A DNA stretch of 38,106 nucleotides from a virus. The stretch spans positions 1 to 38,106 of the IMG/VR virus record IMGVR_UViG_3300042731_001625, one strand, 5' to 3'. The notes under the pieces are model-generated. The model was given only the letters and a program-made list of their open reading frames with translations. It was not told where the DNA came from and did no database searches. A program made the translations under genes and the position numbers. Shown here one piece after another: positions 1 to 38,106 of this stretch. Position 1 is the stretch's first letter. Each line of letters opens with the position of its first letter.

Positions 1-185
1 AAGCGGATAACCCAGTCGAACGGAACTTATCGCTATTGCGTGTTCTCAAAGACAGGAATGATGGAAATACTGGTCCCTGTACCTATCTCTACTACAACAA
101 AGATACAGTTACTGTAGAAGAGGTAGAGATAGAAGACAAGAATACATTCTTACTAGACAAGATGGATAATCAACAGGAGTTTTAA
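1..185 (+). CDS. Replicative DNA helicase (DnaB / T7 gp4 type), C-terminal fragment
   Basis: Partial gene: the reading frame is open from base 3 to the TAA at 183-185, giving the last 60 residues. The segment [20 protein letters not shown] followed by YLYYNKDT matches the conserved end of the RecA-like core of hexameric DnaB/twinkle/T7 gp4 helicases, where a basic residue-rich R-x-x-x-TG-x-TG strand precedes the final beta strand. Family role: ATP-driven unwinding at the phage replication fork. The Walker motifs and any primase domain lie outside the window, so primase fusion cannot be judged. The next gene starts 2 bases after the stop, and GGAG at 176-179 can serve as its ribosome-binding site. 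Confidence 0.72.
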
Positions 186-187
186 TT

Positions 188-385
188 ATGATAGAATCAC
201 CTTGTATTAAAGTTTGTGAGATTGATGAAAAAACAGGATATTGCAAAGGATGTTATAGAACAAGAGGAGAAATTAAACAGTGGGGCCTAATGTGTGAAGC
301 AGATAGAGAAAAGATAATCAAACAAACAATCGTTCGTAAGTCTATGGTAGCAATCAGTAAGCTCTTAAACAAGGAGACAATTTAA
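188..385 (+). CDS. DUF1289 family small cysteine protein
   Basis: A 65-residue protein whose first half fits DUF1289: SPCIKVC at residues 4-10, [10 protein letters not shown] at 16-25 and EIKQW at 28-32. The four cysteines (6, 10, 19, 22) in a C-x3-C...C-x2-C arrangement suggest a metal or Fe-S site; this is inferred. The biochemical function of DUF1289 is not known to me. In bacteria it is usually a stand-alone small protein or a short domain. It starts 2 bases after the helicase stop with GGAG upstream, and its last base is the first base of the MazG start codon, so it is part of the replication/nucleotide operon. Confidence 0.75.
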
Positions 386-885
386 TGCCACAACAAGAAA
401 TGTATCATACTATTTCACTGTATCAAAATTTTACTCCAACAACAGCAGTCTACCCAGGATCTGGTACAGGTAATCAATTAGAGATTTTGTATCTTTCTCT
501 TGGACTTATGGGAGAAGTCTTAGAATGGTATGATTCAGGATATGATGAAAAGGAAGCAGGAGACATATTTTGGTATTGTTCACAAGTTTGTAATTTATAT
601 GGATGGCAACTTTCAGACTTATTTGCTAGCATAAATCATTATGAATCTTGTGAGGTCAACTTAGCAGAAGCACTGAAGAAATATCTTCGAGATGATAAAA
701 ATCCTATGCCTGTAATCTATGATTATATGAGGGGTGCTATTTCTGGTATTAAAAGGCAATATGCATATTCAGTCAATAATCCACCACTTGAAGATACAAT
801 TGTAAAAATCTTAACTATGAATAGAGATAAACTTATTGATCGACAAAATAGGGATGTTATTAGAGGGGATGGTAATGAGCGATAA
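385..885 (+). CDS. mazG: MazG-like nucleotide pyrophosphohydrolase
   Basis: A 166-residue all-alpha NTP pyrophosphohydrolase of the MazG superfamily. Visible motifs are the metal-binding ExxE (E44, E47 in GLMGEVLEW) and ExxD (E57, D60 in KEAGDIFWY), then the helix with GWQLSDLF, and a C-terminal SRxxRxVIxGxGxxR-like signature here seen as DRQNRDVIRGDGNER. The family hydrolyses (d)NTPs to monophosphates plus pyrophosphate; in phages it may clean damaged or unwanted nucleotides or modulate host (p)ppGpp, but which applies is not visible. Its ATG overlaps the previous stop (TAATG), and the following gene begins inside its 3' end, indicating translational coupling. Confidence 0.86.
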   Translation: MPQQEMYHTISLYQNFTPTTAVYPGSGTGNQLEILYLSLGLMGEVLEWYDSGYDEKEAGDIFWYCSQVCNLYGWQLSDLFASINHYESCEVNLAEALKKYLRDDKNPMPVIYDYMRGAISGIKRQYAYSVNNPPLEDTIVKILTMNRDKLIDRQNRDVIRGDGNER

Positions 886-1048
886 GACTTATACAATAAA
901 TAAATTAGAAAAAGTTGCAGTCACTTGGACACGGGCACAGTGGACTGTTCTTTGGTTTATACTTGGTCAGCAACCAAATACTACGGATGTAGAAATTAAG
1001 TCCAGTGGAGACTATTGGGTTCAATATAGTTTAAAGGAAATTAGATGA
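875..1048 (+). CDS. Hypothetical protein, 57 aa
   Basis: Not recognised. The start is set at the ATG at 875 because AGAGGGG at 862-868 is well spaced before it; upstream ATGs in the same frame lie deeper inside mazG and have no ribosome-binding site. The product is tryptophan-rich (four Trp in 57 residues) and has no membrane segment or cysteines. It overlaps the mazG stop by 11 bases and its TGA overlaps the ATG of the next gene (ATGA at 1045-1048), so it is translated as part of the chain of small genes. Confidence 0.6.
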   Translation: MSDKTYTINKLEKVAVTWTRAQWTVLWFILGQQPNTTDVEIKSSGDYWVQYSLKEIR

Positions 1049-1191
1049 GTAGTAAATTTGATAACACTATTACTTTTGTAATTGTTATAGTCACATTCAT
1101 AGCAGGGGTATGGATTGGATCAAGAAATAATCCACTTGAAGTACACTATATCCCTGTTCCTCAAAAATCGGAGTGTAAGATTTTATCATGA
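1045..1191 (+). CDS. Small single-TM membrane protein, 48 aa
   Basis: A 48-residue gene supported by ATGA overlaps at both ends: its ATG (1045) overlaps the preceding TGA, and its own TGA (1189-1191) overlaps the next ATG (1188). Residues about 8-25 (ITFVIVIVTFIAGVWIG) form one hydrophobic transmembrane helix, followed by a short polar tail with a single Cys and a proline-containing stretch (YIPVP). It has an N-terminal anchor like an inner-membrane peptide; function unknown. A lysis role (spanin or pinholin) is possible but there is no partner motif to support it. Confidence 0.68.
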   Translation: MSSKFDNTITFVIVIVTFIAGVWIGSRNNPLEVHYIPVPQKSECKILS

Positions 1192-1457
1192 AAAAATTAG
1201 ACGATAATTACATTGATGAACCAATTGTTAGTTTACCTGATGATGTAACCAGTGCGCTTCGTAGTGCAGCACAAGAATTTGTATACGAACATGGTTGGAC
1301 TCTTGAGCATGAAGCAGAAGTGCCTGAGCCATTTACAGAATCTGAATTTTTCCTTGTGTTAGCAAAACATCTTTATCCTTGTCTTAATCAGGAGGAATTC
1401 AAAAAAGCTAAGATTGAATCACTCAAGGCTCAATTAAGATTTTATGAAAATGAATAA
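1188..1457 (+). CDS. Hypothetical acidic protein, 89 aa
   Basis: Not recognised. The protein is acidic (many Glu and Asp) and predicted mostly helical, with SALRSAAQEFVYEHGW and a C-terminal amphipathic helix KKAKIESLKAQLRFYENE. The start is fixed by the ATGA overlap with the 48-residue membrane protein. Its 3' end overlaps the start of the cysteine-rich gene by 14 bases. No catalytic motif or membrane segment is visible. Confidence 0.65.
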   Translation: MKKLDDNYIDEPIVSLPDDVTSALRSAAQEFVYEHGWTLEHEAEVPEPFTESEFFLVLAKHLYPCLNQEEFKKAKIESLKAQLRFYENE

Positions 1458-1803
1458 CTTCAAAGGATTTACTAATTATACTTGTGAGTTTTATCCTTGC
1501 CATAAAAATATTAAAAGAGATTTCAATTGTCTTTTCTGCTACTGTCCACTACTACACCTGGAATGTCCTGGCCCATATGAAACTTTCGAGAACAAGTATG
1601 GTAAGATTATGAAAGATTGTTCTAAGTGTACACTTCCACACGATGGTATAGAGCAATCATGGAACTTTATCCAGATATGGTTGTCTAATAGTCCACCTTG
1701 GGATAAGTCTCCACAGACAAAAGAGAAGACTAGGAAATATTCAAAGTTAGTAAACAGTAAATTTGATAAAAAGGATATAGAATGGGCAAAGAATCAGATT
1801 TAA
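1444..1803 (+). CDS. Cysteine-rich small domain protein (PF04071-like)
   Basis: A 119-residue protein whose first 70 residues match the 'cysteine-rich small domain': TCEFYPCHK (13-21), DFNCLFCYCPL (26-36), C41, and KDCSKCTLPH (57-66). Eight cysteines plus His20 and His66 form a likely metal site. Known cellular members are often encoded beside or fused to cobalamin biosynthesis genes. That is notable because a B12-dependent reductase lies 2 kb downstream in the same operon; a link is inference only. The C-terminal 50 residues are basic and unassigned. Either ATG 1444 or ATG 1450 could be the start; neither has a strong Shine-Dalgarno, so coupling with the overlapping upstream gene is likely. 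Confidence 0.74.
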   Translation: MKMNNFKGFTNYTCEFYPCHKNIKRDFNCLFCYCPLLHLECPGPYETFENKYGKIMKDCSKCTLPHDGIEQSWNFIQIWLSNSPPWDKSPQTKEKTRKYSKLVNSKFDKKDIEWAKNQI

Positions 1804-2048
1804 TTAGTAACCCATCTCATTATAAGTTTACAAAAGAAATTAATGAAGTCAGAGATTTAATCAATGATAGGTTAGAAAATTTACTTGTATCAGGTGTATA
1901 TCCAGATGATCTTCTTTATGACTATGCCAATTCAATTAAGTATCTTATGAGGTGGTTTGATAAGAATGGACTAGATGATCTTAAAAAAGCAAATGAATGC
2001 ATAAATCAAATGATATATGTAATAGAATCTCGAAATGTACAGAGTTAA
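1782..2048 (+). CDS. DUF3310 domain protein
   Basis: An 88-residue protein with both halves of the DUF3310 signature: NPSHYK (residues 10-15) and NSIKYLMRWFDKNGLDDLKKA (50-70). The same domain occurs in T7 gp1.7, which has nucleotide kinase activity, and as a stand-alone domain in many phages where its role is unproven. No Walker A motif is present here, so kinase activity should not be assumed. The start overlaps the preceding gene by 22 bases. Placement among MazG and the reductase is consistent with a nucleotide-metabolism context. Confidence 0.8.
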   Translation: MGKESDLISNPSHYKFTKEINEVRDLINDRLENLLVSGVYPDDLLYDYANSIKYLMRWFDKNGLDDLKKANECINQMIYVIESRNVQS

Positions 2049-2053
2049 CAATT

Positions 2054-2299
2054 ATGACTTGGAGAGAACTTTGTGAATTATTAAGATGGTATTATACTAT
2101 TGGATGTACTGAGGATGATAAAATGCTTGCTCGTGGATATTATTCATATAAAAATAACTCTCCAGATTGGTTCCATAAAATAGTCAATATATGTTCATAT
2201 AATTACGACACATTAATTGAAGTAGTTGACATTGAACAGTATATTTTCCTCGAAACAACAACGGTAGAAGAGTATGTTCACAATGCATCAAACAAGTAA
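2054..2299 (+). CDS. Hypothetical protein, 81 aa
   Basis: Not recognised. The start is placed at ATG 2054, five bases after the DUF3310 stop, rather than the in-frame ATG at 1997 inside that gene. The product begins MTWRELCELLRWYY and is rich in aromatic residues (Trp, Tyr), with no membrane helix. It overlaps the next gene by about 17 bases. Confidence 0.55.
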   Translation: MTWRELCELLRWYYTIGCTEDDKMLARGYYSYKNNSPDWFHKIVNICSYNYDTLIEVVDIEQYIFLETTTVEEYVHNASNK

Positions 2300-2474
2300 C
2301 CCTTATCCACATTCAGGTAGAGTTGATCCAGATACAGATGAAGTAGTTGTTGAATGGGCTGTTGATCAACTTTGGATTAATCCAGATACAAACGAACAAA
2401 AAATACTAACGGAGTATTGGGATGAAAGAGTTAAAGACAAAAGATCAGATGTTACGGTATCTCAAAACATTTAA
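2283..2474 (+). CDS. Hypothetical protein, 63 aa
   Basis: Not recognised. The product is acidic with a repeated NPDT/DPDT pattern (DPDTDEVVVEW, NPDTNEQK). The ATG at 2283 is preferred because AGAAGAG (2266-2272) is about 10 bases upstream, whereas the ATG at 2274 is too close to it. The 3' end overlaps the following gene by 53 bases; this long overlap makes one of the two boundaries less certain. Confidence 0.5.
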   Translation: MHQTSNPYPHSGRVDPDTDEVVVEWAVDQLWINPDTNEQKILTEYWDERVKDKRSDVTVSQNI

Positions 2475-2634
2475 ACCACCTTCATCCTTAATCCAGGGAC
2501 GGATTAAAGCAGTTAGATTCGATACAGATAAACAAGAGTGGACGTGGGCAGAAGGAGAGATTAAAGGATATAGCCTTAACATTATTCGAATGTTGATTGA
2601 TGAGATGGAAAAGTATTATGGCATTGATAACTAA
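2422..2634 (+). CDS. Hypothetical protein, 70 aa
   Basis: Not recognised. GGAG at 2411-2414 precedes the ATG at 2422 with good spacing. The product is basic at the N-terminus (MKELKTKDQMLRYLKTFK) with a beta-type centre (QEWTWAEGEIKG) and a C-terminal helix. No membrane segment or cysteine. Confidence 0.58.
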   Translation: MKELKTKDQMLRYLKTFKPPSSLIQGRIKAVRFDTDKQEWTWAEGEIKGYSLNIIRMLIDEMEKYYGIDN

Positions 2635-2968
2635 TATAAATCAACTTTATAAAGTAGGAAATGAAATATTTTCAAGGTTGGTTAATCATAAATATCCTAA
2701 TTTAGATATTTCAAAAACATATTTTCAAATAGAAGAATTAAATTATAGTTTAGAAATTGGAATGTTAATCGGTACTCGTATACGAGATGGGTTTTATAGA
2801 AATTATAAAAAGAAAAAAAAGTCTGATTTTTTAAAATATACTGAATCAAACTATCAAATTTATTTACGTATTACAATAGAAAAGTTATTAGAAGAGCATA
2901 TAGAGGTTTTAAAAACTGAACTTTCTTTTGAAGATTCTATCCAACTTGGATTAATTGAGTATGAATAA
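2618..2968 (+). CDS. Hypothetical protein, 116 aa
   Basis: Not recognised. ATG 2618 (MALITNINQ) is preferred over in-frame ATG 2600 and TTG 2597 because it leaves only 17 bases of overlap with the previous gene and has GATGGAAAAG upstream. The middle contains a run of lysines (YKKKKKSD) encoded by an A-rich homopolymer tract near 2808-2821, a possible site of slippage. The last bases overlap the next gene as ATGAATAA. Confidence 0.6.
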   Translation: MALITNINQLYKVGNEIFSRLVNHKYPNLDISKTYFQIEELNYSLEIGMLIGTRIRDGFYRNYKKKKKSDFLKYTESNYQIYLRITIEKLLEEHIEVLKTELSFEDSIQLGLIEYE

Positions 2969-3311
2969 ATCATATAGAGATATTATAAGGAGTCAGTTTA
3001 TAAAGCATGATTTCTCAAAGTTATTTATATTACGTGGTCTTGGTGATCAAAGCTTAAGAATTATAATAAATGATTTATATAAGCCTTTTAGCAAAGAGCG
3101 TACATCACTGTTCCCGCGTATAGGGTATATTAAATTTAATAAAGACCTAAGATATCATCTTGTATATGATAAAGACCATACAATGTATGCTTATAAAGTA
3201 AAATCTCTTGTTAAAGAACATCTTGACAATGCATTAGAAGAATTTTTAGATAGCATAGAGATTGAAGACTACATTAAAGTAGAAAAATTGTTGGAGAAAA
3301 ATGATGGATAA
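2961..3311 (+). CDS. Hypothetical protein, 116 aa
   Basis: Not recognised. ATG 2961 overlaps the preceding stop by 8 bases; an upstream in-frame TTG at 2955 is less likely. The product is mixed alpha/beta, basic in the first half (IRSQFIKHDFSKLF, YIKFNKDLRYHLVYDKDH) and acidic at the C-terminus. No domain or membrane segment identified. The next gene starts within its last ten bases. Confidence 0.6.
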   Translation: MNKSYRDIIRSQFIKHDFSKLFILRGLGDQSLRIIINDLYKPFSKERTSLFPRIGYIKFNKDLRYHLVYDKDHTMYAYKVKSLVKEHLDNALEEFLDSIEIEDYIKVEKLLEKNDG

Positions 3312-3702
3312 ACATCGGTATATTGCTATTATTAAGTGGAACGATGACCTTAATAATTATGAATTTGAAAATAAAATTATTCATTCCATAACTGATTGGA
3401 GTGTAGTAACAAACGAAGAATATGACCTATTAAATATCTGGCTCAGAAATCTCAAACTACCATATAATACGTATTATTCTATTATTGAAAGGGTAGATAG
3501 GCTATATATTCCAGAAGAATTTGATAATGTACCAAATTTAATTAATGAATGTAAGAAAGAGTCAGAAAAATTTAAAAAGAAACAAGAACGAATAAAAAAG
3601 GAAGAAGAAAAAGAAAAAGAAAAAAGGAGACTTGCTAAAGAAGCAAGAGAAAAGAAAAAGTTTGAAGAGTTAAAAAAGAAATTTGAAAAGGAAAATACAT
3701 GA
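3304..3702 (+). CDS. Hypothetical protein with charged coiled-coil tail
   Basis: A 132-residue protein not assigned to a family. The first 85 residues are globular (IIKWNDDLNNYEF, DEYDLLNIWLRNLKL); the last 45 are almost entirely Lys, Glu, Arg and Ala, typical of a single long charged helix or coiled coil. GGAG at 3293-3296 lies 7 bases before ATG 3304 (4 before the alternative ATG 3301). Its TGA overlaps the reductase ATG (ATGA, 3699-3702), so reductase translation may depend on it. Confidence 0.62.
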   Translation: MDKHRYIAIIKWNDDLNNYEFENKIIHSITDWSVVTNEEYDLLNIWLRNLKLPYNTYYSIIERVDRLYIPEEFDNVPNLINECKKESEKFKKKQERIKKEEEKEKEKRRLAKEAREKKKFEELKKKFEKENT

Positions 3703-5843
3703 GCTTTGAAAATACATCATTACCATACTACTCAGAGTTTATCCATCTGTCTAGATACTCTAGATGGTTGGAAGACAAGCAAAGACGTGAGACTTGGGAG
3801 GAAACAGTAACGAGATTACTTAATTTCTGGAATGATAAATATCCATTTTTTATGGCAGATACTTACAAGGATACTGGTAGGTCAATATATGAAGAACTAT
3901 ATGATGCTATCTACAACCTAGAAGTAATGCCTTCTATGCGCTCTCTATGGACTGCTGGGCCTGCTCTAGACCGTGATAATGTAGCAGGGTACAACTGTAG
4001 CTTTGCAGCCTTACAAGGGCGTGGAGCACACCTAGAGATCTATAATCAGCAGATGGAAGATCTTGGTTTTGATGAACCAATCAGAATCCAGTTAAAGAAC
4101 CCTATCACATTTGATGAGATTTTTTATATTCTTCTATGTGGAACTGGAGTTGGATTCAGTGTAGAACGACAATTCATCAATAATCTCCCAACAGTTGGAA
4201 AGCCATTAAACAAGTCAATTTATCGTAGGAATAATAAAAACTTTCCAGGTGTTGACAAAGAGGAGCTTTCCTATGTTGAAAGGCGGACAAATACGATCAT
4301 TGTGGAGGACTCTAAATATGGATGGGCATCCGCACTCAGAATTCTTATTGTTGAACTCTACAATGGTAATTTTGATGTCAAATGGGACACGTCTAAGATT
4401 CGTCCCGCTGGATCAGTCCTTAAAACATTCGGTGGAAGGTCGTCTGGACCAGGACCATTAAATGATTTGTTTTCTTATTGCGTTAATTTGTTTAAGTCTG
4501 CTGTTGGTAGGAAGTTGTCATCTATTGAAGTGCATGGGCTTGTTTGCAAGATCGCGGATATTGTGGTGGTTGGTGGTGTTCGTAGGTCTGCTCTCATTTC
4601 TCTCAGCAACTTGTCCGATGATAGAATGAGACATGCTAAATCTGGAGACTGGTGGGTAAGTAATCCAGAATTTCAACTATCCAATAATTCAGCTTGTTAC
4701 ACAGAGAAACCAGATGCAGAAACCTTCATCAGAGAATGGTCAGCACTTATTGAATCCAAGTCAGGAGAAAGAGGAATCTTTAGCCGTACAGCCTCTAAAC
4801 GACAAGTTGAGAGGATTGGTAGAAGAGATGCTAATAGAGACTTCGGAACTAACCCATGCTCTGAGATTATACTTAGAGACCAACAGTTTTGCAATTTATC
4901 CGAGGTTGTTTGTAGAAATGGAGATACATTTAAAGACCTTGAACGTAAAGTTAAACTCGCTACAATCCTTGGAACACTTCAATCGACTTTAACTAATTTT
5001 AAATATCTCAATCCAGAATGGAAGCAAAACACTGAAGAAGAAAGGTTGCTTGGCGTTAGTTTAACTGGTATAATGGATCATCCTATGTTATCTGGAGATA
5101 ACGATAAAGATTATGAGAATGCACACCAAAGAGGGATACGTAATTTAGAGTATGAAAAACTTTATGGATCGTTGTCTCTAAAAGATTGGCTAATAGACTT
5201 AAAGAAAGTTTCTATCGATACAAATAAAGAAGTATCACAGAAAATTGGAATCAATCAAAGTGCTGCAATTACTTGTGTGAAGCCTTCGGGTACTGTATCC
5301 CAGTTAGTAGATAGTGCAAGTGGTATTCATCCAAGACATTCTAAATATTATCTTCGATCTGTACGGAACGATATCAAAGACCCATTGTCTCAAACTATGA
5401 TCGAGATGGGATTTCCATACGAAGTTAATGAAACGAATAGTAATAATTATGTATTTTATTTTCCAATCAAGTCTCCCGACAATGCAATTACAAAAAATGA
5501 TATGACTGCAATTGAGCAACTTGAACTATGGAAAATCTATCAGACCTACTGGTGTGAACATAAGCCCAGTATCACTGTCTCGGTCGGTGATGATGAGTGG
5601 TTAGAGGTTGGTGCATGGGTATATAAAAACTTTGATGCTATTAGCGGTATCAGTTTCTTACCACGGTTTGACCATGTATATAAACAAGCACCTTATCAGG
5701 ATCTAACAGAAGAAGAGTATAATAACTGGCTTAAAAAGATGCCTAAGACAGTAAATTGGAACTTATTGCATAAGTATGAGTCTCATGATATGACTATTGG
5801 AGCATCAGAGAAAGCTTGTACAGGGGGTTTATGTGAAGTATGA
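3699..5843 (+). CDS. nrdJ: Adenosylcobalamin-dependent class II ribonucleoside-triphosphate reductase
   Basis: A 714-residue monomeric class II ribonucleotide reductase of the Lactobacillus RTPR type (about 740 residues). It reduces ribonucleoside triphosphates to deoxy forms using a cobalamin-generated thiyl radical. Visible are the substrate cysteine in YNCSFAAL (C100), the CGTGVGFS loop (147-154), the radical centre NPCSEI (C387) with the paired QQFCNL cysteine (C398; spacing of 11 as in RTPR 408/419), the KPSGTVS loop (528-534), and the C-terminal redox pair C707-x4-C712. All key residues are present, so it should be active. No NrdAB or activase is nearby; the enzyme is oxygen-independent but needs host B12. 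It starts in an ATGA overlap with the previous gene. Confidence 0.95.
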   Translation: MSFENTSLPYYSEFIHLSRYSRWLEDKQRRETWEETVTRLLNFWNDKYPFFMADTYKDTGRSIYEELYDAIYNLEVMPSMRSLWTAGPALDRDNVAGYNCSFAALQGRGAHLEIYNQQMEDLGFDEPIRIQLKNPITFDEIFYILLCGTGVGFSVERQFINNLPTVGKPLNKSIYRRNNKNFPGVDKEELSYVERRTNTIIVEDSKYGWASALRILIVELYNGNFDVKWDTSKIRPAGSVLKTFGGRSSGPGPLNDLFSYCVNLFKSAVGRKLSSIEVHGLVCKIADIVVVGGVRRSALISLSNLSDDRMRHAKSGDWWVSNPEFQLSNNSACYTEKPDAETFIREWSALIESKSGERGIFSRTASKRQVERIGRRDANRDFGTNPCSEIILRDQQFCNLSEVVCRNGDTFKDLERKVKLATILGTLQSTLTNFKYLNPEWKQNTEEERLLGVSLTGIMDHPMLSGDNDKDYENAHQRGIRNLEYEKLYGSLSLKDWLIDLKKVSIDTNKEVSQKIGINQSAAITCVKPSGTVSQLVDSASGIHPRHSKYYLRSVRNDIKDPLSQTMIEMGFPYEVNETNSNNYVFYFPIKSPDNAITKNDMTAIEQLELWKIYQTYWCEHKPSITVSVGDDEWLEVGAWVYKNFDAISGISFLPRFDHVYKQAPYQDLTEEEYNNWLKKMPKTVNWNLLHKYESHDMTIGASEKACTGGLCEV

Positions 5844-6180
5844 CGAATATGCTTTAGAAAGAATTTTACACGGGATGATTTATGGATATCCTATAAAGTG
5901 CCCTCAGTGTAAGAGAGGGGATATAGTGTTTCAATCTAAATTTCCTGATAATTGGAATATCTCTTACAATATGCTGAACACACCGGCATCTGGTGAATGT
6001 CCAAATTGTAGAACTTTAGTGCATTTAAACGAAATTGAACTATCGGAATACCAAAAAGTAATGAATCAAATGGGAGACGAATGGCACAGATATAAACTTA
6101 TGTGGATTAAACCGGGAGAAACAGAATATACAGTTAAAGAGCTTGAGATAAATTACAGTGAGTCAGTAGATGAAAACTAG
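5833..6180 (+). CDS. Four-cysteine zinc-ribbon-like protein
   Basis: A 115-residue protein with two C-x2-C knuckles (KCPQC and ECPNC, about 35 residues apart), the pattern of a zinc ribbon or rubredoxin-like fold. Not assigned to a named family. The start is GTG 5833, overlapping the reductase stop by 11 bases, with GGGGG at 5823-5827 five bases upstream; a TTG at 5797 in the same frame is possible but lacks a site. The tight overlap means its synthesis is coupled to that of the reductase. A redox or regulatory role for the reductase is speculation. Confidence 0.66.
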   Translation: MKYDEYALERILHGMIYGYPIKCPQCKRGDIVFQSKFPDNWNISYNMLNTPASGECPNCRTLVHLNEIELSEYQKVMNQMGDEWHRYKLMWIKPGETEYTVKELEINYSESVDEN

Positions 6181-6502
6181 ACTATATATACACATTGTTT
6201 TTAAAAGGGATGTAGATACAGGATGCAAGACTATCCTGAATGTATTTCTTCATAAAATGTCAGCAAAAAACTATAGGAAAGCAGTAGCACCAAGTGAGAA
6301 AGAGTTAAATAAACGTAATTTAAAACTAGACGATTTATATCCTATTGAACAACATAAAATATGGGAGCTAGAACATTGGTTGGGATTTCCATTAGGTGGA
6401 AATTTTACAAGATTTAAATCAAATAAAACAGGAGAAGTTTACGACAAAGATTACTTTCCTGATGCGTGGAAAAAACCATTAAAACCTGGAGTAGATCTAT
6501 GA
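6170..6502 (+). CDS. Hypothetical basic protein, 110 aa
   Basis: Not recognised. The ATG overlaps the preceding stop by 11 bases. It opens with a beta strand (TRLYIHIVFKRD) and continues with a helical Lys/Glu-rich part and a segment IWELEHWLGFPLGGNF. The 3' end overlaps the following SLOG-like gene by four bases (ATGA at 6499-6502). Confidence 0.6.
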   Translation: MKTRLYIHIVFKRDVDTGCKTILNVFLHKMSAKNYRKAVAPSEKELNKRNLKLDDLYPIEQHKIWELEHWLGFPLGGNFTRFKSNKTGEVYDKDYFPDAWKKPLKPGVDL

Positions 6503-6900
6503 AGGTATCAGTTTTTGGACAACGTAATGTAACAGATGAAAGTGTAGTAAAGAGTACTATTGATTCGATAATCCAAAATGAGGGTAGTATAGATGCGGGA
6601 TATATTACTTTCCTTTGGGGAGGAGCTAAGGGAGTACAGGAGATTGTTTATTATTATCTTAAAGATGAGTATGATTTTGTTATATTTAAACCTTGGACTA
6701 AGGTTTCTCATGAACTAAATAATATTGCAATGGAAGGAGGTAAATTTAATACAAAATATTTTTATCTACGTAATAAGCAAATTATCCAAAACTCAGACCT
6801 TGTAGTTATTTTGGATAATGGTCAAAGGGAGAAGGAGGTTGATTCAGTCAAAGAACTTTGTTCTAAACTTCGTAAAGAACTTTTAATAAAGGAGATTTAA
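6499..6900 (+). CDS. SLOG/DprA-like Rossmann nucleotide-binding protein
   Basis: A 133-residue Rossmann-like protein. It opens with MKVSVFGQRN, has a glycine turn WGGAKGVQEI near residues 46-54, and ends with YLRNKQIIQNSDLVVIL, the RNxxI...sD-x-hhhh signature of the SLOG superfamily (DprA, LOG and DUF2493 relatives). Members bind nucleotides or nucleotide-derived ligands; some phage versions are predicted nucleoside deoxyribosyltransferase-like or sensor proteins. Which activity applies here is not visible. The start is set at ATG 6499 by the ATGA overlap with the gene before it; an in-frame upstream ATG (6466) would give a long overlap. Confidence 0.62.
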   Translation: MKVSVFGQRNVTDESVVKSTIDSIIQNEGSIDAGYITFLWGGAKGVQEIVYYYLKDEYDFVIFKPWTKVSHELNNIAMEGGKFNTKYFYLRNKQIIQNSDLVVILDNGQREKEVDSVKELCSKLRKELLIKEI

Positions 6901-6901
6901 A

Positions 6902-7537
6902 ATGAAAGCTATTGCTTTGTTCGTGTTGATAATGCTCATGGTCAGCGGTGCATCTGCTGAAACTGTACGAGATCGTGAACTAAAGCGGGTACAAGCTTGG
7001 ATCTGCGATGCCGAATCAATGGAAGTACCACCCGTCGTAGTTATGACACCCCCGACTGATGAGATGGGTGAATTTATTCCAATTGATACAGAAATCATTG
7101 CGGATGATCTTGTTCCAGAAGTCGGATGTACAGTTTACGATAGCTATGTCGTCGGGGGAGAAATCAAAGGGCGAATGATGGCTTGGGGTTCTCCAATCTA
7201 TGAAATGCTACTTTCCGTTTCATTCAATATTGGTGAAATGGCAAACTGGATTGCTCATTGGGGATTTATGACACCAGTGGCTGGAACTAATGGCGCAGCA
7301 TATGATATGCAGAGTATGCTATATCTAGATGAGAATGGAGTTCCTATGCAATACCGTATAGGCTTTCTTCGAAATGCTCCAGTTGAGATTGAAGTCAAGT
7401 TACGAAATGGTACACGGGTAGTAATTGATCACCCTGATCCTCTTACATTGATTTCATTACAAAAGTCATTACTAACAAGTGAAGGTCGTTCTGCTGAGAT
7501 GATTTATATTCTAGACTTCCGTGGAGAACAACCATGA
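6902..7537 (+). CDS. Exported protein with Sec signal peptide, 211 aa
   Basis: Function not recognised. Residues 1-19 form a classical signal peptide (MKAIALFVLIMLMVSGASA) with an AxA cleavage site. The mature part has two cysteines (in WICDAES and VGCTVYD) that could form a disulfide, a hydrophobic stretch MLLSVSFNIGEMANW, and otherwise beta-rich sequence. AAGGAG at about 6889-6894 is a good ribosome-binding site, and the start lies one base after the previous stop. The gene is more GC-rich than its neighbours. Its TGA overlaps the ATG of the next gene. An early-operon phage protein sent to the periplasm could act in envelope modification, exclusion or lysis control; none is demonstrated. 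Confidence 0.75.
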   Translation: MKAIALFVLIMLMVSGASAETVRDRELKRVQAWICDAESMEVPPVVVMTPPTDEMGEFIPIDTEIIADDLVPEVGCTVYDSYVVGGEIKGRMMAWGSPIYEMLLSVSFNIGEMANWIAHWGFMTPVAGTNGAAYDMQSMLYLDENGVPMQYRIGFLRNAPVEIEVKLRNGTRVVIDHPDPLTLISLQKSLLTSEGRSAEMIYILDFRGEQP

Positions 7538-7791
7538 AAGAAGTAGTATTTAAAGGTGCAGATGTATTTGGTCTTTCGACTGATCCCGAGTATTACGATA
7601 TTGTTTGGAAACGAGACATCGTTGTAAACGAACATGCTTGTTTAAAAGATGAGCAAGTAACACCATATATGTTAGCTGTAAGGAAAGACGGTGCTATTCT
7701 TGCAGCCTATGATGACACTGATTATCATAGTGGGTGGCATGTGGTTGGATACTTTGAAGAAGTTGAGAGGCAATCAGAGATTGAACTTTAA
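7534..7791 (+). CDS. Hypothetical protein, 85 aa
   Basis: Not recognised. The ATG overlaps the stop of the exported-protein gene (ATGA at 7534-7537). The product is acidic and beta-rich (MKEVVFKGADVFGL, DIVWKRDIVV, YHSGWHVVGYF), has one cysteine and no membrane segment. A possible TTG-started membrane peptide begins within its last codons. Confidence 0.62.
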   Translation: MKEVVFKGADVFGLSTDPEYYDIVWKRDIVVNEHACLKDEQVTPYMLAVRKDGAILAAYDDTDYHSGWHVVGYFEEVERQSEIEL

Positions 7792-7855
7792 GCTGTTGTT
7801 GTTAGTAACCCTAATCCTTTTCTGGCTTGGGATTGTTGTAACTAAAATCTATTGA
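7781..7855 (+). CDS. Possible 24-aa single-TM microprotein (TTG start)
   Basis: A short frame from TTG 7781 to TGA 7853-7855 encodes 24 residues that are almost wholly hydrophobic (FKLLLLVTLILFWLGIVVTK), a near-perfect transmembrane helix with Lys at both ends. GAGAGG at 7765-7770 is about 10 bases upstream, and the frame overlaps the preceding stop by 11 bases, like many genes in this operon. It fills most of an otherwise unexplained gap. The non-ATG start and short length keep confidence low. Confidence 0.35.
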   Translation: MNFKLLLLVTLILFWLGIVVTKIY

Positions 7856-7864
7856 TAAAAAGAA

Positions 7865-7882
7865 GCCCGCAAGGATGCGGGC
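7865..7882 (-). terminator. Leftward intrinsic terminator
   Basis: A perfect 6-bp GC stem, GCCCGC/GCGGGC with a 6-base loop. Read on the minus strand the stem is followed at once by TTCTTTTTATC, the U-rich tail of a Rho-independent terminator. On the plus strand the following bases (AAAGGAATTG) have no T-run, so it works only leftward. It would end late transcripts that run through the convergent junction at 8592/8595. The same bases lie just before the start of the next rightward gene. Confidence 0.75.
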
Positions 7883-7895
7883 AAAGGAATTGATT

Positions 7896-8180
7896 ATGGC
7901 TAGATCAGTTTGGTTAACAGATAAAAGAAGAGCAATTAAACGATATCAAGAATATTTAAAAGAAATAAAAATTGATCTTATACTTGAAGAAACTAATATT
8001 GGAGAAGTAATTGATCACTACCATATTTATATAAAATGGATTATATTTGGTAAAACTACTCTAATAAATTCTTCTCTATATAAAAATATACTTACTCATG
8101 ATGATAAAGTAACTTATTATAAAATGATAAAGAAATATTATGAAAACGAGTTAGACAATCTTATTAAAAAGTACTCCTAA
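7896..8180 (+). CDS. Hypothetical basic protein, 94 aa
   Basis: Not recognised. ATG 7896 is chosen because AAAGGAA (7883-7889) precedes it well; the in-frame ATG at 7875 sits inside the terminator hairpin. The protein is helical, Lys- and Tyr-rich (KRRAIKRYQEYLKEIK, YYKMIKKYYENELDNLIKK), with a mildly hydrophobic middle IYIKWIIFGK. It lies between the leftward terminator and the convergent junction, so its sequence is also transcribed as antisense if late transcription reads through. Confidence 0.58.
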   Translation: MARSVWLTDKRRAIKRYQEYLKEIKIDLILEETNIGEVIDHYHIYIKWIIFGKTTLINSSLYKNILTHDDKVTYYKMIKKYYENELDNLIKKYS

Positions 8181-8211
8181 TTGTTTTTTTCTTAAAAAGG
8201 AAACCTAATAA

Positions 8212-8592
8212 ATGAACTTTTTTGAACATTTTCTAGCTATTTATGCCTTCTTTGTCCTTGGTTGGTACAGTGCTGCATTTATGATGCATCATCAATTCCC
8301 GGAAGGGTTGCCACTACTTATTCTTTGGGCTATCCTCGTTGCGTTTTCAGCTTTAATTCTTGGCGGAATAGTTGGACTAACTCTGCACCAATCAGAACGC
8401 TCAGCCGAACAAATAGGAGGCAAAGAAAATGTGTCTTTCGGCATGAAAGCATTAAGCAATATTGAAGAAGGAGAAGCCTATGGCTATATCTCAAGCAGTA
8501 ATGTTATGGAGCCTAGCGTTTTCATTGGCAAAGAAGGTACACAATCTGAAACAACAGGACACAAAAACACTTTTGTTGCAGAAGAAAAATAA
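8212..8592 (+). CDS. Two-TM membrane protein, 126 aa (holin-like candidate)
   Basis: Residues about 5-24 (EHFLAIYAFFVLGWYSAAFM) and 33-57 (LPLLILWAILVAFSALILGG) are two transmembrane helices; the remaining 65 residues are polar. AAAAAGGAAACC precedes the ATG. Small two-TM phage proteins near a module boundary are often holins, but there is no family match or neighbouring endolysin to confirm this. Two unexpected ribosome-binding sites lie inside the 3' half (AGGAGG at 8415-8420 before a five-codon frame, and AAGGAG near 8467 before ATG 8480), which may mean a second product is read from the same stretch. It ends 3 bases before the stop of the convergent gene. Confidence 0.6.
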   Translation: MNFFEHFLAIYAFFVLGWYSAAFMMHHQFPEGLPLLILWAILVAFSALILGGIVGLTLHQSERSAEQIGGKENVSFGMKALSNIEEGEAYGYISSSNVMEPSVFIGKEGTQSETTGHKNTFVAEEK

Positions 8593-8594
8593 TA

Positions 8595-8954
8595 TTATCT
8601 CTTTTTTAATAGTTGTAGAATCTCATCTAACTTATCATCAATATCATTTAACCTATAACCATAAACCTGTTGGTTTTTATCAATTCTATTAAGTTCCTTA
8701 ACAATTGTATTAATATCAATTCTATTGTTATTTATTGCATTTATATGATATTGTGCAAAATCCTCATGATCTTTAAAAGACTGTTGCATTTTTGCAAGTT
8801 CAAAATAAAGACTGACCATCCCAAGTATACTAGCAGAAATTATTACAACACCTACTCCTATAATTAGTTTCTTTACAGTTGATTCATCTTCAACAAGTCT
8901 GTTAATCTGATTCTGTTGTATATCATCTTTTGTTTTATTGTAATTATCATTCAT
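8595..8954 (-). CDS. Single-TM coiled-coil protein, 119 aa
   Basis: Polar N-terminus of about 28 residues, one transmembrane helix (KLIIGVGVVIISASILGMVS, about 29-48), then a helical tail with heptad spacing (INTIVKELNRIDKNQQ, RLNDIDDKLDEILQLLKK). This topology resembles phage inner-membrane spanins (Rz-type) or XhlA-like membrane proteins, but the N-terminal extension is longer than in typical spanins. It is the last gene of the late operon, its ATG overlapping the stop of the giant gene (ATGA at 8951-8954). A lysis function is plausible from position, not shown. Confidence 0.66.
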   Translation of the reverse strand: MNDNYNKTKDDIQQNQINRLVEDESTVKKLIIGVGVVIISASILGMVSLYFELAKMQQSFKDHEDFAQYHINAINNNRIDINTIVKELNRIDKNQQVYGYRLNDIDDKLDEILQLLKKR

Positions 8955-11900
8955 TGTAGTCCCACGTAATTAAGTGCTTCTTTTTTGAATTGTTGTTTTC
9001 TCGCCATTGCTTCCTTGATCTTTTTAATCCCAGCTTCCTGTGAGATATTTCTTGTAGCTACTTGTTTACGTAGCTCAGAAATTCTTCTATCAATTTGTCG
9101 TACTTGATACTCAACCCATTTTTTATTTTGTATTCTTTGCTCAACAGGACGATAGTCTCGTACACTGAATCCCATATTAGTAACTAGATCAGACATCCAT
9201 GATTGCTTATCAGTACCAAACTGACTATACTCATCATTACCAAATCCAAACTCATTACTTATTCCAGTTTGTGAGAAGAAATCTCCAAGGGCACCAGAAT
9301 TAGAAAGAGCAGGGATTGTCATCAGATTATAGAAGTGCTTACCCCAAGCCATTCCTTTTTCAGAAGCAGATAATCCATCCGGGGCAATCTCCCTCTTAGT
9401 AAATGGATCTACTCCAGTCACACTAGCTGCCATAATCTGTGGCACAACACCACCAAACAGCCCCATCTCATCGATAGATGCTCTTGTCATGTTACCTAGT
9501 GAAGATTCACCAGGAGGAGGACTGGCTACATTCCTGATCATATCCACATAGAATAACATAGGAACTACATAACTTAGATCCAGTGTAGTCATGTCATTAT
9601 TTGGATCTCTTCCAAGTGGTATAGGAATAATACCAGTTTTATTCTTTGTCCAAGCTGGTGAAGCTTTAGCAGCTTCCTCATAATCATCTCCAGTCATGCC
9701 ACTAGCCAACTGTGCCATCTGAACCAGACCATACGCTAGAAGCGGATACTTGATAAATTTCTGTGGTCTGTTAATAACAGCATCAGCCATCATACCACCG
9801 AGTTTGTAGTTAAATGTCAAGAATGGAGCACCAAAAGGAGACCTTCTCAGTTGTTCTACTGTTTTAGGAATATTGATATTATATTCTGGTACACCAGTAG
9901 CAGCAAACTCTAGTGCTTTATTCATCAGATATTTCATCTGATTTTCATTTAGCTTATCTAATGCTGCAGGAGTTCCTTTGTTTGTCTTTCTATACTTTTC
10001 AATAAAATCTCTCATCAGAGCAGACTTAAAGTCAAGGTCCATAGTAGCATTAAGTTGTGATAGGTTCTGAGTACCACGAGATAACATATTCACTATCCTT
10101 GCGCTGTTCTCAGACATCATTATAAATCCCATATGAGGAAGTTTAGAGTAGATAGTTTTTTGATTATCTATTTCTCTCTTAAATGCATTAGTCCTTTTCC
10201 TCATCTCATTGGTAGTATAAATATTATTGATTTGGTAAAGCTCTCCTTCACCAAAGCTAGTAGCACCAGCACCACTCTCAATAGCCCACTCATATAAAGT
10301 CTTACCAGCAAACTTCTCAGCTCTCTTTTGATCTGACCTTTCTCTAATTCCCTTAGCATAATATTTAGCCATTGTCAAGCTATTTGTATCTGTTGCCATA
10401 TCCATCATCATAGCTGTACCGATCCATGCTCTGGGCCAATAAGCAGGAATATTCCACAGTGTTTTACCAGCTTTCCATGCTGCATTGTACTTTTCAATCT
10501 TTCTTCCTGTACGAGTAGAGAGTAGATTATCTACCAAACTACCCATGTCTGCAGTCATGTCAGGATCAGTACCAAAGAAGGACTGGTAGATCTCTCTATC
10601 AATCCACATTCCTCTTAGATCACCAAGGTTACTGTGTTGTCTTTTCTTTGGATCAATAAAGATATACTTGTCGTCTAATTCTTCTTTAGTAATATTTTGT
10701 TCTTTAGCAATCTCATTACCAAGTGTTTCAGTCAGGTTTTTAAGAACCTTAACATCTTCACGCATAGCCATAATCATATCTGGAGAAGGTGCATCAGCAG
10801 CAGTAGAATCCTTACTTAACTTTGTCTCATACATATCAAGAAGTTTCATATAACCAGCATAAGTACGGTTATGTTTTACTGTTCCAAGGTCAGTAACTTC
10901 AGCATCAGGAAGATTGAAAGGATAAGCATTCAGTTCAATCGGAACTCTATCAGAGTTACCTAATACCCAACCTTTATTAAATTGGTTAGAGATATCAATC
11001 ATCTGATCAAATAGAGTCAGCTTTGCAGAATCATGTGCAATCTGCATTACTGAATGTAAGAGGATAGTTTGTGGATCATTGATCTTATCTACACGCTTAT
11101 TTACATCTGGACCAGCATGTCTTAGATATGCTCTAATACTAGGCGTGAGACCAGATCCTCTGTATTGATCAAAGAACTCTTCATAGAGCTTTGCAGTGTA
11201 TGTACCAATACTCTCTAGTGTTTTATTTGTAGTTGCATCCAGATCATTATTCTCAATAAGATAACCTTGTTGAGCAATAAGCTCATTATTCCAATCTTTG
11301 ATAAGACTAAGTTGTTCAAGATTAAGATCGTTTTTATTTATACCAGTTAGTTGTAAGAAAGCATCATATTCTGACTGTAGCACCTTACCATCTTGATCAA
11401 TAGATAAATCAGATACAGTACCATTCTGCCAAGCAGCAAGAATCTTACGGAGAACGTGTTCTTTATTAACCCTAATTAGTGGTCTAAACAATTTCTTCTG
11501 AAGAACAATTGCTTTATCATTAATATTATCAATTTTACCTGCTGCCATTCTTTCAAGAATATTAATAGTATTTCTATCATTAACATTAGCCATACCAGAG
11601 AGTTTAAACCTTCTGTTTATACTATCTAGGAATTTATTAGAATATTTTCTATAGTTATCACGGATAACTCCTCTAGAACCAGCATTCTTAATACCAATAT
11701 CAATCTCTTCAATAGGAGTAGCAGAAGCAATAGACTCACCAAGATTATTATTAATCTCAGTATCAGACATGGTATTATCCATAAATGCATAGTTACCATC
11801 AGATATCATAGGAGGAGTATCAACAACCTTTCTACCAGCAATAAGATTATTATAGTTATTATTAATAATACTTTCAATATTCTTATCAGTAACCATAACC

Positions 11901-14900
11901 TTAGTAGACAGTTTCATCATAATATGTTTGATCTTTGCAACCAGACGACTAAAGAAAGAGTTCTCTAGTTTGTTGCTTAATTGTCCAGTCTCAAACTTCT
12001 CCCTTGCTAACTCAGCAATATATTCTTCCATTCTTCTTCGGTCTGATAGCTTAGAATACCTATTTCCTAGCTTATTCTGCATAGCAGTACGTAAGCGTTT
12101 ATTCCTTACTGCATTATCGAGGAACCTATCAAGAGCAGGACCAAAGGTTTTTCTTAATCCAACGTGTCCAACTAACTCATGGATAATGGCACCCTTAATA
12201 CGGTCACTATTCTTGAACCTTGCTAAATCAACATAAACACCATACTTACCATCACCTGAGACAAACATTGCTCTAGGCTTTTGATTAATAAACCTATCTC
12301 TTACAAAATCATCTTGAATCTCATTTGGGTTAGAAAAGAAATAAAAATTTACATCATCCAGGTTAGGATTAGACTTAAGGAAATTATTGATCTTGTTAAC
12401 TTCACTTAATACAACAGCAGGACTTTGTTGAGAATCATTCTGTAATACTTCAAAAGACTGGTTATCAAAGTCTCTTGTTTCTATAGATTTCTTAAAGTCA
12501 TTTAATACTTCTACAATAGCATCATTATCTTCTTGATTTAGTTCATCCCAAGATGCTCTTACAACATATTTATTTTCAGAAGGATTAATTAGACCCCTCT
12601 TATTTAATTCAGCAAGGACTAACTCTCTGTTTTCTGGAGACTTATTCCAGAATTTCTTAACTTGTTCTGGAGTTACTTGGCCTTCTGCTGTTTGTGTAAC
12701 TAAGTTTTCTTGTTCTTTAGGTCGTTTAGTATTATGCTCTTTTATAAATGCTTCATGTTCTTGTATAGTTAATCCTATATCAGTCTCATACTGAATATCT
12801 GTTGCTTTACGTATATTCTCAGCTTGAATAACCCTACCACTCCATTTTCCTCTTTCTCCTTTAGAAGAGAATCTTTTACCTTCTTGTGCTCTTTTCCACC
12901 TTTCAGGAGTATACTCCAGTAAGAAATTACCACCGCCTTCAGCTTCATCTTGGATTTCTATAAATGCTTTTCTAACTTTTCCCGGTGGAACTTCATAAGG
13001 ATATTCTACTTCTTCTTGTTCTTGAAGTACTCCACTTGTCTCAGTCGTTTCTTGGCTCCTGCCTTGTTCTTGCTGCATCCCAGGTTGCGTCCCTTCTTGC
13101 TCTGAACGCAATACTTGCTGCCCTTCTTGCGTATCATCTGCTTCTATTTCCTCCTTAGTTCTTAATTTAGGTTGAATTCTGTTTAATACTCTTGGTAATT
13201 TTTTACCAACCCATTTTCCTGGCCTATTAAGAGCGTCGGTTTCATAAGTACCATTCATAAAATCATTTACTGCATTTTCAGCAGCACGTCTTTCAATATC
13301 TTTTATTTCAGCTTTTCTCTCAGTTGGAGAAAGATTATCTAAATAATCCGCTTGTTTAATAGCTCTGTTTTTATATCTGTTATATAGTTGTTTAGCTCTT
13401 TTTAATGCTTGATCCCAGGTATATCCTTCAGCACTACCAATAGCAGTTCTTTCTAATGGATCACCTTCTAAAGATCCACCACGATAATATTTTTGTCCTT
13501 TCTGTGGTGTATATTCAATAATGTCTACATCTTGTGGTCCACCAATTTTACCACCACTTATAGCAACTCTTCCCCAAGGAGTAACATGTTCATACGCAAC
13601 TGATTCTGGAGATCTTACTGGAGTATTTCGCGGAACACCTCTATATAATACAGTTGGTTCACTTGGTTTGTTTTTTCCAGTTATAAAATAGTTTTGTAGT
13701 TTTTGAAAAAGTGATTTATCTTTCTCATACATATCATCCGCTAGCTTTTCAACCCTTTCAAATAATTCTTCATCACTTGCAATAGAGGTTTCTTTTTCAA
13801 CAGGAGCTTGCTCAAGTGTTTCTTGAGCTTCTTGTGGAGTTTCTTGTATCTCTGTAGCGGCTTCTTCTACTGCTTGTGTGGTAGGTTCTGTGGCCTGTTC
13901 TACAGGTTCTACAGGGGGTACCCTATCGGGGGTTACAGGCTCAGTAATGGTAGGGGTAGGGGTAGGCTCTGTAACAGCCTCTACGGGGCTTACAGAGGCC
14001 TCTGGAGCTACATTTGTGGCCGGTTCTGTGGCCGGTTCTCCTTGGACTGGAGTTGTTGCTGTCTCCTCTTCCTGTACTCTTCCTTCTGTTTCAGCACCCG
14101 TAGCCTCTTCTGCTCTACGAGCTTCCTGTCTTTGCATCCGCAACCCATCTGTTTCTTCTCCTTTTTCTGATTTTAATGAAACAGTAAGAGTAAAGGTTTT
14201 ACCTCTTTTATTAATTTGAGTTTTATAACCAAGACTTTTATATCTGCTTTGTATATCCCTAAGCTCTTCCCTAGTACCTCTTGTAATCTTGACAGGATTA
14301 CCAGTAGTAGGAACTTGCTCAGTCTGAATACCAAAAGCTCTTGCTCTCTCTAATCCTTTTTCTGCTCTGCTTGAAGAAATAATATCTCTTGACTTCTCAA
14401 GATTCTCTTTTACTTTTTCATCTTCTGCTTGAGAAATACGATTTGATAATTCTTCTTGAATCTCTGGCTCACTTAAACCAGAAAGCTTAAGAGCATCAAT
14501 ATACTCTTTTCTTACTCTTGCATTAACAATATTCTCAGATTGTAGTTTATCTAGTAAACTATTTCTAGTTTGAATAACAATCTCTTGTTCTTGAATATCA
14601 TCAGTATTACGATACTGCTTAAATGTTTCAGCAGCTTCTTTTACTTCATTTGTGGTAAATTCAGTTTGTTCTTGAACTTCCTTAGCTACTTTAGCTTGTT
14701 GTGAAGCACGGTTAAGTGTTGAAGTAGGATCAGCAACATTATCTTGCTGATCAGTAATTTCTGTTTGACCAGTATCTCTGTTCCTACGAACACGATATCC
14801 TAAACCAGAAAGGATAGCATTAGCAATAACACCAGCAGTACCGCCAACCTGAGCAGCTTCTGTAGCACTCTCTAATAGTGCTCTGTCTGGATCATAACCA

Positions 14901-15718
14901 ACTGCTTCCTTAGCTATATAGTTTTCTCCAATAGTTTGTAACCCTTCTTGTACCCCTTCATAAGCGCCACGAGCAACAAAGTTATTCAGTGTTTTTGCTA
15001 ATAAGGTAGTTTGTGCAGGACCAAGAACTTTTCCAATTGCTCCAATAAAAGGTATTGCTTCTGTTAAACCAAGAAGAGCACCACCACCAGCAGCAGATAA
15101 TCTTGTACCTTCTTCTTGTCCAAACTCTCCAGCCTCTTCATACAAACCGGCAGCACCAACACCAGCACCTTGTACTGCAGTACCGAGAGTAGATGCACGA
15201 GAGATTCCCTTTAGACCAGCACCAACACCCTTAGCTGCAGCACCAGCTAAACCACCAGGAATAAGAAAACTAGCAATCTGCCCAAGAGCATTTGCTACTT
15301 TACCACCAAATTCCTCTTGTATTTCTGGAGCAATATTATCTCCAGTAAATAAATCTTCAACCCATTCACCAGCACCATACAGAGCAGTTTCTTCAGCCTT
15401 GGTATCAAAACCAAGACCACGACCAATTGCAGATTGAGCTATCCCAAGTCCTTTTGGGATTCCAGCTACTCCTTGTCCAAGTCCTTTTAACGCTACTTGT
15501 GCATAATCATCAAGTAGAAATTCAGAATCTTCAGCAATAGCTTGTTGTTCTTCCTGAGCCAGTCTTTGTTTTTCTTGCTCTCTTAATTGATTGAAATAAT
15601 CTTCATCCGGTTGAAAAACACCAGTAGAAAAAGAAGAAGTAGTTTGTTTAGGTCTAACTGGTCTACTTAAGCTTTTTCGATAAACATCTACAAGAGTCTC
15701 TTGTCTTTTTGTTGCCAT
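8951..15718 (-). CDS. Giant polyvalent-type internal virion protein, 2255 aa
   Basis: The largest gene in the window. N-terminus: residues about 75-230 are Gly/Ala-rich with glycine-zipper-like helices (GLGQGVAGIPKGLGIAQSAI), as in injected, membrane-active virion proteins. Residues about 550-645 are a Pro/Thr/Glu linker. Near 690 there is an LYRG motif reminiscent of ADP-ribosyltransferase domains (weak). H1180-ELVG-H1185 in IIHELVGHVGLR is the zincin-like HExxGH motif seen in phage 'polyvalent proteins'. The C-terminal third is helical; WKAGKTLWNIPAYW (about 1748-1761) resembles large-polyvalent-protein-associated domains such as LPD38. Family knowledge suggests it is packaged and ejected with DNA to protect it or act on the host. 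It starts 5 bases after the preceding stop in a GTAAATAAAATGGC context. No transglycosylase motif was seen. Confidence 0.82.
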   Translation of the reverse strand: MATKRQETLVDVYRKSLSRPVRPKQTTSSFSTGVFQPDEDYFNQLREQEKQRLAQEEQQAIAEDSEFLLDDYAQVALKGLGQGVAGIPKGLGIAQSAIGRGLGFDTKAEETALYGAGEWVEDLFTGDNIAPEIQEEFGGKVANALGQIASFLIPGGLAGAAAKGVGAGLKGISRASTLGTAVQGAGVGAAGLYEEAGEFGQEEGTRLSAAGGGALLGLTEAIPFIGAIGKVLGPAQTTLLAKTLNNFVARGAYEGVQEGLQTIGENYIAKEAVGYDPDRALLESATEAAQVGGTAGVIANAILSGLGYRVRRNRDTGQTEITDQQDNVADPTSTLNRASQQAKVAKEVQEQTEFTTNEVKEAAETFKQYRNTDDIQEQEIVIQTRNSLLDKLQSENIVNARVRKEYIDALKLSGLSEPEIQEELSNRISQAEDEKVKENLEKSRDIISSSRAEKGLERARAFGIQTEQVPTTGNPVKITRGTREELRDIQSRYKSLGYKTQINKRGKTFTLTVSLKSEKGEETDGLRMQRQEARRAEEATGAETEGRVQEEETATTPVQGEPATEPATNVAPEASVSPVEAVTEPTPTPTITEPVTPDRVPPVEPVEQATEPTTQAVEEAATEIQETPQEAQETLEQAPVEKETSIASDEELFERVEKLADDMYEKDKSLFQKLQNYFITGKNKPSEPTVLYRGVPRNTPVRSPESVAYEHVTPWGRVAISGGKIGGPQDVDIIEYTPQKGQKYYRGGSLEGDPLERTAIGSAEGYTWDQALKRAKQLYNRYKNRAIKQADYLDNLSPTERKAEIKDIERRAAENAVNDFMNGTYETDALNRPGKWVGKKLPRVLNRIQPKLRTKEEIEADDTQEGQQVLRSEQEGTQPGMQQEQGRSQETTETSGVLQEQEEVEYPYEVPPGKVRKAFIEIQDEAEGGGNFLLEYTPERWKRAQEGKRFSSKGERGKWSGRVIQAENIRKATDIQYETDIGLTIQEHEAFIKEHNTKRPKEQENLVTQTAEGQVTPEQVKKFWNKSPENRELVLAELNKRGLINPSENKYVVRASWDELNQEDNDAIVEVLNDFKKSIETRDFDNQSFEVLQNDSQQSPAVVLSEVNKINNFLKSNPNLDDVNFYFFSNPNEIQDDFVRDRFINQKPRAMFVSGDGKYGVYVDLARFKNSDRIKGAIIHELVGHVGLRKTFGPALDRFLDNAVRNKRLRTAMQNKLGNRYSKLSDRRRMEEYIAELAREKFETGQLSNKLENSFFSRLVAKIKHIMMKLSTKVMVTDKNIESIINNNYNNLIAGRKVVDTPPMISDGNYAFMDNTMSDTEINNNLGESIASATPIEEIDIGIKNAGSRGVIRDNYRKYSNKFLDSINRRFKLSGMANVNDRNTINILERMAAGKIDNINDKAIVLQKKLFRPLIRVNKEHVLRKILAAWQNGTVSDLSIDQDGKVLQSEYDAFLQLTGINKNDLNLEQLSLIKDWNNELIAQQGYLIENNDLDATTNKTLESIGTYTAKLYEEFFDQYRGSGLTPSIRAYLRHAGPDVNKRVDKINDPQTILLHSVMQIAHDSAKLTLFDQMIDISNQFNKGWVLGNSDRVPIELNAYPFNLPDAEVTDLGTVKHNRTYAGYMKLLDMYETKLSKDSTAADAPSPDMIMAMREDVKVLKNLTETLGNEIAKEQNITKEELDDKYIFIDPKKRQHSNLGDLRGMWIDREIYQSFFGTDPDMTADMGSLVDNLLSTRTGRKIEKYNAAWKAGKTLWNIPAYWPRAWIGTAMMMDMATDTNSLTMAKYYAKGIRERSDQKRAEKFAGKTLYEWAIESGAGATSFGEGELYQINNIYTTNEMRKRTNAFKREIDNQKTIYSKLPHMGFIMMSENSARIVNMLSRGTQNLSQLNATMDLDFKSALMRDFIEKYRKTNKGTPAALDKLNENQMKYLMNKALEFAATGVPEYNINIPKTVEQLRRSPFGAPFLTFNYKLGGMMADAVINRPQKFIKYPLLAYGLVQMAQLASGMTGDDYEEAAKASPAWTKNKTGIIPIPLGRDPNNDMTTLDLSYVVPMLFYVDMIRNVASPPPGESSLGNMTRASIDEMGLFGGVVPQIMAASVTGVDPFTKREIAPDGLSASEKGMAWGKHFYNLMTIPALSNSGALGDFFSQTGISNEFGFGNDEYSQFGTDKQSWMSDLVTNMGFSVRDYRPVEQRIQNKKWVEYQVRQIDRRISELRKQVATRNISQEAGIKKIKEAMARKQQFKKEALNYVGLQ
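13900..14065. repeat. Low-complexity, G-rich repeat tract in the giant gene
   Basis: This stretch encodes the Pro/Thr/Glu linker of the giant protein. On the plus strand (the template strand for that gene) it holds G-runs at 13914-13918, 13928-13932, 13953-13956 and 13959-13962, with GG(TA)GGGG(TA)GGGG(TA)GG at 13949-13966, and a 12-bp tandem direct repeat (TGTGGCCGGTTC) at 14015-14026 and 14027-14038. Base composition is more GC-rich than the flanks. Confidence 0.7.
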
Positions 15719-15723
15719 TTTAT

Positions 15724-16845
15724 TTACGGCTTAAAAATGTTACCTTCTGGGAGTCTATCTAGCCAACTTTGATCAAGACCAAAACCAGCTAAGAGCCTTG
15801 CCCTTGTTTCTGGTGGCATGTCTTGAAGCATATTTCCATAAGTCTCCAAAAACTTATTAAAACGATCAACTTCTCCTTCCTGTCTTTTTCTTTCAAACTC
15901 TGCTGTATCTCTTTCAAATTCAGTCTCTTCCGATAACATCTTACGTCGGTCCATTTCTCCTTGCCTTTCTGCTGTATATAAATCTTTCTCCCTTTCTTGC
16001 TGTAAGCCCATTTGCTCTAAACCAAATTCCTGTTGGGCTAACCTTTCATCACTAGCTAACTCATCCCTTCTTATGTCTGCCTTTGTTTGTAAACCAAGAG
16101 TTTTTCTATAAGTTTCTGCTGCTTCTTCTTTAGCATCGGCTAAGTAATCTCCCCTTTGTCTACGTGGTAGACTTAAAGAAGCATTCCTAGCTTTCCTCAT
16201 CATTTCCTCAAAATTATTTCTTGCAGTGAGTTCCCTATTCCTTCGAGCAGTACCAATATCAATCATTGAACCACCAGCACCTTCAGGAACATATTCAGTT
16301 GCACCAGGAACTTGCTGACTTAAACCTGAAGATTCCATACCACCAGATTGAAAAGATCCTGTTTCACCAAACTGATTAGCCCTTATTGTTGCTTGCCTAT
16401 CTAATAACTCATCCATTGCCATCCGATTTCTAGGTGAAACAGAATCAGGACGAACAACGTCTGTGATATTACTATTGTTAAAAGACGGTACTGGTGCAGA
16501 TAATCCTGCTCTTGGTTTCATCCTTGGGTCCATTGGACTACGATCAGGTGAATTAAACCCCGATGTATCTGGTGTTACTCGATTAGGATCTCCACCCATT
16601 GCAGACCCAAGTCCAGCATTATTTACAGATCCACCAGCACCACCTTCCCTACGTTGTGCAGGAGTTCCTTGAAAAGAAGGTTGCTTATATAATGCTGATC
16701 CACCTTTACCAACGTTTGCTTGGGTAGCATTGTATAATCCCTTACCTAAAAACCGTGCTGGACTAAGGGCAGCTTTTCCAACAGACTTAAGACTTTGTGA
16801 TAAACTGCGTCTCTTTTTGGCTTCTTCAAGATCTTTATCAGCCAT
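15724..16845 (-). CDS. Putative internal virion protein, 373 aa
   Basis: Not recognised by family. The first 50 residues are basic and Ala/Gly-rich; residues about 60-200 are disordered-looking (Gly, Ser, Pro, Asn); the rest (about 205-350) is a highly charged helix rich in Arg, Glu, Gln and Met (EREKDLYTAERQGEMDRRK), probably coiled coil. Its place between the basic small protein and the giant protein suggests an internal or ejection-apparatus component like the gp14/gp15 position of T7-like phages; this is inferred from order. AAAGGTAAAATAAG precedes the ATG, and the gene starts one base after the previous stop. Confidence 0.65.
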   Translation of the reverse strand: MADKDLEEAKKRRSLSQSLKSVGKAALSPARFLGKGLYNATQANVGKGGSALYKQPSFQGTPAQRREGGAGGSVNNAGLGSAMGGDPNRVTPDTSGFNSPDRSPMDPRMKPRAGLSAPVPSFNNSNITDVVRPDSVSPRNRMAMDELLDRQATIRANQFGETGSFQSGGMESSGLSQQVPGATEYVPEGAGGSMIDIGTARRNRELTARNNFEEMMRKARNASLSLPRRQRGDYLADAKEEAAETYRKTLGLQTKADIRRDELASDERLAQQEFGLEQMGLQQEREKDLYTAERQGEMDRRKMLSEETEFERDTAEFERKRQEGEVDRFNKFLETYGNMLQDMPPETRARLLAGFGLDQSWLDRLPEGNIFKP

Positions 16846-16846
16846 C

Positions 16847-17257
16847 TTATTTTACCTTTGTGGTATACTTTCTTCCTTGCCAAGTAAATGTTTTCTTACC
16901 TGCTTTACGTGCATCAGCAAATGCAGATCTAAAGTTCTTTGCTGAATCTGATTTTTTCTTATAAATAGGATAAGTACCTGCTTTTGTTGATTTCTGACCC
17001 ACTGTTTTATCTGCAGCCATTCCCATTGTTCCTTTCTTAAGCATACTTGTTGGCTGATCAACACGAGGAGAAGCCTTCCTTGCTGCATCTGTCTTGGATT
17101 TCATTTGTTCAGCACGTTTCTTTTTTGAATAATCATATGCTTTTTGCATATACTCTTTCTTTGCTTTATCAGACTTAACTTTACTACGAGTCATACGAGG
17201 AGAAGTAGAAGAACGAGAAACACGAGAAGTTGGGCGCTTACGTTGCATTCTAGCCAT
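16847..17257 (-). CDS. Small highly basic virion-associated protein, 136 aa
   Basis: Very rich in Arg, Lys and Ser, with about 40 basic residues. The C-terminus NFRSAFADARKAGKKTFTWQ plus GRKYTTK is a conserved signature seen in small proteins of many podovirus-like phages, always near structural genes; their biochemical role is unproven. The charge suggests nucleic acid or capsid-interior contact. It is preceded by AAAGGTAAAATAAA and lies in the run of late structural genes. An alternative frame in the same region is a shadow. Confidence 0.72.
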   Translation of the reverse strand: MARMQRKRPTSRVSRSSTSPRMTRSKVKSDKAKKEYMQKAYDYSKKKRAEQMKSKTDAARKASPRVDQPTSMLKKGTMGMAADKTVGQKSTKAGTYPIYKKKSDSAKNFRSAFADARKAGKKTFTWQGRKYTTKVK

Positions 17258-17269
17258 TTTATTTTACCT

Positions 17270-17743
17270 TTACTTAATTTGCCTACCAATGAAGACTGGA
17301 TTAATATACCAATCCTCAAGCCTAAAATCTGCACCACTGGTGTTTTCTAATTTAAACTTCCAGTACCTAGCTTTCATACCATCCCAAACAACTGGTCTGA
17401 ATGCTTCTGGATAAGTAGCAGTAATAGATACATCATAATAATCAGTGTCATCTACTCCATCAGTAGAATTATAAAGAGTGAGTTTACCAGTTTCATCTGA
17501 TTCATAAGAGATAATTATACTACCTTGATTAAATCTTTTCAACTGATTACTGTTTAAATTTATATATCCAGTTGTAATATGTGCGTCAATGTCAGATCCA
17601 GAATCACTATCACCTGTAAATTTATACAGTCCATCTGAGTTTACACCATAAGTAGTACCATTGCTTTCAATTAAAACAGAATAAGATATACCAGTATACT
17701 CTGATATACCACCTGTATTTGTATTAACTACGTAGATTGACAT
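17270..17743 (-). CDS. Putative tail/virion beta protein, 157 aa
   Basis: No named family. The sequence is beta-rich with many Thr, Ser, Asp and Tyr, and ends in a galactose-binding-like pattern MKARYWKFKLENTSGADFRL followed by EDWYINP, which is common at the C-terminus of small tail or hub proteins in podovirus-like phages. The start at ATG 17743 lies two bases after the stop of the upstream 685-residue protein gene. Position among tail genes supports a virion role. Confidence 0.62.
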   Translation of the reverse strand: MSIYVVNTNTGGISEYTGISYSVLIESNGTTYGVNSDGLYKFTGDSDSGSDIDAHITTGYINLNSNQLKRFNQGSIIISYESDETGKLTLYNSTDGVDDTDYYDVSITATYPEAFRPVVWDGMKARYWKFKLENTSGADFRLEDWYINPVFIGRQIK

Positions 17744-17747
17744 TATT

Positions 17748-19805
17748 TTACTCTGTCTCTGTCCAACTTATAAGTGAATATGTTGCAAGCTTTTCAATAT
17801 TTGCACTTCGTGGATCGGTGAAACCATCAATTGATAATAACTGATTTAAATCTCCTAGTGTATATATTCCTATATTATATCTATCAGATTGTGAGGAATT
17901 TGCAAGTGGCCTTCCTTCGACTGTTGCTACATAATTATTGTTTGGAAGAGGTAAAATAGTACAATAAGCAGTATCCCAAGCGACATTTACTCCTTCTGTA
18001 AAATCAAGCTGAATTGCATCAGCTAAAATTATTTCTGCATTTTCTTCTACGTCAGATTGGGTAAAAGTACCACTTGGAACAAGTGGATACTTTTCATCTG
18101 AATCATTAATTATACTAAAATCTCCAAAATCTTGTTCAACCTGTGCTACAACTACTGGATTAAAAGAAAATCCACAAAGCAACTTTAAAAACCGCTCATC
18201 TGTTTCTTCAAATTCACCCTGTTCATCGGTTTCATTTAGAGTTACATTTTGAAGCGCTATCTCTGCAATAAACCCATCTTCTGGACGTGATAACATAGAT
18301 GGCCATGTTGTAAAATCTTGAATTAGTTCTCTAGGTTCAATAATTTCATTTACTCCTGCAATAAAACAACCAATAATATCACTATATTCATACCTAAGAT
18401 CAAATGGTGCAGAACCACTTGGAAAACCTAATTGGGCTTGATCAGGAATTAAGCCCTTAGCACCATTTATTCTATTATCAAGATACTCAAAATTATCAGA
18501 ATATACTGATTTTTCATATTTAATCGTATCTGTAGACTTTTCATAAAACACTATTTTAGAATCACTTGATCTCTCTTGCCGCAAGATAGTATATTCAGTT
18601 TCTCCTTCTTGATAGTTTACTATGTTTCCATAGAAAAATGGATCATCTTCATCTACATCAGTGCATTCAGCATCAGGCGAAGAAACGGTAGCTGAATATT
18701 CCCTTAAAAACCAATTATCTTCTCCTGTATCAGTCACTGTTGGTCCTTCTTCAACTAACTCTTTTCCAGTATCTTCCCTCGTTACTTGTGATTCTGCTTC
18801 TATCCAATATAAAGAACTCTCTGAGTCATATTGAAAAAATGCAACACTACGATAACGAACATCATAATTATAATAGAGATCATTATCATAATCCCTATCT
18901 GAAATAAATTCACTTTTTGTTAAGCCAGGAGAAGACCCAACTGAAGATGCTGCTAATGAAGCACCATCTATAGAATCAGGAATATTAGTAACTTCATTTA
19001 AATACAAATAAACATTTTTATTAGCAAATGCTAAATTACGTGCATTTGGACTAAATTCCGCACGAGATGCAGTTGAGCCAGTAATATTAGTAATAGCATT
19101 GCTTTCAACTTTAGTTCCATCAACCAAGGAAGTAAATTCTCTTGGTAAATTTACATTATCTACTACAGCTCGTTGACGACAAATTTTATCATTTCCATCA
19201 AACCACTGTAAATACGGAACTTCTGAAACAACAATATATGATAGTGCTCTTACTGATCCACCTATCTCTGCAACTTCCACACCATTGCAATATACAAAAC
19301 CACCGCTATCAGTCCAACTAATAACTAGATTAGTTACAGGATGCTTCCAATATTGATTTCCACCAGCAGTGGATATTTCATGAGTAATTGTATTACTTCC
19401 ATTAAAATAAGTAACAAGTCGTTGAATTTTATTATCGTGTCTATCAAATGATGTCTGAATAGTTCCAAGTGGTCTATTACCTTCAGTAAAAGGATCACCC
19501 CATCCGTTGTATTCTGACTCATCAGCAACGGGCCAACATAGAAAGCCTGCTGATATAATAGGAATAGTTGAATCAACAACAGGAGGTGTAAATACTCTAA
19601 CAATATAATTTGGAAAACTAATTATAAACTTTAACTTTGTGCCATCCGATAATTCTCTATACCAAACTCCATGTCTTTGTCCAGTAGTCTGTAATAAAGA
19701 TTCATACCTTTTGAATTGTTTTTGTATATATGACTTGAGCTGTCTATTATAAGAATTTCTAGAATTCTTATTTCTAAATATAGGTTTTACAATTCTACCA
19801 GTCAT
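17748..19805 (-). CDS. Putative large tail/virion protein, 685 aa
   Basis: Not recognised. The N-terminal 45 residues are basic (VKPIFRNKNSRNSYNRQLKS), after which the protein is acidic and beta-rich throughout, with little helix and scattered cysteines. Size, composition and position between the helical 373-residue protein and the small tail protein suggest a tail hub, nozzle or fibre-anchor component. No enzymatic motif was seen. It begins 5 bases after the upstream stop with only a weak ribosome-binding site. Confidence 0.68.
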   Translation of the reverse strand: MTGRIVKPIFRNKNSRNSYNRQLKSYIQKQFKRYESLLQTTGQRHGVWYRELSDGTKLKFIISFPNYIVRVFTPPVVDSTIPIISAGFLCWPVADESEYNGWGDPFTEGNRPLGTIQTSFDRHDNKIQRLVTYFNGSNTITHEISTAGGNQYWKHPVTNLVISWTDSGGFVYCNGVEVAEIGGSVRALSYIVVSEVPYLQWFDGNDKICRQRAVVDNVNLPREFTSLVDGTKVESNAITNITGSTASRAEFSPNARNLAFANKNVYLYLNEVTNIPDSIDGASLAASSVGSSPGLTKSEFISDRDYDNDLYYNYDVRYRSVAFFQYDSESSLYWIEAESQVTREDTGKELVEEGPTVTDTGEDNWFLREYSATVSSPDAECTDVDEDDPFFYGNIVNYQEGETEYTILRQERSSDSKIVFYEKSTDTIKYEKSVYSDNFEYLDNRINGAKGLIPDQAQLGFPSGSAPFDLRYEYSDIIGCFIAGVNEIIEPRELIQDFTTWPSMLSRPEDGFIAEIALQNVTLNETDEQGEFEETDERFLKLLCGFSFNPVVVAQVEQDFGDFSIINDSDEKYPLVPSGTFTQSDVEENAEIILADAIQLDFTEGVNVAWDTAYCTILPLPNNNYVATVEGRPLANSSQSDRYNIGIYTLGDLNQLLSIDGFTDPRSANIEKLATYSLISWTETE

Positions 19806-19810
19806 TAAAT

Positions 19811-20932
19811 TTAACTAGATATACTTTCATTAACATTCTGATTTCCAGTTCCAGTCAGACCATAGTCGAGTGAAGAGTAAAGACCTTGTGTTAGCCCAAC
19901 CATTAACTGTGCAATAGCTTGTTCTGCTTCTCTTACAATTCCTAAAGTATCTTGTGCTTTCTGAAGAGCAAATGCAGTTTGCTTTTCAGCATTTTCTAAT
20001 TCTCGTCTTAGTTCAACCTCTTTCCACCCTCGTTTTTCTGCTTCATAAGCTAAGTTAGTTTTTATAGCTTCTAATCTAGCATTGTACCTGGATGTCTCAG
20101 CATTAATATATCCGATAATTCCATCAAGTTGAGCACTATATATACCTGCTATACCATTAGAAGCAGCACCATATACTGCAGAGATAGCGTTGTTATATGC
20201 TTCGTATGCCCTTACATCAAGCTCTTCTTTAGTAGACCATTTGCTTTGATCAAGCTGTGGTTTTAAAGGCCAATTAGTAATATTGAGTTCATGAAGAGTC
20301 TTGACATCTTCTCTTAATGCAAGAGCCTCTTCTGCTTCTCTTTGAAGTGTTACTTCAGAAATCTTAACATTTGTTTCTTGTTGTGCTAAGTCTAATTTTT
20401 TTAAGATAGCAGAACTAGCCATGCCAATACCCTGAGCACTGGCTAGATATTGTGCATCGCGCTCTTCTTTTAAACTTGTCCTTGCTTCTCTTGCCTTAGC
20501 TCTGTTATAAACATCATCAAACCCATCCTCTCCAATAAGAGTTGTATCTGCTGACCCTACACTATAAGCAGCAGGTACTGCTGGTCCATCCTCAATAACT
20601 ACTGCAGACTCTAGAGAAGGAGCTTCAGGAATGTCTGGTGCAGATGGTAAAGTACCTGAAAAATCAGGTTCAAATCCACTTGCAGAATCATTGAAAATAT
20701 TTACCCTTACTGTAGCTTCTGGTGAAAAAGTAATTGAGTCTTCTGGACCAGAGTAATCAATATTTTCATAACCACTAACCTGATTTAGTGCAGCAGCTTG
20801 AAAAGTCTCTAGCTGATCAACAGCAGAGTCCTTTAAAGAATTAGCAAGTGTTTTTGTATCATCTAATTGATCTATTACTTCACATAAGACATCATTAGCA
20901 AAAATACCAGTATTACAGAGTGGACTAGTCAT
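19811..20932 (-). CDS. Putative helical virion protein, 373 aa
   Basis: No family assigned. Residues about 1-70 are helical, 70-150 are acidic and proline-containing (SGTLPSAPDIPEAPSL), and 155-350 form long amphipathic helices rich in Ala, Glu, Gln and Lys. Such architecture is typical of internal core or tail-hub proteins. AGAAGGTAATC precedes the ATG. The leader carries a copy of a 13-bp sequence that is also the end of the upstream gene. The C-terminus is Gly/Asn/Ser-rich. Confidence 0.66.
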   Translation of the reverse strand: MTSPLCNTGIFANDVLCEVIDQLDDTKTLANSLKDSAVDQLETFQAAALNQVSGYENIDYSGPEDSITFSPEATVRVNIFNDSASGFEPDFSGTLPSAPDIPEAPSLESAVVIEDGPAVPAAYSVGSADTTLIGEDGFDDVYNRAKAREARTSLKEERDAQYLASAQGIGMASSAILKKLDLAQQETNVKISEVTLQREAEEALALREDVKTLHELNITNWPLKPQLDQSKWSTKEELDVRAYEAYNNAISAVYGAASNGIAGIYSAQLDGIIGYINAETSRYNARLEAIKTNLAYEAEKRGWKEVELRRELENAEKQTAFALQKAQDTLGIVREAEQAIAQLMVGLTQGLYSSLDYGLTGTGNQNVNESISS

Positions 20933-20942
20933 GATTACCTTC

Positions 20943-20976
20943 TAGTGTAAACATTTGTTAATTTAGTGTAAACATT
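20943..20976. repeat. 13-bp direct repeat at a gene boundary
   Basis: TAGTGTAAACATT occurs at 20943-20955 (intergenic leader) and again at 20964-20976 (last codons of the upstream gene), 21 bases apart. On the minus strand each reads AATGTTTACACTA. The first transcribed copy encodes the end MFTLN; the second can start a nine-codon frame that runs over the next gene's start codon. Confidence 0.75.
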
Positions 20977-22199
20977 ACCTGATTTAAATCATTGTTTTCT
21001 CTATAAATAATACTTGCTGTTTTGTCTGTTACAGAAAGTTTTAATCTGTCTTTTGTCATTGGTTTTAAGGTTCCGTCCGATGTACCAACCATTAGTCCAT
21101 CCTCTGATACAAATAAACTACAAGGTTCAGACGTTTCAGCAATTGGTATAAGATATCCTGGTATAATTAAAGATCCTTTTGCATACTCTCTATTGTCTCT
21201 TTGTTCTGTATCCCAGTTTTCAGGAATATCACCAGTAGTCCAATATGCACCTTCTTCTGTTACAGACCAGAACCCACCACGTAAACCAGCACCACCTTTA
21301 ATATTAGTTGGTCTTGCTTCGATTGTAGTTCCTATTTCAAATAAATGATGATTAGCTCCAAAAGATGGAAATATATAATTATCTGTAAATAACATAATCA
21401 TACCATTATAATCAAATAATCCATCAGAAGGAATAGGAGGATAAAATTCCATAGTTCTTAGTGGTTCATTAGAATATTCAGAATTAGACACTGTAGCAGG
21501 AAGAGCATTTGCATTAACAGAGGTAGTATAAAATAAATCAGTTCCATTTGTTTCTGTTATATAAACCTTAATTGTTGAAGCATTGCTATCAACAGAACTT
21601 AGAGTAACAGAAATATTCTGATTTTCTGTAATAGTTATTACTGCTGCCTTACTAGTTGAATGTTCAATTCCATTTCCATCAACAAATGTACATGCAACCA
21701 TATATCTCCCTGCTCTTAGACTACCACCACCAACGGCAGATAATGATGGTGTAGGAGCAGATGAACATCCCCAATTAGTATAGTTACCATCTGCATCAAT
21801 CCTTGCTGTTATAGTTCCATCAGTCATAAATGTTTGTCCAGCTAACCAATGATATTCTAGTTTAGTTCCTGTTAAACTGCTTGTTAATAGTGTGGTGTCT
21901 CCTGTAGATTCATTTACTTTATAAAGAGATGTACCATCTTGATACAATAAATAGTCTGGAGTTGAAAATCCACTTAGTCCAGATGAACCAGATACAAATT
22001 GACTAGTACCAGCTCGCCTTGATATTCTTCCATCATTATCTATATCTACATTAATTGCTGCAGTTAACTGTGGAATTCCTTCTTGTGGAAATAATGCATC
22101 TGGTTTAGGTAATTGGAATACTGCTGCATTTTCCTGAGCAACACTATTTTGACCAAGTTTCCAAGGACCAACAGAAAAGGTTTTTAATTCGTTAGCCAC
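20958..22199 (-). CDS. P22 gp10-like tail stabilisation / beta-propeller protein
   Basis: A 413-residue beta-rich protein. The segment AINVDIDNDGRISRRAGTSQ (about 47-66) is the characteristic opening of phage tail accessory proteins that resemble P22 gp10, followed by repeated short beta elements expected of a propeller (LLYQDGTSLYKV, GQTFMTDGTITARID, GSLRAGRYMVACTF). In P22 this protein closes the portal-adaptor channel; by analogy this one belongs to the short tail. The start is GTG 22199, overlapping the upstream stop by 8 bases. Family identity is from motif resemblance only. Confidence 0.62.
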   Translation of the reverse strand: MANELKTFSVGPWKLGQNSVAQENAAVFQLPKPDALFPQEGIPQLTAAINVDIDNDGRISRRAGTSQFVSGSSGLSGFSTPDYLLYQDGTSLYKVNESTGDTTLLTSSLTGTKLEYHWLAGQTFMTDGTITARIDADGNYTNWGCSSAPTPSLSAVGGGSLRAGRYMVACTFVDGNGIEHSTSKAAVITITENQNISVTLSSVDSNASTIKVYITETNGTDLFYTTSVNANALPATVSNSEYSNEPLRTMEFYPPIPSDGLFDYNGMIMLFTDNYIFPSFGANHHLFEIGTTIEARPTNIKGGAGLRGGFWSVTEEGAYWTTGDIPENWDTEQRDNREYAKGSLIIPGYLIPIAETSEPCSLFVSEDGLMVGTSDGTLKPMTKDRLKLSVTDKTASIIYRENNDLNQVMFTLN

Positions 22200-22515
22200 A
22201 AGTACTATCCGTATTTGGAATTACTTCATATTCAAAGGTTCGAGGTATACTATTACCAGAAGAGTCAATTGCTGTAACACAAATACGATTACGCTCTCGT
22301 TTATTAGAACTGTCTTGCAATAAAACAGCATCTCCATTTAAACTAATAGTGAATGTTGCAGCAGGAGAAACAGCAGTAGAAGCAACAACTTCTGCTTCTT
22401 CTGTTACATTATAAATAGTATAAGAAATTGATGCTGGAACTGATAAATCACCTTCTCCATTATAAAAGGTTACATCGACAGAGTATGATTCATCCCCAGA
22501 CTTTATCTGTTTCAT
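22192..22515 (-). CDS. Putative Ig-like tail protein, 107 aa
   Basis: An all-beta small protein (SYSVDVTFYNGEGDLSVP, ATFTISLNGDAVLL, FEYEVIP) consistent with a single immunoglobulin-like or similar sandwich domain. No named family. Its ATG shares bases with the preceding stop (TAATG at 22515), so translation is coupled to the conserved 138-residue gene. Widely, such small genes next to tail proteins encode accessory or adhesion domains. Confidence 0.62.
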   Translation of the reverse strand: MKQIKSGDESYSVDVTFYNGEGDLSVPASISYTIYNVTEEAEVVASTAVSPAATFTISLNGDAVLLQDSSNKRERNRICVTAIDSSGNSIPRTFEYEVIPNTDSTCG

Positions 22516-22931
22516 TATGCAATCTGAATTACGCCTTCAGTACCATCAAAGTCAAGGGTAAGGGTTTCACCATCAGCAAGTGTGATCTCAGACCCATAAT
22601 CCCACCAACCAATTAGTTCATCGTTAGAAGCAGTATCATTATACAAGACAACATACCTAAAAGGACCACAAGAACCGCCAGAAGCAGTTAAGTCATGGTC
22701 TGTTAACACAAGTTTATAAGTTCCACTAGTTTGACTAGAACTTGAAATAGTAGGTGTTATATCAGTTAGGTTTGTAGTTGATACTGCAGTAAGGTCAGAT
22801 AGTTGACCATTAGTTGCAACCGGAGCATTAGCTGCAGCAGTGAGAGCAATAGTTAGAGCATCAGAGCCAAGATTATGAACACCTTCTGCAACATCCTCTA
22901 CAAAAGAATTAAATTTGTTAAAAGTTGCCAT
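22515..22931 (-). CDS. Conserved phage structural protein (MATFNKFNSFVEDVAEGVHN family)
   Basis: A 138-residue protein of a type found widely in podovirus-like and siphovirus genomes: opening FNKFNSFVEDVAEGVHNLGS, central KLVLTDHDLTASGGSCGPFR and WWDYGSEITLADGETLTLDF near the end. The role in the virion is not established; it always sits among head-tail or tail genes. All-beta C-terminal half. GAGGAAAAAATAG lies before the ATG. Confidence 0.78.
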   Translation of the reverse strand: MATFNKFNSFVEDVAEGVHNLGSDALTIALTAAANAPVATNGQLSDLTAVSTTNLTDITPTISSSSQTSGTYKLVLTDHDLTASGGSCGPFRYVVLYNDTASNDELIGWWDYGSEITLADGETLTLDFDGTEGVIQIA

Positions 22932-22942
22932 CTATTTTTTCC

Positions 22943-24424
22943 TCAACGAAGTTTGAACTTAACAAATGCTACCCTATTATAAAGACTTGATAATAAACTA
23001 ATATCTGTAGATGATATAGTGTAAGTACCAGTTTCTATGTTTAATAACAAATCTTTAATAAAATCAAGATCATATCCAGATAAAGTATAAGAACCATTAT
23101 CTACATCAAATAATAGCTTCCTTAATAGACCAATATCCTGCCCTGTCAATACATATGAATCTCCTGCTAGTGATAATAAAGAAGACTTTATTAAAGAAGC
23201 ATCTGTGTCTAATAAATCAAATTGTCCTACAGATGAAATAAGTGGAAGAGTTCTATAATAAGATATATCTTGACCAGATAGGACATAAGAACTGTTTTCT
23301 AAGTTTTTAAATATTATACTTTTTAATAGATTTAGATCTTGTCCTGTAAATGTGTACGATCCATTTGATAAACTGGCTTTCCTAGCAGCAGAAATATCTT
23401 GTCCCGTTAGAGTATATGAACCCTCGGCTATAGCTATAGAATATGCTTTTTTTAAATTTATATCCTGTCCTGTAAATATATAAGAGCCATGTTCTATATT
23501 ATTAAATATTGAATATTTAGAAAGATTTACATCTTGTCCAGATAGAACATAAGATCCACCAGAGACTGAAACAACTATATCTCCATCAGAATTAAATTTT
23601 GTTAAAACAGTATCATAAGGAGTAACATCATAAGACCCAGTCTCTGAAGTTAGTATAGGGAGTAAGTTATATAAACTATCAAGTTGAGTTTTTGTATATG
23701 CTGTATCAGCATCAATAAAAAAACCTGCAAAATTAGCTATTATCCCATCTACAGAAGATCCATTCGGTAATGAAGCAGCACCAATACGTAAATTCGTATT
23801 TGTTGTGCCTACAGAATAATCTCCAGATGGTATTGTTCCCATGGTTTCTAATACACCATCAACATACCCCTTAATAGTAGTTCCGTCTCTTGTTATAGCA
23901 AAAAAATGCCAGTCTCCATCATTAATAGCAGGCAACGTACTTGAAACTAATTGCCCTATATTTCTATTACCTAAAGTTCCATATTGGCAACCAAAAAATA
24001 AATTATCACCAGAAACTAATCCAATACCAGCAGGTACACTATTGTATGTAGGAAGAGTAGATGATAAATCAATAAATTCAAATATAGTTACACTTGAATA
24101 GTATAATTCGTATGTTCCACCAGAACTAGTAGTTTTAATCCAACCACCAATAGTAAACTCTCCACCAGACTCTCCCATATCTTGTAAAGCAGCGGGAGCA
24201 GTTGTTAAAACAATAGGCTGAATATATCCACTTGTAGAACTAGAAGTTAATACAGAATCATCTAATCCAGTTAAAGAACCAGGACCATCTGAAGCGTCTT
24301 GTGCTGCATTGCTCCAAACTGCAGAGTCTAATGAACCAATAGCATCTGCAGATGGAGATGAAGATTCTTGCAATAACCATAAATGGTCTGCACCTAATGA
24401 TTGTAATAAAGTTTGATGACTCAT
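22943..24424 (-). CDS. LamG-like tail protein with tandem GSYxLTGQD repeats
   Basis: A 493-residue probable receptor-binding or tail-surface protein. Residues about 85-235 look like a concanavalin/LamG fold: FTIGGWIKT, then DGDWHFFAITRDGTTIKGYV and DGVLE. From about residue 258 to the end run ten imperfect repeats of 20-29 residues with the core GSYxLTGQDINLxK, likely a repetitive beta-hairpin or solenoid stalk. LamG domains bind glycans or proteins, so host recognition is a reasonable inference. The ATG overlaps the stop of the 52-residue gene. Repeats 6-7 are the most divergent. Confidence 0.74.
   Translation of the reverse strand: MSHQTLLQSLGADHLWLLQESSSPSADAIGSLDSAVWSNAAQDASDGPGSLTGLDDSVLTSSSTSGYIQPIVLTTAPAALQDMGESGGEFTIGGWIKTTSSGGTYELYYSSVTIFEFIDLSSTLPTYNSVPAGIGLVSGDNLFFGCQYGTLGNRNIGQLVSSTLPAINDGDWHFFAITRDGTTIKGYVDGVLETMGTIPSGDYSVGTTNTNLRIGAASLPNGSSVDGIIANFAGFFIDADTAYTKTQLDSLYNLLPILTSETGSYDVTPYDTVLTKFNSDGDIVVSVSGGSYVLSGQDVNLSKYSIFNNIEHGSYIFTGQDINLKKAYSIAIAEGSYTLTGQDISAARKASLSNGSYTFTGQDLNLLKSIIFKNLENSSYVLSGQDISYYRTLPLISSVGQFDLLDTDASLIKSSLLSLAGDSYVLTGQDIGLLRKLLFDVDNGSYTLSGYDLDFIKDLLLNIETGTYTISSTDISLLSSLYNRVAFVKFKLR
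22946..23650 (-). repeat. Ten protein-level tandem repeats (GSYxLTGQD)
   Basis: The 3' half of the LamG-like gene encodes about ten copies of a 20-29 residue unit: for example GSYVLSGQDVNLSK, GSYIFTGQDINLKK, GSYTLTGQDISAAR, GSYTFTGQDLNLLK and GSYTLSGYDLDFIK. DNA copies have diverged, so the array is old rather than a recent slippage product. Confidence 0.85.
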
Positions 24425-24579
24425 TGATTATATCCTACATATCTTTTTAATTTAAACATAAGATTTTTAGACTTAGTATTAAAACCAATATTTTTAACAA
24501 TTCCAGGCAATATAGTGACTTCAATCCTTTCATCCCGCATTATCGGGACACGCATTAAAGGAGATCTCATAATATTCAT
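24421..24579 (-). CDS. Hypothetical small protein, 52 aa
   Basis: A 52-residue gene supported by stop-start overlaps on both sides: ATGA at 24576-24579 with the upstream gene and ATGA at 24421-24424 with the LamG-like gene. It begins MNIMRSPLMRVPIMRDERIE and ends in a basic stretch (FKLKRYVGYNQ). Three PxMR-like repeats are visible near the start (RSPLMR, RVPIMR). No membrane segment. Function unknown. Confidence 0.72.
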   Translation of the reverse strand: MNIMRSPLMRVPIMRDERIEVTILPGIVKNIGFNTKSKNLMFKLKRYVGYNQ

Positions 24580-24794
24580 CTTTCTAGTTCTCTTGCTAAA
24601 TCATGTAATAATGTTTTTATTTCTCCATTCATCATCAATACTTCTTGTGACATTTGTACAATCTTTAGAGCTATTTGATGATCAACAGAATTACACAATA
24701 TAATTATTTCTCCATAAAGTTTATGAAGGTCTTCTTTATAAGAAGATACATGCTCTGCACACTCCCTTATCCAATGTGAATGAGCTTCTGTCAC
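24576..24794 (-). CDS. Hypothetical helical protein, 72 aa
   Basis: Helical, with heptad-like spacing (LHKLYGEIIILCNSVDHQIA, LMMNGEIKTLLHDLARELER). The start is GTG 24794, overlapping the stop of the 42-residue membrane peptide gene (GTGA at 24791-24794). It may be a small coiled-coil partner, but there is no family match. Confidence 0.65.
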   Translation of the reverse strand: MTEAHSHWIRECAEHVSSYKEDLHKLYGEIIILCNSVDHQIALKIVQMSQEVLMMNGEIKTLLHDLARELER

Positions 24795-24919
24795 CTAATA
24801 AAGAAAGGTAGCAAACCAATAAAAAGCGCCAAGAGCACAATAGCGATAGCTATTTTTCTTTCTCGAAGCCAGTTAATCCAACCAAAAAAAATTAGAATTG
24901 GATGATAATTGTGGCTCAT
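24791..24919 (-). CDS. Small single-TM membrane peptide, 42 aa
   Basis: A 42-residue gene, too short for routine calling, supported by GTGA overlap with the next gene and by starting two bases after the previous stop. Residues about 22-40 (KIAIAIVLLALFIGLLPFFI) are a transmembrane helix; the preceding REWLRERK-type basic patch (WINWLRERK) predicts a cytoplasmic N-terminus. It follows two genes whose products carry signal peptides, giving three consecutive envelope-targeted proteins. A holin-like or exclusion role is possible. Confidence 0.7.
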   Translation of the reverse strand: MSHNYHPILIFFGWINWLRERKIAIAIVLLALFIGLLPFFIR

Positions 24920-24921
24920 GG

Positions 24922-25278
24922 TTACAGATCATCTCCTGATGTGCCGGCAGGGATCAACCCCTGATTGATCGCGTACTGCAGCGTAAGGTCGTAAAGGTTC
25001 CGAAGTTCCTCTTGCCGTGCCGTCGGGATGTCCGGCCAGCGAACGACGACATTTTGCCGGTCGATGACCTTGTTGTCAGCATCACGCAAAAGAATCGTGG
25101 CGTGGAAATAGCTGTCGGAACTCGGGTTGCCCTGCGCGTTCAGCTCGATGACCAAGCCGTAGTCTGCAAGGATCGCGTTTGTTTCGTCCGGCACCAGCTC
25201 TGGCGCGGTGTAGGTATAGGTGCCGATGCCAAGCGCGATGCTGGGTATTAGCATCAAGAGTATGAGTAGTTTGTGCAT
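24922..25278 (-). CDS. Exported protein with signal peptide, 118 aa
   Basis: Starts at ATG 25278 in an ATGA overlap with the fibre gene stop. Residues 1-18 are a signal peptide (MHKLLILLMLIPSIALG), then a mature domain of about 100 residues, beta-rich first (GLVIELNAQG, YFHATILLRDADNKVIDRQN) and helical at the end. No cysteines and no lipobox. Not recognised. The gene is strongly GC-rich compared with the phage backbone and belongs to the same acquired island as the fibre; it may assist export or folding of the fibre, or be a structural partner. An upstream in-frame extension to 25344 has no basis. Confidence 0.7.
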   Translation of the reverse strand: MHKLLILLMLIPSIALGIGTYTYTAPELVPDETNAILADYGLVIELNAQGNPSSDSYFHATILLRDADNKVIDRQNVVVRWPDIPTARQEELRNLYDLTLQYAINQGLIPAGTSGDDL

Positions 25279-26990
25279 CAGAATGCTGCTCCTGCTGAGT
25301 GATCGAAGAGTGTAGACCAAGTTGTTGAACCGCCTGCGGTGCAAGCGATAAGAAAGTCGCCATCATCGCCTTTCCCGGTGCCGTCGCTCATCCACATGAC
25401 ACATTCACCCTCGCTTGGTGCCGACGGGTCGCTGCTGCGCTCGGTCAGTTCGATGCGGTCGTGGAAATAACGCGAGCCAATGTTGATTTGATTGTTGCCG
25501 GTAACGCTGTCGACTTCCTCTTCTGCGCCTATGACGATGTTGTTGCTGCCAGTCGTCAGCGCATCTCCGGCCTTGTAGCCATACAGAGAATTTTTGTCGC
25601 CGGTCGTGTAGACCAGCCCCGCACGCGACCCGATAATCGTGTTGTAATCACCTGCCGATGATCCGCTGACTCCTTGTCCGGCCAGAATGCCGATGCAAAT
25701 GTTTTCCGTTCCGTCCGCGTAACGGCAAGCGTTGTTGGAAATGCCGATATTATTGTCGCCATCGCTGTTTTGCAGCGCCCATTTGCCTATTCCAACGCCG
25801 TTATTTGCTGCCCTATTTGTTCCAGCGGCATATCCAATGAGTACGTTGTTAGTTTGTACCGTGAGACTCCCGCCAGCGGCATAGCCTGCTAAAGTATTTG
25901 CGCTACCCGTTGTAATGTCTTTCCCCGCTTGATACCCAATGCCGACGTTACTGTCCCCTTCCGTAATATTGAGCAACGCGGAAAGACCAAATCCCAAATT
26001 GTAATAGCCGTCTAAGCCTGTCACATAGGAGAGGCTACCGCCGCCGCCACCGAACATGAACGTCCCGGTGAAATTGTCTATTTCTTGCGCGTGATAAAAG
26101 AATTCTGTGGTATTGATAAACAGCTTTCCGTCATCATCAACTACGAGTGGACTTGCCTGAGCAGTGCTCCCGCCTGTCCCATCCGCTCGCAACACAGCGT
26201 TGTCCGTCGAGCCGGTCGATCCGCCGATACCGCCTTCTGCTGCAGCCTCTAGGCTGATCTCCCCGTCTGCGTTGTCATAAGTCAGTACGTAGTTATCCTG
26301 ACCAGCTCCGACGGTCTGGTCGGCATCGAACTCGAAGTTACCGGCGAGCACGTTGCCGGTGCCATCCGGGTTGATTGTGATGTCGCCATTGCTGGCGCTA
26401 ACGATGCTTTGTCCGTTGACGTCCAGATCTCCTCCAAGCTGCGGGGTAGTGTCGTCAACGATGTCCGAAAGCCCGCCACCTGCGGCAGCTTCCCACGCAG
26501 ACCCTCCAGCACCATCCGCCGTCAGCACCTGCCCATCGGTCGCCGCACCGCTCCCCAGTGTGCCTGCGTCGAGATCTCCCGGGTTCTGAAGACTGTCCAG
26601 CTCAAGCGTGCTCTCAAGAGTATTCTGCGTTGTGGAGTCGATTTCATTTATCCAATTGAGGCTCACACCCGAAACGTTCGGGCTTAGAACATAGTAGCCA
26701 TCGATTGAGATACTACCTAAGTAATCCGGCGTCCCATCGCCAAACAATTGCCAGACGCGATTACCTCCCGGTGCATCATAGACCTCAATTAACTTATCAG
26801 CCGGATCATGACTGTCACCAATAATGGTAAAAGCCGCTCCATCGCCATTCAATTGGACAGTAATATCCTGGTCTGGTGTACCGGCGGTAATTCCGTTCCC
26901 ATTAACGTCGAGGTCGCCGCCAAGTTCAAAGCCACCGGCAGATCCAGTAATCGTCAACGCACCATCAGCAGCTAAAGTTCCGTCTCCGCT
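24925..26990. other. GC-rich island, probable laterally acquired fibre module
   Basis: Base composition changes abruptly near 24925 from AT-rich to a markedly GC-rich sequence with many CG dinucleotides, and returns to AT-rich by gradual steps between about 26640 and 27000. It holds the exported 118-residue protein and most of the fibre gene. The fibre's signal peptide (27040-27098) is in AT-rich backbone-like sequence, so the right junction lies inside the reading frame. Confidence 0.8.
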
Positions 26991-27098
26991 AATAGTTTGA
27001 GATTGGAAATTCCCACTAGACTGCTCAATAGGAATATCACCCTCAGCCGCAAGTGCAAATATAGGAAAAACTAATAGTAAAGTAAAAAGTTTATTCAT
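25278..27098 (-). CDS. Exported fibre-like protein with YadA-head-type repeats, 606 aa
   Basis: A 606-residue trimeric-fibre-like protein. Residues 1-18 are a Sec signal peptide (MNKLFTLLLVFPIFALAA) followed by EGDIPIEQ. The middle has phage-fibre modules (TPQLGGDLDVNGQS, SNGDITINPDGTGN, TGSTDNAVLRADGTGG). About ten NxxIGxxAG repeats follow (NVGIGYQAG, NVLIGYAAG, NTIIGSRAG), forming a left-handed beta-roll as in YadA heads. The C-terminus (SEGECVMWMSDGTGKGDDGD) is a common tail-fibre end. There is no membrane beta-barrel anchor and no S74 peptidase. ATG 27098 overlaps the previous stop (ATGA), which fixes the start and so the signal peptide. GC-rich body unlike its neighbours. Confidence 0.8.
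   Translation of the reverse strand: MNKLFTLLLVFPIFALAAEGDIPIEQSSGNFQSQTISGDGTLAADGALTITGSAGGFELGGDLDVNGNGITAGTPDQDITVQLNGDGAAFTIIGDSHDPADKLIEVYDAPGGNRVWQLFGDGTPDYLGSISIDGYYVLSPNVSGVSLNWINEIDSTTQNTLESTLELDSLQNPGDLDAGTLGSGAATDGQVLTADGAGGSAWEAAAGGGLSDIVDDTTPQLGGDLDVNGQSIVSASNGDITINPDGTGNVLAGNFEFDADQTVGAGQDNYVLTYDNADGEISLEAAAEGGIGGSTGSTDNAVLRADGTGGSTAQASPLVVDDDGKLFINTTEFFYHAQEIDNFTGTFMFGGGGGSLSYVTGLDGYYNLGFGLSALLNITEGDSNVGIGYQAGKDITTGSANTLAGYAAGGSLTVQTNNVLIGYAAGTNRAANNGVGIGKWALQNSDGDNNIGISNNACRYADGTENICIGILAGQGVSGSSAGDYNTIIGSRAGLVYTTGDKNSLYGYKAGDALTTGSNNIVIGAEEEVDSVTGNNQINIGSRYFHDRIELTERSSDPSAPSEGECVMWMSDGTGKGDDGDFLIACTAGGSTTWSTLFDHSAGAAF
25472..25955 (-). repeat. YadA-head-type NxxIGxxAG repeats
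   Basis: About ten copies of a 14-20 residue unit within the fibre gene, each with Asn, a small hydrophobic, Ile/Leu-Gly and a following Ala-Gly: NVGIGYQAG, NTLAGYAAG, NVLIGYAAG, NICIGILAG, NTIIGSRAG, NSLYGYKAG, NIVIGAEE, NQINIG. The pattern predicts a trimeric left-handed parallel beta-roll. Confidence 0.85.
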
Positions 27099-27517
27099 GG
27101 ATTGATTATCTTTCCAGTTATGTCTACCCAAGAGCCATCTTTGTATGCATAATATTTTCCATCAGATGCAGGAGGAGAAACACTATTTCCCATTGTTTCT
27201 AATGCATCTTGTCCAATAGATACTGTAACTGTAACAGTATCCCCATCTCCTACTGTTCCTATACTTGCTCCAGTATCTTGAGATCCAGCACTATAATCTA
27301 AAGAATTTGTTGATAATGTCCAAGGAACATCATAATAAATTGCAATATTAGAAGTATCCTTTTCTAATGTTACATCAAAAGTATCACCATCAGCAATATT
27401 CCCTGCTGTTTGTTGATCACTAAGAGTTACATAACCACTTTCAGCATCACCAAGGCTAACTACTGTACCCGATATTGTTCCAGAAAGTTTTACATTTGCA
27501 GGGTATCTTTCAGCCAT
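27095..27517 (-). CDS. Putative tail beta protein, 140 aa
   Basis: All-beta, Thr/Ser/Gly/Asp-rich (LSGTISGTVVSLGDAESGYV, GDGDTVTVTVSIGQDALETM), ending in KYYAYKDGSWVDITGK, an ending common to phage tail collar or fibre-proximal proteins. No named family. ATG shares bases with the adaptor stop (TAATG at 27517) and its own stop overlaps the ATG of the fibre gene, so fibre translation is coupled to it. Composition is like the phage backbone, unlike the island that follows. Confidence 0.63.
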   Translation of the reverse strand: MAERYPANVKLSGTISGTVVSLGDAESGYVTLSDQQTAGNIADGDTFDVTLEKDTSNIAIYYDVPWTLSTNSLDYSAGSQDTGASIGTVGDGDTVTVTVSIGQDALETMGNSVSPPASDGKYYAYKDGSWVDITGKIINP

Positions 27518-28218
27518 TAAAACCCACCGTATCTAACTGTTCCTGGCCCACGAGTACGAATCTTTACAGTTGAGTCCGATTTATTTAAAAACTCTTCCCA
27601 ACGAACTCTAGCTGACATAGCTATATCTGGGACAGGAAATAGTGGTGAAGCTAATGCATATGCTTCTAGCCCATGTAAAAGCCCAAACTGATATCTTTGT
27701 GGTACTTCTAAACTATCATCAATATCTGTTAAATCAGACATTGGTAATCGCCTAACCGTTAGTTCCAAAACATCATCTTCTGTTGGAATAGGATAGGCTC
27801 TTAATTTATTTAACTCGATATCTCTAAGTAATACTTGTGGAGTACCTGTTCTTGTAGCCCAAGATGTAGTTCTTCGATAGCCATAATCAATAGATGTATA
27901 TTGAGTTTGAAACTGTTCAATAGTTAAAACAGGAAGAATCTGATCTTTTGAAGCTAATTCAGCCCTCTCAATACGTAAAATCCTTGAATCTAAATCAATC
28001 CAAGGATCATCAGCAGTAATATCAGGAGCAAAAGATTGTGAGTCTTTAAATATTAATGTTCTTTCTGCAAACTCTTTTTGTGCTTCATTTAAATATTGAA
28101 TAAGTTGATAGTTTGACCATAATGATGATCGTGAAGGCATATTACGATCAGGATAATAAGCAGAGTCTTCTACATTGCGTCTGAACATAGTTATTATGTC
28201 TTTGACTGTATATGACAT
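27517..28218 (-). CDS. Head-tail adaptor protein (SU10-like), paralogue B
   Basis: A 233-residue adaptor-type protein. Helical N-terminus with LWSNYQLIQYLNEAQKEFAE, then a beta core (RILRIERAELASKDQILPVL), RAYPIPTEDDVLELTVRRLP and the C-terminal helix EVPQRYQFGLLHGLEAYALA. This arrangement is that of connector/adaptor proteins that dock on a P22-type portal, such as those of SU10-like podoviruses. The neighbouring upstream gene is clearly related to it. A likely role is to form a ring below the portal. GGACATAAATT precedes the ATG. Confidence 0.75.
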   Translation of the reverse strand: MSYTVKDIITMFRRNVEDSAYYPDRNMPSRSSLWSNYQLIQYLNEAQKEFAERTLIFKDSQSFAPDITADDPWIDLDSRILRIERAELASKDQILPVLTIEQFQTQYTSIDYGYRRTTSWATRTGTPQVLLRDIELNKLRAYPIPTEDDVLELTVRRLPMSDLTDIDDSLEVPQRYQFGLLHGLEAYALASPLFPVPDIAMSARVRWEEFLNKSDSTVKIRTRGPGTVRYGGF

Positions 28219-28221
28219 AAT

Positions 28222-28896
28222 TTATGTCCTATTAAATCTTTGATCGTAAGTTACTTTAGCATCCTGCCAAAATGATTGCCACTTCTGTCCCATTAACATA
28301 GATCGTTGCATGTCTTCTGTTTCAAGTACATCATGTTTCTGGTAGGCTAAAGCCATTACTTTATATACCAATCCTAACCTGTACTGTTGTTCAATTTCTA
28401 AATTATCTGTAGTTTCATCAACAGAATCAGCGACTTTAAATACATATAATGTTAATGTATCATTTGCTGTCGGAATAGGATAAGTTCTAACATAACCACC
28501 CATCAAATCAGTAATAAGATATCTTGGAATACCTGTATCATCTTCCCAATTACCAAGAATATCTAAATAATCTAGATTCAACATCCACCGTTTTTCTAGC
28601 TCTTCAAAAGAGATAGATTTAATTCTTCGTTTAGAAGTTGTTGTATATCCTCCTTGAATTTCTATGATCTGCGGATCATATGTATAAGTTGCTGTTTCTG
28701 CAACTAAATCAATCGTAAAGTTAGTATTATCAGGAAGGCATTTAGTAAGACGACTAAACTCCTGTTGAGCAATATCAATATAATTAATTAATTCGTCATC
28801 TTTCCAAAGAGCATAAGTATCAACTCCACCGACCTTTGCAGAGTTTAACTGTTGCCTTGTATAAGTAAGCAAATCCCCAACAGTTGTTATTGCCAT
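28222..28896 (-). CDS. Head-tail adaptor protein (SU10-like), paralogue A
   Basis: A 224-residue homologue of the next gene: LWKDDELINYIDIAQQEFSR aligns with the LWSNYQLIQYLNEAQKEFAE segment of the paralogue, RTYPIPTANDTLTLYVFKVA with RAYPIPTEDDVLELTVRRLP, and EIEQQYRLGLVYKVMALAYQ with EVPQRYQFGLLHGLEAYALA. Two tandem adaptors suggest two successive rings under the portal, or a hetero-oligomeric ring. The ATG shares one base with the previous stop (TAATG). Confidence 0.76.
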   Translation of the reverse strand: MAITTVGDLLTYTRQQLNSAKVGGVDTYALWKDDELINYIDIAQQEFSRLTKCLPDNTNFTIDLVAETATYTYDPQIIEIQGGYTTTSKRRIKSISFEELEKRWMLNLDYLDILGNWEDDTGIPRYLITDLMGGYVRTYPIPTANDTLTLYVFKVADSVDETTDNLEIEQQYRLGLVYKVMALAYQKHDVLETEDMQRSMLMGQKWQSFWQDAKVTYDQRFNRT

Positions 28897-29276
28897 TAAC
28901 CTTGCATTTTCTTCCAGATTTTATTTCTTGTAGCAATGTTAATAGTATTATCTACAAGAAGTTCATTGATTGCTGAGAGCTTTGGTTTACCAAGTTGATC
29001 CATTTTAAGTGGATCACCCTCATTAACTAACTGTTGAATAACTTCCATAATCCTCTGTTCTTTTTGATCTTCAATAGCTTTAAGTTGAACCATATTTTCC
29101 TCAGTTGAATTCCATCTACCAACCATATCTTCAGTTACACAACCAGAAACAAAAGCTTCTTTCCATGCAAATTCAGGTAGCCTTACCCACTCTTTACCAA
29201 CTTCCCATGAGTACATCCCATCATAAACTACTCGTTTAACAGAATCATCTGAAGATCTAAACTTTTTGTAATTCAT
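28896..29276 (-). CDS. Hypothetical protein in head-tail region, 126 aa
   Basis: Not recognised. The N-terminal third is beta-like (VKRVVYDGMYSWEVGKEWVR), the remainder helical (KAIEDQKEQRIMEVIQQLVN, RNKIWKKMQG). Position between decoration-type genes and the adaptors suggests a head-completion or connector-associated protein. GAGGATATTAA precedes the ATG. Confidence 0.62.
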   Translation of the reverse strand: MNYKKFRSSDDSVKRVVYDGMYSWEVGKEWVRLPEFAWKEAFVSGCVTEDMVGRWNSTEENMVQLKAIEDQKEQRIMEVIQQLVNEGDPLKMDQLGKPKLSAINELLVDNTINIATRNKIWKKMQG

Positions 29277-29293
29277 TTAATATCCTCTAAGTC

Positions 29294-29309
29294 ATGCCTT
29301 CCCTGGCAT
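29294..29309 (-). other. Intergenic hairpin between head genes
   Basis: Perfect 5-bp stem ATGCC/GGCAT with a 6-base purine loop (AGGGAA on the minus strand) in the gap between the 144- and 126-residue protein genes. There is no T-run, so it is more likely an mRNA-stabilising or processing element than a terminator. Confidence 0.4.
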
Positions 29310-29322
29310 TACAAACTAATCC

Positions 29323-29757
29323 TTAAACCTGGTCGTCAAGATTAAAAGGTGGTTGCTGGTGGCAAGCACGACCAACAACAATATAATATACACAAAGCTC
29401 AACCTGACCAGCAGCAGCAGGAGCAGCAGTATCAATCATAAGGTCAATCGTATCTGCTGTGGTATATTTGTAACCAGTCGGAACAAGAGCAGACAGACCA
29501 GTTGCAGCACCATCTACATCAGCAAGATAACGAGCAGTACTACCACCATCACCAACATGAATGTCTACACTAGCAGTGGTTGCATCGGAGACATTAAGCC
29601 ATCCACCAACAACAATTGCATTTGCAGGAACATTAATGCACTTGATTTCACCAGTAGCAGCAATATCATTACCTGTGCCAAGAGTTACTTCTTGATAGGC
29701 ACAAAGTACCTCTTGAGTATCGTAACGGGGAGAAGCGAGTTCACCAACTACAGCCAT
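29323..29757 (-). CDS. Putative head decoration protein, 144 aa
   Basis: Small beta-rich protein with high Ala/Gly/Thr/Val content (CINVPANAIVVGGWLNVSD, VDIHVGDGGSTARYLAD, VELCVYYIVVGRA), the pattern of phage decoration or head-fibre proteins that lie downstream of the capsid gene. Its neighbour on the upstream side has similar composition. Both are more GC-rich than the backbone, as is the capsid gene, which suggests strong expression. GAGAGGTAAATAAA precedes the ATG. Assignment is by position and composition. Confidence 0.62.
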   Translation of the reverse strand: MAVVGELASPRYDTQEVLCAYQEVTLGTGNDIAATGEIKCINVPANAIVVGGWLNVSDATTASVDIHVGDGGSTARYLADVDGAATGLSALVPTGYKYTTADTIDLMIDTAAPAAAGQVELCVYYIVVGRACHQQPPFNLDDQV

Positions 29758-29786
29758 TTTATTTACCTCTCAACAACAACGAGATT

Positions 29787-30350
29787 TTAAGACATGACCT
29801 TGTATTCAAGGACAACGAGTCCCGAAATGGGACATGCGGCTTCACCATCTGCAGCCCAACCATCGGCCACATTTAGATGAACAGTGTGTGCTCCAGCGGT
29901 AGCAATTTCTAGAGCAGTATCCAGGGACACAGTTGCTACAGTTGCAGTACCAGAGCAATCAGTTGCGGTCTGTCCTGTAATAATGTTCTCAAAGGTAGCA
30001 GTACCACCAAGAACAGCAACAGCACCAGAACCAATTACAGTACCAAGACCAACATCGGGAGTATCATCATCAATGTTACCATCAGCGGCGGTAAGAGCAA
30101 CCGACATATATGCTGATCGAACAAGGATTTCACCAGGAGGAAGTGTATAGATGAGATTACCAACTGCTAGGTTAGCACCACCAGCAATTGCAGGAAGAGT
30201 GTTGCCATCAAGTGTAATCTCGACCCAACGATTACGCTTATCTCCACCTTCTACAGTTTGATATCCACTAACAATTGTACCACCTACCCAATTATAATAG
30301 TTACGATGAATATTATTTTTATAACTCCAAATTGAATTAATTTGTGACAT
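29787..30350 (-). CDS. Putative head decoration/fibre protein, 187 aa
   Basis: After a polar, aromatic N-terminus (SYKNNIHRNYYNWVGG) the protein is beta-rich and Ala/Gly/Thr-rich (AGGANLAVGNLIYTLPPGEI, HTVHLNVADGWAADG), similar in composition to the following 144-residue protein; the two may form a decoration pair. AAGAGGACTTAATA precedes the ATG. No named family was recognised. Confidence 0.62.
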   Translation of the reverse strand: MSQINSIWSYKNNIHRNYYNWVGGTIVSGYQTVEGGDKRNRWVEITLDGNTLPAIAGGANLAVGNLIYTLPPGEILVRSAYMSVALTAADGNIDDDTPDVGLGTVIGSGAVAVLGGTATFENIITGQTATDCSGTATVATVSLDTALEIATAGAHTVHLNVADGWAADGEAACPISGLVVLEYKVMS

Positions 30351-30398
30351 TATTAAGTCCTCTTGTTTAATTTAGAGACACGTTTAAGTGCGACTTAT

Positions 30399-31127
30399 TT
30401 ACTCTTGTGAAAATTCTTCGTCTGTTCCAAAAGAATCAACTTCGTAATGAATATCAAATTCTAAAACATGTTCGTCTAATGATGATGGATCTGCTCCTGT
30501 AAACTCTCCAGAATCATTACCCGAATCTCTCCATAAACAAATATGTAAGCAATCACTAAAACCCTTACCAGTAGCATCAATATTAGAAAAACCAGTTAAT
30601 TGATGAATTACTCCAGTAGAATAAGTAAAAGCATTATCTCCATATTTTGAAAAAGTATGTCCAGTCCAATCTGTACTTATAACTGTTGATGCTGCTTTTG
30701 CATACCATTTATATGCAATTAACCAATTTGGCATGTTACTAGATTGTTGTAACCAGTGAATATGTGGTCTTAAGTCAGTGCCTTCTTTCCAAGAATGCGG
30801 TAATTGAATTAAAAATGATACTGTCTCCGCAATATTATAACGAGCATTATCTGCGAAAACAACAGATCCATTATAAAAATTATAATCTATTCTTCCTGAA
30901 GCTGTATCTATATTTCTACCCGTCAAAGGGAATCGTAGGTCTTCAAAAGAAGTATTAGAGAGAGTAAAATCACCAGTAACAACAGAATCTACAGTAATAT
31001 CACCAGATACAGATACAGACTCATCTGTAGCTACAAAACCTTCAATAAAATCACGAAAAATTATTCGATCACTAGAACATAAACCAACCGAACCAATCCT
31101 TTGTCTTAATGTATCTTTTATAGACAT
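30399..31127 (-). CDS. Putative head/tail structural protein, 242 aa
   Basis: A beta-rich protein carrying HSWKEGTDLRPHIHW (about residues 111-125), a motif recurrent in structural proteins of many podovirus- and siphovirus-like phages next to the capsid gene, where its exact function is not known. The C-terminus (DEHVLEFDIHYEVDSFGTDE) also fits that family. The start has GGAG about 13 bases upstream, with a hairpin (31151-31168) further upstream in the leader. Confidence 0.68.
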   Translation of the reverse strand: MSIKDTLRQRIGSVGLCSSDRIIFRDFIEGFVATDESVSVSGDITVDSVVTGDFTLSNTSFEDLRFPLTGRNIDTASGRIDYNFYNGSVVFADNARYNIAETVSFLIQLPHSWKEGTDLRPHIHWLQQSSNMPNWLIAYKWYAKAASTVISTDWTGHTFSKYGDNAFTYSTGVIHQLTGFSNIDATGKGFSDCLHICLWRDSGNDSGEFTGADPSSLDEHVLEFDIHYEVDSFGTDEEFSQE

Positions 31128-31150
31128 GATTAAGAATTAACTCCAGTGTA

Positions 31151-31168
31151 TCCGCCATCCTTGGCAGA
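31151..31168 (-). other. Hairpin downstream of the capsid gene
   Basis: On the minus strand TCTGCC-AAGGAT-GGCGGA forms a 6-bp stem (one G-T pair) with a 6-base loop, 11 bases after the capsid stop. No T-run follows, so it is not a classic terminator; it may be a partial attenuator or a 3' stabiliser that separates the capsid message from the downstream genes. Confidence 0.42.
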
Positions 31169-31178
31169 AGTGCATGGG

Positions 31179-32294
31179 TTAGATAGCGTGATCCAGAGCC
31201 ATTACACCGAAGTCCTCAACAGCCTCGTCATAAATGGAGTAAAACTTTGGCTTAACCAGACCAAAGATCTTATCAATATTGATACCCTGCTGGCTCTTAT
31301 ACTCGAACTCTTCCTCTGCCCACTCAGGAGGACCGAGGTCGATCATACCAAGGGCCTGACGACCGCAGATAAGCATACGAGAACCATCAACAGTACCACT
31401 ACTGCCCCATTTGGAACCAGAAGCAGCACCAAGTGTGTTGAATACCAGGCGATGTGGATGAAGAACGAGACCATCAACGGTTACAACACCACCAGTAAAC
31501 CAAGGGTTACTAGAACCACGAGTTTCACCACTGGTAACTGCACGTTGAAAATCATCATCTTTCTTAAGCTGTGCATAGCCTTCAGGAGAAACAAAACCAA
31601 CATAGTAAGGCTTACCACCTGACATCAGAGGTGGCAGATAGTGACGATCAGCATAAGTCATTGCATCAACGATAGCCTTATAAGAAAGGATATCGGTAGC
31701 ATCAACAGAGGCAGTTGCACCGGCAGCAAGACCAGTATAAACACTAGAACCATCAGCAGTTACACGTTGCCAACGATTGGTTGTAGGAGCAGATACATCA
31801 GAAGCAAAGGCTAGATTAGAGAAAGCTGTATCAGAACGAGTTCCGCCATCATTATCGAAAGTATAAGCAATACCTGACAGGGTAAGGAATGCTAGCTGAT
31901 CCATACGGTTAGCAAGCCAGTAAGCAAGCTTATCTTTGGCTTGTTCGCGGAAATTAAGAACAGACTTCTGATCAGACAGTTTACCAGTATTACGAACACC
32001 ATTGTTGATAATATCAATGGTGATATTCTCTACATAGTTCTGGAGCTGCTCCTCGTTGCCCTCACGCTCACCATCTCCAACCTGACCATCACTAACCAGA
32101 TCAGCAACGAGCTGCATACGTACAGTCTCACCACGTTCCTGCTTAGTAAGTTCAGTGATTTTTTGAATGACAGCATCAGATCCGCCAGTGAAGCGGTTGA
32201 TGAACATCATATCACGGGCAGCATCCCAGACCTGACGTGACCAAAGGATCTTAGCGCCGTGACCAGTGGCTAGTGGAAAGTTAGTTTGAGCCAT
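31179..32294 (-). CDS. Major capsid protein, N4-gp56 family
   Basis: A 371-residue coat protein of the N4-gp56 family (HK97 fold). The N-terminus has KILWSRQVWDAARDMMFINR and FTGGSDAVIQKITELTKQER, followed by GETVRMQLVADL; the body includes WLANRMDQLAFLTLSGIAY and the C-terminal region MLICGRQALGMIDLGPPEWA. It forms the icosahedral shell on the scaffold encoded just upstream. The gene is more GC-rich than its neighbours, as expected for a highly expressed protein. TTCGGTAAATAACA precedes the ATG. An 85-base leader separates it from the scaffold gene. Confidence 0.92.
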   Translation of the reverse strand: MAQTNFPLATGHGAKILWSRQVWDAARDMMFINRFTGGSDAVIQKITELTKQERGETVRMQLVADLVSDGQVGDGEREGNEEQLQNYVENITIDIINNGVRNTGKLSDQKSVLNFREQAKDKLAYWLANRMDQLAFLTLSGIAYTFDNDGGTRSDTAFSNLAFASDVSAPTTNRWQRVTADGSSVYTGLAAGATASVDATDILSYKAIVDAMTYADRHYLPPLMSGGKPYYVGFVSPEGYAQLKKDDDFQRAVTSGETRGSSNPWFTGGVVTVDGLVLHPHRLVFNTLGAASGSKWGSSGTVDGSRMLICGRQALGMIDLGPPEWAEEEFEYKSQQGINIDKIFGLVKPKFYSIYDEAVEDFGVMALDHAI

Positions 32295-32378
32295 TGTTAT
32301 TTACCGAATTAAAGATTGACTACCGCATCACGGAGCAGTAACCGAGGAGGCTTATCGGAGCATCCTGTACCGAAAACT

Positions 32379-33413
32379 TTATGCAGGGACATCAAATTTC
32401 TTAATAAGATACTTTTTATCTTTATCGCTTAGTTTGTCCCACTCTTGATCAGTCATTGAAGAGAGATCAATATCATCTAAATCAGTGTCTGGTGCATCAA
32501 CTGAACCTTCAGTCTCAGGTGGTTGAGAAGCCATTTTCCTGACCTTCTTCTTCTTACGAACCTGAGTTTTCTTTTTGTCTTTTAGTTCAGTTTTAGCTGG
32601 TTGTTCTTTATTTACCAGAGGATCAGCAAGCCTTTTTAATGCTCGTTGATATGCTTCTGGCAGAGATACTTTATTCCTAGCAGCATAACCTTGTGCATAT
32701 GCATCAATATCTACAGCAATATCATTATCGAATTCATCACTTTCACTGTTCAGAAAAGGATATTTACTGGCTGCATTTTGAAGAACAAGATCCAACTTTT
32801 CTTCTTGAGATAACTTCCTATTATTTTCTTCTGTCTTCTTAAGAAGATTTTCTTCTAATTGCTTTAACCTTTTTTCATAAGCTTTATCTTTTTCAATATC
32901 AATCTTTGCCATTAAAGCAGCAGCTTGTTTATCTTCTCCTGAAGCTACTAAATCTGCATATTTCTCGTAAGCCTCTTCAAAATTAAACTTAGGCTCACTT
33001 ACATCTAAATCTTTTTTAGGAGCTTGCTGGTTTTGAATTAACTGCCCTAGCTGCTCCTCAAGCCACTTTGTACGCTCTTCCTGTGCTTTAAACTGTCCTT
33101 CAAGTACAGAATACTTCTCACGTTCCTTTTGGACTTGTTCGTCATATCTCCACTTAGGGATTTTAATATCCTTTTTGTCCTCTTCATCCTCTTCTTCTAT
33201 ATCATCGTCTTCCTCTTCATATTCTTCATCTTCATCTTCTGAAGAGTCTTCGTCTTTTTCTTCCTCTTCCTCTAGCTCTTCATCTTCCTCTTCTTCCTTT
33301 TGAGCCTCCATCATAGCAATTTCTTCTTCAGTAAGATCATACCCTTGCTCTTTCATATATTCAAAATCAGACATATCATCATTATGAGGACTAACTTCTA
33401 CAGTTTTACTCAT
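32379..33413 (-). CDS. Capsid scaffolding protein
   Basis: A 344-residue protein. Residues about 35-85 are an extreme acidic run (mostly Glu and Asp), then helical coiled-coil sequence (about 85-210, EKDKAYEKRLKQLEENLLKK) and a basic stretch KDKKKTQVRKKKKVRKMA before an acidic C-terminus. This charge pattern and position directly before the capsid gene are typical of scaffolding proteins, whose basic C-terminal region contacts the coat. No protease motif is present, so removal of the scaffold would be by exit or by another enzyme. AAAGGTAATAAT precedes the ATG. Confidence 0.85.
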   Translation of the reverse strand: MSKTVEVSPHNDDMSDFEYMKEQGYDLTEEEIAMMEAQKEEEEDEELEEEEEKDEDSSEDEDEEYEEEDDDIEEEDEEDKKDIKIPKWRYDEQVQKEREKYSVLEGQFKAQEERTKWLEEQLGQLIQNQQAPKKDLDVSEPKFNFEEAYEKYADLVASGEDKQAAALMAKIDIEKDKAYEKRLKQLEENLLKKTEENNRKLSQEEKLDLVLQNAASKYPFLNSESDEFDNDIAVDIDAYAQGYAARNKVSLPEAYQRALKRLADPLVNKEQPAKTELKDKKKTQVRKKKKVRKMASQPPETEGSVDAPDTDLDDIDLSSMTDQEWDKLSDKDKKYLIKKFDVPA

Positions 33414-33444
33414 ATTATTACCTTTATCGTTGGTTGACGTATTA

Positions 33445-33462
33445 CTAGGGTATCGTTCCTAG
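33445..33462 (-). other. Inverted repeat in scaffold leader
   Basis: CTAGG and CCTAG form a perfect 5-bp inverted repeat with an 8-base loop in the 86-base gap between portal and scaffold genes. No T-run. It is symmetrical enough to be a small protein-binding site or an mRNA hairpin before the scaffold ribosome-binding site. Confidence 0.35.
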
Positions 33463-33499
33463 AGACGAGTGGCTTATAGTTACTTAGACAATAATTTTA

Positions 33500-35497
33500 T
33501 TAAAAAGTTCCTTGATTTGGATAACTTTCTTGACTTAATTGTTCTTTTGGTTTAATTTCATTTTGAATTGTATCCATAATAACACCTGTCTGTGGTGTTT
33601 CAGCAATCATTTTAGCTATATCTGCAATTTTCTTCATAGCAGAAGCTTCATTTTCCATTGATTTAGACTTAAGCTCTTCAATTGCAGCCTTCATTTGTTC
33701 CATTTGAGCAGCTAAAGCAGCTTGCTGTTCCTCATTATTCTCACCAGAAATACGTTTTGCAATCTCGTTCTTCCTTGTAAGAGTTGATAATTTAACCATT
33801 TCATCATCTGGGATTGTAACTCCGTATTTACGTAATTCAATGGCTTCTTGAAGTTGTCCTTGTTGGTAATTCACTTGAGTAGGTACATCAGAAATAACAA
33901 CATCATATTCACCAACCTGTACATCATTAATAATTCTAGTTACAACTTCACCATATTCATCTTCACCTACAGCAACCTCTTGGTTAATAATAACATCGTC
34001 TGCTTGTTCTTTTTCTGTATCTCTATCTGAAATAATACGAAATACTCTCTCTTCAGTATAGAAATTTTGAATAAGATTAAGAATTTTTTCACCAACAAGA
34101 TTACGAGTATAAAGAAGATTGTCTATCATTGAAGACAATCCAATAGCAGTTTGGGCTACACGTTGCTGAATAGCTTGACCAGAGACCTCATTACTCTTTT
34201 GTCCTTGGAATGCTTCTGAGACAATTCCAACCATCTTAATAAACTCAACTGTTCTATTAATAAAATCAACAAACCCAGTAGGGACTTTATTTGGTTCAAT
34301 CTTCTTAGGAGGACTATAGCCTCTCTTGTGTTCTACTACTAATCCAGTCTCTGCACCACGTTGTTCTAGATCTTCAATATCCATATTTGTGAGAGAACCT
34401 TGTTCAATAATCCATCCACTATTGGCAGTTGTATTAATAATATGATTCGCCTGTGAGAACATTTTATCTAGAGAATCTTGTAGGCTAGCAAGATTGTCTA
34501 CTAGACCAACTGTTTGTCCCCGTCTAAACACAGGAAAGAATGGTACAATTGTATAAGTATCATATGGGGACCAATCATCATGAAGGATCGTATCTTTTGT
34601 CGATACTGTCCAACGAATCCTTTTTTCTACTCGTGTAATAACTTCAGAACCTATCCTTTTTGCTTCACGTTTTGCTTGGCTTTTAGACATATCATCGGGA
34701 ACTGGAGTTAACGTATCACCATCATAAAAATAATCCCTACGAACTACTTTATAATATTGAGAATCAATTACTCTTACATAAATCTCATCATTAGCACCAT
34801 GATGATAAGCAGAGTATGTGTATGAGTCAGCAAACTTATTCCTCTCTTCTCCTGTGTCTTCTGTACCCCAATCTCCTTCTGACTGACAAGAATTCATAAC
34901 TTGTCGCCATTTATTAGGATAAGTTGTTTTAATATCATTGATACTCATCCACTTGGTAATCTGAATAATATTCCAGTCTTTAGGATCATAAGATTTACCA
35001 TTAGGATCTGGAATTACATCTAATGGATCTAATGATCTAATACGAATCTTTCCTTTCAAATCTTCGGAATAATCCATACGAATATCATAATAACCACGCT
35101 GTTGAATCATACCATCTGAAAATACTTGAGACTCTACCCAAGGAAATTTATTTTTATCTAACTCATACAAAGCAATCTTTGAAAGAATTTCAGAGACATC
35201 CTGATCTCCACTTTCTCTAGGTTGATAAGCAAGGTTCATACGAGACTGTGTTTGATAACCAAGAATAGATTGAATAACAGAAAAAACAAGATCAACCTCT
35301 AGAACAGGTTTGCCTTGTGAATTAAGCGTTTCCCTTGTTTCAGTATCCCAGTGCCTTCCAGCACCAAGATATAGATTCTCTAGGTACTTTGCTCGTTTAG
35401 TATAATCTTTATGTCCCCTGGTACTTGCAGTTTCAAACTTATTCCAAACAAAATCTGCAAGTTGTTTTCCTTTCAAAGCTTGTGTAATTGTTGACAT
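33500..35497 (-). CDS. Portal protein (P22 type)
   Basis: A 665-residue portal of the P22-like family, forming the dodecameric DNA gate and docking site for terminase. Typical features are the N-terminal LENLYLGAGRHWDTETRETL, the segment VDLVFSVIQSILGYQTQSRM, RSLDPLDVIPDPNGKSYDPK and the helical barrel-like C-terminus (AAQMEQMKAAIEELKSKSME). ATG 35497 is chosen because it overlaps the terminase stop as TAATG; an in-frame TTG 15 bases upstream is unlikely. Length agrees with P22 gp1 (725) and relatives. Confidence 0.9.
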   Translation of the reverse strand: MSTITQALKGKQLADFVWNKFETASTRGHKDYTKRAKYLENLYLGAGRHWDTETRETLNSQGKPVLEVDLVFSVIQSILGYQTQSRMNLAYQPRESGDQDVSEILSKIALYELDKNKFPWVESQVFSDGMIQQRGYYDIRMDYSEDLKGKIRIRSLDPLDVIPDPNGKSYDPKDWNIIQITKWMSINDIKTTYPNKWRQVMNSCQSEGDWGTEDTGEERNKFADSYTYSAYHHGANDEIYVRVIDSQYYKVVRRDYFYDGDTLTPVPDDMSKSQAKREAKRIGSEVITRVEKRIRWTVSTKDTILHDDWSPYDTYTIVPFFPVFRRGQTVGLVDNLASLQDSLDKMFSQANHIINTTANSGWIIEQGSLTNMDIEDLEQRGAETGLVVEHKRGYSPPKKIEPNKVPTGFVDFINRTVEFIKMVGIVSEAFQGQKSNEVSGQAIQQRVAQTAIGLSSMIDNLLYTRNLVGEKILNLIQNFYTEERVFRIISDRDTEKEQADDVIINQEVAVGEDEYGEVVTRIINDVQVGEYDVVISDVPTQVNYQQGQLQEAIELRKYGVTIPDDEMVKLSTLTRKNEIAKRISGENNEEQQAALAAQMEQMKAAIEELKSKSMENEASAMKKIADIAKMIAETPQTGVIMDTIQNEIKPKEQLSQESYPNQGTF

Positions 35498-36870
35498 TAA
35501 GCCATCATCCAATTCTGTTTAAAAGATCGTCTATATTGTCTTAATCTCCTTTGAATATAATCTTTAGGCTTTGGTGCTTCTGCTGATACAGCAAAATATC
35601 TGAATGCATCTGCTGGATGTGATGCCCAATCATGAACAGGTTCATAACTAAATTCTTGTAGAGCTTCATTATATTTACGCTTATAGTTTTCTAAAGCATT
35701 AATACCTAACTTTGTTTCTGGTGTTTCGTTAAATTTACAACGAGGAAGAATAGATCGAACTGCTTGAATACCATCTTCAAAAGACACTTTTGGTACAACC
35801 ATACAGTTTTCAGTTCCAAATAAATTCTCTGCAACCTCAATGCGAGTCCTTGAATTTGTCCATTCAGATACCCACATATCATGTGGAAAGAAATGTCCTT
35901 TATAAGCATATGGTTTATTTAATACAATATGTCCATAGTGGTCTAGTCCAAGAGAAGAATTCCTATAAAAATCTATAATCCTTGGTTCAAAATTATCATC
36001 CCACTGCTGAAACCAGATGGCTGTTGTGTCTCGTCCAATATCCCAATAAGTATAAACTGGTGCGTCTGGTATCCAAGGAAAGTCACCAATGCGATTAACT
36101 TCTCTCAGATCATTCATATATTTCAAGAAGTAATATCCTTGTGCATTAGCAGTATAAGAAACATAATATTCTTGTTGTAAGAACTCCTCTGAATAACCCT
36201 GTTTCCTTTCTTCCTCTAACATCTCATTGGTAAAGACTTGTGATCCATCATGCCTAAAACAGTCTTCCATTGTCTTTACAGAAATAAACCAATTAGGATT
36301 ATCTTTATTGTCCATTTCCAAATGGTACATATGATTCTTACCATTTGGTGTTGAATTCAATGCTTCCCAGCCATTATTAGCAAGAAGAATTGGTCTTACT
36401 GTTGCTCTTGCTCCTGGGTTTTGATATGCATACTCAGAAAAAATACAACCAACTGGATTCGTACCACGTACTCTATCATAATTATCAGTACCAATAATCT
36501 GAATTAGAGAACCATTAGACAAAGGAACTTTCATTTCCGTTGAATTAGGTTCTCCATCCCTTAATTCTGGTGGAATATGATCTAAGAACTTGAATCCTTC
36601 ATTATCCATCCCTTCCCACAAAGCTTTCTTTCCTTGCTTTAATTGTGGAAAAAAATAATAATAAATTCCTCTCCTTTTTACTGCTTCCCTAATTACTAGG
36701 TTCCAGAAGGTCTTATCTTTTCCTGTACGTCTAGACCATCTGGCTAAAATATGTTTCTTATCCTGATCTCTAGCTTTAAAAATTTCTATTTGATGAGGAT
36801 AAGGATCATATTTGTAGGGAATTGTTATATTACTTCCCAACCGTTGGTCTCCAAAAAACAATCTCATCAT
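35497..36870 (-). CDS. terL: Terminase large subunit
   Basis: A 457-residue packaging motor. ATPase: Walker A SRRTGKDKT (46-54), Walker B GCIFSEYA (141-148, E146 catalytic), coupling motif STPNGK (173-178). RNase H-like nuclease: YWDIGRDTTAIW (275-286, D277) and a C-terminal HPADAFRYF near 430. The protein docks on the portal and cuts DNA. The annotated ATG at 36870 overlaps the 58-residue gene by 41 bases and has a weak ribosome-binding site; a TTG at 36840 with GGAG upstream is an alternative that would shorten the overlap to 11 bases without touching the motor. Its TAA shares bases with the portal ATG. Confidence 0.92.
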   Translation of the reverse strand: MMRLFFGDQRLGSNITIPYKYDPYPHQIEIFKARDQDKKHILARWSRRTGKDKTFWNLVIREAVKRRGIYYYFFPQLKQGKKALWEGMDNEGFKFLDHIPPELRDGEPNSTEMKVPLSNGSLIQIIGTDNYDRVRGTNPVGCIFSEYAYQNPGARATVRPILLANNGWEALNSTPNGKNHMYHLEMDNKDNPNWFISVKTMEDCFRHDGSQVFTNEMLEEERKQGYSEEFLQQEYYVSYTANAQGYYFLKYMNDLREVNRIGDFPWIPDAPVYTYWDIGRDTTAIWFQQWDDNFEPRIIDFYRNSSLGLDHYGHIVLNKPYAYKGHFFPHDMWVSEWTNSRTRIEVAENLFGTENCMVVPKVSFEDGIQAVRSILPRCKFNETPETKLGINALENYKRKYNEALQEFSYEPVHDWASHPADAFRYFAVSAEAPKPKDYIQRRLRQYRRSFKQNWMMA

Positions 36871-37006
36871 TCTCGTCTAGAAAATAATCAAGAACTCCAT
36901 CAAGCTCTTGACGAGTAACTTTACCATCCTGCATAACTTCAAACACTTTTCCAACTAGAGGAATGGCAAGTATAGATAGAATTCGCAACTTCATTAAAAG
37001 CATCAT
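36830..37006 (-). CDS. Small hydrophobic/EF-hand-like protein, 58 aa
   Basis: A 58-residue gene between the two terminase subunits. Its ATG overlaps the small-terminase stop (ATGA at 37003-37006). The N-terminus MMLLMKLRILSILAIPLVGK is hydrophobic and basic; then MQDGKVTRQELDGVLDYFLD resembles one EF-hand-like loop-helix (D-x-D/N-G-x-hydrophobic...E). Similar short proteins with a 'DGKVT..EL' pattern occur in other phages without a known role. It overlaps the 5' end of the large terminase. Calcium binding is only suggested by the motif. Confidence 0.68.
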   Translation of the reverse strand: MMLLMKLRILSILAIPLVGKVFEVMQDGKVTRQELDGVLDYFLDENDEIVFWRPTVGK

Positions 37007-37482
37007 TGTTCTGGTCCCTCCAAGTATGACTGTACCTCAATGCCTTCAGGAATTTCTTCCTTTAATTTCTGATCAATAATCTCAGCTTTTACTGGTTTCT
37101 CAGTATTATAATTATTATAATTAACTACATTTAGCTTCATAAGTAATTCCTTATTACCACTCTTATCCCTCCACATACCAATATGTTCTCCTAATAACTT
37201 AAGTGCATTGATCCTCATAGAACCAGTATTATCTACTTTGTCTGTTGCTTCCTGCCATAATCTACGAATAATTTGATTCTCATCATAAAACACTTTATCT
37301 TTAACTACTTCATTGTGTTTACTTAACTTTTCTTGAAATCCTTTTCTGTTATACATCATCTGAGCAGCATTATATTTCATACCTACCTTTTTAGCTGCTT
37401 CTTTTAAATCTCTTGTAACTACATAAGCATCAAAGAGTTGCTTGGCTCTATCTGATAATACTATTTTTTTGTTAGAAGCCAT
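37003..37482 (-). CDS. terS: Terminase small subunit
   Basis: A 159-residue DNA-recognition subunit. Residues about 8-50 form a helix-turn-helix region (AKQLFDAYVVTRDLKEAAKK, VGMKYNAAQMMYNRKGFQ), and the central oligomerisation domain ends with the family hallmark RINALKLLGEHIGMW (about 89-103). A flexible acidic C-terminus (KLKEEIPEGIEVQSYLEGPE) would contact the large subunit. Gene order TerS, small gene, TerL, portal is standard apart from the insertion of the 58-residue gene. Confidence 0.86.
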   Translation of the reverse strand: MASNKKIVLSDRAKQLFDAYVVTRDLKEAAKKVGMKYNAAQMMYNRKGFQEKLSKHNEVVKDKVFYDENQIIRRLWQEATDKVDNTGSMRINALKLLGEHIGMWRDKSGNKELLMKLNVVNYNNYNTEKPVKAEIIDQKLKEEIPEGIEVQSYLEGPEQ

Positions 37483-37484
37483 AT

Positions 37485-37664
37485 TTAATTATCCTGTTTA
37501 CCTAAATCTAAGATAATAATACCAACATTCTTTTCTTTTGCTTGAATAAAAGCATAAAAACATTCAACATACATATCTTCTTGATCATCAAACATTTGTA
37601 AAAATACTGGAGTAGGATCATAACAATCTCTAAGAAAGTAACTATATAATTGACTTTCTGTCAC
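37485..37664 (-). CDS. Hypothetical protein, 59 aa
   Basis: Not recognised. The GTG at 37664 is chosen because it lies 10 bases after the DUF6321 stop and has AAAGAAG upstream. A longer version from GTG 37739 would add an apparent signal peptide but needs 65 bases of out-of-frame overlap with DUF6321. The product is acidic with several aromatic residues (MFDDQEDMYVECFYAFIQAK) and two cysteines. It ends two bases before the small-terminase ATG. Confidence 0.55.
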   Translation of the reverse strand: MTESQLYSYFLRDCYDPTPVFLQMFDDQEDMYVECFYAFIQAKEKNVGIIILDLGKQDN

Positions 37665-37674
37665 TTTAACTTCT

Positions 37675-37947
37675 TTAGCAATTCCATGCCCTGAGAGACT
37701 TATTGATACGAGAATTAGGATCTTTAGCAGTTTTAGCACTTGTGTTTCTTTTCTTCATGCCTTCCATCCTGGCACAAAAACTTTTTCTCCTATTGGCATC
37801 CTTTTTAGTTTTTGGTTTAGGAGCAGGAGGCTTTAAGTTTCCACCAGTCTTTTTATTGTAACTGGCTCTGCCTTTGGCATTTAATCCACCTTTAGGATTC
37901 TTACCTTCTTTCCTTTGCCAAGCAGGAGAACTTAATCTCTTTTTCAT
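37675..37947 (-). CDS. DUF6321-like conserved phage protein, 90 aa
   Basis: A basic 90-residue protein with the family signature: SPAWQRKEGKNPKGGLNAKG (residues 7-26), RASYNKKTGGNLKPP (27-41), SFCARMEGM (56-64) and a closing SLRAWNC. This highly conserved small protein occurs in many tailed phages next to terminase and head genes; its role is unknown, though charge and conservation suggest DNA or capsid-interior binding. Its ATG overlaps the stop of the repeat protein (ATGA at 37944-37947). Confidence 0.8.
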   Translation of the reverse strand: MKKRLSSPAWQRKEGKNPKGGLNAKGRASYNKKTGGNLKPPAPKPKTKKDANRRKSFCARMEGMKKRNTSAKTAKDPNSRINKSLRAWNC

Positions 37948-38069
37948 TTTCGTTTAGAAGAATAACCACCAGTAGGAACTACTTTACGTTTGGATGACTT
38001 TCCACCAGTTGGCATTACTTTTCGTTGAGCTGATTTACCACCTGTTGGAACTGTTTTTCTCATCTTCAT
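37944..38069 (-). CDS. Small basic protein of three 12-residue repeats, 41 aa
   Basis: A 41-residue gene: a leader MKMRK followed by three copies of a 12-residue unit (TVPTGGKSAQRK, VMPTGGKSSKRK, VVPTGGYSSKRK). GAGGAA lies upstream with suitable spacing (38077-38082), its TGA overlaps the DUF6321 ATG, and its ATG overlaps the stop of the partial gene before it. Lys/Arg-rich and likely unstructured; it may bind nucleic acid. The repeat count may vary between relatives. Confidence 0.7.
   Translation of the reverse strand: MKMRKTVPTGGKSAQRKVMPTGGKSSKRKVVPTGGYSSKRK
37947..38054 (-). repeat. Three 36-bp tandem repeats
   Basis: Three consecutive 36-bp units encode the PTGGKSxKRK repeats of the 41-residue protein. 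The DNA units are similar but not identical, the first differing most (AQ in place of SK). Confidence 0.8.
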
Positions 38070-38106
38070 GATTTAGGGTTCCTCTTTCTAGCTGATTTAG
38101 TTCTTG
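38066..38106 (-). CDS. Partial basic protein, C-terminal end
   Basis: One reading frame entering from the right edge encodes RTKSARKRNPKS and stops at TGA (38066-38068), overlapping the next ATG as ATGA. The basic composition matches the following small genes. Only 12 residues are in the window, so nothing more can be said. Confidence 0.4.
   Translation of the reverse strand, partial: RTKSARKRNPKS

Follow-up and report, generated by a model that had tools for sequence, protein, structure and literature searches.

A fibre-type gene with a predicted Sec signal peptide in the late operon of a podovirus-type phage

The window, meaning the whole 38,106-nt stretch of viral DNA analysed here, carries in a late structural operon a fibre-type gene, P0001, whose product is predicted to begin with a type I Sec signal peptide. 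The protein is fibre-like by its modules, and its export through the Sec pathway is likely. The best overall explanation, which we put forward tentatively and with somewhat less than even confidence, is that P0001 is an imported, Sec-exported and cleaved soluble fibre that would act as a virion-free binder. The sequence, junctions, modules, compositional island and recurrence described below are direct observations.

The window phage is a podovirus-type record with a portal related to those of phiR18/KPP25-like phages and with MCP, terminase, RNR and MazG genes; the RNR and MazG genes suggest that it is virulent. The fibre locus lies between SU10-type adaptors and the head closure gene Hc3, with the portal and MCP genes upstream, and in the nearest sister (L016) roughly the corresponding place is taken by a long fibre without a signal. 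Table 1 lists the features of the locus. A family search with the 42-aa one-helix protein returned no match.

Table 1. Features of the fibre locus and its surroundings in the window; slashes mark predicted cleavage sites.
Feature	Position	Strand	Evidence
Fibre-type gene P0001, 606 aa	25278..27098	-	Translation, modules, fold
Predicted Sec type I signal peptide of P0001, MNKLFTLLLVFPIFALA/A	27048..27098 (lower end approximate)	-	Sequence; explicit rule with chance rates
ATGA stop/start overlap, P0001 ATG with TGA of preceding gene	27095..27098	-	Sequence
Marine-phage fibre module TPQLGGDLDVNG...GNFEFDADQTVGAGQDNYVLTYD, P0001 residues about 209-285	26244..26474	-	Sequence searches
About 11 YadA-head-type rungs, P0001 residues 361-545	25464..26018	-	AlphaFold2, viral Foldseek, sequence
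C-terminal tip module, P0001 residues 549-606, ERSSDP...WMSDGTGKGDDGD...TLFDHSAG	25281..25454	-	Sequence searches
Preceding late gene, 140 aa, phage-like GC	27095..27517	-	ORF list, GC
Second cassette gene, 118 aa, signal-peptide-like start MHKLLILLMLIPSIALG/IG	24922..25278	-	ORF, rule, junction
GC-rich island over both cassette genes, 52-57% GC vs 34% GC in the phage	24930..27040	.	Composition
42-aa one-helix membrane protein downstream of the cassette, holin-like only by appearance	24791..24919	-	Sequence
Second fibre-type gene of the window, laminin-G domain, without signal peptide	22943..24424	-	Domain/PHROG matches

The P0001 translation begins MNKLFTLLLVFPIFALAAEGDIPIEQ, and its signal segment reads MNKLFTLLLVFPIFALA/AEGD, with cleavage predicted after residue 17 or 18 (ALA/A or LAA/E). 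In particular, the N-terminus (MNKLFTLLLVFPIFALAAEGD) has a positively charged n-region followed by a hydrophobic core that is short and holds a central Pro, then an AxA site and an acidic mature start. The hydrophobic run of about 15 residues, with the Pro in its middle, is short for a membrane anchor; Lys and Arg are absent between residues 4 and 101, and the lack of a Cys near the cleavage site leaves no lipobox. Signals were called by home-made explicit rules for the n-, h- and c-regions, in a lenient and a strict version, and P0001 passes both. The lenient rule is passed by chance by 1.4% of spurious ORFs and by 0.1% of random sequences of P0001's composition, and the strict rule by 2 of 3105 spurious ORFs (0.06%), in agreement with the initial annotation, which had proposed a Sec signal peptide on this 606-residue protein. 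The strict rule also accepts the hydrophobic N-termini of tail proteins at three other loci (L149:4347-5798, L181:4418-5926 and L189:4345-5913). They represent a conserved tail-region protein that adjoins fibres, and their signal-like N-terminus (MGKALKTIAMIAVAVFAPYAAAALG...) is probably a virion or membrane-active segment and not an export signal.

The start codon of P0001 is fixed, as the initial annotation had argued, by the ATGA overlap with the preceding gene, and other junctions in the late operon are as tight. An in-frame TTG 33 nt upstream of the ATG (27131) is a possible start that would merely extend the n-region. A downstream start was rejected, the first in-frame ATG occurring not before residue ~348, as was a frameshift fusion with the preceding gene, in which the signal would be buried.

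Downstream of the signal, the body of the protein is built from fibre parts. The marine-phage fibre module has 252 confirmed stretches in viral contigs, and the tip module, earlier described as a common tail-fibre C-terminus, recurs at 78 viral-contig loci. AlphaFold2 places about 11 evenly spaced strands at residues 367-540 with high confidence, close to the ten YadA-head-type repeats first counted, and is confident in the tip as well; elsewhere the model is weak, with residues 1-345 mostly at pLDDT <50. The shaft matches a tail spike PHROG (3.9e-12), and Foldseek against viral structures retrieved tail fibres along with S74 and YadA-like proteins. The Pfam YadA head was not scored in P0001, and PDB searches by sequence and by fold gave nothing useful. 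At the N-terminus, neither Pfam nor PHROGs identified a virion-attachment domain, the model of residues 1-222 was poor, and a search of the first 61 aa against phages found no meaningful match. The YadA C-terminal anchor barrel is absent by Pfam and by the model, and the C-terminus is the phage tip. The same tip occurs on a 1050-aa ORF in an Omnitrophota MAG (L192:45-7668), whose neighbours are DUF6701 and prepilin-type genes that carry signal peptides; Omnitrophota as the bacterial home of the tip was rejected, because of 285 genomes from this phylum a single one has the tip.

The fibre gene and the 118-aa gene that follows it differ from the rest of the operon in composition. Their GC3 values (0.53 and 0.70) stand out from the 0.11-0.35 of other late genes, and the two-gene cassette is therefore probably a recent import. 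GC climbs gradually inside the fibre gene, and its first ~40 codons are AT-rich; a fusion point was not read from this start, because hydrophobic codons are AT-rich anyway. The 118-aa gene overlaps the fibre stop by one base (TGATG) and passes the lenient signal rule only. Its search against the phage collection gave no significant E-value, with weak Rhodobacter phage matches (E 0.3) whose loci provided no link; zero relatives were found in viral contigs and in 85k genomes, its single-sequence structure model was poor and had no significant fold match, and it shows no similarity to the signalled gene that follows the L198 fibre. No close relative of the whole cassette was found.

The signalled fibre-type gene is real, uncommon and recurrent. 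Among distinct ORFs with the fibre modules, 3 of 105 are signalled, the window included (2.9%), which is close to the lenient background of 2.1% over all ORFs of the same contigs, so that sporadic chance capture of signals could explain the rarity. By module, none of the ~72 complete N-termini of fibres with the GNFEFDADQTVG module is signalled, one fibre with the P0001-type tip is (L219), and one with YadA-type repeats is (L309). The latter is of the lipobox type and is immediately followed by a tail tube gene (PF06199); it is also the one case of a signal with YadA-type repeats found in other phages, a combination that the initial annotation had suggested searching for. L309 (488-2620) encodes 710 aa with ~30 YadA-type repeats and the lipobox LSGC in a tail operon, and is a candidate lipid-anchored fibre. 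Relatives of the YadA region in isolated or named phages whose full starts were read (Tenacibaculum PTm1, a Halorubrum virus, Venkman and ctpbd312) have no signal.

Further signalled fibre-type genes, without the P0001 modules, occur on the same contigs. The L246 fibre (639 aa, PF07484 Tail Collar) is followed by a small protein and then an endolysin; its N-terminal domain has a homologue in an unsignalled tail spike (L316) and begins without a signal in phage ct2G2228. The L264 fibre (635 aa) matches a tail fibre PHROG, and L221 has two signalled fibre-type genes. The L253 fibre (840 aa) aligns to an unsignalled fibre (L217) from residue 22, its predicted mature start, which corresponds to L217 residue 2; because the alignment opens at the predicted cleavage site, the L253 signal is an exact extension added in front of an ordinary fibre start. 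The gene preceding the signalled fibre is homologous in L253 and L264 (32%) and overlaps it by 4 nt in both, while the fibre bodies differ. These cases (L246, L253, L264 and L221) were picked by the signal rule first and recognised as fibre types afterwards, and they thus prove recurrence, not frequency. Overall, these independent genes, which belong to unrelated phages, help to make export the most economical reading of P0001, and they suggest that some phages export fibre-like binding proteins from the infected cell, besides building them into particles.

The translocation and cleavage of P0001 and, above all, its function are what we infer from these observations. The fibre-type gene and its signalled neighbour would have been imported from a more GC-rich source into the podovirus late operon. 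Late in infection, P0001 would cross the inner membrane via Sec, and cleavage of the signal would leave a soluble fibre whose shaft is YadA-like and whose tip is that of a phage. It would then most likely occupy receptors or glycans of the envelope, from the periplasm and, once the cell has lysed, also on debris and on cells nearby, with the outcome that progeny are not lost or that re-infection of the cell is prevented. That the window phage has a second fibre-type gene without a signal (22943-24424) also speaks for this reading. By analogy, we favour receptor occlusion or a released binder as the reading of this virion-free role, and the analogues behind it are T5 Llp (PMC9586334), PblA/PblB (PMC2920869) and the predicted PblB signal (PMC4508584). 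One point against a virion-free binder is that a soluble periplasmic fibre would miss the surface before lysis if the host is Gram-negative. Stable surface display of P0001 is unlikely, because it has neither an autotransporter anchor, such as the YadA beta-barrel, nor a lipobox; the earlier suggestion of a fibre displayed on the infected cell therefore gains no support for P0001, the lipobox being found in the unrelated L309. It is a broader and rather doubtful proposition that several unrelated tailed phages put a Sec signal, of type I or lipoprotein type, exactly at the front end of an ordinary fibre and so turn it into a receptor-binding protein that works free of the virion in the infected cell's envelope before lysis. 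If true, signals added to ordinary fibres would amount to a general receptor-occlusion or exclusion strategy made from the phage's own fibre modules.

The main rival to the virion-free binder is periplasmic maturation before virion attachment, in which P0001 would be exported to form disulfides in the oxidising periplasm and be joined to virions when the cell lyses or later, remaining a virion fibre. We regard this as unlikely. The four cysteines in its 606 aa (0.66 per 100 aa, against a median of 0.17 in fibre relatives) would suit such a route, as would the place of the gene in the structural operon and the two cysteines in the mature part of L219, which has both a signal and the tip. However, 0.5 cysteines per 100 aa is reached by 28% of fibres, cysteines are not enriched in every signalled fibre-type protein (L264 has none), and the mature P0001 N-terminus is without a recognised virion-attachment domain. 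Moreover, we know of no tailed phage that assembles its fibres by export and later fitting, which also counts against this route.

A quite improbable alternative is that the hydrophobic N-terminus is a virion segment, serving as an attachment plug or a membrane-interacting peptide, of an ordinary fibre assembled in the cytoplasm. Podoviral proteins can insert into membranes, and the signal rule's acceptance of the L149, L181 and L189 tail proteins also speaks for such a segment; however, the P0001 segment is short, contains a Pro at its centre and an AxA site, and precedes a long stretch free of positive charge. The exact coincidence of the L217 start with the predicted cleavage site of its signalled homologue L253 argues in the same direction.

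Less credible still is that the phage has captured an exported adhesin or a moron cassette which works for the host cell (or for a former host phage) and has no role in the virus cycle. Both cassette genes are foreign in composition, PblA and PblB are examples of fibre-type proteins that act as bacterial adhesins (PMC2920869), and the Omnitrophota MAG has a P0001-type tip beside exported DUF6701 and prepilin-type genes, but that is a single genome in 285, and the relatives of tip and module are overwhelmingly phage genes. The fibre gene also sits within the late operon with overlapping starts, in a phage whose RNR and MazG genes point to a virulent lifestyle. Finally, an artefact, whether from chimeric assembly or from an N-terminus that looks like a signal by chance and has no biological significance, is highly improbable: the GC shift is abrupt, the contig is uncultured and 1.4% of spurious ORFs pass the lenient rule, but in-frame stop/start overlaps flank the fibre gene on both sides, its GC increases gradually along its length, and spurious ORFs pass the strict rule at a rate of 0.06%.

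Phage fibre proteins that work away from the virion are already known, and P0001 is not a new category. PblA and PblB of the Streptococcus prophage SM1 reach the cell surface by holin and lysin, and resemble our reading of P0001 as phage tail-fibre or tail proteins that work on cell surfaces outside the virion (PMC2920869). Compared from literature descriptions only, they differ in taking the holin and lysin route and in binding choline residues, whereas P0001 has a type I signal predicted on the gene itself, a podovirus background and a YadA-type shaft. A signal peptide has been predicted for PblB, a prophage tail-fibre homologue of S. pneumoniae (NTUH-P15) (PMC4508584), whereas the SMART domain plan of S. 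mitis PblB shows none. The claim of a new use of a fibre is thus narrowed by this precedent, although searches of open-access text turned up nothing on exported fibres of tailed phages apart from PblB. T5 Llp, one of a group of similar superinfection-exclusion lipoproteins, is exported, targets the receptor from the periplasmic side and blocks further infection (PMC9586334), which is the mode of action favoured for P0001; however, it is a small outer-membrane lipoprotein and no fibre, and a lipobox is absent from P0001 and present in L309. The YadA trimeric autotransporter adhesins (type Vc) share with P0001 a signal peptide and a YadA-head-type beta-roll, but have a C-terminal anchor barrel where P0001 ends in a phage tip module. 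The pIII protein of filamentous phages differs in being membrane-anchored and in its assembly during extrusion; the assembly of tailed phages takes place in the cytoplasm.

For the targets of diversity-generating retroelements, the absence of signal peptides has been cited in favour of a phage over a bacterial surface origin of binding proteins (PMC6199706), and this literature, checked for signalled phage binding proteins, states that they lack signals. Tailed-phage virion fibres are assumed not to leave the cytoplasm before lysis; late-operon fibres with signals would make the no-signal rule less secure and indicate a second use of fibre modules.

Elsewhere in the window, a 2255-aa protein (8951-15718, minus strand) has zero PHROG matches, and its position suggests an internal or ejected virion protein. 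Two further ORFs, unrelated to the fibre cassette, have signal-peptide-like N-termini: MKAIALFVLIMLMVSGASA (6902-7537, plus strand) and MLKLLKILILVSISLSGHGIA (37485-37739, minus strand).
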